DNA of 64,000 bases from Paracoccus aerodenitrificans (lineage in GTDB: Bacteria; Pseudomonadota; Alphaproteobacteria; Rhodobacterales; Rhodobacteraceae): the NCBI RefSeq assembly GCF_027913215.1, contig NZ_CP115784.1, positions 3,233,501-3,297,500 on the forward strand, in the 5' to 3' direction. Position 1 is the first letter of the stretch; each line of letters begins with the position of its first letter. This document shows positions 1-64,000 of the stretch, piece by piece. The translations under genes were made by a program, and so were the position numbers. The notes under the pieces are model-generated. The model made no database searches. It was not told the DNA's origin and saw only the letters and a list, made by a program, of their open reading frames with translations.

Positions 1-530
1 GCGGGGACGGTTTCGGCCAGCCATTTGCGCAGATCGTCAGTGCCGCGTCCCTTCTGGGCCGAGATCATGAAGGTCTGGGCGAAATCATAGGCTTCATTCA
101 TCTGCCGGGTCAGGGTTAGCAGCACCTCGGGGTTCACCCGGTCGATCTTGTTGATGGCGAGCGCGACGGGGCGCTTGCCCGCGGTTTCGCGCAGATGGTC
201 GAGGATCTTCTGTACACCGTCGGTCAGCCCCCGATGCGCCTCGATCAGCAGGACGATGACATCGGCATCCGAGACCCCGCCCCACGCAGCCGCGACCATC
301 GACCGGTCGAGCCGTCGGCGCGGGCGGAAGATGCCGGGCGTGTCGACGAAAACAAGCTGCGCGTCGCCCTCCATCGCGATGCCGCGGATGCGGGCGCGGG
401 TGGTCTGCACCTTATGGGTGACGATCGAGACTTTCGCGCCGACCATCTGGTTCAGCAGGGTAGACTTCCCGGCATTGGGTTCGCCGATCAGGGCGACGAA
501 GCCGGTGCGGGTCTGGGTGGGTTCGGTCAT
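1..530 (-). CDS. era: GTPase Era, N-terminal part (3' end beyond window)
   Basis: Era is a ribosome-assembly GTPase that binds the 3' end of 16S rRNA during 30S maturation. The visible 176 codons hold the complete G domain: P-loop GEPNAGKST at residues 16-24, DTPG at 63-66, and NKID at 127-130. The C-terminal KH domain lies outside the window. The ATG at 528-530 starts a typical Era N-terminus. It is the third gene of the lepB-rnc-era run on this strand, the usual alphaproteobacterial order. A 156-base gap separates it from rnc, with no feature seen in that gap. Confidence 0.95.
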   Translation of the reverse strand, partial: MTEPTQTRTGFVALIGEPNAGKSTLLNQMVGAKVSIVTHKVQTTRARIRGIAMEGDAQLVFVDTPGIFRPRRRLDRSMVAAAWGGVSDADVIVLLIEAHRGLTDGVQKILDHLRETAGKRPVALAINKIDRVNPEVLLTLTRQMNEAYDFAQTFMISAQKGRGTDDLRKWLAETVP

Positions 531-686
531 GTTACGGGTCCGGTGATGAAGGTGGCGTCGCGACATGGGCGACAGGGAAAAGGGGGGCGACAGGGGAGGG
601 CGGTGTTTTCGGATCGGGGCAGGGAGGGATCATATCCGGGTTTCCCTGCCTGTTGATATCTGTTCCGGCAATGGGGTGAGGATGCC

Positions 687-1370
687 TCACACCCCGATCT
701 CCGTCAGCATGGCCTGTGCGGCAAGCTGTTCGATGCTGCGCTTGGTGCCCTTGCCAGAGGCGACGCTGCGCCGTCCATCCTCCAGCGACACGGTGATTTC
801 GAATTGCGGCGCGTGATCGGGGCCCTTGCGGGCGGTAACTTCGTATTTCGGCGGCGCCATGCCATTGGCCTGCGCCCATTCCTGCAAGGCGGTCTTGGCG
901 TCGCGGGAATCCGCCTCGACCGTCTTCAGGCGCTGCGACCAGAGACGCAGGATCACGGCACGCGCGGCCTCGAATCCAGCATCCAGATAGATCGCCGCCA
1001 GAACGGCTTCCATCGCGTCGGCCAGCAGAGCCTCTTTGCGGCGTCCTCCGGACATCATTTCCGAGCGGCCCAGCTTCAGCACATCGCCCAGACCGATCTG
1101 GCGGGCAATCGCGGCGCAGGTCTCGCCCCGGACAAGCGCGTTATAGCGCGGGGCAAGCTGGCCCTCGGAGGCGTCGGCATCGGCCTGATACAGCGCTTCG
1201 GCCATTGTCAGGCCCAGCACACGGTCGCCGAGGAACTCTAGCCTTTGGTTATGAGGCCGGGTCGGTGAGGACACCGAGCCATGCGTCAGTGCCTGCACCA
1301 GCAATTCGGGCTGCGCAAAATCATGGCCCAGCCGGGTCGAGAAATCGCGGAGTTCCGCAGACAGCTTCAC
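687..1370 (-). CDS. rnc: Ribonuclease III
   Basis: A double-strand-specific endoribonuclease that processes rRNA precursors and structured mRNAs. The 227-residue product has the family's normal length. The catalytic signature is [12 protein letters not shown] near residues 43-54, with conserved acidic residues downstream. The C-terminal double-stranded-RNA-binding domain covers roughly residues 155-225 and includes a [13 protein letters not shown] segment. It starts 10 bases after the lepB stop and is very probably cotranscribed with lepB and era. Confidence 0.95.
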
Positions 1371-1380
1371 CTTATCCGCC

Positions 1381-2166
1381 CTAGTCGACTGCCTTGAAGA
1401 ACCGGTCGCCCCGCCATGTCCAGAAGAACAGCAGCGAGCGGCCCGCCGATGAGAACATGATCCGGTCGGCCCGCCCGATCAGATATTCCCCCGGAACGAA
1501 GCCAAGCCCGCCGGTCATTGCCGGGAAGCGCGAATCTTCGGAATTGTCGCGGTTATCGCCCATGAAGAAGTAATGGCCTTCGGGGACGGTATAGATTTCG
1601 GTATTATCGGCGACCCAGCCATCCATGATGTTCAGAACGTCATAGCTGACCCCGTTGGGGAGGATCTCGGTCGCGCGTTCCTTGCGGCATTCTCCGCCCT
1701 CGGGGACGGGATCGTTCGCGCAGCGCGGTTGCAGGCGCTGGCCACCCTGCTGAGCCTTGATCTCGACGAAATCGGGTTGCTCCTCATAGCGGACGGGCTC
1801 GCCATTGATGATAAGCCGGCCATTGGTGATCTGGATGCGGTCTCCGGGAAGGCCGATCACGCGCTTGATGAAATCGACGCCGCGAGTCGGGTGGCGGAAC
1901 ACCACCACATCGCCGCGCTCGGGGTCCGATCCCATGATTCGCCCGTCGATAGGGCAGGCCGAGAAGGGGCAGGACACGGCGGAATAGCCATAGGCCATCT
2001 TGTTGACGAACAGGAAATCCCCGATCAGCAGCGTGTCCTTCATTGACCCCGAGGGGATCCAGAAGGGTTGAAAGAACAGCGTGCGGAAGATCCCGGCGAT
2101 CACCAGCGCCCAGAAAACCGTTTTGATCGTTTCCCAGATGCCTTCCTTCTTCTCGGTTCTCGCCAT
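1381..2166 (-). CDS. lepB: Signal peptidase I
   Basis: A membrane-bound serine/lysine protease that cleaves signal peptides of exported proteins. The product is 261 residues. There is one N-terminal membrane segment ([16 protein letters not shown]), then PSGSMKDTL with the nucleophilic Ser, and later GDVVVFRHP and [12 protein letters not shown] with the catalytic Lys. [12 protein letters not shown] is the conserved C-terminal box. The frame stays open 40 codons upstream, but the ATG at 2164-2166 is preferred: an AAAGGACAGC ribosome binding site precedes it and homologues begin just before the membrane segment. First gene of the lepB-rnc-era operon. Confidence 0.93.
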
Positions 2167-2360
2167 GTGCTGTCCTTTGGCCTGCAATACCACGGCTGAA
2201 TGGTGCCGGGACCGGGGAAAGTCAAGCGAAGTGCGGGGTTCGGGACGTTGTGGTTCCGGCCGGTTGTTTGCTTGCGCAAGGCGCATAACTGCCCTGAGCC
2301 GACGCGCCGGGACCTTGCCTTTCCCGTCCGAACTGCGTTAGGCGGCGAGGACTTCAAGCA

Positions 2361-3437
2361 ATGCAAGTCGGCATCATGTCTCAATCCAGTCTCTCCGGTG
2401 CGGCGATCCGCTTTGATGGCGTCGGGAAAGCCTTCGGCGATGCTGCGGGCGGCAAGGTCGTGGCGCTTCAGGATGTGACGCTTGAGATCGCGGCAGGCTC
2501 GGTTTGCGGGGTTATCGGGCGTTCGGGCGCGGGGAAATCGACGCTTCTGCGCATGGTGAACGGGCTGGAGCGTCCGACCGCCGGAACCGTGACCGTTGCG
2601 GGGCGTGATGTTGGCCGGGCGAAGGGAGCTGAGCTTCGCAATATCAGGCGCGATGTCGGGATGATCTTCCAGCATTTCAATCTGCTGGCCTCGCGCACGG
2701 TTTACGGCAATATTGCGCTGCAGCTGGAAATCGCCGGGATGCCATCGGCGCAGATCCGGCCCCGCGTCGATGATCTGATCGCGCGTGTGGGGCTGGAGGC
2801 GCAGGCGAAGCGCTATCCGGCAGAGCTGTCGGGCGGGCAGAAGCAGCGCGTCGGGATTGCGCGGGCGCTGGCGACCCGTCCCAAGGTGCTGCTGTCGGAT
2901 GAGGCGACCTCGGCGCTCGATCCCGAAACCACGCAGACGGTGCTGGCGCTGCTGCGCGACATCAACCGCGATCTGGGGCTGACCATCTTGCTGATCACTC
3001 ATGAGATGGGCGTGGTGCGCGATATTGCCAGCGACATGGCGGTGATCGACGGGGGCCGGATTGTCGAGGCGGGGCCGACACATGATGTCTTCGTCAACCC
3101 TCAGCATCCGACGACGCGCAGCTTCCTGTCCGGTGTGATCGGGATCAATCTGCCCGGTTTTATCGCGGATCGCCTTCAGGCTGCGCGGAGCGAGGGCGAT
3201 GCGCAAGAGGTGATCCGGGTGACGTTCTCGGGCGCTCATGCCACCGATCCGATGCTGGCGCGGCTGAGCTCGGAAATGGGTGTCGCCGCGAATATCCTTG
3301 CCGGTGCGGTCGAGGAAATCGGCACGCGGCCTTTCGGCAATCTGCTGATCTCGGTCGATGCGGCGAAGGGGGCCGAGGCGCGTGGCTTTCTGGAAAGGCA
3401 CGGGCTGATGACGGAGGTGCTTGGCTATGTCCGCTGA
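2361..3437 (+). CDS. metN: Methionine ABC transporter ATP-binding protein MetN
   Basis: The ATPase of the MetNIQ D/L-methionine importer. Walker A GRSGAGKST is at residues 53-61, the signature is LSGGQKQRVGIARAL, and Walker B leads into DEATSALDP. The region from about residue 280 to the end matches the regulatory NIL/ACT-like domain that binds methionine and gives trans-inhibition in this family. A second possible start is the ATG at 2376; 2361 is chosen because GGCGAGGA lies upstream at workable spacing. The gene overlaps metI by 11 bases. The 194-base gap to divergent lepB was examined for a SAM riboswitch; none was recognised. Confidence 0.93.
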   Translation: MQVGIMSQSSLSGAAIRFDGVGKAFGDAAGGKVVALQDVTLEIAAGSVCGVIGRSGAGKSTLLRMVNGLERPTAGTVTVAGRDVGRAKGAELRNIRRDVGMIFQHFNLLASRTVYGNIALQLEIAGMPSAQIRPRVDDLIARVGLEAQAKRYPAELSGGQKQRVGIARALATRPKVLLSDEATSALDPETTQTVLALLRDINRDLGLTILLITHEMGVVRDIASDMAVIDGGRIVEAGPTHDVFVNPQHPTTRSFLSGVIGINLPGFIADRLQAARSEGDAQEVIRVTFSGAHATDPMLARLSSEMGVAANILAGAVEEIGTRPFGNLLISVDAAKGAEARGFLERHGLMTEVLGYVR

Positions 3438-4101
3438 TCTGATCGGCCTGCTTTACGAGGCGACCATACAGACGCTGTATATGGTTGTCGTCTCGGCGAT
3501 ACTGGGCACGGTGTTCGGGCTGCCTCTGGGCGTGTTTCTGGCCACCTCGCAGCGCGGGGAATTGCTGTCCGCGCCGTGGTGGAACAAGGTGCTCGGGCTG
3601 GTGGTGAATGCTGCCCGCTCGATCCCGTTCATCATTCTGGTGGTGGCGATCATCCCTTTCACCCGATGGATCGCCGGAACCTCTATCGGCACGACGGCGG
3701 CCATCGTGCCGCTGACCATCGCCGCCATTCCCTTCATCGCAAGGCTGGTCGAGAATGCCATCCGCGAGGTCGATGCAGGCCTGATCGAGGCTGCCCGCGC
3801 TATGGGTGCCACGCCGTTCCAGATCATCCGCAAGGTACTGATCCGCGAGGCCATGCCGGGGGTGGTTCTGGGTCTGACGCTGGCCGTGGTCAGCCTGATC
3901 GGCTATTCCGCGATGGTCGGCGCGGTCGGCGGTGAGGGGCTGGGCGATCTGGGCATCCGCTATGGCTATCAGCGTTTCATGCCCGATGTGATGCTGGCCG
4001 TGGTCGTCATCCTGATCGTCATGGTCCAGCTTGTCCAATCCATCGGCGAATGGATCGCCGCGCGGGTGGACAAACGTGCGCCGCGCAATCGCGGCAACTG
4101 A
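3427..4101 (+). CDS. metI: Methionine ABC transporter permease MetI
   Basis: The inner-membrane channel of MetNIQ, 224 residues, the usual size, with about five membrane segments. The ABC-coupling EAA loop reads EAARAMGATPFQIIRKVLIREAMPG. The ATG at 3427 is inside the end of metN and is preceded by GGAGGT at 8-base spacing, which favours it over an in-frame TTG six bases earlier. Translation is probably coupled to metN. It is followed after 36 bases by metQ. Confidence 0.93.
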   Translation: MSADLIGLLYEATIQTLYMVVVSAILGTVFGLPLGVFLATSQRGELLSAPWWNKVLGLVVNAARSIPFIILVVAIIPFTRWIAGTSIGTTAAIVPLTIAAIPFIARLVENAIREVDAGLIEAARAMGATPFQIIRKVLIREAMPGVVLGLTLAVVSLIGYSAMVGAVGGEGLGDLGIRYGYQRFMPDVMLAVVVILIVMVQLVQSIGEWIAARVDKRAPRNRGN

Positions 4102-4137
4102 ATTTTCGCAACCGATTTCCAACGAAGAGAGGTCAAA

Positions 4138-4911
4138 ATGCTTCGTCTCACCTGTTTCCTATCCGCTCTGGCGCTGTCCGGGGCCGCTTTCGCCGAGGAT
4201 ATCACTGTCGGCGTTTCTCCGGGCGAACATGCCGAGATCATGGAAGAGGTCGCCCGCGTCGCCGAGCCGATGGGGCTGAATATCGACGTGGTCGAGTTCT
4301 CGGATTACGTGGTGCCCAATCAGGCGCTTGCCGATGGCGATCTCAGCGCGAACAGCTTCCAGCACCGGCCCTATCTGGAAAACCAGATCGCGGATCGGGG
4401 GTTCGGGCTTGTCGAAGTCGCGACCACCATTACCACGCCGATGGGGATCTATTCCGACAAGATCGAAGATATGGCCGATCTGCCCGAGGGCGCACAGGTT
4501 GCGATCCCGAACGATCCGACCAATGGTGGTCGGGCGCTGCTTCTGCTGCAGGATATGGGTCTGATCACCCTGGCCGAGGATACGGGTCTGGTCCCGAGCC
4601 CGCTGGACATCACCGGGAACGACAAGGATCTGGAGTTTCTTGAACTGGATGCGGCCCAGCTTCCCCGTGCGCTTACCGATGCGGATATCGCGATCATCAA
4701 CACGAATTACGCTCTGGCTGCGGGGCTGAGCCCGAAGGACGATTCCATTGCGATGGAAAAAGCCGACAGCCCCTATGTGAACATCATCGTTGTCCGCGAA
4801 GGGGACGAGGATGCGCCGTGGGTCAGTCAGCTTGTCGAGGCCTACCACTCGGATGAGGTAAAGGCGTTCATCGATGAGAAATACGAAGGCGCCGTGCTGA
4901 CAAGCTGGTAA
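4138..4911 (+). CDS. metQ: Methionine-binding periplasmic protein MetQ
   Basis: Substrate-binding component of MetNIQ (NlpA/lipoprotein 9 family), 257 residues, with GAGAGG upstream of the ATG. The signal peptide ends in SGAAFA before EDITVGVSPGEH. No cysteine lies at the cleavage point, so unlike the E. coli lipoprotein this one looks like a free periplasmic protein released by signal peptidase I. The body has the family pattern SANSFQHRPYLENQ and IPNDPTNGGRALLLLQ. Last gene of metNIQ, followed by a strong hairpin. Confidence 0.92.
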   Translation: MLRLTCFLSALALSGAAFAEDITVGVSPGEHAEIMEEVARVAEPMGLNIDVVEFSDYVVPNQALADGDLSANSFQHRPYLENQIADRGFGLVEVATTITTPMGIYSDKIEDMADLPEGAQVAIPNDPTNGGRALLLLQDMGLITLAEDTGLVPSPLDITGNDKDLEFLELDAAQLPRALTDADIAIINTNYALAAGLSPKDDSIAMEKADSPYVNIIVVREGDEDAPWVSQLVEAYHSDEVKAFIDEKYEGAVLTSW

Positions 4912-4918
4912 TCGCCGT

Positions 4919-4950
4919 ACCGTATCCGGCCGTTCTGCCGGATACGGTTC
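4919..4950. terminator. Bidirectional hairpin between metQ and cfa
   Basis: A perfect 12-base-pair stem (4919-4930 paired with 4937-4948) with the 6-base loop CGTTCT. It lies between two convergent genes, so it can end both transcripts. Only short T runs follow on either side, so termination strength is inferred. Confidence 0.75.
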
Positions 4951-4971
4951 CTCGCAGGCCGCGCCGCCGGA

Positions 4972-6264
4972 TCAGGCGCAGAGCTGCCGTGGGAATTCCG
5001 GCCAGTCCTCGGGCCAGGCGGGACCGGGAATGCCGCGTTCCTGTTCCAGACGGGCAAGGTGCTCGGCGGATGCGACGATATAGTCGCGGGTCACCGGCAC
5101 CTGTCCGACCCGGTGGGCAAGCTGGATCTGGAACACGACCATGCCGCCCTCACGGAAAGAGGCCTCACTGCCGGCAAGATAGAACTCCCACATCCGGCAG
5201 AATGCCTCGTCGTACAGGGAAGCGGCTTCGTCACGGCGGGCCATGAATGCCTCGCGCCATGCTTTCAGCGTTTCGGCGTAATGTACGCGAAGCACCTCGA
5301 TATCGGTGACGACAAGGCCGGATTTCTCGACCGATTGCATGATCTCGGACAAAGCGGGGATATATCCGCCGGGGAAGATATAGCGGCGCAGGAACGGGTT
5401 CGTCGCGCCGGGCGGATCGACGCGTCCGATCGTGTGCAGCAACATCGTGCCGTCAGGGCGCAGCATCGAGGCGGATTTGCGGAAGAATCCATCGAAATGG
5501 TTGATGCCGACATGCTCGAACATGCCGACCGACACGATGCGGTCGAAATCCTGTTTGATCTCGCGGTAATCCTGAATGCGGAAATCGATCCGATCCAGAA
5601 GGCCCTCTGTTTCGACCCGGCGCTGCGCCAGGGCAAGCTGCTCATCCGAGAGGGTGACTCCGGTCACGCGTGCGCCCGCGACCCGCGACAGATACAGGCC
5701 CATCCCGCCCCATCCGCAGCCGATATCCAGCACCTCGTGGTCGTCCGACACCTGAAGCTTCGCCGCGATATGCCGTTTTTTCAGCAATTGCGCCTTTGCC
5801 AGAGAGATATCCGGCGAGGGAAAGTAACCGCAGGAATACTGCATGTCGGGATCGAGAAAGAGGCGATAGAGATCCGCCGACAGATCGTAATGCCGCTGCA
5901 CATTTCCCCGCGATTGCAGCCTTGTGTTGATCTGATGCAGACGCCTTGCGGTGATCCGCACCTTCTCCAGCGCCTTCATCCAGACGGCAGGCATCAGGCC
6001 GCGACCGGCATTTCGGTAACCCAGCATGATCAGGTCGTACATCGAGCCTTCGAGGATCTCGATATCGCCATCCATATAGCCTTCGCCCAGTTTCAGCGCG
6101 GGGTTCGTCGCGGCGGCCCGCTCTGCCTGTGCCGAGTGAAACTTGACGACAAGCCTGACCCCTGAGCCGTCGCCGACGGAAAGCTTCTCATCCTTGCTGT
6201 CGATAACGGTCAGGTTGCCTCTGGTGATGAACCTGACAAGGAAACTGCGTAACAATGTGTTCAT
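4972..6264 (-). CDS. cfa: Cyclopropane-fatty-acyl-phospholipid synthase family methyltransferase
   Basis: Transfers a methylene or methyl group from S-adenosylmethionine to unsaturated acyl chains of membrane phospholipids. 430 residues. The N-terminal lipid-binding part (about 1-110) is followed by a Rossmann methyltransferase domain with SAM motif VLDIGCGWGGMGLYLS. The family motifs MFEHVG and YIFPGGYIPALSE are also present. The ATG at 6262-6264 has GAGG upstream and starts MNTLLRSFLVRF; the 15 extra upstream codons are not supported. The 235-base leader up to rluA is AT-richer than its surroundings and contains no gene. A related fatty-acyl C-methyltransferase activity cannot be excluded. 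Confidence 0.85.
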   Translation of the reverse strand: MNTLLRSFLVRFITRGNLTVIDSKDEKLSVGDGSGVRLVVKFHSAQAERAAATNPALKLGEGYMDGDIEILEGSMYDLIMLGYRNAGRGLMPAVWMKALEKVRITARRLHQINTRLQSRGNVQRHYDLSADLYRLFLDPDMQYSCGYFPSPDISLAKAQLLKKRHIAAKLQVSDDHEVLDIGCGWGGMGLYLSRVAGARVTGVTLSDEQLALAQRRVETEGLLDRIDFRIQDYREIKQDFDRIVSVGMFEHVGINHFDGFFRKSASMLRPDGTMLLHTIGRVDPPGATNPFLRRYIFPGGYIPALSEIMQSVEKSGLVVTDIEVLRVHYAETLKAWREAFMARRDEAASLYDEAFCRMWEFYLAGSEASFREGGMVVFQIQLAHRVGQVPVTRDYIVASAEHLARLEQERGIPGPAWPEDWPEFPRQLCA

Positions 6265-6499
6265 CGGTTCGCGCCTCTGCTGCCGGTCGCCGCGATCCCC
6301 GACATTCAAGCTGCAATGGAACCTATGCAGCTTGTTAAGGGCCGCGCAACTGACATGATCCGTCTTTATAGCATAAATTACGCATTATGTGCTGTGCTCA
6401 GGGCAAGGACGCATTGGGCAAAATTGTGAGAATTTGTCATAATCAGAAGCTAAAGTCGCATTTCTGCAACGCTGTCGTGCCGTTTTTGCCGGTTGCTTC

Positions 6500-7147
6500 T
6501 CAGAACGGGACCTTCGCGGAAAAGCTCATCTGCATGTCGCTGTCGGGATGTTTCACCCGAAGCGATTCCGCGTGCAGCATCAGGCGCGGATAGGCCGCCG
6601 CGCTGCCTTTTGCGTAAAGAGGATCGCCCAGAATGGGGTGGCCGATTTCACGCATATGGACGCGAAGCTGATGGCTGCGCCCGGTCAGCGGGTACAGCCT
6701 GATCCGGGTTTCGTCATCCGAGGCCCGCACCACCCGCCAGTCGGTCCGTGCCGGGCGGCCATGTTCGTGATCGACTTTCTGAAGAGGGCGGTTCGGCCAG
6801 TCGACGATCAGCGGCAGCTCGATTGTTCCTGTTTTCCCGACGACCTGGCCCGCGACACGGGCGTAATAGGTCTTTTTCACGCGCCGTGCCTCGAACTGGC
6901 CCGAGAGGTTGCGCTGCGCGTGGGGCGTCAGGGCGAAGACCATCACCCCGGACGTGTCCATATCAAGCCGGTGGACCAGAAGCACGGTCGGGAAGGCACC
7001 GCGCAGTCGCTCGATCAGGCAATCGGCCTTGTCGGGACCTCTGCCGGGGACGGAGAGCAGGCCGGATTGTTTGTTGACGATGAGGATTTCGTGATCCTCA
7101 TGCAGGATGACCGGCGGATCGCGGGGCGGGTTATAGTCTGAAATCAC
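6500..7147 (-). CDS. rluA: RluA-family pseudouridine synthase
   Basis: Isomerises specific uridines in 23S rRNA and/or tRNA. 215 residues, the compact RluA size without an S4 domain. The active-site motif HRLDMDTSG is at residues 59-67, with catalytic Asp62. The RluA-family hallmarks LYPLTGRSHQLRVHM and GDPLYAKG follow. It starts within the last codons of the LysE gene (ATGA overlap), so the two are translationally coupled. The exact target base cannot be told from sequence. Confidence 0.88.
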   Translation of the reverse strand: MISDYNPPRDPPVILHEDHEILIVNKQSGLLSVPGRGPDKADCLIERLRGAFPTVLLVHRLDMDTSGVMVFALTPHAQRNLSGQFEARRVKKTYYARVAGQVVGKTGTIELPLIVDWPNRPLQKVDHEHGRPARTDWRVVRASDDETRIRLYPLTGRSHQLRVHMREIGHPILGDPLYAKGSAAAYPRLMLHAESLRVKHPDSDMQMSFSAKVPF

Positions 7148-7770
7148 TTTGCGACCATACGCACGGCCAGCCCCGCGAAGATGATCGCGGCGACGCGGTT
7201 CATCACGCCCAGATGGCGTCCCAGCCGCAGACCCAGCCAGCCTGCGACGATCCCGTAAGCAATCGTGACCAGCGTGCCGGTGGTGGCGAAGATCAGCCCG
7301 AGGCCGAGGATCTGATGCCAGACCGGGCCATATTCAACTTTGGTAAATTGCGGCAGGAAGGCCAGCAGGAACAGGACCGGCTTCGGGTTCAGCATATTGG
7401 ACAGCATCCCGCGCCGCAGGATACGCCACAGGCTTTCCGGTGGAGCCTTGTCGGGGCTGTGCGGCTGCGCGTTCCAGCTTTGCCAGGCGAGAAACAGCAG
7501 ATAGCCCGCGCCGATATATTTGATCGCCCGCAACAGGCCGGGATGTGCCGCGATCACCGCGCCCAGACCGATTGTCGCCAGAGTCAGGTGGAACAGCACG
7601 CCAAGCCCGACGCCTATGCCCGCCACCGCTCCGGCACGCGGACCACCCTTGATGCCGCAGGCCGAGGCGAACAGCACATCCTGTCCCGGCGCGACATTCA
7701 GAAGAAGCCCGCCCACAATGAAGGTCCCCAGCTCTGCCGCCGGGATATTCGCGATACTGTCCCAGATCAT
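7144..7770 (-). CDS. LysE/RhtB-family amino-acid exporter
   Basis: A 208-residue polytopic membrane protein of the LysE/RhtB superfamily, which exports amino acids. The conserved start GTFIVGGLLLNVAPGQDVLFASACGIKGGPRAG matches the family's first helix and PGP-type loop, and six hydrophobic segments follow. The ATG at 7768-7770 has AAGGAAAG upstream and is preferred over a start 22 codons earlier. It overlaps rluA by four bases. The substrate cannot be predicted. Confidence 0.87.
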   Translation of the reverse strand: MIWDSIANIPAAELGTFIVGGLLLNVAPGQDVLFASACGIKGGPRAGAVAGIGVGLGVLFHLTLATIGLGAVIAAHPGLLRAIKYIGAGYLLFLAWQSWNAQPHSPDKAPPESLWRILRRGMLSNMLNPKPVLFLLAFLPQFTKVEYGPVWHQILGLGLIFATTGTLVTIAYGIVAGWLGLRLGRHLGVMNRVAAIIFAGLAVRMVAK

Positions 7771-7956
7771 GGCTTTCCTTAACGCGATGCGAACAGCTTG
7801 GCGAGGGTCAGAAAACCTCTCTGCGGCGCTTGTCATTTTCCCGGCCAGCGAGGATTATCCGCGCGTCTTTTTCGCCATGCCCGGATATCTGCCGAAACGC
7901 GGATGATGGTGTCGGATATGCCGGTCAGGCAAGACCATCTCAGCAAGGAGCCAGCA

Positions 7957-8394
7957 ATGAACGATGATGCCCGCCTGAACGACGTCGCGATGCGTCAGCC
8001 AGCCTTTGCCAGAACGCTTGGAATCTCGATACTGGAAGCTTCACGCGAAAGGGTGGTGATGGAGTTGCCCGTGACCGAGGCGCTTTCCAACCGGAATGGC
8101 GTCATGCATGGAGGCGCGATTCTGGGGCTTACCGATAATGCAGGCGGCACAGCGTCGTCTCTGAACCTGAAAGATGGCGAAAACACCGTGACGCTGGAAT
8201 CCAAGGTGAATTTCCTGCGCCCGATCCGTATCGGCGATGTGGCCCGCGCCACGGTGACGCCGGTTCATGTCGGCAACACGACCCAGATCTGGCAGATCGC
8301 GGTGACGCGCGGTGACGGCAAGCTGGCTGCGCAGGTGACGCAGACCCAGATGACCATCGCCTGGAAGGAACCTGCCGAGGTCCCGAAAGCCTAG
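7957..8394 (+). CDS. PaaI-type hotdog-fold thioesterase
   Basis: A predicted acyl-CoA thioesterase of 145 residues. The hotdog motif appears as NRNGVMHGGAILGLTDNAGG, with the catalytic Asp/Asn region and the HGG turn typical of PaaI/YigI relatives. The ATG at 7957 sits 6 bases after AAGGAG; the reading frame extends further upstream but without a ribosome site. It converges on the MFS gene with a 15-base gap. The substrate is unknown. Confidence 0.85.
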   Translation: MNDDARLNDVAMRQPAFARTLGISILEASRERVVMELPVTEALSNRNGVMHGGAILGLTDNAGGTASSLNLKDGENTVTLESKVNFLRPIRIGDVARATVTPVHVGNTTQIWQIAVTRGDGKLAAQVTQTQMTIAWKEPAEVPKA

Positions 8395-8409
8395 ATCCTC
8401 AGGCCGCGG

Positions 8410-9657
8410 TCAGACGACCGCTGCGGGCAGGCGCGAGGGCGCCTCGCGCACGGGCAGATGGATCAGCGCCGAGAATGCGCCGACTCCGACCCCGACCCAC
8501 CAGACTAGCGTGTAGCCTCCGGTTGCGTCATACAGCGTGCCACCCAACCAGACGCCCAGGAACGACCCAAGCTGGTGGCTGAGAAAGACAAAACCATACA
8601 GCGTTCCCATATAGCGCAGCCCATAAATATAGGCGACCAGACCCGAGGTCAGCGGCACGGTTGCCAGCCACAGCGCACCCATGCCGACGCTGAACAGGAT
8701 CACGCTGCCCGGAGTGATCGGTGTCAGGATGAAGGCGGCGGCGATCAGCGTGCGCAGCGTGTAAATCCCGGCCAGCAGGTATTTCCGGGAATAGCGGTTG
8801 CCCAGCCATCCCGCGAATATCGTCCCGGCGATATTGGCCGCGCCGATCAGCGAAATCGACCATGCCCCAAGCGATGATGTCGTGGTGATCCCGATGGAAT
8901 GCAGAAGCGTGCCGGGCGCGATCGGTCCGCACATCTCGGTCACCAGCGCGGGGAAATGCGCGGTGATGAAGGCAAGCTGATAGCCGCAGGAAAAGAACCC
9001 GGCGAAAATCATCAGATAGGACGGGTCGCGGAAGGCGCGTTTCAGCACCGAACCCATGCTCTCTTCCAGCTCTGACGGAGAGGCGGGGCGGCCCGGCCCG
9101 AGCAGGGGAAGAAACAGCATCATGGTCAGCGAGATTGCCGCGAAGGTCATGAAGACGCTCTGCCATTCCATGATGGACAGCAGGCCTTCTGCCAGAGGTG
9201 CGCCGAAGACCTGTCCGGCCGATCCGGCTGCGGTGGCGATGCCGAGGGCAAGGCTGCGATTCTCATCGCTTGCCGCGCGTCCGACCACGGCCAGAATCAC
9301 GCCGAACCCGGTGCCCGCAATACCGAAACCCACGGCGATTTCCCACAACTGCATGGCTGCCGGAGATGTGGCAAGCGCCGACATCAGCAGGCCAAGCGCA
9401 TAGAGCAGCGATCCAAGGATCACCGCCCAGCGATCTCCCCAGCGTTCGGCTAATGCACCGAAAAGTGGCTGTCCGATTCCCCAGGCCAGGTTCTGAATGG
9501 CGATGGCCATCGAAAAATCCGCGCGCGGCCAGCCATAGCTTTCCTGCACCGGGATCTGGAAAACGCCAAAACTGGCTCGCAGCGCGAAATTGATCAGCAG
9601 GATAATGCAGCCCCCGATGAGGATCGGGGTGAATAATCTGGAAGATGAGGCTTGCAT
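8410..9657 (-). CDS. MFS transporter
   Basis: A 415-residue protein with about twelve hydrophobic segments. The loop GALAERWGDRWAV corresponds to the MFS motif A between helices 2 and 3. Helices 1-6 and 7-12 are separated by a hydrophilic loop containing RPASPSELEESMGSV. The start ATG at 9655-9657 is chosen because GGAG lies upstream and the first helix begins soon after; an ATG 12 codons earlier lacks a ribosome site. No neighbour hints at the substrate. Confidence 0.85.
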   Translation of the reverse strand: MQASSSRLFTPILIGGCIILLINFALRASFGVFQIPVQESYGWPRADFSMAIAIQNLAWGIGQPLFGALAERWGDRWAVILGSLLYALGLLMSALATSPAAMQLWEIAVGFGIAGTGFGVILAVVGRAASDENRSLALGIATAAGSAGQVFGAPLAEGLLSIMEWQSVFMTFAAISLTMMLFLPLLGPGRPASPSELEESMGSVLKRAFRDPSYLMIFAGFFSCGYQLAFITAHFPALVTEMCGPIAPGTLLHSIGITTTSSLGAWSISLIGAANIAGTIFAGWLGNRYSRKYLLAGIYTLRTLIAAAFILTPITPGSVILFSVGMGALWLATVPLTSGLVAYIYGLRYMGTLYGFVFLSHQLGSFLGVWLGGTLYDATGGYTLVWWVGVGVGAFSALIHLPVREAPSRLPAAVV

Positions 9658-9811
9658 GAACGGACTCCGCGCTTCTGCGGCAGCTTTGGTCATTTGCACG
9701 GATATGGTCAAGATGACGCGAGGTTTTCGGATTGCACATCCGCACCGGCCCTGATGCGGCTTGTTCCTCAGGACCCGCCGCAATAGCCTGACCCGATATA
9801 CGGAGGCAGCC

Positions 9812-10399
9812 ATGTATCGCGTTATCGGAAGATCGGACAGCCGCGCCTTCAGGGTTCTCTGGGTGCTTGAGGAACTCGGCCAGCCCTTCGAGCACGATCC
9901 CGCCGCGCCCCGCTCGGATGGTGTGGTGGCGTTCAACCCGGCGGGGAAGGTGCCGGTGCTGGTCGATGACGGCATTCCGATCACCGATTCCACCGCCATC
10001 ATCCAGTATCTCGCGGATCGCCACGGCGGTCTGACCCATCCCGCCGGCACACGCGACCGGGCGCGTCAGGACAGTCTGACCCAGTTCCTGCTGGACGAAT
10101 TCGATGCCGTGCTGTGGACGGCGGCCCGTCACAGTTTCGTTCTGCCTGAAGAACTGCGCGTCTCGGGCATCAAGGATTCGCTGCGATGGGAGTTTCAGCG
10201 CAGTCAGGAGACCCTGAAGCAACGTGTCGGAGAGGGGCCTTTTCTGATGGGTGGCGACATGACCGTGCCGGATGTAATCCTGACACATTGCCTGAGTTGG
10301 GCAATGGCGGCGAGATTTCCGCTGACCGATGGGTGGCTGCCGGACTATATGGCGCGGATGAAGGCGCGTGCCGCCTATCGCCGTGCGGCCGCCAGATAA
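9812..10399 (+). CDS. Glutathione S-transferase family protein
   Basis: A 195-residue cytosolic GST. The N-terminal thioredoxin fold starts MYRVIGRSDSRAFRVLWVLEELG, and VPVLVDDGIPITDSTAIIQYLADRHG is the glutathione-binding loop ending in the conserved acid-Ser pair. An all-helical C-terminal domain follows. CGGAGG precedes the ATG at 9812. Its last 25 bases overlap the 3' end of the convergent flavoprotein gene. The substrate is unknown. Confidence 0.9.
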   Translation: MYRVIGRSDSRAFRVLWVLEELGQPFEHDPAAPRSDGVVAFNPAGKVPVLVDDGIPITDSTAIIQYLADRHGGLTHPAGTRDRARQDSLTQFLLDEFDAVLWTAARHSFVLPEELRVSGIKDSLRWEFQRSQETLKQRVGEGPFLMGGDMTVPDVILTHCLSWAMAARFPLTDGWLPDYMARMKARAAYRRAAAR

Positions 10400-11586
10400 T
10401 CCGCTGCGGCCTGTCCGGCCAAGAGACCCTGACCAAGGCAATGGGTGATCAGATAGCCGCCCGTCGGCGCTTCCCAATCCAGCATTTCACCGGCGGCAAA
10501 GACACCCGGCAGGCCGCGAATCTCCAGCGATGGGGTTAACGCATCCAGCCTGATTCCCCCGGCGGAAGAGATCGCCCGCTCCAGCCCCATCGGCCCCTCA
10601 TGATGAACCGGCAGAGATTTCACACGCCGCGCCCAGTCCTCCGGATCGCGTGGCAAGGTCTGCCCCCATTCCAGCAGCAAAGCGACTTTAACCGGATTTC
10701 CCAGAACCCGGCGCAGCCAGTTCCCGACCGACAGCTTCCCGCGCGGTACGGAAAAGCGTTTCGCAAGCACGGCTTCATCCAGATCCGGCGCAAGATCCAG
10801 CCGCCCCAAAGCACCATCGCGAATCGCCGAGGCGACGCTGTAAACGCCGCCCCCCTCAATTCCCTGCGCCGAGATCACCCATTCCCCGCGACTGGTCCTT
10901 TCGCCTGCGTGAAGCGCGGTGCCTTTGACGGGCTGCCCGAAAAACGGTGCCATCTTCCCGGACCAGTTGATACGTATCCCCATATTCGCGGGACGAAACG
11001 GCGCGACCCCCACATCCCGCGCTGTCAGAAACGGAACCCATGCCGCATCCGATCCCAGTCGCGGCCAGCTTGCCCCGCCAAGCGCTAGCACCACGGCATC
11101 GGGCCGCAGCACCCGATACCCGTCCGGCGTCTCAAAACCGTATCCATCCCCGTCAAAGCCACGCCAGCGCCAGCGCGTCCGCAGATCCACGCCCGCTCGC
11201 CGCAGTCGCGCCAGCCAGGCCCGCAAAAGCGGCGAGGCTTTCATCCCGACCGGAAACACCCGCCCGGTCGAGCCGGTGAAAAGCTCGATCCCCAACCCTC
11301 GCGCCCAGCCCATCACCTCCGCAGGTCCAAAACGGCTTTCATCCTGGCTGAAATATCCCTGGGGGTGCGGGGGCGGGCAGCCCCCGCTTCCGAGGCTGAT
11401 ATTCTGCCTGAACCGCTCATCGGGCTCATCCATCGTCAGATTCAGCCCCGATTTCCCCGCCATCAGGAATTTACGGGCCGGGGTCGGCATCGCCTCGGTG
11501 AGAATCACCCGATGACCGGCCTCTGCAATCGTCCCGGCAGCCATCAGCCCGGCAGGCCCCGCCCCGATAACCAGAGCCTCGGTCAC
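10375..11586 (-). CDS. HI0933/BaiN-type FAD flavoprotein (TIGR03862-like), carrying an in-frame repeat
   Basis: A 403-residue flavoprotein of unknown substrate. The dinucleotide-binding motif is VIGAGPAGLMAAG (residues 6-18), followed by the family motif RKFLMAGKSGLNLT (38-51). GSTGRVFPVGMKASPLLRAWL and the C-terminal FAD box GVFAAGEMLDWEAPTGGY are also family hallmarks. Residues 67-83 (SGGCPPPHPQGYFSQDE) are the translation of a palindromic repeat that also occurs outside genes in this window, so this segment is probably an insertion. Its stop overlaps holA's start (ATGA). Confidence 0.85.
   Translation of the reverse strand: MTEALVIGAGPAGLMAAGTIAEAGHRVILTEAMPTPARKFLMAGKSGLNLTMDEPDERFRQNISLGSGGCPPPHPQGYFSQDESRFGPAEVMGWARGLGIELFTGSTGRVFPVGMKASPLLRAWLARLRRAGVDLRTRWRWRGFDGDGYGFETPDGYRVLRPDAVVLALGGASWPRLGSDAAWVPFLTARDVGVAPFRPANMGIRINWSGKMAPFFGQPVKGTALHAGERTSRGEWVISAQGIEGGGVYSVASAIRDGALGRLDLAPDLDEAVLAKRFSVPRGKLSVGNWLRRVLGNPVKVALLLEWGQTLPRDPEDWARRVKSLPVHHEGPMGLERAISSAGGIRLDALTPSLEIRGLPGVFAAGEMLDWEAPTGGYLITHCLGQGLLAGQAAADYLAAARR
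11338..11387. repeat. Palindromic repeat copy 1, inside a coding sequence
   Basis: It shares TTCATCCTGGC, GAAATATCCC and GGGGGT with copy 2 at 32469-32515, in the same order and spacing. Copy 1 has one extra T before the G run. Both copies end in a GC hairpin; here the stem is 11367-11374 paired with 11380-11387 (8 pairs, loop GGGCA). On the minus strand it is read in frame as residues 67-83 of the flavoprotein. Confidence 0.8.
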
Positions 11587-12611
11587 CGCGAGCCGCGCGG
11601 CGTCATCGTCAGCCGGATCAGGGCACGTTCGATCAATGCCATTTGCGGTGCTCGGGTCGAGCTGCGCAGTTGCAGATCGGTGTCCAGCAGATGATGCACG
11701 GCCTCTTCCAGATTGCGCATGCCCCAGCTTTGCACCTGACGCGCCATGCGGTCGCGGCGCGGCCCGAAAACCGGAGGGCGCAGCCGGGAAAGCCCGGCCT
11801 GCGGCCCGCCCGGATCGGCGCTGGCGGCATGGAGGGCACGGAAATGGCGCAGGGCGGCGATGCAGATCGTCACCGGCGCGATGCCCTGTCCCTCGATCCG
11901 GCGCATCATCTGGCCGAAACGGTCCGATTTACCCTCGGCGACGATATCGATCAGCTCATCCACCTCGGCGTCGATCGTGGCCGGAGCCATCAGCGCAACC
12001 TCGGCGGAACTCAGCGCTGTATCGTCCTGAAACTTGTACAGCGAAATTTTCTCGACCGTCTGGCGGAAATCTCCGGGATCGAGCGCACGGGACAATTCCA
12101 GAAGATCGCGCATCGCGTCACGTTCGATCTCGGTTAGGCCCGCATCTGAGAGCCATCGCGTGATCTCCTCTTCGCCCGGCGGATCGTCATAAATCGGCGT
12201 GGTGACGGCCTGTTGATGCGGTTCGAACAGCTTGCGCAGGGCGGATGATTTGCTCAGCCCGCCAGCGGTCACCACGATCACCGCATCGCCATGCGCCCAT
12301 TCCTCCAGAGCGGCGGCGATGGCGGGTGCTGCGGCATCGGGCGTGTCCTCGACCAGCACAACGCGCTGGCCCGGAAAGAAGCCGACCGCCTTCACCGCAT
12401 CCATCAGCGCCGCCGCATCCTTGCGCAGATCCGCGCCGGGAAGGCGGGTCAGGCGCATTTCCTCATCGGCATTGGGTCCGGTCAGCGCCGCCACGGCCTC
12501 GGCGCGTTTCAGCGCGACGCGCATCGCGTCCTGTCCATAGATCAGAAGCGCGGGCCGGGTCGGGTCCGGTCGCGCCAGATAGCGCCCTATTTCGGCGCCT
12601 TTCAGAATCAT
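11583..12611 (-). CDS. holA: DNA polymerase III delta subunit
   Basis: The clamp-loader wrench subunit that opens the beta clamp. 342 residues, normal for the family. It begins [40 protein letters not shown], the usual HolA N-terminus, and ends in the helical collar domain (ICIAALRHFRALHAA). It is coupled to lptE upstream (ATGA overlap at 12608-12611) and to the flavoprotein downstream. The leuS-lptE-holA order is conserved in Rhodobacteraceae from general knowledge. Confidence 0.92.
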   Translation of the reverse strand: MILKGAEIGRYLARPDPTRPALLIYGQDAMRVALKRAEAVAALTGPNADEEMRLTRLPGADLRKDAAALMDAVKAVGFFPGQRVVLVEDTPDAAAPAIAAALEEWAHGDAVIVVTAGGLSKSSALRKLFEPHQQAVTTPIYDDPPGEEEITRWLSDAGLTEIERDAMRDLLELSRALDPGDFRQTVEKISLYKFQDDTALSSAEVALMAPATIDAEVDELIDIVAEGKSDRFGQMMRRIEGQGIAPVTICIAALRHFRALHAASADPGGPQAGLSRLRPPVFGPRRDRMARQVQSWGMRNLEEAVHHLLDTDLQLRSSTRAPQMALIERALIRLTMTPRGSR

Positions 12612-13108
12612 TGCTGCGGTCGTGGTCCGGTAGCCAGCAGCCAGGTCACGATCCGGTCGGCCAGCATCACCATCAGACGCTCATGCGCGTCGCGTTCCGC
12701 CGAGATCGTCGCAATCGTGGTGCCGACCGCCGAATATGAGGTGAAGCTGGACACCCGGCCCTGTGTGATTACCGCGCCGGTCAGGATATCGGTCAGGGAA
12801 AAATCCGCCGTGCCGTTGACCGAATAGCGCGTCGTCACCTCATCAGCCGTAATCGCCTGCGGAACGCTGGCCGTGGTCAGGCGATATTCCAGCCGGTATG
12901 CGGCGCTGTCCTCATGGCCGAGCCGCTCGATCAGCCTGCGATTCAGCGCGAAACTGTCCACATCGTCAGGTTCGGGCAAGGCCACCCGGCCATGAAGCGC
13001 TGTGCCTGTCCCGCCCGGACCATAGGCCGGTGTCAGCGTACATGCCGCCAGCGACGCCACCGCACCGGCAAGAACCGCCCGGCGGGCGAGGGGGTTACGC
13101 GACCACAT
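12608..13108 (-). CDS. lptE: LPS-assembly lipoprotein LptE
   Basis: The outer-membrane lipoprotein partner of LptD in lipopolysaccharide delivery. 166 residues. Basic N-terminus, hydrophobic stretch and lipobox LAAC with Cys23 give a clear lipoprotein signal. The rest is poorly conserved, as is usual for LptE, and assignment rests mainly on PAYGPGG after the signal and on the leuS-lptE-holA context. It overlaps leuS by 14 bases upstream and holA by 4 bases downstream. Confidence 0.87.
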
Positions 13109-15632
13109 TGACGATCCGTCCCGGAACCACGATCAGCTTTTTCGGCGGCGCTCCGTCAAGGAAACGCTGCACCGTCTCATCGGCGAGCACCAGCGATTCG
13201 ATTTCCTCGCGGGGCATGTCCTTCGCCACGCTGATCTCGGCCCGGCGCTTACCGTTGATCTGGATCGGCAGAGTGACCGAATCATCGACCAGCCGCGCCG
13301 GATCGGCTTTCGGCCAGCCAGCATCGACAACCATGCCCTGACCGCCCGCCTTGGCCCAGACTTCTTCGGCCAGATGCGGCACCATCGGCGCCATAAGCTG
13401 CGCCATGATCCGCAGCACCTCACGCCGTGCATCGCCGCCGGCGCTGGATTTGCCGATGGCGTTGGCAAGTTCGTACAGCTTTGCCACGGCCTTGTTGAAT
13501 GCAAACCCCTCGATGGATTTCGTCACATCGGCAATGGCGCGATGGGCGCTTCGGGTCAGTTCGGGGTCCTCGCCTCCGTCAGGGATATCATCGGCCAGTC
13601 GCCAGACGCGTGAGAGGAATTTATACGCCGCCTCGGCCCCGGCGGCGGTCCATTCCACGTCACGCTCGGGCGGCGAATCGGACAGCATGAACCAGCGGGC
13701 AGTGTCGGCGCCGAAATTGGCGACGATATTGACGGGGTCCACCACGTTTTTCTTGGATTTCGACATCTTGGCCGAGGGAATCACCGTGACGGGGGTTCCA
13801 TCCGTCAGCTTCCCGTAGGTGACCTCTTCTGGCAGGTGATAGACCGCCCGGCCCTTATCGTTCCGCGTCGTATAGATCTCATGCGTGACCATGCCCTGCG
13901 TGAACAGCGCGTTGAACGGCTCGATTGCCTTTTCGGGTAGATGGCCGGTCTTGACCATCGCGCGGGCGAAGAAGCGGGAATAGAGCAAATGCAGGATCGC
14001 ATGCTCTACACCACCGATATACTGGTCAACATTCATCCAGTAATCGGCATCGGCGCGATTCGTCGGCGTGTCTGCATGGGGCGAGGTGAAGCGGGCGTAG
14101 TACCAGCTCGAATCGACGAAAGTATCCATCGTGTCGGTTTCGCGGGTCGCCGCGCCGCCGCATTTGGGGCAGGTCGCCTGACGCCAGGTCGGGTGGCGGT
14201 CCAGCGGGTTGCCGGGCTGGTCGAAGCTGACATCCTGCGGCAGCAGCACCGGCAGATTCTCTTTCGCCTCGGGCACGGTGCCGCATGTATCGCAATGCAC
14301 GACCGGAATCGGGCAGCCCCAGTAACGCTGCCGCGAAATGCCCCAGTCGCGCAGGCGGTATTTGGTGACGCCTTCGCCATAGCCTTCCGCCTCGGCATGG
14401 TTAATCGCGGCGATCACGGCATTCTCGCCGGTCTGATCGGCCTGACCAGAGAAGCCGCGCACATAGGTCACGATCTCGGATTTCAGCGGCACATAGGGAG
14501 CCTTCGCGACCATTGCATCGGCCTGTTTCAGCGTCATGCCGTGCTCACCGAATGTCGCGCGAATCGGCAGGCCGTATTTCGTGGCGAATTCATGGTCGCG
14601 CTCGTCATGGGCCGGAGAGCCGAAAATCGCGCCGGTGCCGTAATCCATCAACACGAAATTCGCGATCCAGATCGGAAGTTTCCATTCCGGATCAAGAGGA
14701 TGCGTAACGCTCAGCCCGGTGTCGAAACCCATTTTCGGCGCGGTTTCGATGGCTTCCTCGGTTGTGCCGATGCGGCGGCATTCCTCGATGAAAGCCTGAA
14801 TCTCGGGCGAAGATTCGGCCAGATGTTTCACCAGGGGATGATCCGGCGACAGAGCAACAAAGCTTGCGCCCATGAGCGTGTCGGGGCGGGTGGTGTAGAC
14901 TTCGATCTCGTCGAAACCTTTGGGTGCATCGACCGTCCGGAAACGGAATTGCAGGCCGCGCGACTTGCCGATCCAGTTCTGCTGCATCAGCCGGACCTTG
15001 TCGGGCCAGCCTTCCAGACCGTCAATGGCGGACAGAAGCTCTTCGGAGTAATCCGAGATGCGGAAGAACCATTGCGTCAGCTCTTTTCGCTCGACCGGCG
15101 CACCGGAACGCCAGCCCTTGCCGTCGATTACCTGCTCATTCGCCAGCACGGTCATATCGACCGGGTCCCAGTTCACCTGAGCCGATTTGCGGGTGATCAG
15201 CCCGGCATCAAGGAAATCCAGAAAAAGCGCCTGTTGCTGCGCGACATAATCATCATCGCAGGTGGCGAATTCGCGACTCCAGTCGATAGACAGGCCAAGC
15301 GGTTTCAACTGGTCGCGCATGGTGGCGATATTGCCATAGGTCCAGTCGCGCGGATGGCCGCCTTGTTCCATTGCGGCATTCTCGGCGGGCATCCCGAACG
15401 CGTCCCATCCCATCGGGTGCAGCACCGAGAATCCCTGCGCCCGTTTGAACCGGGCCACCACATCGCCCATCGCATAGTTGCGGACATGGCCCATATGGAT
15501 GCGCCCCGAAGGATAGGGGAACATCTCCAGCACGTAATATTTGGGCCGCTCATCCCGTACAGCCTTGAAACTGTCGGCATCGGCCCATGCCTGCTGCCAA
15601 TTAGGTTCGCTGGTTGCGGGATTATAGGACAT
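13095..15632 (-). CDS. leuS: Leucyl-tRNA synthetase
   Basis: Charges tRNA-Leu. 845 residues, full length. Class I signatures are HMGH at residues 46-49 and KMSKS at 622-626. Between them is the CP1 editing domain with the TTRPDTLMG segment, and [12 protein letters not shown] precedes the second half. The anticodon-binding region occupies the C-terminal third. The ATG at 15630-15632 is close to a GGAG that lies in the 3' arm of a strong hairpin (15638-15661), which could regulate translation. Confidence 0.97.
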
Positions 15633-15637
15633 GGTGA

Positions 15638-15661
15638 CTCCGGGCGTAGTATTGCCCGGAG
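15638..15661 (-). promoter_or_regulatory. Hairpin covering the leuS ribosome binding site
   Basis: A perfect 8-pair GC-rich stem: 15654-15661 and 15638-15645 on the minus-strand transcript, loop AATACTAC. The 3' arm ends CCGGAG, which contains the only plausible Shine-Dalgarno for leuS, five bases from the ATG. No U tract follows, so it does not look like a terminator of the upstream DUF3576 gene. Confidence 0.55.
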
Positions 15662-15698
15662 GGTTTAACGCTGGCGGGCGTAAGAAGTAAGTCCTTAC

Positions 15699-16190
15699 TT
15701 ACAGCTTGCCGTCTGCCACGCGAAGCTGGCGTGCCCGGGTGAGAATCGCATCTTCGACAGCGCGCACGGTCCCCGGAGCCACAGCCGAACCGCCGGGTCC
15801 CTGCAGCGACAACCGCAGAGAGCGGGCGTCAAGGGCCGGATCGGTGATATGAACCGTTGCGCGATAGCTGCGCCCGCCTCCGGGAGGGGTACCGTATCCG
15901 GTCACGATGACGCCGGTGAAGGGGTCAATCGACTGGATCGGCAGGAAGTTCAGCACCTCAAGGCTGGAATTCCAGAGATATTTGTTCACTGCGACCGTGT
16001 CATTCGTGCTTTGCCGATTCGAGAACAGGTCCCAGATCGAGTTGCCTTCCTCGGTGACGCCATCTGCAATCATTTCCGACGACGCATTCGGCTGCTGCAT
16101 CGTGTCCGATGGCGGGATGCCTCTGCTGCACGCGACCAGCGACATGGTGAGCGCGAATGTTGCGGCAGAGCGGAGCGCAAAACGATTCAT
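15699..16190 (-). CDS. DUF3576 domain lipoprotein
   Basis: A 163-residue predicted lipoprotein of unknown function. The signal reads MNRFALRSAATFALTMSLVAC with lipobox Cys21, so the mature protein is membrane-anchored. The conserved core WNSSLEVLNFLPIQSIDPFTGVI followed by TGYGTPPGGGRSYRATV is characteristic of DUF3576 proteins of alphaproteobacteria. It lies 66 bases upstream of leuS on the same strand. A 16-base palindrome (15685-15700, AAGTAAG-TC-CTTACTT) overlaps its stop codon. Confidence 0.85.
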   Translation of the reverse strand: MNRFALRSAATFALTMSLVACSRGIPPSDTMQQPNASSEMIADGVTEEGNSIWDLFSNRQSTNDTVAVNKYLWNSSLEVLNFLPIQSIDPFTGVIVTGYGTPPGGGRSYRATVHITDPALDARSLRLSLQGPGGSAVAPGTVRAVEDAILTRARQLRVADGKL

Positions 16191-16450
16191 GGCACTGTCC
16201 TTTTATTGCTATGGCCAAAGGCCTTGCCGCTCATTAGCGCGGATCAGCCGGTGCGAACAAGCTTTTCCAGAGTTCCCGGCCCCGGGCCTCGCCGATCACG
16301 GTGTGACCAATGTGCACCACAACAGCGGCAATCAGGTAATATCCGGGGCCTTTTAATTGCATTGCAGGGATGAACGGGCGACACATCAATCATACCAGAA
16401 CTGCACTTACGCGGTTTTGGGGGGAACACCGAGAGACAAGAGGGAACACC

Positions 16451-17512
16451 ATGAAAAAGGTTTTGTTTGCGACCACCGCGCTCGTAATGACCGCAGGTAT
16501 CGCCGCAGCCCAAGAGAACAACGTGGCCGTCACCGGCGACGCCCGTATGGGTCTTATCTATGATGGCGAAGACGCTCAGTTCAGCAGCCGTGCTCGTATC
16601 CGTTTCACCGCCACCGGTGAAAGCGATGCCGGTCTGTCCTACGGTGCGACTTTCCGTGTTGACCACCAGGACGACTCGGGAGGCAAGGCTTCCAACGGTA
16701 CCGCTGGTGCGGTCTGGATTTCGGGTGCCTACGGCAAACTGGAAATGGGCGACGTCGTATCGGCTGCTGAAGAAGCAATCGGTGACCTGTATGCAGTCGG
16801 CTACACCGAAGGCGGCTTTGGCTACGACGTTGAAGAATTCACCTACCTGACCGGTGACGGTGTGAACACCGATCAGGGTCCGAACCTGCTGTACAGCTAC
16901 AGCTTCGATCGCTTCTCGTTCTATGCTTCGGCATCGGATGGCGTCGACACCGATTGGGCGACGACCGATGGCGCTGACGAATATAACGAATTCGGCGATC
17001 GCGACTCCGACGCACTTTCGGATCAGGTTGCTTACTCGATCGCAGCCAAATACGACGCCGGAAACTGGTGGGCCGCCCTTTCCTATGCGAAGCATGACGA
17101 GCAGAAAGAAGTCGGCGTTGCTGCTGGTATCACGATGAACCAGTTCTCGGCGAAAGCTGTTTACCTGGACTATCAGGACCGCGACTCGCTGGTTATCGAA
17201 AGCGGCGGAGCTAACTTCGCTGATATTGGCGTGACCTTCGATAACGGCTACGAGCTTGAAAAGAGCTACGGTCTGTCGGCTGAGTACAACATGGACGCGC
17301 TCACCATCGGTGGTTTCTGGCGCCGGGACGAGTTCAACTCGGACCTGATCAACCCGGTAACCGGCGACGATTTCGGCGATGTTGATGCAGACTCGTTCGG
17401 TCTGGGTGCTGAATACGATTTGGGTGGCGGCGCTGTTCTGGCCGGTGGTATCATCGATACCGACTACCTGAACGACACCGTTGTCGACGCTGGTATCCGC
17501 TTCAAGTTCTGA
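16451..17512 (+). CDS. Outer-membrane porin (Rhodobacter/Paracoccus type)
   Basis: A general-diffusion porin of 353 residues. The signal peptide MKKVLFATTALVMTAGIAAA is followed by a 16-strand barrel pattern of alternating hydrophobic residues with many aromatic girdle residues. The mature protein is strongly acidic, and the C-terminus ends in Phe (GIRFKF), the BAM recognition signal. AAGAGGG lies before the ATG at 16451. Codon use (frequent GCT, GGT, CGT) is more biased than in its neighbours, consistent with high expression. A strong terminator follows directly. The 260 bases upstream hold its promoter region; no element was identified confidently. Confidence 0.92.
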   Translation: MKKVLFATTALVMTAGIAAAQENNVAVTGDARMGLIYDGEDAQFSSRARIRFTATGESDAGLSYGATFRVDHQDDSGGKASNGTAGAVWISGAYGKLEMGDVVSAAEEAIGDLYAVGYTEGGFGYDVEEFTYLTGDGVNTDQGPNLLYSYSFDRFSFYASASDGVDTDWATTDGADEYNEFGDRDSDALSDQVAYSIAAKYDAGNWWAALSYAKHDEQKEVGVAAGITMNQFSAKAVYLDYQDRDSLVIESGGANFADIGVTFDNGYELEKSYGLSAEYNMDALTIGGFWRRDEFNSDLINPVTGDDFGDVDADSFGLGAEYDLGGGAVLAGGIIDTDYLNDTVVDAGIRFKF

Positions 17513-17535
17513 TCCAGTCGATTACCAGAATTCGG

Positions 17536-17568
17536 AAAGAGCGGGCCTTGCGCCCGCTCTTTTCTTTT
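17536..17568 (+). terminator. Rho-independent terminator of the porin gene
   Basis: An 11-pair perfect stem (17536-17546 with 17552-17562), loop CTTGC, then TCTTTT. It ends only 14 bases before the yggS start codon. Confidence 0.93.
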
Positions 17569-17582
17569 GGGACTTATATGTC

Positions 17583-18245
17583 ATGAGTTTGGATGACATC
17601 AGAACCCGCATGGCCAATGCCGAAAAAGCAAGCGGACGCAGCGAAGGCTCGGTTGAACTGATCGCTGTCAGCAAGGTTCAGCCCGATGCCCGTGTGCTGT
17701 CGGTTCTGGATCAGGGCCACCGGATTTTCGGTGAGAATTATGTGCAGGAAGCGCAGGGCAAATGGCCCGGCTGGCGCGAGCGTTACCCGGATCTGAAGCT
17801 GCATATGATCGGGCCGCTGCAATCCAACAAGGCGAAGGCGGCAGTCGGGCTTTTCGATGCCATCCACACGCTGGACCGCATGTCGCTTGCCCGCAAGCTG
17901 GCCACCGCGATAGAGGCGCAGGGGACCGCGCCGGATCTTTTCGTGCAGGTCAATACCGGAGATGAGCCGCAGAAAGCCGGTATCCTGCCGGATGAGCTGG
18001 CGGGGTTTCTGGAGCAGCTTCACGCTCTTGGCCTGCAGCCAAAGGGCCTCATGTGCATTCCGCCCGAATCCGAAGAGGCGCGGCCGCATTTCCGCCTGCT
18101 CCGCAAGCTGGCCGAGGCTGAGGGGCTGACGCAGCTTTCAATGGGGATGAGCGCGGATTTCGAGGAGGCCATCGCCGAGGGTGCGACGCATATCCGTGTC
18201 GGCAGCGCGATTTTCGGGGCGCGGGATTACTCGGATAAGGGCTGA
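17583..18245 (+). CDS. YggS-family PLP homeostasis protein
   Basis: A pyridoxal phosphate-binding protein (PLPBP/YggS family) that buffers PLP and amino acid pools. 220 residues. The PLP Lys is K31 in VELIAVSKVQP. GENYVQEAQGKW, HMIGPLQSNKAK and the phosphate-binding end SMGMSADFEEAIAEGATHIRVGSAIFG are all family-typical. The ATG at 17583 comes 14 bases after the porin terminator's T run and has no Shine-Dalgarno, so the mRNA is either leaderless or begins inside the terminator. Confidence 0.92.
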   Translation: MSLDDIRTRMANAEKASGRSEGSVELIAVSKVQPDARVLSVLDQGHRIFGENYVQEAQGKWPGWRERYPDLKLHMIGPLQSNKAKAAVGLFDAIHTLDRMSLARKLATAIEAQGTAPDLFVQVNTGDEPQKAGILPDELAGFLEQLHALGLQPKGLMCIPPESEEARPHFRLLRKLAEAEGLTQLSMGMSADFEEAIAEGATHIRVGSAIFGARDYSDKG

Positions 18246-18250
18246 GTTTC

Positions 18251-18799
18251 TCAGACCTGCGTCACCGGGGCGCTGCGGCGCATTCCGAGATATTTCGGGA
18301 TTGATGGCGGGACGATCAGTCGGCTGCCGAGCCGGGCGTGTTGTGCGATAAAGGCGATATTCTCGCGGCTGGTCGCAATACATCCCGCGGTCGCGAAGCC
18401 GGGGCGACGCCATTGATGCAGGAAGATCGCAGAGCCTTTGCCGGGGGTGGCATTGGGCCAGTTCCAGTCCGTGATCAGGACGATGTCATAGAGCGGATCG
18501 GCCCGGCGCAGTTTTTCGTGGCTGACGGGACAGGGGGCTTTGACAAGCCGATTATAATTCGGGTCGCCGCTTTTGTCGCACCAGAGATCCCCGGGGCCAA
18601 TCGGTTGCGCCCAAAGAGCAGGGCGGCGGATGCGGTCGGGCCTGTAGTAACAGCCGGTGATGCGGTGTAGCCCTGCGGGGGTGGCTCCGTCGCCCTCGCG
18701 CTTCTCTGCCGACACACCGCCACGGCCAATGCTGCACGGGATCAGGCGACCCAGAAAGCGCAGCCCTGCCGGGGTCAGGAAAAGGTCTTCCGGCGTCAC
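18251..18799 (-). CDS. L,D-transpeptidase (YkuD) family protein
   Basis: 182 residues with a YkuD catalytic core: His128 in FLHQWRRPG and Cys140 in ATAGCIATS form the H-x(n)-S/T-x-G-C-I pattern. This fold crosslinks peptidoglycan or attaches proteins to it. No signal peptide is seen, although the family usually acts in the periplasm, so it may belong to the signal-less YkuD branch of unknown role. Its start overlaps the ribA stop (18796-18799), making an operon. Confidence 0.85.
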   Translation of the reverse strand: MTPEDLFLTPAGLRFLGRLIPCSIGRGGVSAEKREGDGATPAGLHRITGCYYRPDRIRRPALWAQPIGPGDLWCDKSGDPNYNRLVKAPCPVSHEKLRRADPLYDIVLITDWNWPNATPGKGSAIFLHQWRRPGFATAGCIATSRENIAFIAQHARLGSRLIVPPSIPKYLGMRRSAPVTQV

Positions 18800-19854
18800 A
18801 AAAGATGCCCCGATTTCGTGGCCTTCGTCGCCAGATAGTCGCGATTGAACCGGTTCGCGGGAAGGATCAGTGGAACACGCTCGGTCACCTCGATGCCATG
18901 CGTCCCCAGCATCAGCACCTTGCGCGGATTATTCGTCATCAGCCGGACGCGGGTGAACCCCATTTCACGCAGCAGCGCCGCGCCGATCCGGAAATCGCGC
19001 TCATCATCCTCGAAACCCAGCCGGTGATTGGCCTCGACCGTATCGAAACCCTCATTCTGCAACGCATAGGCCCGCATCTTATTGGCCAGCCCGATCCCCC
19101 GGCCCTCCTGATTGAGATAGAGCAGCACGCCTTCGCCCGCCTCTCCCATCCGGTGCAGCGCCGTGTGAAGCTGCGGCCCGCAATCGCATTTCAGACTGCC
19201 CAGAACATCGCCCGTGAAACAGGCGGAATGCAGTCGCACAAGCGGAGTACCGTTGCGGTCGGGGTTGCCGATTTCGACCGCGTAATGCTCTGCGGCACCG
19301 TCCTCGGGACGAAAGATGTGCAGCCGTGAATTCGGCGAGGATTCCAGCGGCAGGCGGGCGGCGGCCACCGGATGCAGCGTTGCCTCGCGGGCCAGTGACT
19401 CCAGCAATGGGCCGGGAGACAGTTGGACCAGTGACGCAGGTGCCTCGGCGGGCACCATGATCAGCGCGGGAAGAAGCTGCGCGGATTTCGCCAGAGCGAT
19501 GGCGGCAAGATGCGGTGACGTGTCGCCGCCGCGCAGCGTATGGAACGGCCCTTTCATCGGGTTCATCATATCCGCCGAGGGATCGGCGATGGCCCGCAGC
19601 CAGCCCGGACCGGCATCTTGTGGTATCCCAATCCGGGCCGTCTCACCGTCATAGATCCGGATTTTCAGTGTTTCTGCCCGTCTGGCGGAAAGCGCCATGA
19701 TGGGATCGCCAAGCTGACGCAGGGCGGCAAGCCGGTCGCTGCGGATGGTCTCTGCCGCCGCGACAAGCCAGCCGCCAATGCCGACGGCAAGCCCCATGCG
19801 CAGATCAGCGCGGGCCCGGGAAATCTGTTCGGCAAGGGTCGGCAGCAGGCTCAT
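18796..19854 (-). CDS. ribA: GTP cyclohydrolase II with N-terminal extension
   Basis: Catalyses the first step of riboflavin synthesis, GTP to a diaminopyrimidine. 352 residues, much longer than the about 200-residue RibA. The catalytic half has HSACFTGDVLGSLKCDCG, giving zinc ligands Cys212, Cys223 and Cys225, then NQEGRGIGL and NNPRKV. Residues 1 to about 165 do not show the dihydroxybutanone-phosphate synthase motifs of RibBA proteins, so this is either a strongly degenerate RibB domain or another domain. It is coupled to the YkuD gene downstream. Confidence 0.9.
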   Translation of the reverse strand: MSLLPTLAEQISRARADLRMGLAVGIGGWLVAAAETIRSDRLAALRQLGDPIMALSARRAETLKIRIYDGETARIGIPQDAGPGWLRAIADPSADMMNPMKGPFHTLRGGDTSPHLAAIALAKSAQLLPALIMVPAEAPASLVQLSPGPLLESLAREATLHPVAAARLPLESSPNSRLHIFRPEDGAAEHYAVEIGNPDRNGTPLVRLHSACFTGDVLGSLKCDCGPQLHTALHRMGEAGEGVLLYLNQEGRGIGLANKMRAYALQNEGFDTVEANHRLGFEDDERDFRIGAALLREMGFTRVRLMTNNPRKVLMLGTHGIEVTERVPLILPANRFNRDYLATKATKSGHLL

Positions 19855-19978
19855 TCTGAAACAAACTGAAACATTTCTCGCTCAGGTGACAACAGCGCGT
19901 GAGATTTTCGTAACATCGCTGGACGGATCGTCCGGCGCAAGCCAGCTTGTGCGCGACAACGCCATAGGAGGCAAGAGC

Positions 19979-20665
19979 ATGGCCGGACTGAAAAAGATTT
20001 TGCTGGTAGATGACGAAGAAGATCTGCGCGAGGCTCTGGCCGAGCAGCTGGTCGCGACCGAGGAATTCGACGTATTCGAGGCCGGAACCGGAGCCGAGGC
20101 TGTCGAAAGCACGAAAGGCGCGATCTTCGATCTGGTGGTTCTGGATGTCGGCCTGCCCGATACGGATGGCCGCGAGCTGTGCAAGCGGCTACGCAAGCAG
20201 GGCGTGAAATGCCCCATCGTGATGCTGACCGGGCATGATACCGATGCCGACACGATTCTGGGTCTGGACAGCGGTGCGAACGACTATATCACCAAACCGT
20301 TCAAATTCCCGGTCCTGCTGGCGCGTCTGCGGGCGCAGCTTCGGACGCATGAGCAGTCCGAGGATGCGATCTTCCAGCTTGGGCCCTATACGTTCAAACC
20401 GGCGATGAAGATGCTGGTGGACGAAAAGGACCGCAAGATCCGCCTGACCGAGAAAGAGACCAATATTCTGAAATATCTGTATCGTGCTCAGGATGGTGTG
20501 GTTGCCCGCGATGTGCTGCTGCATGAGGTGTGGGGCTATAATGCCGGCGTCACCACCCATACGCTTGAGACCCATATCTACCGCCTGCGCCAGAAGATCG
20601 AGCCGGATCCCTCGAATGCGCGGTTGCTGGTGACGGAAAGCGGCGGTTACCGGCTGGTGGCCTGA
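19979..20665 (+). CDS. cenR: OmpR-family response regulator, CenR/OsrA-like
   Basis: A two-component regulator of 228 residues. The receiver domain has acidic pocket DDEE (11-14), phosphoacceptor Asp56 and Lys106 (TKPF). The C-terminal winged helix ends THTLETHIYRLRQKIEPDP. The strong match to remembered Caulobacter CenR (GHDTDAD, LGLDSGANDYITKPFKF, RLTEKETNILKYLYRA) supports CenR, an envelope regulator. No histidine kinase gene is adjacent, so it is an orphan as usual for CenR. AGGAGG precedes the ATG at 19979; the upstream open frame is not used. Two terminator-like repeats lie downstream. Confidence 0.88.
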   Translation: MAGLKKILLVDDEEDLREALAEQLVATEEFDVFEAGTGAEAVESTKGAIFDLVVLDVGLPDTDGRELCKRLRKQGVKCPIVMLTGHDTDADTILGLDSGANDYITKPFKFPVLLARLRAQLRTHEQSEDAIFQLGPYTFKPAMKMLVDEKDRKIRLTEKETNILKYLYRAQDGVVARDVLLHEVWGYNAGVTTHTLETHIYRLRQKIEPDPSNARLLVTESGGYRLVA

Positions 20666-20766
20666 AAATTTCGCGTAAAGTGGGAACCAGATCGGGGTGC
20701 GGTTGTTATTGCGCCGAAGCCCAGTGGTTCGGGGATACGGCCACGCCATCTCTCTGTTCTCTCAGG

Positions 20767-20790
20767 CCCCGGCGAAAGCCGGGGTCTTTT
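20767..20790 (+). terminator. Terminator after cenR, in a 312-base gene-free gap
   Basis: CCCCGGC (20767-20773) pairs with GCCGGGG (20778-20784), loop GAAA, followed by TCTTTT. It lies about 100 bases after the cenR stop. The rest of the gap (20666-20977) has no convincing ORF. Confidence 0.8.
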
Positions 20791-20927
20791 GATGTCAGAT
20801 ACGGGTTGGTGATCTTCCGACGATCACGCGGCTTTTCTGTCTATACCACGGGGTGTGACAGAACAGATAAACAGATACCGGTTGCCGTTTGAAGCATGGT
20901 CCCGGGGCAGCATTGCTGAACGACCGT

Positions 20928-20957
20928 ATGATCAGGAGCAGAATCACCCCTGATCAT
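20928..20957. repeat. 9-base inverted repeat downstream of the MFS gene
   Basis: ATGATCAGG (20928-20936) and CCTGATCAT (20949-20957) are separated by 12 bases, 20 bases beyond the MFS stop codon. No T run follows in the minus direction, so it may be a weak terminator for the MFS transcript or a protein site. Confidence 0.4.
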
Positions 20958-20977
20958 TATGGATAAAATGGACAAAT

Positions 20978-22288
20978 TCAGCCGATTGCGCGGTCGCGTG
21001 TCTCGGTTCTGACCAGCAGCAATGCCACAGCGCCCAGAAGCAGCAATGCCGCGAACACCCCGATGGCGAAGGAAAATCCCTTGGCGAAGGCGAAGGTCAG
21101 CAGGGTCGGGGCGAACAGCCCGCCCAGTCTCGCGACAGCCGATGCCGTGCCCATGCCCGTACCGCGCAGATTGGTCGGATAGAGCTCGGGCGTGAAGGCA
21201 TAAAGGGCTCCCCAGCTTCCCAGCAGGGCGAAGCTCATCAGCATCAGCGAAATGGCCATGAGCCCCGGATTCAGCGACAGGGTAAACAGGAAGCAACCCA
21301 CCGCCGAGGCAATCAGGAAGCCCATCAGCGTGGCGCGTCTGCCCCAACGCTCGACGCCATAGGCCGCCAGCGCGTAGCCGGGGATCTGGGCCAGTGCGAG
21401 GAGGACAAGGAAACCATAGCCCCGGACCCAGCCCATGCCCTCATTGGCAAGCCATCCGGGGACCCAGATGAACACGCCGTAATAGGACAGTGAGACCAGA
21501 AACCAGACCGCCATGATCCCGATGGTCCGGCTGAGCAGGGATTGCGACAGGATAGAGCTCGGCGCTCCTTCGGGCGGTGCGGCCAGAGTCAGTTCGGTGT
21601 CGTGGGGCAGTTTCTGTGCTCCGTTGGCGACTAGAACCCGGTTGACGACGCGCAACGCTTCGTCGTGCCGCCCGTTTTTCAGCAGGAACATCGGGGATTC
21701 CGGCACCCAGAGACGCAGAAATATTCCGATCAGCGCGGGCAGGGCGGCCACAAGAAAGATCCAGCGCCATGCGGCGACCGCTTCCTGAGATGCCGCGATC
21801 CATGCGGTCAGGGCGACGATAATGGTGCCGATGGCCCAGAACCCTTCCAGCAGGACCAGCCAGCGGCCCCGGTTCTTCGGGGGCAGGAACTCGGCCATCA
21901 TCGCATAATCGACGGGCAGAGTGCCGCCAACGGCGACTCCGGTCAAGAAGCGCAGGACCAGAAGAATGGTGAAATCTCCGGCGAAGACGGATGCGATGCC
22001 GAACAGCGCATCTGCGGCAACTGTCAGCAACAGGACGTTGCGCCGCCCGATCCTGTCAGCGACCCGGCCGAACAGGAACGCGCCGACGAACATGCCAAGG
22101 AAGAACAGCGTCCCGATCTGCAAGGCCACCGCCCGTTCCAGCCCGAACGTCACCGCGACCGAGGGAGCGGCGAAGCCGACCGCGATCACCTGCATTGCAT
22201 CTGCGGCCCAAACCAGCCCGAAGATCGCCAGAAGGCGTTTCTGGAAACGGCCGGCACCGCCTCTGGCGAGCGCGTCGTCAATGGTCAT
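20978..22288 (-). CDS. MFS transporter, metabolite:proton symporter type
   Basis: A 436-residue twelve-helix MFS protein. GRVADRIGRRNVLL is motif A after helix 2, RFLTGVAVGGTLPVDYAMMAEFLPPKNRGRW is the helix 4-5 sugar/aromatic-acid porter motif, and AAYGVERWGRR repeats it in the second half. This pattern fits the SV2/AAHS group of organic acid or aromatic acid carriers, but the substrate cannot be named. It is divergent from xthA. Confidence 0.87.
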   Translation of the reverse strand: MTIDDALARGGAGRFQKRLLAIFGLVWAADAMQVIAVGFAAPSVAVTFGLERAVALQIGTLFFLGMFVGAFLFGRVADRIGRRNVLLLTVAADALFGIASVFAGDFTILLVLRFLTGVAVGGTLPVDYAMMAEFLPPKNRGRWLVLLEGFWAIGTIIVALTAWIAASQEAVAAWRWIFLVAALPALIGIFLRLWVPESPMFLLKNGRHDEALRVVNRVLVANGAQKLPHDTELTLAAPPEGAPSSILSQSLLSRTIGIMAVWFLVSLSYYGVFIWVPGWLANEGMGWVRGYGFLVLLALAQIPGYALAAYGVERWGRRATLMGFLIASAVGCFLFTLSLNPGLMAISLMLMSFALLGSWGALYAFTPELYPTNLRGTGMGTASAVARLGGLFAPTLLTFAFAKGFSFAIGVFAALLLLGAVALLLVRTETRDRAIG

Positions 22289-22419
22289 GTCTTCTGTCCC
22301 TTTTTATGCTGGTTGCGAAGTTGTACTGACCAACTATTGGAAAGGAAAGAAAGTTTATCGCGGCCTCGACACTCAGGGAAGCCGTCGCTAGGCTCCGCGA
22401 TCAGACAGAAAGGCCATCC

Positions 22420-23205
22420 ATGTTCACCATCGCCACCTGGAATATTAATTCGGTTCGGTTGCGTGCGGGGCTTGTCGAGCGTCTGCTGCGCGAGGAGTCT
22501 CCCGACATATTGTGCCTACAGGAATGCAAGTCTCCGGTCGAGAAAATTCCGGTCGAGGGGTTCCATGCGCTCGGCTATCGCCACATGGTCGCACGCGGGC
22601 AAAAAGGGTATAACGGCGTTGCCATCCTGTCGCGCCTGCCCATCGAGGATGCCGGAGACCGGGACTATGCCGCGATGGGTCATGCCCGGCATGTTTCCGC
22701 ACGGCTGGAAAACGGTGTGGTTCTGCACAATTTCTATATCCCCGCCGGCGGCGATATCCCGGACCGTGAGGTCAATCCGAAATTCGGGCAGAAGCTGGAT
22801 TTCCTGACCGAGATGCGGGACGTGTTTCACGAGAACGCGCCGCAGCGTTCCATCATCGTCGGCGATTTCAATATCGCCCCGCGCGAGGACGATGTCTGGT
22901 CACATAAACAGCTTCTGAAAGTGGTCAGCCACACTCCGATCGAGGTCGAGCATCTGGCGGCCGTTCAGGATGCGGGGAAGTGGGTCGATATCACCCGCAA
23001 GGATATCCCCGAGGGTAAGCTGTACAGCTGGTGGTCCTATCGCAACCGGGACTGGGTTGCCTCGGACCGGGGGCGGCGGCTGGATCATATCTGGGCCAGC
23101 CCCGATATCGCCAATGCCGGTCATGGCAGCCGCGTCCTGCGTCCGGTGCGCGGCTGGGAAGGTCCATCGGATCATGTGCCGGTTTTTGCCAGCTTCGATC
23201 TGTGA
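22420..23205 (+). CDS. xthA: Exodeoxyribonuclease III
   Basis: An AP endonuclease and 3'-repair exonuclease of base excision repair. 261 residues. Catalytic Glu35 lies in LCLQECK, the metal/DNA motif GDFNIAP follows in the middle, and the end GPSDHVPVFA holds the Asp-His pair. LDHIWAS is the third family motif. It is separated by 63 bases from the following cnoX operon and may have its own transcript. Confidence 0.94.
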   Translation: MFTIATWNINSVRLRAGLVERLLREESPDILCLQECKSPVEKIPVEGFHALGYRHMVARGQKGYNGVAILSRLPIEDAGDRDYAAMGHARHVSARLENGVVLHNFYIPAGGDIPDREVNPKFGQKLDFLTEMRDVFHENAPQRSIIVGDFNIAPREDDVWSHKQLLKVVSHTPIEVEHLAAVQDAGKWVDITRKDIPEGKLYSWWSYRNRDWVASDRGRRLDHIWASPDIANAGHGSRVLRPVRGWEGPSDHVPVFASFDL

Positions 23206-23268
23206 CCGCCCCTTTCGCTGACAGCCCGTACGCCCCATATTGGCGTCAAACATGGATTCGAGGTTGAA

Positions 23269-24186
23269 ATGGCTGAAATGCTGATCGGAGAGAACACGGC
23301 TGCCCCCGCCGCAGGCGATATCATCAAGGATGTCACCGAGGCGAACTTCATGCAGGAAGTTGTCGAGAAATCGATGCAGGTGCCGGTGATCGTCGATTTC
23401 TGGGCGCCGTGGTGCGGGCCGTGCAAGACGCTTGGACCGGCGCTTGAGGCCGAGGTGACCAAGGCCAAGGGCCGGGTGGTCATGGCCAAGGTCAATGTCG
23501 ATGAAAACCAGATGATCGCGGGTCAGTTGCGCGTACAGTCGATTCCCACGGTGTATGCGTTCTGGCAGGGTCAGCCGGTGGATGCGTTTCAGGGTGCGCT
23601 TCCGCAATCTGAACTGAAGAAGTTCATCGACAAGCTGACGCAGCTTTCCGGCGATGATGGCGGGCTTGCCGAGGCGCTTGAGGCCGCCGAGGCGATGCTG
23701 ACCGAAGGCGCGTTCGACGATGCCGCCGAAACCTTCGCGGCGATTATCGGTGAGGAACAGGAAAACGCCGAAGCCTGGGGCGGGCTGATCCGTGCGCAGC
23801 TTGCCGGTGGTAAAGAGGCGGAGGCCGAACAGACATTGCAGCAAGTGCCCGCGGCGATTGCCTCTGCCGCGCCGGTCGAGGCCGCGCGTGCTCAGTTGCA
23901 GCTTGCACAGCAGGCAGCGAATGCCGGTCCGCTGGACGACCTGCGTGCCAGGGTTGAGGCCGATCCCGCCGATCATCAGGCGCGTTTCGATTATGCATCC
24001 GCGCTTCATGCGTCGGGTCAGGTCGAAGATGCAGTGGATCAGCTTCTTGAATCCTTCCGTCGTGACCGGGAATGGAATGACGGTGCCGCCAAGGCGCAGC
24101 TCATCACCATTTTCGATGCGCTGAAGCCGACCGATCCGATTGCGCAGAAAGGGCGGCGCAAGCTCTCCAGCCTGATATTCGCATGA
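23269..24186 (+). CDS. cnoX: CnoX/YbbN-type thioredoxin with TPR-like C-terminus
   Basis: 305 residues. A thioredoxin domain (about 15-125) has the intact redox motif WCGPC with Cys49 and Cys52, then a cis-Pro in QSIPTVYAFWQG. The C-terminal two-thirds is made of helical tetratricopeptide-like repeats. Family members are chaperedoxins that protect proteins from oxidation and pass them to GroEL. E. coli CnoX lacks the full CxxC, while this protein keeps it and may be redox-active. It is coupled to the next gene by a 4-base overlap. Confidence 0.88.
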   Translation: MAEMLIGENTAAPAAGDIIKDVTEANFMQEVVEKSMQVPVIVDFWAPWCGPCKTLGPALEAEVTKAKGRVVMAKVNVDENQMIAGQLRVQSIPTVYAFWQGQPVDAFQGALPQSELKKFIDKLTQLSGDDGGLAEALEAAEAMLTEGAFDDAAETFAAIIGEEQENAEAWGGLIRAQLAGGKEAEAEQTLQQVPAAIASAAPVEAARAQLQLAQQAANAGPLDDLRARVEADPADHQARFDYASALHASGQVEDAVDQLLESFRRDREWNDGAAKAQLITIFDALKPTDPIAQKGRRKLSSLIFA

Positions 24187-24821
24187 TCCGGCGCGATTAC
24201 GATCTGCCGGAAACCCTGCCTCTGTTCGTGTTGCCTGGTGCGGTACTGCTGCCGCGCACAAGGTTGCCTCTGGATATCTTCGAGCCCCGCTATCTTCAGA
24301 TGGTCGAGGATACACTGCGGACCCCGCATCGCCTGATCGGGATGATACAGCCGTTGGACGAAAGCGGCGAGGTGCTTGCGCAGGTCGGCTCGGCTGGGCG
24401 GATCGTCGGGTTTTCGGAACAGGAAGACGGCCGGTATCTGATCTCGCTCGGGCAGGTGTCGCGATATCGGCTGACCGGGGCCGAGCAGGGTTTTCAGCCC
24501 TATCCGACCGGACATGTCGACTGGGCGGGCTTCGATGGCGATCATGCGGATGCCGAAGACGATCCCGGGCTGGACCGTTCCGCGTTTCTCGATCTGATGC
24601 GCCGCTATATGGACGCGAATGATCTCTCGACCGACTGGGAGGCTGCCGAGGATGCGGACACCGAACTGCTGGTGAACTCGCTGGCGATGGCGTTGCCGCT
24701 TGAGGTGCAGGACAAGCAGGCCCTGCTGGAAACCGGTACTCTGGCGCAGCGGCGTGAACTGCTTGAGGGATTGCTGGAATATGAATTGCGCCACGGCGAA
24801 AACGAAGAGGTCATGCAATGA
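24183..24821 (+). CDS. LON peptidase substrate-binding domain protein
   Basis: 212 residues comprising only the N-terminal LON domain (PUA-like) with no ATPase or protease part. It begins with the typical [46 protein letters not shown]. Stand-alone LON domains are common, and their role is not established. It sits between cnoX and a Trm112-like gene with ATGA overlaps on both sides, so the three are one translational unit. A link to protein quality control is inferred from CnoX. Confidence 0.88.
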
Positions 24822-25045
24822 GCGATGATGAGGTTTCAGCCGATGCCGCGCCGCAGGCTGGCCGGGTTCCGGAATTTGACCGGCATATGCTTGAGGCGCT
24901 TGTCTGCCCGGTCACTCATGCCACGCTGCGATATGACGCCGCCGCGCAAGAGCTGATTTCCGAGGCCGCCGGGCTGGCCTTTCCGATCCGCGCCGGAATC
25001 CCGATCATGCTGATCGACGAGGCCCGTCAGTTGAAGGCCGACTGA
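24818..25045 (+). CDS. Trm112 family protein (YcaR-like)
   Basis: 75 residues. [17 protein letters not shown] and [26 protein letters not shown] match the small bacterial Trm112/YcaR family. In eukaryotes Trm112 activates methyltransferases; the bacterial role is not settled. Only one Cys of the usual zinc set is visible. Last gene of the three-gene operon, convergent with the UbiH-type gene 6 bases away. Confidence 0.88.
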
Positions 25046-25051
25046 GTCGGT

Positions 25052-26272
25052 TCACAGCGGCCTGCCGGATAACAGCCTTGGCATTGGGTCGATGCTCAGC
25101 CCGGCAGCCTGCCGCATGAAGCGTCTGCGCAGGGGCGGCACCGCATTGATCGCGCCCATCCCCATGCCCCGGACCGAGGCCAGCAGGCGGCTTTCATTGG
25201 AAAACAGCCGGTTGACGCTGTCCATGCCAAGCGCAAGCGTGGTTGCATCGAAGCGCCGCCAGCCCTGATAACGGTCAAGCGTTGTGGCGAAACCGATATC
25301 TTCTCCGTTCCGCATGGCATCGACGATGGATTCCGCCAGTGCCGCCACGTCGCGCAATCCGAGGTTAAGCCCCTGACCGGCAATCGGATGGACACCATGC
25401 GCGGCGTCTCCGATCAGGGCCACACGTTCCGCGACATAGCTGTTCGCAAGCGTCAGGCTCAGCGGATAGGAAAAACGCGGCCCGGCCAGTGAGATATCGC
25501 CGAAAATATCGCTGAGATGGGGCGACAGCACGGACAGGAAATCCGCATCGTCAAGCGCCGCGATGGTCTCGGCCCGGCTGCGGGTCAGCGACCAGACCAC
25601 GGATGACCGCTTCCCCGGCAGAGGCAGCACCGCCAGCGGCCCTGTCGGAAGAAAGATCTGATGCGCGGTGCCGTCATGGCTGTTGCTCTGGTCCAGAGCG
25701 GCGACAAGCGCGGTCTGCCCGTAATCCCAGCCTGTCCGGTCTATGCCGGCACGCTCGGCCACGCCGGATCTGCGGCCATCGGCGCCGACCAGAAGCCGGG
25801 CGCGAAGGACGCGGCCATCCGAGAGTGACACATTGATGCCGCCCGGATCGGCCTGCTGCGCGATGACTTTCGTGCCGGGCAGGAACGACAACCGCTCCTG
25901 CATGGCGGCCAGCAAGGCGCGATACAGGAACCGGTCCTCAAGCATATGACCAAGAAGCCCCTCCTCGATCTCGGCCCCGTCGAAGAACAGGCCGAACGGG
26001 CCGATATCGCCCTGTCGCCCCTGCCGTGCGACAACCTTGGTGATGGGTTGCGACTGACCGGCCAGTTCCTGCCAGATGCCGATCCCTTGCAGCAGCCGGA
26101 CGGATGACAGCGCAAGCGCATAGGCCCGACCGTCGAAATTCCCGGCGCTGCGGGCCCTTTCGGGCGCGGCATCGACGACAGCCACGTTCAGCCCCGCATT
26201 CACAAGGGCAAGCCCAAGCGCCGGACCGTTCAGCCCGCCACCGGCGATCACGACATCATGTTCATTCTTCAT
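25052..26272 (-). CDS. UbiH/UbiF-family FAD monooxygenase
   Basis: A 406-residue flavoprotein hydroxylase, probably of ubiquinone ring synthesis. The FAD motif is VIAGGGLNGPALGLAL near the N-terminus, LLVGADGRRSGVAERAGI is the DG motif, and LIGDAAHGVHPIAGQGLNLGLRDVAAL is the GD motif with ubiquinone-family residues. Which ring position (UbiH, UbiF or UbiL type) cannot be decided from sequence alone. Confidence 0.88.
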   Translation of the reverse strand: MKNEHDVVIAGGGLNGPALGLALVNAGLNVAVVDAAPERARSAGNFDGRAYALALSSVRLLQGIGIWQELAGQSQPITKVVARQGRQGDIGPFGLFFDGAEIEEGLLGHMLEDRFLYRALLAAMQERLSFLPGTKVIAQQADPGGINVSLSDGRVLRARLLVGADGRRSGVAERAGIDRTGWDYGQTALVAALDQSNSHDGTAHQIFLPTGPLAVLPLPGKRSSVVWSLTRSRAETIAALDDADFLSVLSPHLSDIFGDISLAGPRFSYPLSLTLANSYVAERVALIGDAAHGVHPIAGQGLNLGLRDVAALAESIVDAMRNGEDIGFATTLDRYQGWRRFDATTLALGMDSVNRLFSNESRLLASVRGMGMGAINAVPPLRRRFMRQAAGLSIDPMPRLLSGRPL

Positions 26273-26374
26273 GCCGGAACATTATGCCGCGCCACGGTCC
26301 GCGTCTATGCGGCAAAAGCGATGGACGTATGGCGTTGCCCGGATTAGCCTTCCTGCCAAATCAGCGGAGGCGGG

Positions 26375-27703
26375 ATGGACTGGCTGGACAAGACCTCATG
26401 CGAGCAGGGCCGTGCGATCATGGCGGGGCTGGTCTCGCCCGTCGATCTGACCGAGGCTTATCTGGATGCGGCAGAGAAACACCCGGATCGCGATCTGATC
26501 TTCGCGCGGCTGACACCGGATCGCGCCCGGTCCGAGGCGATTGCGGCGCATGATCGCGCGAAATCCGGGCTGCGTTCGGGGCTTCTGGACGGGGTGCCGA
26601 TCAGTTGGAAGGACAATATCGACAGTCGCGGCGTCGCGACCGAAGCCGGGTCCGCCCTGCTGAAGGGCCGCACACCGGACCGGGATGCCGGGCTGCTGGA
26701 AAATGCCGATCTCGCAGGGCTGATCTGTCTGGGCAAGACACATATGACCGAACTCGCCTTCAGCGGGCTGGGGGTGAACCCGATAACCGCGACCCCGCCC
26801 AATGCGCTCGATCCGGCGCTTGCGCCCGGCGGGTCCAGCTCTGGTTCCGCGGTATCGGTCGCGCTTGGGCTTTCCTCGGCGACAATCGGGTCCGATACGG
26901 GCGGCTCGATCCGTCTTCCGGCGGCTTGGAACGGGCTGGTCGGGTTCAAGCCTACTCCGGGCGCGGTGCCGATGCGCGGCGTGGTGCCGCTTTGTCCTCG
27001 CTTCGACGTGGCCGGACCGCTGGCCCGCGCTGTCGAGGATTGCGCCGAGCTTTTCGCTGCGATCACTGGTCAGCCTTCTGCCGATCTGACCGGGGCCGAG
27101 CCGAAACGGCTGCGCCTGATGGTGCTGGACGGGCTTCCGTTCGAGGATGCCCGCGACGCCCCTGTTTCGGCTTTCGAAGAGGCGGTCGAGGCTTTGGCAA
27201 GGGCAGGGGTCTCTGTCACACGCGCGGCACCTTCCTGCGTTGCCGAGGCTCTGGCGCTGTCTCCGACCCTGTTCGCGCCCGAGGCTTATGGCGTCTGGAA
27301 GGCGCATATCGAGGACGCGCCGGATGCGATGTATCCGCCAATTCTGACGCGGTTCCGGGCGGGCAAAGAGGTCTCGGCCCCGGATTTCGTCGAAGCATGG
27401 CAAACTCTGCATCGTTTGCGCCGTGACTGGGCGGACAAGGTCGGTCCGTTCGACGCAGTGATCCTTCCGACCGCGCCGATCCTGCCCCCGGACCGAAAGG
27501 CGCTGCTGGCGGATGCGGATTTCTTTGCCGCTGAAAATCTTCTCACCCTGCGCAATACCCGGATCGGCAATCTTTTCGGCCTGCCTGCGATCACCCTGCC
27601 AACAGAAAGGCCCGCCTGCGGCATCATGGCGATGGGTGCAGCCGGTCAGGACCGCCATCTGCTGCGTGTCGCCCGGGCCATCGAGATCGCGCTTTCAGCG
27701 TAA
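26375..27703 (+). CDS. Amidase signature enzyme
   Basis: 442 residues with a complete Ser-cisSer-Lys triad: Lys79 (SWKDNID), Ser154 (GGSSSGSA) and nucleophile Ser178 (GSDTGGSIR). This family includes GatA, but no gatB or gatC is near and the C-terminus lacks GatA features, so it is probably a free amide or ester hydrolase. GGAGGCGGG precedes the ATG. The substrate is unknown. A 77-base gap separates it from the aminotransferase. Confidence 0.88.
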   Translation: MDWLDKTSCEQGRAIMAGLVSPVDLTEAYLDAAEKHPDRDLIFARLTPDRARSEAIAAHDRAKSGLRSGLLDGVPISWKDNIDSRGVATEAGSALLKGRTPDRDAGLLENADLAGLICLGKTHMTELAFSGLGVNPITATPPNALDPALAPGGSSSGSAVSVALGLSSATIGSDTGGSIRLPAAWNGLVGFKPTPGAVPMRGVVPLCPRFDVAGPLARAVEDCAELFAAITGQPSADLTGAEPKRLRLMVLDGLPFEDARDAPVSAFEEAVEALARAGVSVTRAAPSCVAEALALSPTLFAPEAYGVWKAHIEDAPDAMYPPILTRFRAGKEVSAPDFVEAWQTLHRLRRDWADKVGPFDAVILPTAPILPPDRKALLADADFFAAENLLTLRNTRIGNLFGLPAITLPTERPACGIMAMGAAGQDRHLLRVARAIEIALSA

Positions 27704-27780
27704 GTTCACTGGACTGACGCCTCTCGTTTTTGTAATCTCGGGGAATAACGGGGCGACACGACCCCGAATGAGAGGCAGTC

Positions 27781-28956
27781 ATGGCACAGACCGAGCGGTT
27801 TTCGAACCTGCCGGAATACGCATTTCCGCGTTTGCGCGCGTTGTTGTCGGGTATCCAGCCCGGCGGCGAGCCTGTCGTCATGACCATTGGCGAGCCTCGC
27901 CATCCGATCCCGGATTTCGTGGCCCCGATCATGGCGGACTGCATTGCGCTTTTCGGGAAATATCCCCCGAATGAAGGCAGCGCCGCCATGCTGGAGGCAA
28001 TTTGCGGCTGGATGTCCCGCCGTCACGGGCTGGAGGTGGTCCCGGACCATATCACCAGCCTGAACGGTACGCGCGAGGGGCTGTTCAACGCGGCTCTGGC
28101 GCTCTGTCCCCAGCAGAAAAACGGTGCGCAGCCGGTCATTTTGATCCCGAACCCGTTTTATCAGGTCTATGCCGTCGCCGCCGCCGCTGTCGGTGCCGAG
28201 CCGGTGTTCGTTCCGGCGACTGCCGAAACCGGGTTTCTGCCGGATTTCACGGCGCTTGATGAGGCGGTGCTGAAGCGCACGGCGATTGCCTATATCTGTT
28301 CTCCGGCGAATCCTCAGGGATCGATTGCGGATGAGGATTATCTTGAGCGTCTGATCCATCTGGCCGACCGGCATGATTTTCTGGTCTTCGCGGATGAATG
28401 CTATTCCGAGATCTATCGCGATACGCCTCCGCCGGGAGCCTTGGCCGTGGCATCGCGGATGGGGCTGAGCGACCGGGTGGTGATGTTCAACTCATTGTCG
28501 AAACGGTCTAACCTGCCCGGTCTCAGATCGGGCTTCGCCGCCGGAGGCAGGACCGCAATCGCTCAGATCCGCCGCCTGCGCAGCTATGCCGGAGCGCCGC
28601 TGCCGCTGCCCGCGCAGGCTGTCAGTGCCGCCGCTTGGGCCGATGAAACCCATGTGCAGACCAATCGCGAGCTTTATCACCGGAAATACGCCGTGGCCGA
28701 CCGGGTTCTGGGTAATGTGCCGGGCTATCAGGGACCCGCAGGCGGGTTTTTCCTGTGGTTGCCGGTGGAAGACGGCGAGGACGCGGCCAGAACGCTCTGG
28801 CGCGACGCCGGGATACAGGTGCTGCCCGGAGCCTATCTCTCACGAGAGGTGGGCGGGCAGAATCCGGGCAAGGGATATATCCGCGTCGCTCTGGTCGCGG
28901 ATGCCGAAGAAACAGAACAGGCGCTGAACCGCCTGAAAGAAACGATTTACGATTAG
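27781..28956 (+). CDS. Class I/II aminotransferase, possibly DapC
   Basis: A 391-residue PLP enzyme. The PLP Lys is K241 in [49 protein letters not shown] and [10 protein letters not shown] are the usual fold-type I motifs. The SKRSNLPG segment is common in N-succinyldiaminopimelate aminotransferases (DapC), suggesting a lysine/peptidoglycan role, but substrate assignment is inference. It lies 11 bases upstream of ftsK and is likely cotranscribed. Confidence 0.85.
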
Positions 28957-28967
28957 GGGCAGGAAAC

Positions 28968-31583
<2,616 letters not shown>

Positions 31584-31726
31584 CGGGCACAGGCCAGAGC
31601 GCCGCCACTCGATCCGGTTCGATACCGTCAGCAGGTGGTTAGAATGGGATGCAGATTCTTGCTGATTGCACCTTTCGGTTCTGCATTTAAAGTGGCGTTG
31701 TCTCACCGAAATTGCGACAAGGCGTC

Positions 31727-32452
31727 ATGTCCGTCTGCAACATCCATTTCCTGAATGCGCGTCACGGCCTGACCGGTGTCATGCCGGAAATCCGTGCCGC
31801 CGCCCGCGAAGCGATCGCTGTGGCGTCCGAACATGTCGATCTGCCGGATGTGGATCTGACCATCCGCGCAGGTTCCGGCGATGCCGTGATCTCCGGCTGG
31901 GGGGTGGGCGGTTTCGCACCTGCACCGGGCGAGATTCAACTGACGGTCGATCCACAGAAATTCGGCCCCGACGCGCTCATTCGCATTCTGGTGCATGAAC
32001 TCCACCACCTGATCCGCTGGGACGGTCCGGGCTATGGAAAATCTCTGGGCGAAGCGATGGTGACCGAAGGGCTCGCAGGTCATTTCGTGCTTCAGATCCT
32101 CGGCGGCAAGCCCGATCCGTGGGACGCCGTCACCCCGGCACCGGGACTGACACGGCGGGCGATGAATGAGTGGTCGCGGCTCGGCTATGACCATGCCGAA
32201 TGGTTCTTCGGCACCGGTAAGACGATTCGCCGTTGGAGCGGGTACGGCCTCGGTCACAGGCTGGTCGCACAATATCTGAGCGATAATCCCGGAGAGGACG
32301 CGATCACCCTCGCCACCGCCCCGGCCGACCGGTTCCGCGGTACGATGCGCATTCTGTCCAAGGAGGATGCCGGATCAGAGGATGATACCGGCCCCGATCC
32401 CGCCATTGAAACCAAGCCAGACCCCGAACAACCCGCATCTGACGCTGAATAA
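31727..32452 (+). CDS. DUF2268-type zinc metalloprotease-like protein
   Basis: A 241-residue predicted cytosolic metallopeptidase. The zinc motif HELHH is at residues 90-94 in ALIRILVHELHHLIRW, and GEAMVTEGLAGHF about 20 residues later offers the third, acidic ligand. This arrangement matches DUF2268 proteins. The tail after about residue 205 is acidic and Pro-rich (GSEDDTGPDPAIETKPDPEQP), probably disordered. Start chosen at the ATG 31727 with a weak AAGG upstream. The role is unknown. A repeat copy follows its stop codon. Confidence 0.8.
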   Translation: MSVCNIHFLNARHGLTGVMPEIRAAAREAIAVASEHVDLPDVDLTIRAGSGDAVISGWGVGGFAPAPGEIQLTVDPQKFGPDALIRILVHELHHLIRWDGPGYGKSLGEAMVTEGLAGHFVLQILGGKPDPWDAVTPAPGLTRRAMNEWSRLGYDHAEWFFGTGKTIRRWSGYGLGHRLVAQYLSDNPGEDAITLATAPADRFRGTMRILSKEDAGSEDDTGPDPAIETKPDPEQPASDAE

Positions 32453-32468
32453 TCGGGATACAGCGCGG

Positions 32469-32515
32469 TTCATCCTGGCAGAAATATCCCGGGGGTCCGG
32501 GGGCAGCGCCCCCGG
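32469..32515. repeat. Palindromic repeat copy 2, between convergent genes
   Basis: The same element as at 11338-11387. The hairpin is 32497-32504 paired with 32508-32515, eight GC pairs with an AGC loop. It lies 17 bases after the DUF2268 stop and 15 bases before the end of the ASADH-like gene, where it could act as a two-way terminator despite lacking T runs. Confidence 0.8.
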
Positions 32516-32529
32516 CGAAAGACCGTTAC

Positions 32530-33552
32530 TCAGCCCTTCTGCAAATAATCCCGGCCAAGGATTTCAGCCACCTGAACCAGGTTCAGCGCCGACCCCTTGC
32601 GCAGATTATCCGCGACGATCCACAGGCTCAGCCCGTTTTCGACCGTGGAATCCTGCCTGATCCGCGATACGAAAGTCGCGAATTCGCCGACCGACTCGAC
32701 GGGGGTGACATAGCCGCCATCCTCATGCTTATCGACCACCAGCAGGCCCGGAGATTCACGCAGAATATCGCGTGCCTCATCCTCATCCAGAAAATCCTCG
32801 AACTCGATATTCACCGATTCCGCATCCCCGACAAAGCTCGGCACACGCACAGAGGTCACCGCAAGCCGGATCGACCGGTCGAGGATCTTCTTCGTTTCTG
32901 CCATGATCTGCCATTCGGCGCGGCTTGACCCGTCCTCCATGAACTCGCCGACCTGCGGGATGATGTTGAAGGCGATCTGGCGGGGCAGGTGGTGCGGCGC
33001 GACCTCCTGTCCGGGAACATACAGACCCTTGGTCTGGTTCCACAGCTCATCCATAGCCTCTTTTCCCGCGCCGGAGAGGGATTGATAGGTCGAGACCACG
33101 ACGCGGCGGATGCGGGCACGCTCATGCAGGGGCTTCAGCACTGCCACAAGTTCAGCCGTGGCCGGATCGGGGCAGGCGACGACCATCCGTTCGCGATAAG
33201 CCTCAATCGCTCTGGCATTGACCTCGGGGACGACCAGTGGCACCGAGGGGTCCATCCGGAACGCATCCGAACTGTCGATGACGATACATCCCGCATCCGC
33301 TGCCAGAGGGGCGTATTTCCGCGCCGCCTCGGTATCCAGAGCGAACAGCGCCATATCGCAGCCGGCGAAATCGAAACTGTCGATATCGCGGACCTTCAGA
33401 TCCCGGTCGCCGAAACTGACTTCGGAACCGATAGAACGGCGCGGGCCAAGCGCAATGACCTCATCGGCAGGAAATTCGCGCTCTGCAAGAATATCGAGAA
33501 TTTCGCGGCCCAGATTATCCGTGGCCCCGGCGACGGCGATTTTATAGCCCAT
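32530..33552 (-). CDS. Aspartate-semialdehyde dehydrogenase homologue lacking catalytic residues
   Basis: 340 residues, full-length ASADH fold with VVVSTYQSLSGAGKEAMDELW and DSTVENGLSLWIVADNLRKGSALN. By eye alignment with the family's A-N-P-N-C-S-T-x-Q, this protein reads A-C-P-D-P-A-T-A-E at residues 126-134, so the catalytic Cys is Pro130. The family GHS/GHA-E-S-V is GDAESV here, replacing the catalytic His with Asp243. The NADP loop GATGxVG is GATDNLG (Asp12). The frame is intact, so it looks like a conserved pseudoenzyme, not a decayed gene. It should not be annotated as active Asd. Confidence 0.85.
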   Translation of the reverse strand: MGYKIAVAGATDNLGREILDILAEREFPADEVIALGPRRSIGSEVSFGDRDLKVRDIDSFDFAGCDMALFALDTEAARKYAPLAADAGCIVIDSSDAFRMDPSVPLVVPEVNARAIEAYRERMVVACPDPATAELVAVLKPLHERARIRRVVVSTYQSLSGAGKEAMDELWNQTKGLYVPGQEVAPHHLPRQIAFNIIPQVGEFMEDGSSRAEWQIMAETKKILDRSIRLAVTSVRVPSFVGDAESVNIEFEDFLDEDEARDILRESPGLLVVDKHEDGGYVTPVESVGEFATFVSRIRQDSTVENGLSLWIVADNLRKGSALNLVQVAEILGRDYLQKG

Positions 33553-33624
33553 TGAGGAGACTCCGTTGCTGAAGTGGCCGATATAGGGGGCTGACCCGGT
33601 TTACGAAAGGGGCAACCGGCATTC

Positions 33625-34320
33625 TCATGCGCCCAGAAAGCGGCGGCGTATGTCGTCTGCATGTGCAAAAGCGGCGGGATCCCCGTTCCAGACATCGCGA
33701 CCGCCCGAAACAAGCGTGATCCTGTCGGCCAGAGCGGTTGCGAAACGCAGATTCTGCTCGACCAGGATCGTGGTCAGCCCGTCCGCTTTCAGCCCGGCAA
33801 GCATATCGGCAAGCTGCGTCTGCACCGGCAAGGCCAGCCCCTCGGTCGGTTCGTCCAGAATCAGAAGCCGGGGCGAGGTCATCAGCGCCCGGCCAATGGC
33901 CAGCATCTGCTGCTCTCCGCCGGACAGGGTCCCGGCGGGCTGATTCAGCCGTGCGCCGAGGACCGGAAATAATCCGGCGATCCGGTCCAGCGTCCATGCG
34001 CCCCGCCCGATCCGCCCGGCAATCAACAGGTTTTCCCGCACGGAAAGCGACGCGAAAATATCCCTCCCCTCGGACACATAGGCAATCGCCGAGCGGGCAA
34101 TGCGCGGCGTCGGCCAGAGGGTGATCTCATCTTCGCCAACGTGAATCCGGCCATCCTGCGGCGGCAGCAGCCCCATGATCCGGCGCAGCGTTGTGGTTTT
34201 TCCTGCCCCGTTGCGGCCAAGCAAAGCGTGGATTTCTCCAGCCCCGACGGAAAGCGACAGGCCGTGCAGCACCTGTACCGGACCATAGCAAGCCGTCAGC
34301 CCCGAAATCTCAAGCATCAT
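33625..34320 (-). CDS. livF: Branched-chain amino-acid-type ABC ATPase LivF
   Basis: Second ATPase of a Liv-type (HAAT) importer, 231 residues. Walker A GRNGAGKTT, signature LSGGEQQMLAIGRAL, Walker B LLILDEPTEGLA, H-loop region VEQN typical of LivF. The start is placed at the ATG of 34318-34320, 11 bases inside livG; a second ATG follows immediately. Last gene of the five-gene minus-strand operon. Confidence 0.9.
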   Translation of the reverse strand: MMLEISGLTACYGPVQVLHGLSLSVGAGEIHALLGRNGAGKTTTLRRIMGLLPPQDGRIHVGEDEITLWPTPRIARSAIAYVSEGRDIFASLSVRENLLIAGRIGRGAWTLDRIAGLFPVLGARLNQPAGTLSGGEQQMLAIGRALMTSPRLLILDEPTEGLALPVQTQLADMLAGLKADGLTTILVEQNLRFATALADRITLVSGGRDVWNGDPAAFAHADDIRRRFLGA

Positions 34321-35026
34321 AGATCTCACGCAAAGCAGGACGCGCCGCATCCGGCGTTCCGTGAAACCGGATCTGCCCCCGGTCCATGATCGCGATCCTG
34401 TCGGCAATGGCGAAAGCAAGGTCCAGATCGTGTTCAACGACGATCATCGTGACCGAAAGCGGCAACGCCGCCAGCATCGAATGCAATTGCTCGGCACCTC
34501 CCGGCCCGATCCCGGAGGCAGGTTCATCCAGCAGCAACAGGTCGGGCGCTCCGGTCAGGGCGATGGCAATATCCAGCCTGCGCCGTGTGCCGTGGTCGAT
34601 GCGGCTGACCTGCCGGTCAAGATCCTCAAGCCCGACCTGTGCCGCTGTTTCAAGGGCGGTCCGGTGCAGCAGGGTATCCCTCAGTGGATCGCGCCCGAAG
34701 CCGGATTTGTCGTGATGGGCCGAGGCCGCAAGGATCAGGCTTTCCCGGATTGTAAACGTCTCGAACAGGCTGGTGCGCTGAAAACTGCGTCCGATCCCGG
34801 CGCGGGCACGTGCGTGGACCGGAAGCCCGGTAATATCGCGGTCGCGCAGCCGGATTTTGCCCCTATCCGCCGCAAGCTCGCCCGCGATCAGGCGCAGAAG
34901 CGTGGTCTTGCCCGCTCCGTTGGGGCCAAGGACGACCAACCTTTCGCCCTGCTGGACCCTCAGCGAGATATCCCTGATGACGCCGATCCCGCCAAAGGAT
35001 TTCGACAGGCGGTCAATCTCTATCAT
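34310..35026 (-). CDS. livG: Branched-chain amino-acid-type ABC ATPase LivG
   Basis: 238 residues. Walker A GPNGAGKTT, RSFQRTSLFETFTIRESL is the LivG Q-loop region, and LLLLDEPASGIGPG is Walker B; VEHDLDLAF is the LivG H-loop. The family signature LSGGQ is replaced by RIDHGTRRRLDIAIAL, a more divergent form than usual. It overlaps livM by 14 bases and livF by 11. Confidence 0.9.
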   Translation of the reverse strand: MIEIDRLSKSFGGIGVIRDISLRVQQGERLVVLGPNGAGKTTLLRLIAGELAADRGKIRLRDRDITGLPVHARARAGIGRSFQRTSLFETFTIRESLILAASAHHDKSGFGRDPLRDTLLHRTALETAAQVGLEDLDRQVSRIDHGTRRRLDIAIALTGAPDLLLLDEPASGIGPGGAEQLHSMLAALPLSVTMIVVEHDLDLAFAIADRIAIMDRGQIRFHGTPDAARPALREIYDA

Positions 35027-35951
35027 GGCGCAACCGGGTTTCGAGTTGCCCGAACAGGCCGCGCCCTCCGGCCAGCACCACCAGAATCAGCAGCGCACCG
35101 ATCAGCAAATGCCAGTGATCCGTGAAGCCTGCCGCCCAGTGTTTCAGTGCCACAAAAATCGCCGCGCCGAGAACCGGTCCTGCCAGCGTGCCGATCCCGC
35201 CGAGGATCAGAACGACAAGAGCCTCGCCCGACGCGGTCCAGATCATCAGATCGGGCGAGACGAACTGGATATGCTGTGCGGCCAGAACCCCGGCCATACC
35301 GGCAAGCGCAGATGAGAGGGTAAAACCGGCGATGCGGATACGCCGCGCGGGCAGGCCGATGGCCTCGGCGCGGGCAGGGTTTTCATGCACTGCCTGCAAG
35401 CTTCTGCCGAAGGGCGATCTGAGGATGGCCACGGTCATCAGGATCACCAGCACCAGCACGCTCAGCGCATAGAGGGCAAAAACCAGCGGATCGGCACTGT
35501 CGGCGAAGGGCAGCGAGGGGCGGTCGATGCCGCCAAGCCCGTTATCTCCGCCAAGCGCATCGGCACGGAAGGTAAAGGCCCATGCCATCTGACCGAAGGC
35601 GAGCGTGGCCATGATGAAGAAAATCCCCTCGGTCCGGGCGCATGCCGCCCCCACCGCCCCGCCGAAGATCGCGGCAGCGGCGATACCGGCCAGCGAGGCA
35701 GGCCATGCGGACATCCCGGCCAGACCTGCCAGTGCATAGCCATAGGCTCCGACCCCCATAATCGCCCCATGCGCAAGCGAGACCATGCCGCCGAAGCCCG
35801 CCGCAAGCTCCAGCGCGATGACAAGAATGGTCAGCGTCGCGATCTCGGCCACGATATCCCGCGCAAAGTAATCTCCGGTGATCGCGGCTGCGGCAAGGAC
35901 CAGCAGGGTCAGCGTCAGGGCGGCCTTGCGCAGCGCGGTCAGTCTGAACAT
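35013..35951 (-). CDS. livM: Branched-chain amino-acid-type ABC permease LivM
   Basis: A 312-residue polytopic permease. GFGGMVSLAHGAIMGVGAYGYAL is the LivM signature, and GRSLQAVHENPARAEAIGLPARRIRIAGF is the coupling loop. The ATG at 35949-35951 shares its first base with the livH stop (TGATG). The frame is open upstream into livH but starts there are unsupported. Confidence 0.9.
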   Translation of the reverse strand: MFRLTALRKAALTLTLLVLAAAAITGDYFARDIVAEIATLTILVIALELAAGFGGMVSLAHGAIMGVGAYGYALAGLAGMSAWPASLAGIAAAAIFGGAVGAACARTEGIFFIMATLAFGQMAWAFTFRADALGGDNGLGGIDRPSLPFADSADPLVFALYALSVLVLVILMTVAILRSPFGRSLQAVHENPARAEAIGLPARRIRIAGFTLSSALAGMAGVLAAQHIQFVSPDLMIWTASGEALVVLILGGIGTLAGPVLGAAIFVALKHWAAGFTDHWHLLIGALLILVVLAGGRGLFGQLETRLRHDRD

Positions 35952-36817
35952 CACGCCGCCCGCGTTCCGGCCAGCAAGCCCTGCGGTCTCAGGATCAGGA
36001 CAGCGGCGAGGACCAGATAGACCAGCACGGCGCTTGCATCGGGCCATAAAGCCGCGCCGAAAACCTCGATTACGGCCACGATCAGCGCCCCGGCAATAGC
36101 ACCCGTGACGGACCCCATGCCACCGATCACGGTGACGATCAGCGCCGGGATCAGCGCCGTCACCGCCATTGAACTGCTGGCCGAGACGACTGGCACCGCC
36201 ATGACGCCGCCAAGCCCGGCAAGCCCCGCGCCAAGGGTGAAGACCCCGAGAAACAGCCTCTCGGTGCGGATGCCGATGCTGCGTGCCGCGGCGGGGTTCT
36301 CGGTCGCGGCACGCAGCGCTGCCCCCAGCATGGTGCGGGTGATGCCCAGATAAAGCCCGGTGGCCAGCGCTGCCCCCATTGCGATCACGAACAGCCGATA
36401 GGCCGGGTAAGAGATCCCCGCCAACGCAACGCCCGACGACAAAAGTGCGGGCGGGTCCAGCGTCAGCGGGATATCTCCCCACAGGATCCTGACCAGCTCA
36501 ACCGCAATGAAGACCAGCCCGAAGCTGACCAGAACCTGCGGCATCGGCCCCTGTTTCGCGACCCGGCGCAGCAATGTCAGATGCAGCATTGCGCCGATAC
36601 AGGCCGTGGCGAGCGGCGACAGGACCAGTGCGGGCCAGAAACCGAACATATGGCTGACCGATATCCCGATATAGGCCCCCAGCATGTAAAGCGCCCCATG
36701 AGCCAGATTGACGAAGCCCATCAGTCCGAAACTGACGGACAACCCCGCCGAGATCAGGAACAGAAGCGCCGCATATTGCAGCGCATTCAGCGTCTGAAGA
36801 ACCCAGAACGCCGTCAC
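35951..36817 (-). CDS. livH: Branched-chain amino-acid-type ABC permease LivH
   Basis: A 288-residue permease with LSVSFGLMGFVNLAHGALYMLGAYIG, the LivH signature, and TMLGAALRAATENPAAARSIGIRTERL as the coupling loop. It begins with GTG at 36815-36817, directly after the stop of the binding-protein gene. The one-base overlap with livM follows. Confidence 0.9.
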   Translation of the reverse strand: MTAFWVLQTLNALQYAALLFLISAGLSVSFGLMGFVNLAHGALYMLGAYIGISVSHMFGFWPALVLSPLATACIGAMLHLTLLRRVAKQGPMPQVLVSFGLVFIAVELVRILWGDIPLTLDPPALLSSGVALAGISYPAYRLFVIAMGAALATGLYLGITRTMLGAALRAATENPAAARSIGIRTERLFLGVFTLGAGLAGLGGVMAVPVVSASSSMAVTALIPALIVTVIGGMGSVTGAIAGALIVAVIEVFGAALWPDASAVLVYLVLAAVLILRPQGLLAGTRAA

Positions 36818-37963
36818 TCAGCCCATCTCGCAGCCATTCGGCGCATCCCGGACCGCCCTGACCGTGTCCAGAACCCGGTGAGTCATCCTTCCCCCGTCGC
36901 TGACTGTCTCGAAGATATAGACGTTCTGCACGACATTATTCGTCGCCGGGTCGATCTCCAGCGGGCCGCGCGGGCCGGTATATGCGATTTTCGGCAAGGC
37001 TGCGGCGATTTCGGCGCGGCCTTCTGCGCCGCTGTCCAGAGCGCCCAGAAGCAGACGGCCCGCATCATATCCTGCCACGACATATTCCGATGGCAGATTG
37101 CCGTCATGCGCATTTGCGTAGGTCTCGGTAAACGCGTTGTTCTCGGGCGTGTCCAGTGACGGCAGATAATGCAGCGCCCCGATAACTCCCATCGCCGCCT
37201 CTCCCTGTGAGCGCAGGTAAAGCGGGGCAGTCAGGAACCCGACCGAATAAAGCGGCATCTGTTCGCGCAGCCCGAAACTGTCATATTGTTTCACAAAGCT
37301 GATCGCATCCGCGCCGCCATAGAAGACATAAAGCGCCTCCGCCCCCGAGGCCTGCGCTTTGGCCAGATAGGGGCCGAAATCCTCGGTCTTGCCGAAAGGC
37401 GTGAACTCAACGCCCGCGATCTCACCTCCGCCTTCCTCGAATGCAGCAGAGAACGCGCCGATCATCTGCTGTCCCGCAGCGTAATCCGGGGCGAGCGTAT
37501 AGACCGAGCTCACACCCTGCGCGGCAAGCCATTCACCCATAGGCCGGTTAAGCTGATCGTTCGAAAAGCTGACCCGCGTGATATAGGGCGAGCAATCTTT
37601 CCCCGTCGCATCGCTGTTTCCGGCATTGGCGACGATCAGAGGCGTCTTTGCGTTATGCACCACATCGCGCACCGCGCTCAGCACAGCGGATGAGACCACC
37701 CCGACCAGCACATCGGCCTTGTCCTGCATGATCAGCTTGCGTGCTCTGATCAGCCCGGTCTGCGGCTTCGCCTCGGTATCCTCGCGCAGAACGGTGATAT
37801 CGTCCCGTCCGGCTTCGGCCAGAGCCATGCGGAACCCGTCTTCGATATCCTGACCAAGTGCCGCGTAATTGCCCGAGGCGGGCAGCAACAGCCCCACTGT
37901 CGTCTCGGCCGTGGCGGGCAGGCTCAGACAGGTTGTGAAGGCGGCGGCGAGAAGGGCTTTCAT
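36818..37963 (-). CDS. Liv-type periplasmic substrate-binding protein
   Basis: A Leu/Ile/Val-binding-like periplasmic protein (peripla_BP_6), 381 residues. The signal peptide MKALLAAAFTTCLSLPATA is followed by ETTVGLLLPASGNYAALGQDIEDGF. KPLGAV-type ligand residues are not clear. YTGPRGPLEIDPATNNVVQNVYIFE resembles homologues that bind aromatic or amide compounds, so the true substrate may not be branched-chain amino acids. First gene of the operon; its promoter must lie in 37964-38160, where no element was identified. Confidence 0.88.
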   Translation of the reverse strand: MKALLAAAFTTCLSLPATAETTVGLLLPASGNYAALGQDIEDGFRMALAEAGRDDITVLREDTEAKPQTGLIRARKLIMQDKADVLVGVVSSAVLSAVRDVVHNAKTPLIVANAGNSDATGKDCSPYITRVSFSNDQLNRPMGEWLAAQGVSSVYTLAPDYAAGQQMIGAFSAAFEEGGGEIAGVEFTPFGKTEDFGPYLAKAQASGAEALYVFYGGADAISFVKQYDSFGLREQMPLYSVGFLTAPLYLRSQGEAAMGVIGALHYLPSLDTPENNAFTETYANAHDGNLPSEYVVAGYDAGRLLLGALDSGAEGRAEIAAALPKIAYTGPRGPLEIDPATNNVVQNVYIFETVSDGGRMTHRVLDTVRAVRDAPNGCEMG

Positions 37964-38160
37964 GGCGGCTCCGTGGTCAGAATGGCCGGGCGGCGGCGAA
38001 GATCTTTCTAGGACAAGCGCCGCCACGGTCAAGCCGGAGCGGGGTCCTGCTGCTTCAGAAGCCATTTCGCGGTTGCCTCGTCACAGATCGCGCCAACCTT
38101 CAGGCATGGAGATCATATAACCGGATCTTATGGGCCTGAAGATAGAAGAAGGAACGAGTT

Positions 38161-38180
38161 CTGCGTTTCACCGAACGCAG
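38161..38180. terminator. Possible weak terminator downstream of mur
   Basis: CTGCGTT (38161-38167) pairs with AACGCAG (38174-38180), loop TCACCG. A T-rich stretch (TACTTTTCTG) follows on the plus strand only. As a mur terminator it would lack a U tract; it could instead end an unannotated plus-strand transcript. Confidence 0.35.
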
Positions 38181-38208
38181 TACTTTTCTGTTGTGTGAAA
38201 TATGGAAA

Positions 38209-38631
38209 TTAATCCGGCCGGATCCTGCGGGCGCGGATCAGCGTGTGCTGGCTGATGATTTCATAGCCCAGCTTTGCAGCCATATCGGCCCGAAGCCGGT
38301 TGATTTCGTCGCTGGCGAACTCGATCACCTCGCCCGAGTCGATATCGACGATATGGTCATGCTCCGCCACCGGCGTGATCTCATAGCGGGCTGGTTCGTT
38401 TTCCAGCGTCAGCTTGCGGATCAGCCCGGCCTCTTCAAGCGCCGAAAGAGTCCGGTACACCGTCGCCAGCGAAACCGAGTCATCCAGCCCCCGCGCCCGC
38501 GCCAGCAATTCATCCGCATTCGGATGATCCACCGCCTCCATCAGGATAGACAGCAATGCCGTCCGCTGCTGAGTCGCCCGCAACCCGGCCTCACGCAGGG
38601 CCTTGGCGAAATCCGTGTTCTCTGCGCTCAT
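38209..38631 (-). CDS. mur: Fur-family regulator, Mur type (manganese/iron)
   Basis: A metal-responsive repressor of 140 residues. An N-terminal winged helix with LRATQQRTALLSIL and SLATVYRTLSALEEAGLI is followed by a dimer/metal domain with EHDHIVDIDSGEVIEF, which matches the Fur/Mur branch and not Irr (poly-His) or Zur. The ATG at 38629-38631 is chosen over a GTG 15 bases earlier. It is divergent from sitABCD with two near-identical operators between, the expected arrangement for Mur controlling manganese import. Confidence 0.87.
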   Translation of the reverse strand: MSAENTDFAKALREAGLRATQQRTALLSILMEAVDHPNADELLARARGLDDSVSLATVYRTLSALEEAGLIRKLTLENEPARYEITPVAEHDHIVDIDSGEVIEFASDEINRLRADMAAKLGYEIISQHTLIRARRIRPD

Positions 38632-38657
38632 CCGTTTGTCCGTCACAGGCTTACCGA

Positions 38658-38686
38658 TCTTTAGCCATATCCCGCCCGCAAGGCAA
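38658..38686 (-). promoter_or_regulatory. Predicted mur promoter
   Basis: On the minus strand TTGCCT (38681-38686) and TAAAGA (38658-38663) are spaced by 17 bases. The transcript would start about 20 bases before the ATG at 38631. Operator 1 lies just upstream of the -35. Confidence 0.5.
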
Positions 38687-38689
38687 GGA

Positions 38690-38708
38690 AATGCGATTCA
38701 TTCTCATT
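38690..38708. promoter_or_regulatory. Mur/Fur operator 1
   Basis: AATGCGATTCATTCTCATT. Its reverse complement matches operator 2 at 17 of 19 positions. Each is an imperfect inverted repeat with AATG/CATT ends, in the manner of Fur-family sites. Confidence 0.7.
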
Positions 38709-38713
38709 TTGGC

Positions 38714-38742
38714 TTGACTAATGCGAATGAATTGCATTTACA
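38714..38742 (+). promoter_or_regulatory. Predicted sitA promoter containing operator 2
   Basis: TTGACT (38714-38719) and TTTACA (38737-38742) with a 17-base spacer. Operator 2, AATGCGAATGAATTGCATT (38720-38738), fills the spacer, so a bound repressor would exclude RNA polymerase. The operator centres are exactly 30 bases apart, about three helical turns. Confidence 0.65.
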
Positions 38743-38763
38743 GATGGTAAGAAGCAGGATCCG

Positions 38764-39702
38764 ATGATGATTTTGACGAATGCAGGCAGGAAAATAGGCG
38801 CGGCGCTTGGGCTTCTGGCCCTGTCGCTCCTGCCCGGACAGGCGCAGCAGGATCAGCCGCAACAGGATCGGGACCGGATGAAGGTCGTCACGACGTTCAC
38901 GGTGCTGGCCGATATCGCGCAGAATGTTGCCGGAGATGCCGCCGATGTCGTGTCCATCACCAAGCCGGGCGCGGAAATCCACCGCTACCAGCCGACCCCG
39001 CGCGATTTCGTCCGCTCTCAGGGGGCCGATCTGGTGCTGCGGAACGGCATGAATCTGGAGGCATGGTTCGAACAGTTCCTGTCCAATCTGGGTGATCTGC
39101 CCTCGGTGACGCTGACCGATGGCATCACGCCGATTCCGGTGGCGCAGGGGGCCTATCAGGGCCTGCCCAACCCCCATGCCTGGATGGGGCTGGAAAACGC
39201 CTCGCGCTATATCGACAATATCGCCGCTGCTTTCGCTGAACATGATCCGGCCAATGCGGAAACCTATCGGCGCAATGCGGACCGCTACAAGCAGCAACTC
39301 CGCGCCGAGATCGAACCGCTGCGCGACCGGATCGCCGCCCTGCCGGAATCCCGCCGCTGGCTGGTCACCTGCGAGGGCGCGTTTTCCTATCTCGCGCAGG
39401 ATTTCGGCCTGCGAGAGCTGTATCTCTGGCCGATGAATGCCGAAAGAATGGGGACGCCTCAGCAGATCCGTGAGGTGATTGACGGCGTCAGGGACAACGC
39501 CATTCCGACCGTGTTCTGCGAAAGCACGGTCAATACCGCACCCGCCCGCCAGATCGCCCGGGAAACCGGCGCATCCTACGGAGGAGAGCTTTATGTCGAT
39601 TCTCTCTCTGTGCCTGACGGGCCGGTGCCAAGCTATATCGACCTTCTGCGCGTCACCTCGGCGACCATTGCAGAGGGTCTTGAGACGGGGCTGAACGAAT
39701 GA
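38764..39702 (+). CDS. sitA: Manganese/iron ABC transporter binding protein SitA
   Basis: A cluster A-I (ZnuA/PsaA-like) metal-binding protein of 312 residues. The four metal ligands can be read as His73 (EIHRYQPTP), His138 (NPHAW), Glu204 (CEGAFSYL) and Asp279 (YVDSLS). This 2His-Glu-Asp set indicates Mn/Fe and not Zn, whose carriers use a third His and a His-rich loop. The signal peptide ends near LLPGQA. It overlaps sitB (ATGA). Confidence 0.9.
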
Positions 39703-40637
39703 AAGACGACCGGAACAACCCGGATGGCGGCATCCTTGCCCGCGATGTGACCGTGACCTATCGCAACGGTCACAGTGCGCTGCGCCATGCCAGTTTCTCA
39801 ATCCCGCGCGGTACGGTGACGGCGCTTGTCGGGGTGAATGGCGCAGGCAAATCGACGCTGTTCAAGGCGATCATGGGCTTCGTGCCGGTCTCTGCCGGCG
39901 ATATCCGCCTGCTGGGCCTGCCGGTGCGGGATGCGCTGCGCCGCAATCTGGTCGCCTATGTCCCCCAATCCGAAGAAGTCGACTGGTCCTTCCCGGTGCT
40001 GGTCGAGGATGTCGTGATGATGGGCCGCTATGGAAAAATGGGCTTCCTGCGCATTGCCTCGAAGGCGGATCACGACGCGGTAGAGGCCGCGCTGCGCCGC
40101 GTCGGCATGCAAGATTACCGTCACCGCCAGATCGGAGAGCTTTCCGGCGGTCAGAAGAAACGCGTCTTTCTGGCCCGCGCACTGGCTCAGGATGGGCAGG
40201 TAATCCTGCTGGATGAGCCCTTTACCGGCGTCGATGTGAAAACCGAAGAACAGATCATCGCCCTGCTTGGCGAATTGCGTGATGAGGGCCGCGTGATGCT
40301 GGTCTCGACGCATAATCTGGGTTCCGTGCCGGAATTCTGCGACCGGGTGGTGCTGGTGAAGGGCACCGTGCTGGCCTCGGGTCCGACCGAGACGACGTTC
40401 ACGCGGCAGAATCTGGAAAAAGCCTTTGGCGGCGTGCTGCGCCACTTCACCCTTGGCGGAGACACGCTGCACGACGATGACGATGCCCGTGCGGTGACGA
40501 TCTATTCCGACGATGAGCGCCCTCTGGTCCATTACGGCGAGCAGATGCAGCGCCGCGAGGAAATGCGCAGCGCGACACAGAACATACCGGATACGCAGGA
40601 CCGCACCCAACAGCGCGGGGAAGAGGGCGCGGAATGA
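39699..40637 (+). CDS. sitB: Manganese/iron ABC transporter ATPase SitB
   Basis: 312 residues. Walker [11 protein letters not shown], signature [15 protein letters not shown], Walker [12 protein letters not shown] and H-loop VSTHNLG. After the ABC core (about 245 residues) comes a hydrophilic tail with [18 protein letters not shown] and a charged, Gln/Glu-rich end, likely flexible. It overlaps sitC by four bases. Confidence 0.92.
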
Positions 40638-41497
40638 GCATCCTTCTGGACCCGTTCACCTATGGTTTCATGCTCAGCGCGATGCTGGTCTCAGCGCTTG
40701 TCGGGGCGGTCTGCGCGTTTCTCTCGGCCTATCTGATGCTGAAAGGCTGGTCGCTGATCGGAGATGCGCTGTCGCATTCCGTGGTGCCGGGCGTGGCCGG
40801 AGCCTATCTGCTGGGGCTGCCTCTGGCGGTCGGAGCGTTCCTGTCCGGAGGGCTGGCGGCGGCGGCGATGCTGTTTCTGTCCGACCGTTCGGGGCTGAAG
40901 GTCGATGTGGTGATCGGGCTGATTTTCACCGCATTTTTCGGTCTGGGCCTGTTTCTGGTGTCGGTCAATCCTATCGCCGTGGATCTTCAGGCGATCACGA
41001 TGGGCAATATCCTTGCCGTCACTCCGGGCCAGACCATGCAGCTGGCGATTATCGGGCTGGTGTCGCTGGCCATTCTGGTGGCAAAATGGAAGGATCTCAT
41101 GGTGGTGTTCTTCGATGAAAGCCATGCGCGGTCCATCGGGCTGCGGGCCGGTCTGCTGAAAGCCGTGTTCTTCGTCCTGCTCTCGGCCTGTATCGTCGCC
41201 GCGATGCAGACGGTCGGCGCGTTCCTGGTCATCGCGCTTGTGGTGACCCCCGGCGCCACCGCCTATCTTCTGTGCGACCGCTTCCCGAGGCTGATCCTCA
41301 CCTCGGTCGCGATCGGCGCCGTCACCTGCTTCACCGGAGCCTATATCAGCTTCTTCCTGAACGGCGCGACCGGAGGCATCATCGTCGTGATGCAGACGCT
41401 GATCTTCCTTGCCGCCTTCGTGTTCGCCCCGAAACACGGGCTGTTTGCCGCCCGCCGCCGCGCCGCCTCGGCCACCGAAACGCCGGAGCCGGTCTGA
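40634..41497 (+). CDS. sitC: Manganese/iron ABC transporter permease SitC
   Basis: A 287-residue ABC-3 family permease with about eight hydrophobic segments. [23 protein letters not shown] is the family motif, and [22 protein letters not shown] is the coupling loop. SitC and SitD are paralogues that form a heterodimeric channel. Its stop shares one base with the sitD start (TGATG). Confidence 0.92.
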
Positions 41498-42330
41498 TGT
41501 TCGAGATCCTTCTTCAGCCCTTCACCTTCCCCTTCATGAACAAGGCGTTCGTGATCTGCCTTCTGGTCGCACCGCCCACCGCGCTTCTGTCCTGCTTTCT
41601 GGTCCTGAAAGGCTGGGCCCTGATGGGAGATGCGGTCAGCCATGCCGTGCTGCCGGGAATCGTGCTGGCCTATGTGCTGGGCCTGCCTCTGATCCTCGGA
41701 GCATTCGTGGCCGGGATGACGACCTCTCTGGCGACCGGGTATTTGTCCGAGAACAGCCGCGTCAAGCAGGATACGGTGATGGGCGTGGTCTTCTCGGGCA
41801 TGTTCGGTCTGGGCATCGTGATGTATGTGGCGCTGCGTACCAATGTGGATCTGGACCATATCCTGTTCGGAAACATGCTGGGTGTCGGAGCGGCGGATAT
41901 CATCAATGCGGGTTGGATCTCGGCGGTTGTCTGCATCTCGCTGCTGGTAAAATGGCGGGATCTGATGCTGCATGCTTTCGATCCCGCGCAGGCAAAGGCC
42001 TCGGGCCTGCCGGTGGGGCTGCTGCATTATGGCTTGCTGACCATCCTGTCGCTGACCATCGTCGCCACGCTGTCCGCAACCGGCCTGATCCTCGCCGTCG
42101 GCCTGCTGATCGCGCCCGGAGCCATCGCATTCCTGCTCGTCCGCAGCTTCGGCATGATGCTGGTCGTGTCGGTGCTGGTCAATCTGGCAGGGATGCTGGG
42201 CGGCACCTATGCCAGCTTCTTTCTGGACAGCGCCCCGGCGGCAACCATCGTACTGGTGCTGACGGCAATCTTCATCGCCGCATTCCTGCGCCGCGTGGCA
42301 CTGAACAAGCGGCGCAGCCAGATGGTCTGA
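41497..42330 (+). CDS. sitD: Manganese/iron ABC transporter permease SitD
   Basis: 277 residues, ABC-3 permease paralogous to SitC. LVLKGWALMGDAVSHAVLPGIV and AFDPAQAKASGLPVGLLHYGLL correspond to the SitC motifs. The ATG at 41497 overlaps the sitC stop; the longer upstream frame lies within sitC. Last gene of sitABCD. A short 6-pair hairpin downstream (42372-42388) lacks a T run. Confidence 0.92.
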   Translation: MFEILLQPFTFPFMNKAFVICLLVAPPTALLSCFLVLKGWALMGDAVSHAVLPGIVLAYVLGLPLILGAFVAGMTTSLATGYLSENSRVKQDTVMGVVFSGMFGLGIVMYVALRTNVDLDHILFGNMLGVGAADIINAGWISAVVCISLLVKWRDLMLHAFDPAQAKASGLPVGLLHYGLLTILSLTIVATLSATGLILAVGLLIAPGAIAFLLVRSFGMMLVVSVLVNLAGMLGGTYASFFLDSAPAATIVLVLTAIFIAAFLRRVALNKRRSQMV

Positions 42331-42402
42331 GACCTCTTGCCGTTGTCAGCCGCCCGCAGACCTTCCGCGCTTCATCCTTGCTGGATGACGAAACCGGCAA
42401 CC

Positions 42403-42774
42403 CTAACCAGTGTAATAACTGCTGATCGCCTCGATTTTTTTCGCGGAGGTCGAGGTGAACCCGATCATATGCGCGAAACCGCGCATCTTGCCTCCGGACA
42501 GCCCGGTGATCCCGTTTGCCGCCCCGACCTTGCCGTGTGAAATCGCATGATCGACCGTGATATCAGAGGGCCGGTCCGCTTTCCTGACAGCCGCGACCAC
42601 CGCCGCAGCGCCCTTGATCACCGCGCCGCTGGCAGTCCGCCAGATCACGTCATCCGCCAGTAATTCCGCATCCAGATCGCCGTTCTCAAGCCCGATTGCG
42701 ATATCCTGCGCAAGCCGGTTCTTCGGAGAGTTCCCGCAATCGCCGCTGCCCTCAATCCTGATGTTCCCGGTCAT
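42403..42774 (-). CDS. NTF2-like (SnoaL-fold) protein
   Basis: 123 residues. NRLAQDIAIGLENGDLDAELLADDVIWRTASGAVIKGAAAVVAAV follows the cone-shaped NTF2 pattern of small lyases, isomerases and binding proteins. No catalytic residue can be named. Its start follows the stop of the alpha/beta hydrolase gene by a single base, so translation is probably coupled and a shared pathway is likely. Confidence 0.7.
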   Translation of the reverse strand: MTGNIRIEGSGDCGNSPKNRLAQDIAIGLENGDLDAELLADDVIWRTASGAVIKGAAAVVAAVRKADRPSDITVDHAISHGKVGAANGITGLSGGKMRGFAHMIGFTSTSAKKIEAISSYYTG

Positions 42775-42775
42775 G

Positions 42776-43627
42776 TCAATGCCTTTGCGGAGTCTCGATC
42801 CGTCGGGTCAGCAGTCCGGGCAGTTCTTCGCGGGCCATGATGTTCGTATGCGTCGTATCCGGCAGCACGGCCAGCCACGCATCGGGGATCGTTTCTTTCA
42901 TATGCAGCGCGTGGTCCACCGTCACGAAATCCGTATCGCCCAACACGATCTGCACCGGAACCTGAATGGCTGCCAGCTCTTCATCGCTCCATCCCCAATC
43001 CGAAGCGATCAGCGCACCGGTCTTCTGCATGGTCTGTTCGAAGGCTTCGGCGCCGCCCGGGTTCATCTCGGCGATATCGGCGGCCATTTGCGAGAACGCC
43101 TCTTCGCTCGGCAGCAGCGCCGCCACCTCGGGAGAGGGCTGATGCGTCGGGTCGCGGTTCATCTGCACCAGATCGGGCAACATACCCTCTCCGTTCTGAC
43201 TGGCCGAGATCGCAGTCAATGAGGCGACCCGCTCAGGCGCGTTCACCGCAAGCTCCAACCCCAGCATCCCGCCCATCGAGAACCCGATGACATGGGCGCG
43301 ATCCACCTCCAGCACATCAAGCACGGCAAGCGTATCGCTGCGCATCGTCTCCAGCGTGATCGGGTTATCGTTCAGAGGGGTATGGCCGTGGCCCTGCTGC
43401 TCGACTCCGATCACTGTACGGTCTTCTGAAAGCGCCGGGATCAAACCGGCAAAGTTCGATCCGATCGTCATCATCCCTCCATGCAGCAGCAGGACCGGAA
43501 TCTGATCCGAGGCGAGCTCGCCATGAACCTCATAATAGACCTCATGCCCGTCCACAGTCACCGTCTCGGCATGACCGGTAGTGGCGAGGGACAGTGCGGT
43601 GATTGCTGCAAGCATCGCGGGTTTCAT
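42776..43627 (-). CDS. Exported alpha/beta hydrolase
   Basis: 283 residues with a signal peptide (MKPAMLAAITALSLATTGHA), so it acts in the periplasm. VLLLHGGMM forms the oxyanion region, the nucleophile elbow is GFSMGG with Ser117, and a C-terminal DTTHTNIM supplies the His, with an Asp in VLGDTDFVTVDH. It resembles small ester or lactone hydrolases. The substrate is unknown. Middle of a same-strand cluster of small enzymes. Confidence 0.85.
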   Translation of the reverse strand: MKPAMLAAITALSLATTGHAETVTVDGHEVYYEVHGELASDQIPVLLLHGGMMTIGSNFAGLIPALSEDRTVIGVEQQGHGHTPLNDNPITLETMRSDTLAVLDVLEVDRAHVIGFSMGGMLGLELAVNAPERVASLTAISASQNGEGMLPDLVQMNRDPTHQPSPEVAALLPSEEAFSQMAADIAEMNPGGAEAFEQTMQKTGALIASDWGWSDEELAAIQVPVQIVLGDTDFVTVDHALHMKETIPDAWLAVLPDTTHTNIMAREELPGLLTRRIETPQRH

Positions 43628-43651
43628 CTGTGGCTCCTATCAATGCGGGGT

Positions 43652-44095
43652 TCAGAAGATCCGGGCCGGCCCGCTGCCGGGTTCCAGATCCAGTGCCGCA
43701 CGCTGACTGTCATCCATATAGAACGGCACAGAATTATGGTGATGGGTGATCTTCCACCCCGTTTCGCTGCGCCGGAAGATCCAGCTGCCGCGAGCCCAGT
43801 AACCACCGCTCTCGCCATCGCGTTGCACGGTGGTGTGGATAAAACCATGCGCGGCGGCCAGATCGCCCGACACGCTGATCGTCATATCGCGATAGCGCAT
43901 CGTCGGGGGCATGTCCCAACCGTCGATCCAGTCCTGCAACCCGCCCGGATCGGCCGTCACCTGCAGGGGCGGTGGTAAATCGAAGAGAACGATATCCTCG
44001 GCATAGGGCGCCATGACCCCGGCTACGTCACCTGCCTGAAGAGCGCGGGCCTGTGTGTCCAGAAGGTCGCGTATCTCGGCTTCGGCATCTCGCAT
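43652..44095 (-). CDS. SnoaL/ketosteroid-isomerase-like protein
   Basis: 147 residues. EAEIRDLLDTQARALQAGDVAGVMAPYAEDIVLFDLPPPL and SWIFRRSETGWKITHHHNSVPFY are the SnoaL_3 pattern (calcium/calmodulin kinase association domain-like fold). The ATG at 44093-44095 with AAAGGT upstream is preferred over a GTG 15 bases earlier. The function is unknown. Confidence 0.82.
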   Translation of the reverse strand: MRDAEAEIRDLLDTQARALQAGDVAGVMAPYAEDIVLFDLPPPLQVTADPGGLQDWIDGWDMPPTMRYRDMTISVSGDLAAAHGFIHTTVQRDGESGGYWARGSWIFRRSETGWKITHHHNSVPFYMDDSQRAALDLEPGSGPARIF

Positions 44096-44191
44096 GTCAG
44101 GACCTTTCACTGGATACAGAGTAAAACGAAGTCTGAGTCGGATGATTGCCGACAGCGCCGTGAAGAGGCATCGGCGGCAGCCAGGTCTTGC

Positions 44192-44986
44192 CTATTTTTC
44201 GGGTCCGACCACCGCAAAACCCGCGCCCTGTGGATCCTGCGCAACCGCGATGAAGGCCGGGCCGGGTACCTCGACAGGGCCGTGCAGCACCGTACCGCCC
44301 GCTGCCTTGATCTGATCGACCTTGGCAGTAACGCTGCCATCCACCCCGAAATAGGGCAGCCATGCCGGGACCGGCGCATTGCCCAACCCCATCACCGCGC
44401 CGATATCTTTCCCCTCGCGGCGGATAAGCTGATAAACTCCCATCTCGCCCATATCCATCGCCTCACCCTCGGCCCAGCCGAAAACCCCGGAATAGAAGGC
44501 CTGCCCGGCCTCCGGGTCAGAGGTCATCAGCTCATTCCAGTTCCCATGCCCGGCCTTGTTCTGGTCGAAAGCACTTTCCCCCGCTTCCGCCCGCTTGCGG
44601 GTTTCGTCGGTCATCTCGGGTTGCATCACCCCGAACGCAGCACCCTGAGGATCGGCGAGGATCGCGAAGCGGCCCGTGCCCGGGACATATTCCGGCTCAC
44701 GAAAAACCCTTGCTCCGCGGGCCACGGCTATTTCGCAGAACGCATCGCAGTTATCGACAGCGAAATAGATCATCCAGCAGGGCGGCATTCCGGCCACGTC
44801 GTCGGGCATATTCATCAGCCCGGCGACCATCGAATCGCCAACGCTGGCAATATGATAGTCAAACCCCTCCATCCCCGAATCCGCCACATCCCAGCCGAGG
44901 ATCTCGCGATAGAACGCCCCCGCATCGGCCAGTTTTCCCTGAGATGTGGTCAGCTCATACCAGCACGGGTTTCCGTGAAAATTCAT
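44192..44986 (-). CDS. Two-domain VOC (glyoxalase/dioxygenase-fold) protein
   Basis: 264 residues holding two VOC modules, about 1-125 and 140-264. Both start in the same way (GNPCWYELTTSQGKLADAGAFYREILGWD and HGNWNELMTSDPEAGQAFYSGVFGWAEG) and end with a DPQGAAF/DPQGAGF motif. Family members bind a metal and act on aldehydes, aromatics or antibiotics. The substrate is unknown. Confidence 0.85.
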   Translation of the reverse strand: MNFHGNPCWYELTTSQGKLADAGAFYREILGWDVADSGMEGFDYHIASVGDSMVAGLMNMPDDVAGMPPCWMIYFAVDNCDAFCEIAVARGARVFREPEYVPGTGRFAILADPQGAAFGVMQPEMTDETRKRAEAGESAFDQNKAGHGNWNELMTSDPEAGQAFYSGVFGWAEGEAMDMGEMGVYQLIRREGKDIGAVMGLGNAPVPAWLPYFGVDGSVTAKVDQIKAAGGTVLHGPVEVPGPAFIAVAQDPQGAGFAVVGPEK

Positions 44987-45059
44987 CGTCTTTCTCCCTG
45001 AACCGGGCGCTTGCCCGTTATGTGGTTTCAGTCTGCGAACTCCGTTATGCCGTTCTGTT

Positions 45060-45497
45060 TCAGTCCTCTCCGGCCGCGGTCGGATCGCCGGTCGAGACCA
45101 TCCAGCTTGTGCCGAACCTGTCGCGGCACATGCCGAAACCCTCGGCGAAGAAGGTCTGGCTGAATGGCATGATCACCTCACCGCCATCGGCGAGCCGGTC
45201 GAACAGGGCCTGCGCCTCACCCGCATCGCCCTTCCAGACACCAACCGAGACCCCCGCCTGCGGCTTCCCGCCGAATTGCGGCGGCATATCTGCGCCCATC
45301 AGCATCGCGCCGTCACCGGTCACAAGCTGGGCATGCAAGATCCAGCCCTGTTGTTCTTCGGGCAAGGGCGGCATGTCGCCGCCCTCCGGGATGTCAGAGA
45401 AAGGGCTCAGCACCGGCTTGGCACCGAAAACATCGCCATAAAAGGCGAAAGCCTCGGCGCATTGGCCCTGAAACGACAGATAGGGAACAAAACTCAT
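45060..45497 (-). CDS. PhnB-type VOC protein
   Basis: 145 residues with PYLSFQGQCAEAFAFYGDVFGAKPV, GWILHAQLVTGDGAMLMGADMPP and FGMCRDRFGTSWMV, the pattern of the PhnB/DUF1428-neighbour VOC group (old label 3-demethylubiquinone methyltransferase-like). The function is unsettled. It lies 12 bases downstream of the DUF1428 gene and is likely cotranscribed with it. Confidence 0.85.
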   Translation of the reverse strand: MSFVPYLSFQGQCAEAFAFYGDVFGAKPVLSPFSDIPEGGDMPPLPEEQQGWILHAQLVTGDGAMLMGADMPPQFGGKPQAGVSVGVWKGDAGEAQALFDRLADGGEVIMPFSQTFFAEGFGMCRDRFGTSWMVSTGDPTAAGED

Positions 45498-45509
45498 CCG
45501 ATATCCCTC

Positions 45510-46232
45510 TCAGACGTCGTTTGAATCGAAGATCTTCTCGAAGCCGCCCCAGGCCATGCGCATCCCGTCAAACGGCATCTCGGGCATGTCCTGACCCTCC
45601 ATCTCGGCCATCATCTGTTCAGCGGCCCTGTCGCAGGTGGCACGGTCCGGCCATGTGTTCCACGAAAACACGATCGCCTCGCCATCCTCGGCCTTTGTCG
45701 CGCGATAGAAATCCGTCTGCTTGCCGCGCGGGACATCCGTCCCCCAATTCTCGAAATTGCCGAGACAGCCCTTGTCGCGGAAGCTTGGCCATGCCGCATC
45801 GGCCATGTCGATATAGGCCTGCTTGTTCTTTTCCGGCGCGGCGGCGGCAAAGCCCTGAATATAATTCGCACCGTCCAGAGTCCCCTGCTCATAGACCGGC
45901 TCGAACCCGCCGAAGATCATGCGGCTGCCATCGAAGGGCATCTCGGGCATGTCCTGCCCGACCTCGCCGGACATCATCGCCTCCCATGCCTTGTCGCTGG
46001 TTTCCTTGTCGGGCCATTCGACCCAGCTATAGACCACGGTTTCGTCGTCTTTCGCCTTCACTGCATCCAGCAGATCGGTCACCTTGCCCTTCTGGACATC
46101 GACGCCCCATCCCTCGACCATGCGGGTCGCGCCAAGTTCCTGAAAAATTGGCCAGCTATCCTTCGCATGTGCAAGATATGCGTCCTTGTTGGCAGTCGGC
46201 ACGGCGGCCAGCATTCCGGAATAATACGTCAT
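45510..46232 (-). CDS. Tandem DUF1428 protein
   Basis: 240 residues made of two DUF1428 units, about 1-114 and 122-240. Each ends with the same block QDMPEMPFDG-x-RM-x2-GGFE. DUF1428 proteins (YbaA-like, dimeric alpha/beta-barrel fold) are usually single-domain, so this is a fused duplication that could form an intramolecular dimer. The ATG at 46230-46232 has AAAGGG upstream. It is divergent from an HxlR regulator. Confidence 0.85.
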   Translation of the reverse strand: MTYYSGMLAAVPTANKDAYLAHAKDSWPIFQELGATRMVEGWGVDVQKGKVTDLLDAVKAKDDETVVYSWVEWPDKETSDKAWEAMMSGEVGQDMPEMPFDGSRMIFGGFEPVYEQGTLDGANYIQGFAAAAPEKNKQAYIDMADAAWPSFRDKGCLGNFENWGTDVPRGKQTDFYRATKAEDGEAIVFSWNTWPDRATCDRAAEQMMAEMEGQDMPEMPFDGMRMAWGGFEKIFDSNDV

Positions 46233-46273
46233 CGCGAATCCCTTTCGGCGTTCATTTCCGAATCGGAGAATGC

Positions 46274-46306
46274 CAGTTGTAGTATTAAAAAACAACTGAT
46301 AGTATT
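46274..46306. promoter_or_regulatory. Probable HxlR operator
   Basis: CAGTTGT (46274-46280) and ACAACTG (46292-46298) form an inverted repeat, and TAGTATT occurs twice (46280-46286 and 46300-46306), exactly 20 bases apart. The stretch is AT-rich in a GC-rich genome and ends 5 bases before the regulator's ATG. Confidence 0.6.
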
Positions 46307-46311
46307 TTTTC

Positions 46312-46977
46312 ATGACGAAACATGACGTGAAACTCCGCTATGATGAGGGCTGCCTCGTCTCACATGCGCTGAACCTGATCGGAGATCGCTGGGCGCTTCA
46401 GGTGGTGCGGGAACTGGTCTTCGGCCCCAAGCGCTTCCAGATGATCCGGGCGGGAATCCCCGGCATCACCGCCAGCGTACTGACGGCAAGGCTGACGCAG
46501 CTTGCGCAGGCCGGAGTGGTTCATCACGATCGGAAGCTGGGAATCTACATGCTGACCGATGCCGGGCACGGGCTTCTGCCGGTGCTGGAATCGCTGTGCC
46601 GATGGGCGATGACGGTTCCCGGCCATGACCCCACCCGCTTCATCAGCCCCTCTGCGCTGATGATCTCTATGGGTGTGAACCTTGTCGCCACGCCGGAAGA
46701 AGAGGCAGTGGCCGGGTTCGATTTCGGAAATGAGTCCTTTCGCATGACCGTCCGTAACGGCAAGGTGCAGACCGTCGCGATGCAGGCACCTGATACCCCG
46801 TTCGTTCTGAAAGGCAGCGGCAATGGGCTGGCCTTTGCCATCTATGGCACCGCGCCGCTTGTCCTGATGATCGCGAAGGGCTTTGTCTCTGCCGAAGGCG
46901 ATCTTTCCGCTGCACAGGGTTTCGTCAATCTGTTCAGACTGGGAAGTGGAGGCACGAAGAAAACCAGCACGGGTTGA
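46312..46977 (+). CDS. HxlR-family transcriptional regulator
   Basis: 221 residues. The N-terminal winged helix has the conserved Cys14 and the signature CLVSHALNLIGDRWALQVVRELVFGPKRF, with the recognition part GITASVLTARLTQL. A C-terminal domain of about 110 residues, longer than in minimal HxlR proteins, resembles an SCP2-like ligand pocket. The Cys suggests sensing of aldehydes, quinones or oxidants as known for HypR/QorR relatives. No Shine-Dalgarno precedes the ATG, so a leaderless transcript is possible. An 8-pair inverted repeat (46982-46989 with 47007-47014) follows the gene. Confidence 0.88.
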   Translation: MTKHDVKLRYDEGCLVSHALNLIGDRWALQVVRELVFGPKRFQMIRAGIPGITASVLTARLTQLAQAGVVHHDRKLGIYMLTDAGHGLLPVLESLCRWAMTVPGHDPTRFISPSALMISMGVNLVATPEEEAVAGFDFGNESFRMTVRNGKVQTVAMQAPDTPFVLKGSGNGLAFAIYGTAPLVLMIAKGFVSAEGDLSAAQGFVNLFRLGSGGTKKTSTG

Positions 46978-47151
46978 TGTCTTGCCTGCGTATCGCTGAT
47001 CATTGAGCAGGCAAAACCGACCCTTGCCGCTCCGTAAGTCTTTGCTGAAAAGATATAATCTTTGCTAACTTGACAGACATTTTCGTGATCGCCGGAAACG
47101 TTTTGTCAGCGTCCGGGTTATGTAGGTCCAAAGCATGGAAAGGAATTAACC

Positions 47152-47640
47152 ATGAAAAATCTGTATTTGACCTCCGCTATCGTTCTGGCCCTTGGCGGCA
47201 CCGCTTTTGCGCAGACCGCAGCGACTGAAACGCCTGCCACCACCGATGCGCCTGCTGCCGATGCAGCCGCCAGCGATCCGGGTCAGGCAATGGAAACCGG
47301 TCTTCTTCGCGCTTCTGCTCTGGAAGGCGTCGACATCTTTACCGTCGACGTGACCGGCGAAACCGAATGGGACGATACCGCGACCTATACGGAAATCGAC
47401 GCCGACTGGGACAAGATCGGTGAAGTCGAGGATCTGATTCTCAACGCCAATGGCGAAATCGTCGGTGCGATTGCCGAAGTCGGCGGCTTCCTTGGCCTTG
47501 GCGAAAAGGAAGTCGTGCTGGAGCCGGCAGAGGTTGCCTATGTCATGACCGAAGACCGCATCGCGGTGGTCTCGGCACTCAGCAAGGAAGCGCTTGAGCA
47601 GCGCGAGGAACTGGCCGAAGAGCTTCGCGATCAGGACTGA
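47152..47640 (+). CDS. Exported PRC-barrel domain protein
   Basis: 162 residues. The signal peptide MKNLYLTSAIVLALGGTAFA precedes an Ala/Thr/Pro-rich linker, then a PRC-barrel (about 60-135: WDKIGEVEDLILNANGEIVGAIAEVGGFLGLGEKEV). The C-terminus is an acidic helix. Such periplasmic PRC-barrel proteins are frequent in Rhodobacteraceae and their role is unknown. GGAAAGGAATTAACC precedes the ATG. The 174-base leader contains TTGACA at 47070-47075 without a clear -10. Confidence 0.85.
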   Translation: MKNLYLTSAIVLALGGTAFAQTAATETPATTDAPAADAAASDPGQAMETGLLRASALEGVDIFTVDVTGETEWDDTATYTEIDADWDKIGEVEDLILNANGEIVGAIAEVGGFLGLGEKEVVLEPAEVAYVMTEDRIAVVSALSKEALEQREELAEELRDQD

Positions 47641-47664
47641 TCCCGGCTTTTCGTCGAAACGCAG

Positions 47665-47690
47665 CGCCCCGGCTTGTCCGGGGCGTTCGC
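47665..47690 (+). terminator. Hairpin after the PRC-barrel gene
   Basis: CGCCCCGG (47665-47672) pairs with CCGGGGCG (47678-47685), loop CTTGT, then TTCGCATTTG. The T tract is weak. Confidence 0.65.
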
Positions 47691-47769
47691 ATTTGAATCG
47701 CGCCCCGAGTTGCTCTATTTCCTGCGGAAGCGGCTTACGCTCTTTGTCACCACGCGATCAGGAAGCTGA

Positions 47770-48915
47770 ATGACACATTCCGACAAGATCTGGGAAAACC
47801 CGGCAGAACTCATCCGCGAGACCCGACCGGAAAATCCGGTGATGGCCTTCGCCCCGGATGTCCTGCAGGACACGGCGCGGCGCTTTCTGGACGGGTTTCC
47901 GGGGCTGGTGACCTATGCCGTCAAATCGAACCCCGAGGAAGCCGTGATCGAAAATCTCGTCGCGGCAGGGGTGCAGGGTTTCGACGTGGCCTCTCCGGCC
48001 GAGATCGACCTGATCGGCCGTCTGGCTCCGGGGGCCGCGCGGCATTATCACAATCCGGTCCGCTCCCGTGCCGAAATCGAACATGCGGTCAAGGCGGGTG
48101 TGACATCGTGGTCGGTGGACAGCGCCTCCGAACTGGACAAGCTGATTGACATGGTGCCCGCCGAAGGCTGCGAAATCTCGCCGCGCTTCAAGCTACCCGT
48201 TGCCGGTGCGATCTATGATTTCGGCTCGAAATTCGGGGCAACGCCGGAACTGGCGGCGGAACTTCTCAAGCGGGTTTCCGCGGCGGGATTCATTCCGTCC
48301 CTGACCTTCCATCCCGGCACGCAATGCACCGATCCCGGCGCGTGGGAGCAATATATCCGCACCGCTGCGGATATCTGCACCGAGGCCGGTGTGAAGGCAA
48401 AGCGGCTGAATGTCGGTGGCGGTTTCCCCTCGCATCGTGTTCACGGTGTGGAACCTGCGCTTGACGATATTTTCGGGCTGATCGGTCGCGTCACCGCCGA
48501 GGTGTTCGGCGCGGATGCACCGAATCTTGTCTGTGAGCCGGGTCGGGGGATTTGCGGCGATGCGTTCTCGCTGATCACCTGCGTCAAGGCGGTCCGCGAC
48601 GGAGAGCATGTCTTTCTGAATGACGGCGTCTATGGCGGTTTGGCCGAGCTTCCTATTGTCGGCAATATCGACCGTATCCAGCTTCTGACCCCGGAAGGAG
48701 AGCCGCGCGGCGGCGACGATACCGGCCGCGTCATCTTCGGCCCGACCTGCGATTCCGTGGATCGCCTGCCCGGAGAACTGACCCTGCCCGGCGATGTCCG
48801 TGAGGGCGACTATGTGATCTTTCACGGCGCGGGAGCCTATTCGGTTGTGACGAATACGCGCTTCAACGGTTTCGGGATGATGGAACGGGCGACGGTTCGC
48901 AGGCTGGAAAGCTGA
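47770..48915 (+). CDS. Type III PLP decarboxylase (ornithine/lysine-type)
   Basis: An alanine-racemase-fold decarboxylase, 381 residues. The PLP Lys is K52 in YAVKSNP; SLTFHPGTQC, NVGGGFPSH and EPGRGICGDAF are the phosphate and PLP contacts; Cys327 in FGPTCDSVD is the active-site Cys. It would make putrescine or cadaverine, or a diamine from another basic amino acid. The 269 bases after it, to 49184, contain no convincing gene. Confidence 0.88.
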   Translation: MTHSDKIWENPAELIRETRPENPVMAFAPDVLQDTARRFLDGFPGLVTYAVKSNPEEAVIENLVAAGVQGFDVASPAEIDLIGRLAPGAARHYHNPVRSRAEIEHAVKAGVTSWSVDSASELDKLIDMVPAEGCEISPRFKLPVAGAIYDFGSKFGATPELAAELLKRVSAAGFIPSLTFHPGTQCTDPGAWEQYIRTAADICTEAGVKAKRLNVGGGFPSHRVHGVEPALDDIFGLIGRVTAEVFGADAPNLVCEPGRGICGDAFSLITCVKAVRDGEHVFLNDGVYGGLAELPIVGNIDRIQLLTPEGEPRGGDDTGRVIFGPTCDSVDRLPGELTLPGDVREGDYVIFHGAGAYSVVTNTRFNGFGMMERATVRRLES

Positions 48916-49184
48916 CGCGGATATCCGGTCTTGTTACCGGGCAGGGTTGCCCTATCCTGTCTGCACGTGCTGTGTACATCCGGTGTACGCGCTGTGCATG
49001 GTCAGTGCTGCGCAGACCGGTCCCGGAAAGCACGGTTCCGGGCCGTGATGCGTATTTGTTTATGCTAGGGCGGGGGCAAACCGGATCTCATGGCGCGGCG
49101 TCGTCTGCGTCGGAAATCGCAGCTTGGAAACAGGGGGGATCTCGGGTTGAGTTGCATTGAAGAAAACAGTGCTATTCTGAGCCG

Positions 49185-50249
49185 ATGAACCGCCCTCCTG
49201 TCACCCATGTCGTGCTGATCGACGGCACTTTCGCCTCGCTGATGGAGGGGCGGCATTCGAATATAGGCCGCATCTATCGCCTGCTCCGCCCGCAGCGCAG
49301 CGCAACCTTCCGCGTCCGCTACGCCGCCGGTCAGCAATGGGAGGATTGGGGCAGCCTGCTGGGTATCGCAATGGGACGCGGTATGGGAGGGCGCATAAGG
49401 GACAGCTATGGCTGGCTGGCGACATCCTACAGACCCGGCGACCGGATCTTCCTGATGGGCTATTCCAGAGGCGCCTTCGCAATCCGCTCTCTCGCCGCCA
49501 TGATCGGCCGCATCGGCCTTCTGCGCCCCGAAGCCGCGACCGAGCGGAATATCCGCGTTATCTGGCGCATCTATCGCAACGAAATCTCTGCCGAGGCAAG
49601 GCAAAGCTGGTTGCAGCGGCATTGTCACGAAACGGTTCCGATCGAGATGGTCGGAGTGTTCGATACCGTCATGGCGCTCGGCATTCGCCTGCCTGTGCTG
49701 TGGATGCTGACCGAGCCGCGTTTTCGCTTTCATGATCAGCATCTGGGCCTGAATGTCCGCCGGGGTGCGCAGGCTCTGGCTCTGGACGAGAACCGCGCCG
49801 CCTATCAGCCGATCCTCTGGGACAGTGAGGATCACGCGCCGGGTGTCGTGTCGCAAATGTGGTTCCGGGGTGTTCACTCGGACATAGGCGGCCAGCTTTG
49901 GGGAGAGGAAGATTCGCGCCCTTTGGCCAATATTCCACTGGTCTGGATGCTGGAACAGGCCGGTGATGCAGGTCTGATCCTTCCCGAGGGCTGGCGTCGG
50001 CGCTTTCCCTGCGACGCCGAAGCGCCCTCAATCGGCAATTGGCGCGGCTGGGGGAAGGCGTTTCTGGCGCGTTCCCCGCGCGTGGCGGGGCTTGATCCAA
50101 GCGAGGCGCTGCATGTTTCTGTCAGGCGACCCTATGAGGGCGCGGCGATCCTTGCCGGAAAGCTTGCTGCTCTGGGACCTGACATGGCCGGAAAAACGTC
50201 GCGCAGGCGGAACCGGCAGATGCGCCGTTTCGATCAGAATCTGCGCTGA
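49185..50249 (+). CDS. DUF2235 (phospholipase-like alpha/beta hydrolase) protein
   Basis: 354 residues. HVVLIDGTFASLMEGRHSNIGRIYRLL is the family's opening D-G-T motif, the nucleophile is Ser94 in LMGYSRGAFAIRSLA, and IEMVGVFDTVMALG and WFRGVHSDIGG give the acid and His. DUF2235 includes Tle1 lipase effectors of type VI secretion, but no secretion or immunity genes are nearby and no signal is present, so a cytosolic role is more likely. The C-terminus is basic. Confidence 0.85.
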   Translation: MNRPPVTHVVLIDGTFASLMEGRHSNIGRIYRLLRPQRSATFRVRYAAGQQWEDWGSLLGIAMGRGMGGRIRDSYGWLATSYRPGDRIFLMGYSRGAFAIRSLAAMIGRIGLLRPEAATERNIRVIWRIYRNEISAEARQSWLQRHCHETVPIEMVGVFDTVMALGIRLPVLWMLTEPRFRFHDQHLGLNVRRGAQALALDENRAAYQPILWDSEDHAPGVVSQMWFRGVHSDIGGQLWGEEDSRPLANIPLVWMLEQAGDAGLILPEGWRRRFPCDAEAPSIGNWRGWGKAFLARSPRVAGLDPSEALHVSVRRPYEGAAILAGKLAALGPDMAGKTSRRRNRQMRRFDQNLR

Positions 50250-50282
50250 TCCCTGAACAGCCAGGCCGGGTTCTGTCCCCGC

Positions 50283-51140
50283 TCAGGCAGCCAGTTCCGT
50301 CCCGCCGATGCCCAGATCCCGGCACACGGCCAGCGTCATTTCCGGCTTGTTCAGCGTATAGAAATGCAGATGCCCGACCCCGCCATCCATCAGATCGCGG
50401 CACAGCCTGGTGCAGAGATCATGGGCAAGGCTGGCCTCGCCTTCGGGTCCGGCCTTTTCGAAAGCCTCGATCGCCCAGTCCGGCACGGTCGTTCCGCAGC
50501 GTGCGGCGAATTTCCGGGTGCCGTTCCAGCTTTGGATCGGCAGGATCCCCGGATGCACAGGCGCATCTATGCCCGCCGCGGCGCAGGCGTCGCGGAATCG
50601 GAAAAACGTTTCGGCATCGAAGAAGAACTGGGTGATCGATGACGACGCACCCGCTTCGATCTTGAGCTTGAGGAACCGGACATCCGCCTCGGTCGAGCCG
50701 CCCGAATCGGGATGAGGCTCGGGATAGGCACCGGCCCGGATGGTGAAACCGCCCCGCGACGCAATCGCTTCGATCAGGTCGATGGATGAGGAAAACCCGT
50801 CCGGATGCGCCGTCCAGCGATCCTGACCCTGAGGCGCATCGCCGCGAAGCGCCACGATTTCGCGCACACCCGCCTGCGCATAATCATCGACGATCTGCAT
50901 GGTTTCTTCGCGGCTGGCATCCACGCAGGTCAGATGCGCGGCGACGTTCAGCCCATAATGATTATGCAGCGCCGCCACAGCCTCATGCGTCAGCTTGCGC
51001 GTGGTTCCGCCCGCGCCATAGGTCACCGACACGAAATCCGGCGACAGCGGCGCAAGCGCCCGCGCCGTTTCCCACAGCCGGAATGAGGCGTCCAGATTGC
51101 GGGGCGGGAAGAATTCGAAGCTGACGGCGGTCTTGTTCAT
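50283..51140 (-). CDS. metF: Methylenetetrahydrofolate reductase
   Basis: Makes 5-methyltetrahydrofolate for methionine synthesis. 285 residues, FAD-dependent bacterial type. SFEFFPPRN near the N-terminus holds the catalytic Glu; SVTYGAGGTTR, ALRGDAPQG and FFFDAETFFRF follow. The ATG at 51138-51140 is the start; 29 further codons upstream would run through the metR operator. It is divergent from metR. Confidence 0.94.
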   Translation of the reverse strand: MNKTAVSFEFFPPRNLDASFRLWETARALAPLSPDFVSVTYGAGGTTRKLTHEAVAALHNHYGLNVAAHLTCVDASREETMQIVDDYAQAGVREIVALRGDAPQGQDRWTAHPDGFSSSIDLIEAIASRGGFTIRAGAYPEPHPDSGGSTEADVRFLKLKIEAGASSSITQFFFDAETFFRFRDACAAAGIDAPVHPGILPIQSWNGTRKFAARCGTTVPDWAIEAFEKAGPEGEASLAHDLCTRLCRDLMDGGVGHLHFYTLNKPEMTLAVCRDLGIGGTELAA

Positions 51141-51182
51141 GGTGGCGTTCCTTTCGGGGGCCTTGTGCCATGTCAGGCGGCG

Positions 51183-51214
51183 TGAGACAAATTCATAATC
51201 CACATGATTATCAT
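51183..51214. promoter_or_regulatory. MetR box and adjoining palindrome between metF and metR
   Basis: TGAGACAAATTCA (51183-51195) matches the MetR consensus TGAA-N5-TTCA at 7 of 8 fixed positions. ATGATTATCAT (51204-51214) is an 11-base palindrome that covers one of the possible metR start codons. Confidence 0.6.
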
Positions 51215-51221
51215 GAGACAG

Positions 51222-52133
51222 ATGCATCTAGAACTGCGACATCTTCGAACCATTCGCGCAATCCATGAACAGGGCGGTCTGGCGCGTGCGGCGGATATAC
51301 TGAACATCACTCAATCGGCGCTGTCCCATCAGGTCAAGGCTCTTGAGGATCAGGCCGGGGTGGATCTGTTCGTCCGCCGCTCGCGGCCCATGCGCCTGTC
51401 AGCCGCCGGTTTGCGGCTGCTGCGGCTGGCAGAGCAGGTGCTGCCGCTTGTCGAGGCGGCGGAAGCCGAGATCGAGGGGGTCGGAGACGGGCGCGTCGGC
51501 CAGTTGCATATCGCCCTGGAATGCCATGCCTGTTTCGACTGGGTTCTGCCGGTGCTGGACAAATTCCGCCGCGCCTTTCCCGAGGTGGATCTGGATATCC
51601 GCCAGAGGCTCGCCTTCACCGCCCTGCCGGCCTTGCAGCGCGAAGAGGTCGATCTGGTAATTTCGATGGACCCCGAGCCATTGCCGGGGATCCATTTCGA
51701 GCCTCTGTTCGATTATTCTCCAACTCTCGTGGTGCCAGCGGGTCATCCACTTGTGGCGCGTGGCTTCGCCCGGCCCGAGGATCTGGCCGCTGAAAGCCTG
51801 ATCGTCTATCCTATGACCCGCTCGCGGCTGGATGTGTTCTCGGAATTCCTGACTCCTGCCGGGATCGAGCCGCGAGAGATACGCGAGATCGAACTGACCG
51901 ATGTATCCCTTATGCTGGTTGCCGCCGGGCGCGGTGTCGCGGTGATGCCCGACTGGGTTTTGCAGCGCCATGCTGGCAATCCAGAGCTGGGTTTCGTGAG
52001 GCTTACGGAAAGCGGTATCCGCCGCACCGTCCATGCCGGAATTCGCGAGGAACTTGCTCAGCACGCCTATATGCAGCATTTTCTCAGACTGGCGCGGACC
52101 GAGGCGGTGCGCTCGACCCGGCCTCCGCGATGA
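51222..52133 (+). CDS. metR: LysR-family regulator MetR
   Basis: A homocysteine-responsive activator of methionine genes. 303 residues from the chosen start. The N-terminal winged helix is ELRHLRTIRAIHEQGGLARAADILNITQSALSHQVKALEDQAGVDLFVRRSRPMR. ALECHACFDWVLP and IVYPMTRSRLDVFSEFLTPAGIEPREI match E. coli MetR closely (recalled as IECHSCIQWLTP and [20 protein letters not shown]). ATGs at 51204 and 51213 are also in frame; 51222 best fits MetR N-termini. Confidence 0.9.
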   Translation: MHLELRHLRTIRAIHEQGGLARAADILNITQSALSHQVKALEDQAGVDLFVRRSRPMRLSAAGLRLLRLAEQVLPLVEAAEAEIEGVGDGRVGQLHIALECHACFDWVLPVLDKFRRAFPEVDLDIRQRLAFTALPALQREEVDLVISMDPEPLPGIHFEPLFDYSPTLVVPAGHPLVARGFARPEDLAAESLIVYPMTRSRLDVFSEFLTPAGIEPREIREIELTDVSLMLVAAGRGVAVMPDWVLQRHAGNPELGFVRLTESGIRRTVHAGIREELAQHAYMQHFLRLARTEAVRSTRPPR

Positions 52134-52223
52134 TCCCTGCCGCACCTTGCCCGGAGGCAATGGCTTCCATTTGCACCGCAGAGGGCCTAAACCCCCGCCA
52201 AACCGAATTGCAGGAGCAGCGCG

Positions 52224-53012
52224 ATGCCAAGCGCCAATATGAACGTCATGATCAAGGCGGCCCGCAAGGCAGGGCGCAGCCTGGTCAAGGATTTCCGTGA
52301 GGTCGAGAATCTTCAGGTCTCGGCCAAGGGCGCGGGCGATTTCGTCAGCCGTGCGGATAAAGAGGCCGAACGCATCATCAAGGAAGAGTTGCGCGGCGCA
52401 CGTCCGAATTACGGTTGGATCGGCGAGGAAACCGGCGAAGAGGCGGGCGAGGACCCGACCCGCCGCTGGATCGTGGACCCGCTGGACGGCACGACGAATT
52501 TCCTGCACGGCTTGCCGCATTGGGCCGTTTCCATCGCGCTGGAACATAAAAGCGAGATCGTTGCAGCGGTCATTTTCGACGCCGCAAAAGATGAGCTTTA
52601 CACCGCCGAAAAAGGCGGCGGCGCATGGATGAACGGGCAGCGTCTGCGGGTCTCGGGGCGCCGTCAGATGATCGAATCGATCTTCGCGACCGGGGTTCCT
52701 TTTGGCGGGCGCGGCACGCTTCCGGCAACGCTGAAGGATCTGGCGCGGCTGATGCCTCTGACAGCGGGCGTCCGGCGGTTCGGCTCTGCGGCGCTGGATC
52801 TCGCCTATGTCGCGGCGGGGCGCTATGAGGGCTATTGGGAGCGCGGCATTCATTCCTGGGACGTTGCGGCGGGTATCCTCCTGGTCAAGGAAGCGGGCGG
52901 CTTCGTCGAGGCGATCCGCGGCGAAGGTCCGGTCGTCGATGCCGGGAATATCGTCTGTGCGAATGCTCAGCTTTTCGGCCAGTTCGCCGAGATCATCCGG
53001 ACCCGCGACTGA
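52224..53012 (+). CDS. suhB: Inositol monophosphatase SuhB
   Basis: A Mg/Li-sensitive phosphatase, 262 residues. Metal ligands are visible in GEETGEE, WIVDPLDGTTNFLHG (about residues 88-102) and the C-terminal HSWDVAAG. SuhB also binds RNA polymerase and NusA in rRNA antitermination in E. coli. GCAGGAGCAG precedes the ATG. Its stop overlaps the ybgC start by one base, linking it to the tol operon. Confidence 0.92.
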   Translation: MPSANMNVMIKAARKAGRSLVKDFREVENLQVSAKGAGDFVSRADKEAERIIKEELRGARPNYGWIGEETGEEAGEDPTRRWIVDPLDGTTNFLHGLPHWAVSIALEHKSEIVAAVIFDAAKDELYTAEKGGGAWMNGQRLRVSGRRQMIESIFATGVPFGGRGTLPATLKDLARLMPLTAGVRRFGSAALDLAYVAAGRYEGYWERGIHSWDVAAGILLVKEAGGFVEAIRGEGPVVDAGNIVCANAQLFGQFAEIIRTRD

Positions 53013-53401
53013 TGCATCTCTGGCCGGTTCGTGTCTATTACGAAGATACCGATCTGGCCGGGATCGTCTATTACGCCAATTATCTGAAATTCATCGAACG
53101 CGCCCGGACCGAGTGGATCCGTGAACTGGGCATCGACCAGTCACGGCTAAAGCAGGAAAGCGGCGCGGTTTTCGCTGTCCGGCGGGTCGAGGCGGATTAC
53201 CTTGCCCCGGCGGTCTTCGACGATGAACTGAGCGTGACCACACGTGTGGTCAGGATCACTCCGGCCCGGATCGAGTTGGAACAGCAGGTTTTGCGCGGCG
53301 ATACGGTGCTGTTTTCCGCCCTTGTGACGCTGGCCTGTCTGGGCCCGGATATGCGACCGCGCAGGCTGCCGGGCGATCTTGCGCAACTCATGCGAAGTTG
53401 A
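53012..53401 (+). CDS. ybgC: Tol-Pal-associated acyl-CoA thioesterase YbgC
   Basis: A 129-residue hotdog-fold thioesterase of the 4HBT family. The active-site helix reads YYEDTDLAGIVYYANYLKFIERARTEW, with the catalytic Asp in EDTD. It starts MHLWPVRVYYEDTD at the TGATG overlap with suhB. The adjacent tol genes are its usual partners. An 84-base gap with a hairpin separates it from tolQ. Confidence 0.93.
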   Translation: MHLWPVRVYYEDTDLAGIVYYANYLKFIERARTEWIRELGIDQSRLKQESGAVFAVRRVEADYLAPAVFDDELSVTTRVVRITPARIELEQQVLRGDTVLFSALVTLACLGPDMRPRRLPGDLAQLMRS

Positions 53402-53439
53402 ACGGCATTTCGTTGGTCGCGCCCGGTCTTTTCTGTTAG

Positions 53440-53473
53440 AAATCCCGGAAATGGCCGAAAACGGCCGGGATTT
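53440..53473 (+). promoter_or_regulatory. Bulged hairpin directly before tolQ
   Basis: The outer stem AAATCCC (53440-53446) pairs with GGGATTT (53467-53473) and the inner GGCCG (53453-53457) with CGGCC (53462-53466), loop AAAA, with a 6-base bulge on the 5' side. It ends 12 bases before the tolQ ATG. It could be an attenuator or a terminator of the suhB-ybgC transcript. Confidence 0.5.
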
Positions 53474-53485
53474 TACGGGCAGAGC

Positions 53486-54160
53486 ATGGAACAACTCGAC
53501 TTTTCGCTGATCGCGCTTTTCATGCGCGCCTCGCTGATTGTGAAGATCGTGATGGTGTTGCTGATCCTCGCGTCTTTCTGGTCATGGGCGCTGATCATTC
53601 AGAAATTGCTGAAATTCGGCGCAGCGCGGACCGAGGCGGCGAAATTCGACCGGGCCTTCTGGTCGGGTGAGCCGCTGGATGATCTCTATGACAGGATGGG
53701 GGAAAACCCGCGCGGCGCTGCGGAACGTATTTTCGCCGCCGGAATGGGAGAATGGCGGAAATCGCAGGACGATGCGGGCCGGATGATACCGGGAACGCAG
53801 CAACGCATCGACCGGGCCATGAATGTGGCGATCGGGCGCGAAGAGGTGCGGCTGACGCGCGGTCTGTCCTTCCTGGCGACAATCGGATCGACCGCGCCCT
53901 TTATCGGGCTGTTCGGGACGGTCTGGGGCATCAAGACGGCGTTCGAACAGATTGCGATTGCGCAGGACACATCCCTTGCCGTGGTCGCGCCCGGCATTGC
54001 CGAGGCGTTGCTGGCCACCGCGCTTGGCTTGTTGGCGGCGATTCCGGCGGTGATTTTCTATAATAAATTCACGGCTGACGCAGACCGGCTTGGCGCGAAT
54101 TATGAGAACTTCTCGGATGAGTTCTCGACGATCCTGTCCCGCCAACTGAACGAGGGCTGA
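53486..54160 (+). CDS. tolQ: Tol-Pal motor protein TolQ
   Basis: The inner-membrane proton-channel stator of Tol-Pal, MotA/TolQ/ExbB family. 224 residues with three membrane segments: about 15-38, 125-152 (GLSFLATIGSTAPFIGLFGTVWGI) and 163-192 (VVAPGIAEALLATALGLLAAIPAVIFYN). The long cytoplasmic loop lies between the first two. The start has GGGCAGAGC just ahead. Three bases separate it from tolR. Confidence 0.95.
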   Translation: MEQLDFSLIALFMRASLIVKIVMVLLILASFWSWALIIQKLLKFGAARTEAAKFDRAFWSGEPLDDLYDRMGENPRGAAERIFAAGMGEWRKSQDDAGRMIPGTQQRIDRAMNVAIGREEVRLTRGLSFLATIGSTAPFIGLFGTVWGIKTAFEQIAIAQDTSLAVVAPGIAEALLATALGLLAAIPAVIFYNKFTADADRLGANYENFSDEFSTILSRQLNEG

Positions 54161-54163
54161 GCC

Positions 54164-54613
<450 letters not shown>

Positions 54614-54617
54614 TCCG

Positions 54618-56336
54618 ATGCTGGATCCGCTTGAGGTTGCAGAACAGGGCAGGGACCGCGCCGAGCGTATCGGTGTGTGGGTGTCGGGTATTGCCCACAG
54701 CTCTCTGGTCGTGTGGGCTGCGGTCGGTGGGGCGTTGTTCGCCGCCGATGACAACCCGCCGCCGCAGATTGCCGAGGTGGTGACGATTTCTGCGCAGGAA
54801 TTCGAGGAACTTGCCGCAAGGTCGCGCGGGGCCGGGCCGGTAGGGCAGGCGGATGGCGCGGCGCCTGTGCAGCCAGAGGCTCCGGGGGATACGACCGCGC
54901 CGGAAGGCCCCGATCTGGCGCTTGACGTGCCACAGCCGGACAGCACTGCGACAACGCTGCCTTCTCCGGCAACCGATGCGGAACCGGCACCGGATCTGAG
55001 CGATCTTGAACAGGCCAACCCGCCCGTGGATGTCGCGACGCTCGCGCCCGAACCTGCGCCGCTTCCACCGTCACAGGACGATTCGCCCGCCGCGCCTCTG
55101 CCCGACGATATGCCCGAGATCGCCGTGCCGGACCGCCCGGACGCGCCGGAATCGGGTGAAGTGCCGGAGCCGCCCGAAGCCGAGCCGGTTTCGGAACTGG
55201 CGCTGACCCAGTCCAGATACCCGCCCGAGCGCCCCGAGGGGCTGCGCGAGGCGGTTCTGGCCGCAAGGCAGCAGGCTGAAGCGGCGGCTGCGCAGGCGGA
55301 AGCCGAACGTCAGGAAGCCGAAGCGCAACGCGCCGAGGAAGAGCGTCAGGCCGCCGAGGCTGCCGCTGAACGCGCAGAACAGGAACGTCTGGCGGCGGAA
55401 GACGCCGCGCGTGAGGAAGAACAGCGCCGTCTTGCAGAAGAAGAACGCGCCCGGGAAGAGGCCGAGCGTCTGGCAGCGGAACGCGCCGAAGCCGAACGGC
55501 TTGCCGCTGAACGGGCCGAAGCGCAGCGTCTGGCCGAAGAGGAAGCGCGGCGCGAGCAGGAGCGTCTGGAAGAAGAACGCCGCCGGGCCGAGGAAGCCCG
55601 CATCGCCGAGGCTGAACGGCAAGCGGAAGAACGGCGCCTCGCCGAAGAGGCTGCCCGCCGTGAGGAAGAAGCCCGCATCGCCCGCGAAGCGCGTGAGCGT
55701 GCAGCGGAAGAAGCCCGCGCCCGCGCCGAGGCCGAGCTTGCGCGTGAGACGGCTCTTGCCGAAAGGCTCGCTGAACAGGAGCGTCTTCAGCTTGAGGCGC
55801 TGAATGCTCAGGAAGCGACCCCAAGCCCGTTTGACGGCAATGCGCCTGAGGGCGAGGGCGAAGGGGGCGGGTCCGATGTGCTGACCGACGCGTTGAATGA
55901 GGCGGGGGCGACGACCCTCGATCTGGACGAGCTGGACGATGTGCTTGCCGATGCAATGGGCGAAACCCGACCTTCGGAACTGCCGCGTAACGAAGCGGTC
56001 GAGATTGCCTCGGTGCCGATGACCGCCGAGGAACGGGAAGGGTTCCGGGATGCGGTGCAAAGCTGCTGGAATCTCAGCGCCCTCTCGACCGATGCGGCGG
56101 AAATGCGCGTGATCATCGGCTTCCAGATGGATCGCGACGGCATGCCTGATCCCGAAAGCTTCCGCATGGTTGACGACCCCGAACCCGACAGCGCCCGGCA
56201 GCAGGCATTCGAAGCCGCACGCCGCGCGGTTCTGCGTTGTGCGGGTGAAGGCTATGATCTTCCTGCCGACAAGTATTTCGAATGGGACGATGTCGAGATG
56301 ACGTTCTCGCCCTCTGGCGTAGAGGAGATCGAATGA
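54618..56336 (+). CDS. tolA: Cell-envelope protein TolA
   Basis: The energised rod linking TolQR to Pal/TolB. 572 residues, longer than E. coli TolA (421). One N-terminal membrane anchor (about 20-44) leads to a long acidic, Pro-rich region (about 60-205). A charged Glu/Ala/Arg coiled coil then spans about 208-398, with low-complexity repeats of RLAEE and EAERQA type. The C-terminal domain (about 470-572) includes REGFRDAVQSCWNLSALS. Last codon overlaps tolB. Confidence 0.93.
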   Translation: MLDPLEVAEQGRDRAERIGVWVSGIAHSSLVVWAAVGGALFAADDNPPPQIAEVVTISAQEFEELAARSRGAGPVGQADGAAPVQPEAPGDTTAPEGPDLALDVPQPDSTATTLPSPATDAEPAPDLSDLEQANPPVDVATLAPEPAPLPPSQDDSPAAPLPDDMPEIAVPDRPDAPESGEVPEPPEAEPVSELALTQSRYPPERPEGLREAVLAARQQAEAAAAQAEAERQEAEAQRAEEERQAAEAAAERAEQERLAAEDAAREEEQRRLAEEERAREEAERLAAERAEAERLAAERAEAQRLAEEEARREQERLEEERRRAEEARIAEAERQAEERRLAEEAARREEEARIAREARERAAEEARARAEAELARETALAERLAEQERLQLEALNAQEATPSPFDGNAPEGEGEGGGSDVLTDALNEAGATTLDLDELDDVLADAMGETRPSELPRNEAVEIASVPMTAEEREGFRDAVQSCWNLSALSTDAAEMRVIIGFQMDRDGMPDPESFRMVDDPEPDSARQQAFEAARRAVLRCAGEGYDLPADKYFEWDDVEMTFSPSGVEEIE

Positions 56337-57655
56337 TGTTCCGTCTGGTGGTGCCGCTGGTTCTGGCTGGCGCGGCGGCGATGCTGCCCGGTGCGGTCGC
56401 GGCGCAGGATGAGCCTCTGCGGATCGAGATCACCGAAGGCGTGATGCGGCCCATGCCGATCATGCTGCATTTCGAGGGGCCGGACAGCGAGGACGGCCTG
56501 GTCGGTGATATCCGCAGCGTGATCGCCGAAGATCTGCGCGGCACCGGGCTGTTCGAAATCGTCTCACCCGAGGAAGGTCCGTCTGCCGGGTTCGACAGCG
56601 CGGTCGATTATGTCGGCTGGCGCATGACGCAGACTGAAGCGCTTGTGGCGGGGCGAGTCAGCCTGACGGGCGATAATATCGCGGTCGGTTTCCGGCTTTT
56701 CGATATTTTCGCCGGTGAGCCTCTTGGCGACGGGATGCAGTTCGATGCGCCGCGCGAGGGCTGGCGGCGGACCGCGCATAAGATCGCCGACCAGATCTAT
56801 ACAAGGATCACCGGCGAGGATCCCTATTTCGACAGCCGCATCGCGTTTATCGGTGAAACCGGACCGGCAACGCGACGGGTCAAGCGTGTCGGCGTGATGG
56901 ATTATGACGGGGCGGGGGTGAAATGGCTGACCGCGCCCGATGATCTTGTCCTCTCGCCGCGCTTTTCTCCGGATGGCGGGACCGTGCTTTATACCAGTTT
57001 TGCCTCGGGTATTCCGCAGATCATGTCTCTGGATGTCGAAACGGTCGAATCGGTCCCGGTTACGCGGGACCCCAAAGCGATGAGCTTTGCGCCGCGATAT
57101 TCCCCTGACGGAGAATGGATCGCGTTTTCGCGCGAGACGGCGGGGAATACGGATATCTGGATCATGCAGGTGTCGAATCCCGGTTTCGTGAAGCGGCTGA
57201 CGCTCGGTCCGTCCATCGACACTGCGCCGTCATGGTCTCCGGACGGGCAGCAGATCGCCTTCGAAAGCGACCGCTCGGGCGGGTCGCAGATTTATGTGAT
57301 GCGGGCGGATGGATCTGCACCGCGCCGGGTGTCCTTCGGTGAGGACGGCGCGGATTACGGAGAGCCTGCATGGTCCCCGCGCGGCGACCGGATCGCGTTC
57401 ACGCGGCATTCCGGCGATGGATCGCAGATCGGCATCATGCGTCCGGATGGCTCGGACGAACGGCTTCTGACGACCGATTCCCGCAATAGCGGGCCAAGCT
57501 GGGCGCCGAATGGTCGTGTGCTGATCTTCACACGGCTGGATGGCGAAGACGACCGGCCGGCTCTTCATTCAGTAGACATCACGGGTCGAAACATGCGACC
57601 TGTTGCGCTGAGTGAGGCAGCCTCGGACCCTGCATGGGGACCGCTGCTGCCCTGA
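56333..57655 (+). CDS. tolB: Tol-Pal translocation protein TolB
   Basis: A periplasmic beta-propeller that binds Pal. 440 residues. The signal peptide (MMFRLVVPLVLAGAAAMLPGAVAA) precedes an N-terminal alpha/beta domain, then six propeller blades with repeated motifs of FSPDGGTVLYTS, YSPDGEWIAFSRE, WSPDGQQIAFESDRSG and WAPNGRVLIFTR type. The ATG at 56333 overlaps the tolA stop by four bases and has GAGGAG upstream. Confidence 0.94.
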   Translation: MMFRLVVPLVLAGAAAMLPGAVAAQDEPLRIEITEGVMRPMPIMLHFEGPDSEDGLVGDIRSVIAEDLRGTGLFEIVSPEEGPSAGFDSAVDYVGWRMTQTEALVAGRVSLTGDNIAVGFRLFDIFAGEPLGDGMQFDAPREGWRRTAHKIADQIYTRITGEDPYFDSRIAFIGETGPATRRVKRVGVMDYDGAGVKWLTAPDDLVLSPRFSPDGGTVLYTSFASGIPQIMSLDVETVESVPVTRDPKAMSFAPRYSPDGEWIAFSRETAGNTDIWIMQVSNPGFVKRLTLGPSIDTAPSWSPDGQQIAFESDRSGGSQIYVMRADGSAPRRVSFGEDGADYGEPAWSPRGDRIAFTRHSGDGSQIGIMRPDGSDERLLTTDSRNSGPSWAPNGRVLIFTRLDGEDDRPALHSVDITGRNMRPVALSEAASDPAWGPLLP

Positions 57656-57677
57656 GCAAGGCCGAGGAAACGAATTG

Positions 57678-58241
57678 ATGCGTGTGACCCTGACGATGAT
57701 TGCCGCGATTGCGGCCCTGTCGGCGTGCAACATGCCGTCCGACCCGCAGGTCGTGTCGGCTCCGGTTGCTGATCTGTATATGACCGGGCCTGACGGGACG
57801 GCGATCTATCGGGGCGATGTGAACCGTCCCGGGACGCGGCTGCCCGGCGATCCCGGCACCGGGATGACGGCCCCGGGGACCTCATTCGCGGCGGCGGGCG
57901 ATACCGTCTATTTCAGTGAGGCAGAGGCGACCCTCTCCGACGATGCCCGCGATACGCTGACCCGGCAGGCTGCATGGCTGACCCAGAATGCGGCATATCC
58001 GGTCATGGTCGAGGGTCATGCCGATGAGCCGGGAACCAGAGAGTTCAACCTTGCGCTTGGCGCCCGCCGGGCGACCTCGGTGCGGGAATATCTGGTCTCG
58101 AAAGGTGTTGCCGCTAATCGCATCCAGACAGTGTCGTATGGCAAGGAACGCCCGGCCTCTATCTGCGCGTCCGAAGCAAGCTGTCTGGCGCGGAACCGCC
58201 GCGCCGTCACGATTGTCGGCCAGACTCAGGCGGGGACATAA
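57678..58241 (+). CDS. pal: Peptidoglycan-associated lipoprotein Pal
   Basis: An outer-membrane lipoprotein of 187 residues. Lipobox LSAC with Cys17. The C-terminal OmpA-like domain (about 80-185) has VMVEGHADEPGTREFNLALGARRATSVREYLVSKGV, which grips meso-diaminopimelate in peptidoglycan. GAGGAAAC lies before the ATG. It follows tolB by 22 bases and overlaps cpoB by one base. Confidence 0.95.
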   Translation: MRVTLTMIAAIAALSACNMPSDPQVVSAPVADLYMTGPDGTAIYRGDVNRPGTRLPGDPGTGMTAPGTSFAAAGDTVYFSEAEATLSDDARDTLTRQAAWLTQNAAYPVMVEGHADEPGTREFNLALGARRATSVREYLVSKGVAANRIQTVSYGKERPASICASEASCLARNRRAVTIVGQTQAGT

Positions 58242-59302
58242 TGCGGTCTGCCCCGGCAATTCTGGCCGGGATGCTGGCATGCATTCCTTTCGGCGCTTTG
58301 GCGCAGGTGAGTGAACTTGATCCCGGCGTGGTCGAACTGAACGATCCGGCGCTGATCGAGGGGCTTGAGGCGATGCCCTCTGCCGATTTGCTGCCTGCCG
58401 CTGAAGATATCGCCGCGACAGTGGATGCAGAGAATGAGGCCGCGCGGATACAGGTCGATGACCAGACCCTTGCCGATATGCAGGCGGATCTGAGGGCGGT
58501 TTCTGCGGACCTACAGGCGCTGCGTGCCGAGCTTCTGGCCTCTGGTGCCGAAGGATTCGCCGCCGCTGGCGGAGATACGGCAATCGACCGGATGAATGCG
58601 ATGGAAGCGCGTCTTGCGGAACTGACCGAGCAGACCGAACAGCTTTCGAACCGGATCAGCCGTATCGTCGCGGATGGCACGAATCGCATCGGAGATATCG
58701 AGTTCCGCTTATGCGAACTGGATCAGAACTGCGATCTTGGCGCTTTGATGACCAGCCAGCTTGGCCAATCCGGCGCGGCTCTGCCGTCATCCGGCGGGGG
58801 CGCAGGGATGTCCGCATCCGGCTCAGGCATCAGCGCCACCACGCTACCGCCGATCTCGGAACCCGATACCGGGGCGACACCGCCGACCGAGGAAGAGAAG
58901 CGGGAATTCGATGAGGCCCGCGCGGCGGTCGATGCGGGTCAGTGGCCCGAGGCGATTCTGCAACTCGATCATCTCATCTCTGCCCATGCAGGCGGACCCC
59001 TGACGGCTGAAGCGCTGTATCTGCGCGGGGTGGCACAGGACGCAAGCGGTCAGGTCTCCCTTGCTGCCGAATCCTGGCTTCAGGCGTTTTCCGCCGCGCC
59101 CGACGGTGCGCGTGCACCCGCCAGCCTGTTGGCATTGTCCGGGGCGATGATCCGGCTTGGCGACGCGAAAGATGCCTGCCCTTATTTCGCGGAACTGACG
59201 ACGCGTTTCCCCGGATCTCCCGAAGCCGCAACTGCCGCCGAACAGGCGCAGCAGGCCGGATGCGCTGATGCGACATCGGCGGAGGGGGAACGTGCCGAGT
59301 GA
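58241..59302 (+). CDS. cpoB: Tol-Pal coordinator CpoB/YbgF
   Basis: 353 residues with a signal peptide (ending GALA before QVSELD). A short coiled coil (about 120-150) of heptads typical of the trimerising part follows, then a Gly/Ser linker, then TPR-like repeats (about 220-345: AVDAGQWPEAILQLDHLISAH, EALYLRGVAQDASGQ). Homologues coordinate peptidoglycan synthesis with Tol-Pal constriction. Its last 11 bases overlap tilS. Confidence 0.92.
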   Translation: MRSAPAILAGMLACIPFGALAQVSELDPGVVELNDPALIEGLEAMPSADLLPAAEDIAATVDAENEAARIQVDDQTLADMQADLRAVSADLQALRAELLASGAEGFAAAGGDTAIDRMNAMEARLAELTEQTEQLSNRISRIVADGTNRIGDIEFRLCELDQNCDLGALMTSQLGQSGAALPSSGGGAGMSASGSGISATTLPPISEPDTGATPPTEEEKREFDEARAAVDAGQWPEAILQLDHLISAHAGGPLTAEALYLRGVAQDASGQVSLAAESWLQAFSAAPDGARAPASLLALSGAMIRLGDAKDACPYFAELTTRFPGSPEAATAAEQAQQAGCADATSAEGERAE

Positions 59303-60521
59303 TCCCGGTGACGTGCAGAGCCGCGCTTTCGCGGCGCTCGACCGTCTCGCGGCAGAGTTTCCGGCGATGGGGATTGCCTTATCTGGCGGAGGCGATTCGG
59401 TCGCGTTGATGCATCTTGCATCGCGTTGGGCGCAGGCGGGCGGCATTCGTCTGGCCGCTGCGACGGTCGATCACGGGTTGCGCTCCGAATCGGCGGTCGA
59501 GGCTCAGCAGGCTGGCAGGGCGGCAAAGGCGCTTGGCCTGCCGCATCGGGTGCTGCGATGGACGGATCGGGATAACTCCGGCAATCTCATGGCGAATGCG
59601 CGTCTGGCCCGGCAACGGCTTCTGGCCGGTTGGGCAGAAGAGATGGATCTGCCTGCCGTGCTGCTTGGCCATACTCGGGACGATATTGCCGAAACGCTGT
59701 TGATGCGGCTTGGGCGCGGGGCCGGGATTGACGGTCTTGCGGCCATGTCTGCGCGGCGTGAGGCTGCCGGGCGGGCTTGGCTGCGGCCTCTGTTACAGAT
59801 CGGACGGGTCGAGCTCCGGCATTGGCTGAAACAGAACGGTATCGGCTGGACGGATGATCCGAGCAATGAGAATGAGGATTTCGAGAGGGTCCGTGCGCGG
59901 AAGGCGATTGCGCAGCTTGATCTCGATCCGGCGGCGCTTGCCATGTCGGCTCAGAACCTCGCCGAGGCGCGGGATGCGCTGAATTCTGCCATTCTGCCAC
60001 TGGTTGAAACTGCACAGATTCGCGGTGGCTCGGTTCTGCTAGATCGCGGTCTTTTCGATGCCAGCCCGCAGGAAATGCGGCGCAGGCTGATCATAGCGGG
60101 AATCCGCCATGTCACCGGGGCCGCCTATCCTCCGCGTCGTCCGGGGGTGGATTACGCGCTTCAGGCACTCGCTTCGGGCAAGCGTGCGACGCTGGATGGC
60201 GCGGTTCTGGACCCGTCATCCGGCCTGCTGATCCATCGTGAGCCCGCCGCCGCGATGCAGGGGGATCTGGTTGGCGATATCTGGGATAATCGCTGGCGGA
60301 TCAGCGGGTTGAGGCGAGAGGACAGGGTCCTTGCACTTGCTGCCGATGCTCCTTGCGTGGACTGGCGCAGCGCCGGGCTGACCCATCTTGAGGCGCAGGC
60401 CCTGCCGACGATTCACCGGGGCTGCGACATCATGGTTCCGTCGCTTTTCCCGGAAAACGGGCTGACGGCGGTTCCGCTTCGCGGTAGACTGGAATTTAAC
60501 CGTTTGTTGCTTGGGCATTGA
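59292..60521 (+). CDS. tilS: tRNA(Ile)-lysidine synthase TilS
   Basis: Modifies C34 of tRNA-Ile2 to lysidine so that AUA is read correctly; essential in most bacteria. 409 residues. The PP-loop is SGGGDSVAL, with ATVDHGLR and [21 protein letters not shown] following. A substrate-recognition C-terminal domain is present. The start is a GTG at 59292 preceded by GGAGGGGG at ideal spacing; the upstream ATG frame overlaps cpoB and lacks a ribosome site. Confidence 0.93.
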
Positions 60522-60583
60522 ACCCCGCCCCTGAATCCCTATTTTCACGACAAACATACATTATCCCGCCGGAGGACCGCCCT

Positions 60584-62479
60584 TTGGGTAACGCACGTAA
60601 CATCGCATTCTGGGTCGTTCTGTTCCTGATGATCCTGATGCTGTTCAACCTGTTCAGCGACGGTGCCTCGCAGATGAACAGCCGCCAGATCAGCTATTCC
60701 GATTTCGTTGAGCGGGTTGAGAATGATCAGGTCGCCTCTGTCACCATCGATGGTGAGGTGATCAATCTGCGGACCAATGACGGCAATCAGTTCACCACGG
60801 TACGTCCGCAGGGCGAGGAAATCGCCAATGAGTTGATCGCCAATAACGTTGAGGTCCAGGTCGAACGGCAGCAGCAATCCGGCTTCATGTCCTTCCTCGG
60901 CGTCTGGTTGCCCTTCATCCTGCTGATCGGGGTCTGGATCTTCTTCATGAACCGGATGCAGGGCGGCGGCAAAGGCGGGGCGATGGGTTTCGGAAAATCC
61001 CGTGCCAAGCTGCTGACCGAAAAACATGGCCGCGTGACCTTTGACGACGTTGCGGGGATCGACGAAGCCAAGGAAGAACTTGAAGAGATCGTCGAATTCC
61101 TGCGCAATCCGCAGAAATTCAGCCGTCTGGGCGGCAAGATCCCCAAGGGTGCGCTGCTGGTGGGCCCTCCGGGTACTGGTAAGACCTTGCTGGCCCGCGC
61201 GATTGCGGGTGAGGCGGGTGTGCCGTTTTTCACCATCTCGGGTTCTGACTTCGTGGAAATGTTCGTGGGTGTTGGTGCATCCCGCGTCCGGGACATGTTC
61301 GAGCAGGCCAAGAAATCCGCGCCCTGCATCGTCTTCATCGACGAAATCGACGCGGTGGGCCGCGCCCGTGGCGTCGGTATCGGCGGTGGCAATGACGAAC
61401 GCGAACAGACGCTGAACCAGCTTCTGGTCGAGATGGACGGGTTCGATGCGAATGACGGCGTGATCATCATCGCGGCGACGAACCGCAAAGACGTGCTGGA
61501 CCCGGCTCTGCTGCGTCCGGGCCGCTTTGACCGTCAGATTCATGTGCCGAACCCGGATATCAAGGGCCGCGAGAAGATCCTCGATGTGCATGCCAAGAAA
61601 GTGCCGCAGGGTCCTGATGTCGATCTGCGCATCATTGCGCGGGGTACGCCGGGCTTCTCGGGTGCGGATCTGATGAACCTCGTGAACGAGGCCGCGCTGA
61701 TGGCGGCGCGAATCGGGCGGCGTTTCGTCACGATGGAAGATTTTGAGAACGCCAAGGACAAGGTCATGCTGGGTGTCGAGCGTCGCAGCATGGTGCTGAC
61801 GCCCGAACAGAAGGAAAAGACCGCCTATCACGAGGCCGGACACGCCATTGTCGGTCTGTCTCTGCCGAAATGCGATCCGGTCTATAAGGCGACGATCATC
61901 CCGCGCGGTGGTGCACTTGGCATGGTGGTCAGCCTGCCCGAGATGGACCGGCTGAATTTCCACAAGGACGAGGCCAAGCAGAAACTGGCCATGACGATGG
62001 CCGGAAAGGCTGCCGAGATCATCAAATATGGTGAGGAAGGCGTCTCGAACGGTCCGGCTGGCGATATTCAGCAGGCCAGCCAGTTGGCCCGGGCGATGGT
62101 GATGCGGTGGGGCATGTCCGACAAGGTCGGCAATATCGACTATGCCGAGGCGCATGAGGGATATTCCGGCAATACCGGGGGGTTCTCGGTTTCGGCTGCC
62201 ACCAAGGAACTGATCGAACAAGAGGTACATGGCCTGATCGAAGAAGGCTATGACGAGGCTCGCCGTATCCTGATCGAGAAGGAAGAGGAATTTGAGCGTC
62301 TCGCCAAGGGTCTGCTTGAATATGAGACCCTGACCGGAGAGGAAATCGGCAAGGTCATTCGCGGTGAGGCGCTTGGCGGGGACGATGATACGCCGTCGTC
62401 GGGTATTCCTCAGGTTAGCTCGGTTCCCAAGGCGGGTGGTCGCGCTCCGGGTTCGGGTGAGCCGGTTCCGCAGCCCTGA
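60584..62479 (+). CDS. ftsH: ATP-dependent zinc metalloprotease FtsH
   Basis: A membrane-anchored AAA+ protease. 631 residues from the TTG at 60584, which has GGAGGA exactly 7 bases upstream and gives [14 protein letters not shown] as in homologues. An in-frame TTG at 60518 has no ribosome site. Two membrane segments (about 7-26 and 104-123) flank a periplasmic loop. Walker A GPPGTGKT is at 194-201, an Arg-finger region is [10 protein letters not shown], and the zinc site HEAGH is at 416-420. A strong terminator follows. Confidence 0.95.
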
Positions 62480-62510
62480 TCACGCTTCAGGTGCATGACA
62501 GGATGAAAAC

Positions 62511-62543
62511 AAAAACCCCGGCCAGCAGGACCGGGGTTTTTTG
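62511..62543 (+). terminator. Rho-independent terminator of ftsH
   Basis: An 11-pair stem (62511-62521 with 62531-62541), loop CCAGCAGGA, with six T's at the end of the 3' arm. The AAAAA on the other side makes it usable from the minus strand as well, where the small ORF at 62574-62654 would end. Confidence 0.92.
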
Positions 62544-62573
62544 CTGTGTAAAAATCGGCGTGGCAATATAGGC

Positions 62574-62654
62574 CTACAGGACCATCAGGACCGAGGCACC
62601 CACCACCAATGCAAGGGCAAAGCCCAGATTGATAACGACGCCAATCTTATCCAT
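62574..62654 (-). CDS. Small predicted membrane protein (26 residues)
   Basis: An ORF too short for the usual cut-off. It begins MDKIGVV and is one uninterrupted hydrophobic helix (Ile/Val/Leu/Ala/Gly-rich, about residues 4-25) ending in MVL. A GAAAGGA ribosome site lies at ideal 6-base spacing (62661-62667). An in-frame ATG five codons upstream would give 31 residues. The following terminator is usable from the minus strand (T runs on both sides). TTTTAATAT upstream resembles a -10. No family is recognised. Confidence 0.6.
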   Translation of the reverse strand: MDKIGVVINLGFALALVVGASVLMVL

Positions 62655-62806
62655 GGCGCTTCCTTTCATTGCGGCATAAGGCCGCTCTCACATATTAAAA
62701 CGTGTCGCCGGTTCCAGAGTTCCTGAAACCCTGCGAGGTTGCTGCGCTGCGGCAATTCTGCAACATTCGGGTTGCGCTGCCGGGACGGTGACGGCATGAC
62801 TCGGGC

Positions 62807-63112
62807 ATGGCGCATGAAGATATCTCCGATATGGCGGCCCTGCGGGCCCGGATCGACCAGCTTGACGCGAAGCTGATCGAATTGCTGGCGGAACGCAGCG
62901 GGCTGATCGACCGTGCCGCCCGGATCAAGGCGCGTGACGGGTTGCCCGCCCGGATCGAGGCCCGTGTGGCCGAGGTCGCATCGCTGGCGCGCAGCCGTGC
63001 CTCGTCCGCCGGGCTTGATCCCGATCTGGCGGAACGGATCTGGCGCATGATGATGGAGCATTTCATCGCGCAGGAAGAGGCCTTTCTGGGCAGCAAGCAG
63101 AACAGCGAATAA
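62807..63112 (+). CDS. Chorismate mutase family protein (AroQ fold)
   Basis: A 101-residue all-helical AroQ protein. LRARIDQLDAKLIELLAERSGLI supplies the first two Arg of the active site, and RIKARDG the Lys. Aligned to E. coli chorismate mutase P-domain, positions Asp48 and Glu52 read Ile and Val, and Gln88 reads Glu. The IEARV and EHFIAQ segments resemble PchB-type isochorismate pyruvate-lyases as much as true mutases. No siderophore or aromatic synthesis gene is adjacent. Its start lacks a clear ribosome site. Confidence 0.8.
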   Translation: MAHEDISDMAALRARIDQLDAKLIELLAERSGLIDRAARIKARDGLPARIEARVAEVASLARSRASSAGLDPDLAERIWRMMMEHFIAQEEAFLGSKQNSE

Positions 63113-63199
63113 CCCCTCTGTGGCGATTCTGGCTGTGGAATTCGGGGACGCGATGGACTAGTTCGTTTTTTCGATATGAAGGCGGCTCAGAGGAACGAC

Positions 63200-64000
63200 A
63201 TGACAGCGACGCGAATTGACGGGAAAGCCTATGCTGCTGAATTACGGCGAAATGTCGCGGATCAGGTTGCGGCGCTGAAGCGCGACCATGACATTATTCC
63301 CGGCCTCGCCGTGGTTCTTGTGGGGGAGGATCCCGCCAGCCAGATCTATGTGTCCTCGAAAGGCAAGCAGACCGTCGAGGCGGGCATGAAAAGCTTTGAG
63401 CACCGCTTGCCCGCGGATGCCTCGCAGGCCGATCTTCTGGCTCTTGTGGGCCGGCTGAACGCGGATTCAAGCGTTCATGGCATCTTGGTGCAATTGCCTC
63501 TGCCGGATCACATCAACGAATCCGAGGTCATCAACGCGATTTCCGTGCGCAAGGATGTGGACGGGTTCACCGTGGCGAATAGCGGGCGGCTGGCGACGGG
63601 GCAGCGGGCGATGGTTCCCTGCACGCCGCTTGGCTGTCTGATGCTGCTGCGCGATCAGCTTGGCGATCTGTCGGGCAAGGAGGCCGTGGTGATCGGGCGC
63701 TCGAATATCGTCGGCAAGCCTATGGCGGCGCTGCTGACCGCCGAGAATGCGACAGTGACGGTGGCGCATTCCCGGACCAAAGACCTGCCCGACGTGGTGC
63801 GCCGCGCCGAGATCGTCGTGGCTGCGGTCGGCAGGCCGAAAATGGTGACCGGCGACTGGATCAGGCCCGGCGCAACGGTGATAGATGTGGGCATCAACCG
63901 CACGGATGACGGTCTGGTCGGGGATGTGGATTATGACAGCGTGGCCGGGGTTGCGGGGGCGATTACTCCGGTTCCGGGCGGGGTCGGGCCGATGACCATC
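63200..64000 (+). CDS. folD: Methylenetetrahydrofolate dehydrogenase/cyclohydrolase FolD (3' end beyond window)
   Basis: Converts methylene- to formyl-tetrahydrofolate with NADP. 267 codons are visible. [23 protein letters not shown] has the catalytic Lys; [23 protein letters not shown] and [16 protein letters not shown] (NADP-binding) follow, and the visible end is [11 protein letters not shown], the C-terminal signature. AGAGGAAC precedes the ATG. It complements metF in one-carbon metabolism but is unlinked to it. Confidence 0.96.

Follow-up and report, generated by a model that had tools for sequence, protein, structure and literature searches.

The window, a 64,000-nucleotide stretch of the Paracoccus aerodenitrificans genome (G000, 99.98% complete), encodes P0001, a β-type aspartate-semialdehyde dehydrogenase (Asd) homologue that lacks both the catalytic cysteine and the catalytic histidine of its family. 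P0001 is the single β-type gene of the genome, which also carries a single γ-type Asd gene. We consider it very likely that the β enzyme was displaced by the γ type and then inactivated. The fuller reading, in which a transferred γ-Asd displaced the β enzyme and the latter was retained as a pseudoenzyme keeping much of its substrate pocket, is in our view probable. Paracoccus would then be a single genus in which an essential enzyme was probably supplanted by a transferred, distantly related counterpart and the old one kept as a pseudoenzyme; the genomes that hold both a canonical β gene and a γ gene, and the proteins that have lost the cysteine, would be surviving steps of that path. A search of titles and abstracts of the open-access literature (subscription papers lay outside its scope) found no description of this Paracoccus case.

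P0001, a β-type Asd homologue without the catalytic cysteine and histidine

The frame of P0001 is open over 340 codons on the minus strand (33552 to 32530), and the plus-strand frame across the same interval is interrupted by a stop. Over its full length, the translation scores above the curated NCBIfam cut-offs of TIGR01296 asd_B (359.7 bits, cut-off 324.2) and PRK14874 (409.4 bits, cut-off 223). It falls below those of the γ-type model TIGR01745 (50.3 bits, cut-off 402.9) and of the Usg models PRK05671 and PRK08040 (255 and 247.1 bits, cut-offs 284 and 273). Both Semialdhyde_dh domains of Pfam were detected, the dimerisation domain PF02774 spanning residues 139–319. The description of P0001 as a full-length 340-residue Asd homologue, given in an earlier, sequence-only reading, therefore holds, and since both scores exceed the cut-offs, automatic naming as asd is to be expected, as that reading had warned. 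In the genomes with an inactive form, family models such as TIGR01296 thus count one asd too many, a possible source of error in metabolic models and in predictions of gene essentiality.

The closest solved relatives by sequence are Asd enzymes, with Vibrio cholerae Asd II first. An AlphaFold model built from a 40-row alignment (mean pLDDT 83.6, pTM 0.81) is weak at about residues 161–200 and 271–290, both within the C-terminal half, and has a helix beginning at residue 130. A Foldseek search of the PDB with this model returned V. cholerae Asd II chains as the top three matches (TM 0.87–0.88 by query length), and the Pseudomonas USG-1 homologue 2hjs at rank 23.

Table 1. Features at and around P0001 (positions in the window)
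Feature	Position	Strand	Basis
β-type Asd homologue P0001 without catalytic Cys and His, 340 aa	32530..33552	-	translation, profile matches, alignments
Codon 12: Asp for middle Gly of Rossmann GxxGxxG	33517..33519	-	genus reading
Codon 127: Cys where canonical genus proteins carry Asn	33172..33174	-	alignments; Cys in 5/16 inactive forms
Codon 130: Pro at the family's nucleophile Cys site	33163..33165	-	alignments, genus reading
Codon 243: Asp at the family's acid-base His site	32824..32826	-	alignments, genus reading
LivF-like ABC transporter ATPase gene (ORF from TTG), 72 bp upstream of P0001	33625..34437	-	
Convergent neighbour, predicted Zn protease DUF2268	31712..32452	+	

Five alignments to solved Asd enzymes, locally ungapped at both sites, place Pro130 in the column of the nucleophile (the Cys of NPNCST) and Asp243 in that of the acid-base histidine (the His of GH[SA]E), in agreement with the two replacements originally read from the sequence. 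The same alignments put Cys127 three residues before the nucleophile position, again as first read. Among the 16 inactive Paracoccus proteins described below, site 127 is Ser in ten, Cys in five and Gly in one, so Cys127 is not a conserved substitute nucleophile; its low frequency and its offset rule out a relocated nucleophile. The replacement of the Rossmann glycine by Asp12 is real in P0001, although it does not stand as a trait of the group: site 12 is Thr in six, Ser in five and Gly in four of the 16, and Asp is particular to this genome. The claim of three independent losses was thus too strong, since Gly12 is variable in the inactive forms and, in one lineage, the cysteine was seemingly lost before the histidine. 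Excerpts of a study of Haemophilus influenzae Asd (PMC3276109) give C136S less than 0.01% and H277N 1.0% activity, and assign substrate binding to Glu243 and Arg270 and phosphate binding to Lys246 and Arg103. The positions aligned with these four binding residues are kept in most inactive forms.

Inactive β proteins and γ-type Asd in Paracoccus

A second, complete asd, which a non-catalytic P0001 had led the sequence-only reading to seek, is present as an intact γ-type gene (C5:2859048-2860166; 556.7 bits, cut-off 402.9), about 0.4 Mb from P0001, whose product carries the GGNCT and RCHSQ motifs. A Semialdhyde_dhC search of G000 also brought up this gene. No second β-type Asd was found in G000; the other match to P0001 is a 330-aa ORF that we take to be ArgC-like.

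Across 125 Paracoccus genomes, γ-Asd scores above the cut-off in 20, with GGNCT in all 20 proteins, and the β gene is found in 124, the exception being G017, which is 71% complete. All 124 β proteins were read at the active-site positions. Cysteine and histidine are kept in each of the 104 genomes with a β gene and no γ-Asd. All 20 γ-carriers keep the β gene; both residues are lost in 16 and both kept in four (G021, G024, G064 and G140). The histidine is replaced by Asp (12) or Gln (4), and the cysteine by Ala (6), Gly (6), Pro (2) or Thr (2). Because the double loss is common to 16 genomes, with every protein 339 or 340 residues long, it is beyond chance or sequencing error; with the low dN/dS given below, this also rules out a pseudogene. 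Around the substrate, Gln157, Glu219 and Lys222 are kept in all 20 γ-carriers, Arg236 in 18 and Arg99 in 16. None of the 16 inactive forms has kept Asn129, and the pocket is therefore incomplete. In two γ-less genomes, the canonical β asd is frameshifted towards its C-terminus (L248 in G031 and L249 in G146); as the Asd reaction is essential, these are probably assembly errors.

The γ gene has likely been transferred into Paracoccus. Six of the 120 listed homologues of the γ protein are named to other genera, at 76–79% identity (two Ramlibacter, and Variovorax, Aquincola, Curvibacter and Ottowia), all presumably Burkholderiales; another listed homologue, at 85%, is assigned to Paracoccaceae only. 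Of 394 genomes sampled from the family to which G000 belongs, spread over 393 genera, four carry γ-Asd, G000 included; in the other three, the β proteins retain Cys and His and the γ proteins lie on a long branch. Both the names and the family sample point to transfer, the donor and the direction being putative. Of the 20 γ loci, the eight compared (G000, G030, G085, G019, G021, G024, G140 and G064) have neighbours in common, including recQ, a pattern in favour of a single acquisition or of one locus having spread. In G064, the γ-type asd and the canonical β-type asd lie together on one 707-kb contig (C1; L052, L095).

On the β side, a LivF match lies upstream of the gene on the same strand in nine of the 12 genomes of the Asp group; none was found in the upstream 1.5 kb in G084, G130 and G085. 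The association of the β gene with an amino-acid-type ABC transporter ATPase may be a matter of positional chance. The Gln-group gene of G019 has neighbours common to the canonical γ-carriers G021, G024 and G140.

Order of the losses and constraint on the inactive proteins

A β tree was built from all 20 γ-carriers, 23 γ-less genomes and three outgroups, with chosen active-site columns omitted. The 16 inactive proteins cluster (support 86/84, not starred), so that relatives with the same kind of loss, Asp or Gln for His, do group together, a check that the sequence-only reading had proposed for the Pro/Asp substitutions. The cluster lies within a larger group (89/95, not starred) that also holds canonical G021, G024 and G140; the fourth canonical γ-carrier, G064, is placed elsewhere. 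When database proteins were added, P0018 and P0065, which have lost the cysteine and kept the histidine, joined the inactive group (97/98), and P0062, with Ser for Cys and His kept, fell outside it with G140, G021 and G024 (98/97). These positions suggest that the cysteine was lost first, and such an order seems to hold in one lineage. The β trees allow a single origin of the inactive state in Paracoccus, and therefore the 16 genomes cannot be counted as so many separate events. An rpoB-rpoC tree, midpoint-rooted and covering 40 genomes (17 γ-carriers), separates the Asp group from the Gln group and sets canonical G021 within the latter; several of its deep branches are weak (0.68–0.95). The γ-asd of G130 groups with Gln-type genomes and its β gene with the Asp type (L035, L066), which may be read as a sign of γ gene exchange. 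Given this placement and the rpoB-rpoC tree, a gene may have been exchanged or the residues lost more than once. One database protein, P0015, joins a canonical N-terminal half to an inactive-type C-terminal half, probably by recombination or chimeric assembly.

Pairwise dN/dS ratios were calculated by NG86, at high synonymous distances (the Asp group has a median pS of 0.49). Among the inactive forms, the 66 pairs of the Asp group have a median of 0.182 and the 6 pairs of the Gln group one of 0.151, compared to 0.164, 0.127 and 0.091 in three chosen sets of 12 canonical β genes, and 0.160 and 0.118 for the γ genes that accompany the inactive forms. The closest pair of the Gln group stands at 0.058, and the closest three of the Asp group at 0.068, 0.337 and 0.181. 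Should the Asp group have inherited the loss from a common ancestor, its pairs record post-loss evolution only. Median dN is 0.151 in the Asp group versus 0.039–0.075 in canonical β genes. With lengths of 339–340 residues and median dN/dS of 0.15–0.18, the inactive forms are not decaying, and the selection that had been proposed to act on the remainder of the protein is evident.

The constraint is unevenly distributed. Among 106 canonical proteins (the frameshifted G031 and G146 omitted), 211 columns are invariant in at least 105, and 116 of these are unchanged across all 16 inactive proteins. The unchanged share is 56% for residues 1–60, 31% for 61–125, 34% for 126–165, 62% for 166–230, 71% for 231–290 and 79% for 291–340; constraint is thus best retained in the C-terminal half, which contains the dimerisation domain. 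Ten invariant columns are altered in all 16, five of them being 127, 129, 130, 131 and 243. At sites 12, 73, 74, 94 and 96, which we presume to lie on the cofactor side, 12 to 15 of the 16 proteins have lost the canonical residue. Codon adaptation to rpoB has a median of 0.658 in inactive β genes (n=13) versus 0.726 in canonical ones (n=27; Mann-Whitney p 0.00017, uncorrected for kinship), and of 0.715 for γ in the same 13 genomes. It hints at lower expression of the inactive β, with the canonical γ-carriers G021 (0.664) and G024 (0.662) as low as the inactive forms.

Candidate roles and comparison with Usg

A comparable state occurs in the Usg proteins. E. coli Usg (usg b2319) has PDSLT in place of PNCST, with Ser at the cysteine site, and retains the histidine; in 2hjs, the USG-1 homologue of Pseudomonas aeruginosa, Ala takes the place of the cysteine and Asp that of the histidine. 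Among 396 sampled Pseudomonadota genomes, γ-Asd was found in 133, of which 60 have a β match and 73 have none at E <= 1e-60, a threshold that a very diverged β could escape. Besides G000, the β protein was read in 54 of the 60 (G672, G686, G801, G853 and G903 omitted). The cysteine is lost in 38: all 19 of family f70, all 16 of f75 and one each of f100, f103 and f111; it is kept in all six of f66 and all ten of f79. We take f70, f75 and f79 to be Pseudomonas-type, Enterobacteria-type and Vibrio-type, respectively. The His to Asp change is seen in every one of the 19 f70 proteins, with Pro (12) or Ala (7) at the cysteine site, so that 12 carry the same Pro/Asp pair as P0001; the histidine is kept in ten of the 16 f75 proteins. 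The 16 β proteins read from γ-less genomes with a β match all keep both residues. The γ-asd and the Cys-less β gene lie on the same strand, 94 to 1565 bp apart, in the 19 f70 genomes (L314 to L330, L339, L362), and on one strand 40 bp apart in G739 (L360). A tie between γ-Asd and cysteine loss is partly expected because Asd is essential and, with kinship allowed for, it rests on few events.

A quick tree of 58 proteins over all columns sampled 11 of the 16 inactive Paracoccus proteins and 18 of the 38 Cys-less Usg proteins. It rejects a single clade of the two (AU test p 2.07e-89), so that two state changes are needed; several end branches are long, and within the gammaproteobacterial Usg set the cysteine loss may have had more than one origin. 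Direct membership of P0001 in Usg is ruled out by the same result. Judged from these sequences, the state of P0001 is convergent with that of the Pseudomonas-type Usg proteins and of separate origin, and the Paracoccus proteins would serve as an independent replicate for Usg. Excerpts of one paper (PMC6358828) mention a link of Salmonella usg to intracellular survival; the literature searched yielded no defined molecular function for Usg.

In the history that we propose, P0001 is a descendant of the β-type Asd native to Paracoccus. The γ-Asd, for which a Burkholderiales-like donor is probable, would have entered an ancestor at a recQ-linked site, as the shared neighbours and the trees suggest, and would have taken over the essential Asd reaction. 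The β protein would next have lost its Cys130 and, after that, its His243, with Asp taking the place of the histidine in one branch and Gln in a second; the intermediates support this order. The gene was not discarded: under purifying selection the protein has conserved its length, a large part of the C-terminal dimerisation half and the pocket residues Gln157, Glu219 and Lys222, usually with Arg236 and Arg99. Given what is retained, a dimeric pseudoenzyme that binds a ligand or a partner would be the most likely mechanism; the specific role, a dimer binding an aspartate-pathway ligand or a partner without turnover, is put forward tentatively. Such a second function may already have been present in the ancestral β-Asd.

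What is retained of the pocket could instead serve new chemistry, in which Asp243 and a reshaped loop, rather than the Cys-His pair, act on a related substrate in another reaction. Asp resembles a selected residue, replacing His in 12 of the 16 inactive Paracoccus proteins and in every f70 protein, and Gln157, Glu219 and Lys222 are unchanged in the 20 γ-carriers. However, four genomes have Gln rather than Asp, the mix of Ala, Gly, Pro and Thr where the nucleophile stood hardly suits a new one common to the group, and the presumed cofactor-side residues are mostly lost; a new enzyme is therefore unlikely. We give equally little credit to P0001 as a subunit or regulator of the γ-type Asd, acting through mixed oligomers or gating of activity. 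No Cys-less β protein was seen in the γ-less genomes read (0 of 16 in the phylum, 0 of 104 in the genus), and the two genes are close neighbours in f70 and G739, but the genes of G000 are far apart and β and γ differ strongly, P0001 scoring only 50.3 bits on the γ model. Moreover, the 73 of 133 γ-carriers without a β match at the above threshold imply that γ-Asd in general needs no such partner. The suggestion that P0001 regulates or scaffolds the true Asd fares poorly for the same reasons, the true Asd being the distant γ type.

If selection had relaxed and the redundant gene were slowly decaying, this would account for the greater amino-acid change and the lower codon adaptation relative to canonical β genes. 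Such decay is most improbable, as all 16 frames are open at 339–340 residues, the genus has no γ-carrier without a β gene and dN/dS is far below 1. Displacement followed by retention as a pseudoenzyme remains our preferred reading. In a broader version, which we regard as doubtful, gain of γ-Asd would repeatedly free β-Asd from catalysis and reveal a hidden non-catalytic function; Cys to Ala/Pro with His to Asp would be a selected convergent state, reached at least twice (Paracoccus and Usg), with steps preserved in Paracoccus and close metagenomic relatives.

Compared to the canonical β-Asd (TIGR01296) of Paracoccus, P0001 is equal in length and alike in its C-terminal half, with at most 71% identity; relative to canonical Paracoccus and Rhodobacteraceae enzymes, it lacks the nucleophile, the acid-base histidine, the binding asparagine and parts of the presumed cofactor site. 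V. cholerae Asd II (2qz9, 2r00), its nearest solved relative by sequence and predicted fold, retains Cys and His, unlike P0001, as do the four canonical Paracoccus γ-carriers. The Vibrio-like f79 β proteins likewise keep both residues beside a γ-Asd in all ten read. Usg (PRK05671, PRK08040) and P0001 share the β-type Asd fold, a replaced catalytic cysteine and a genome with γ-Asd. P0001 further resembles the Pseudomonas-type Usg (2hjs, f70) in its His to Asp change, whereas E. coli Usg retains the histidine. In contrast, Gln157 is kept in P0001 and lost in the f70 and f75 proteins read, and γ-asd lies beside the usg-type gene in f70 genomes but 0.4 Mb from P0001 in G000.
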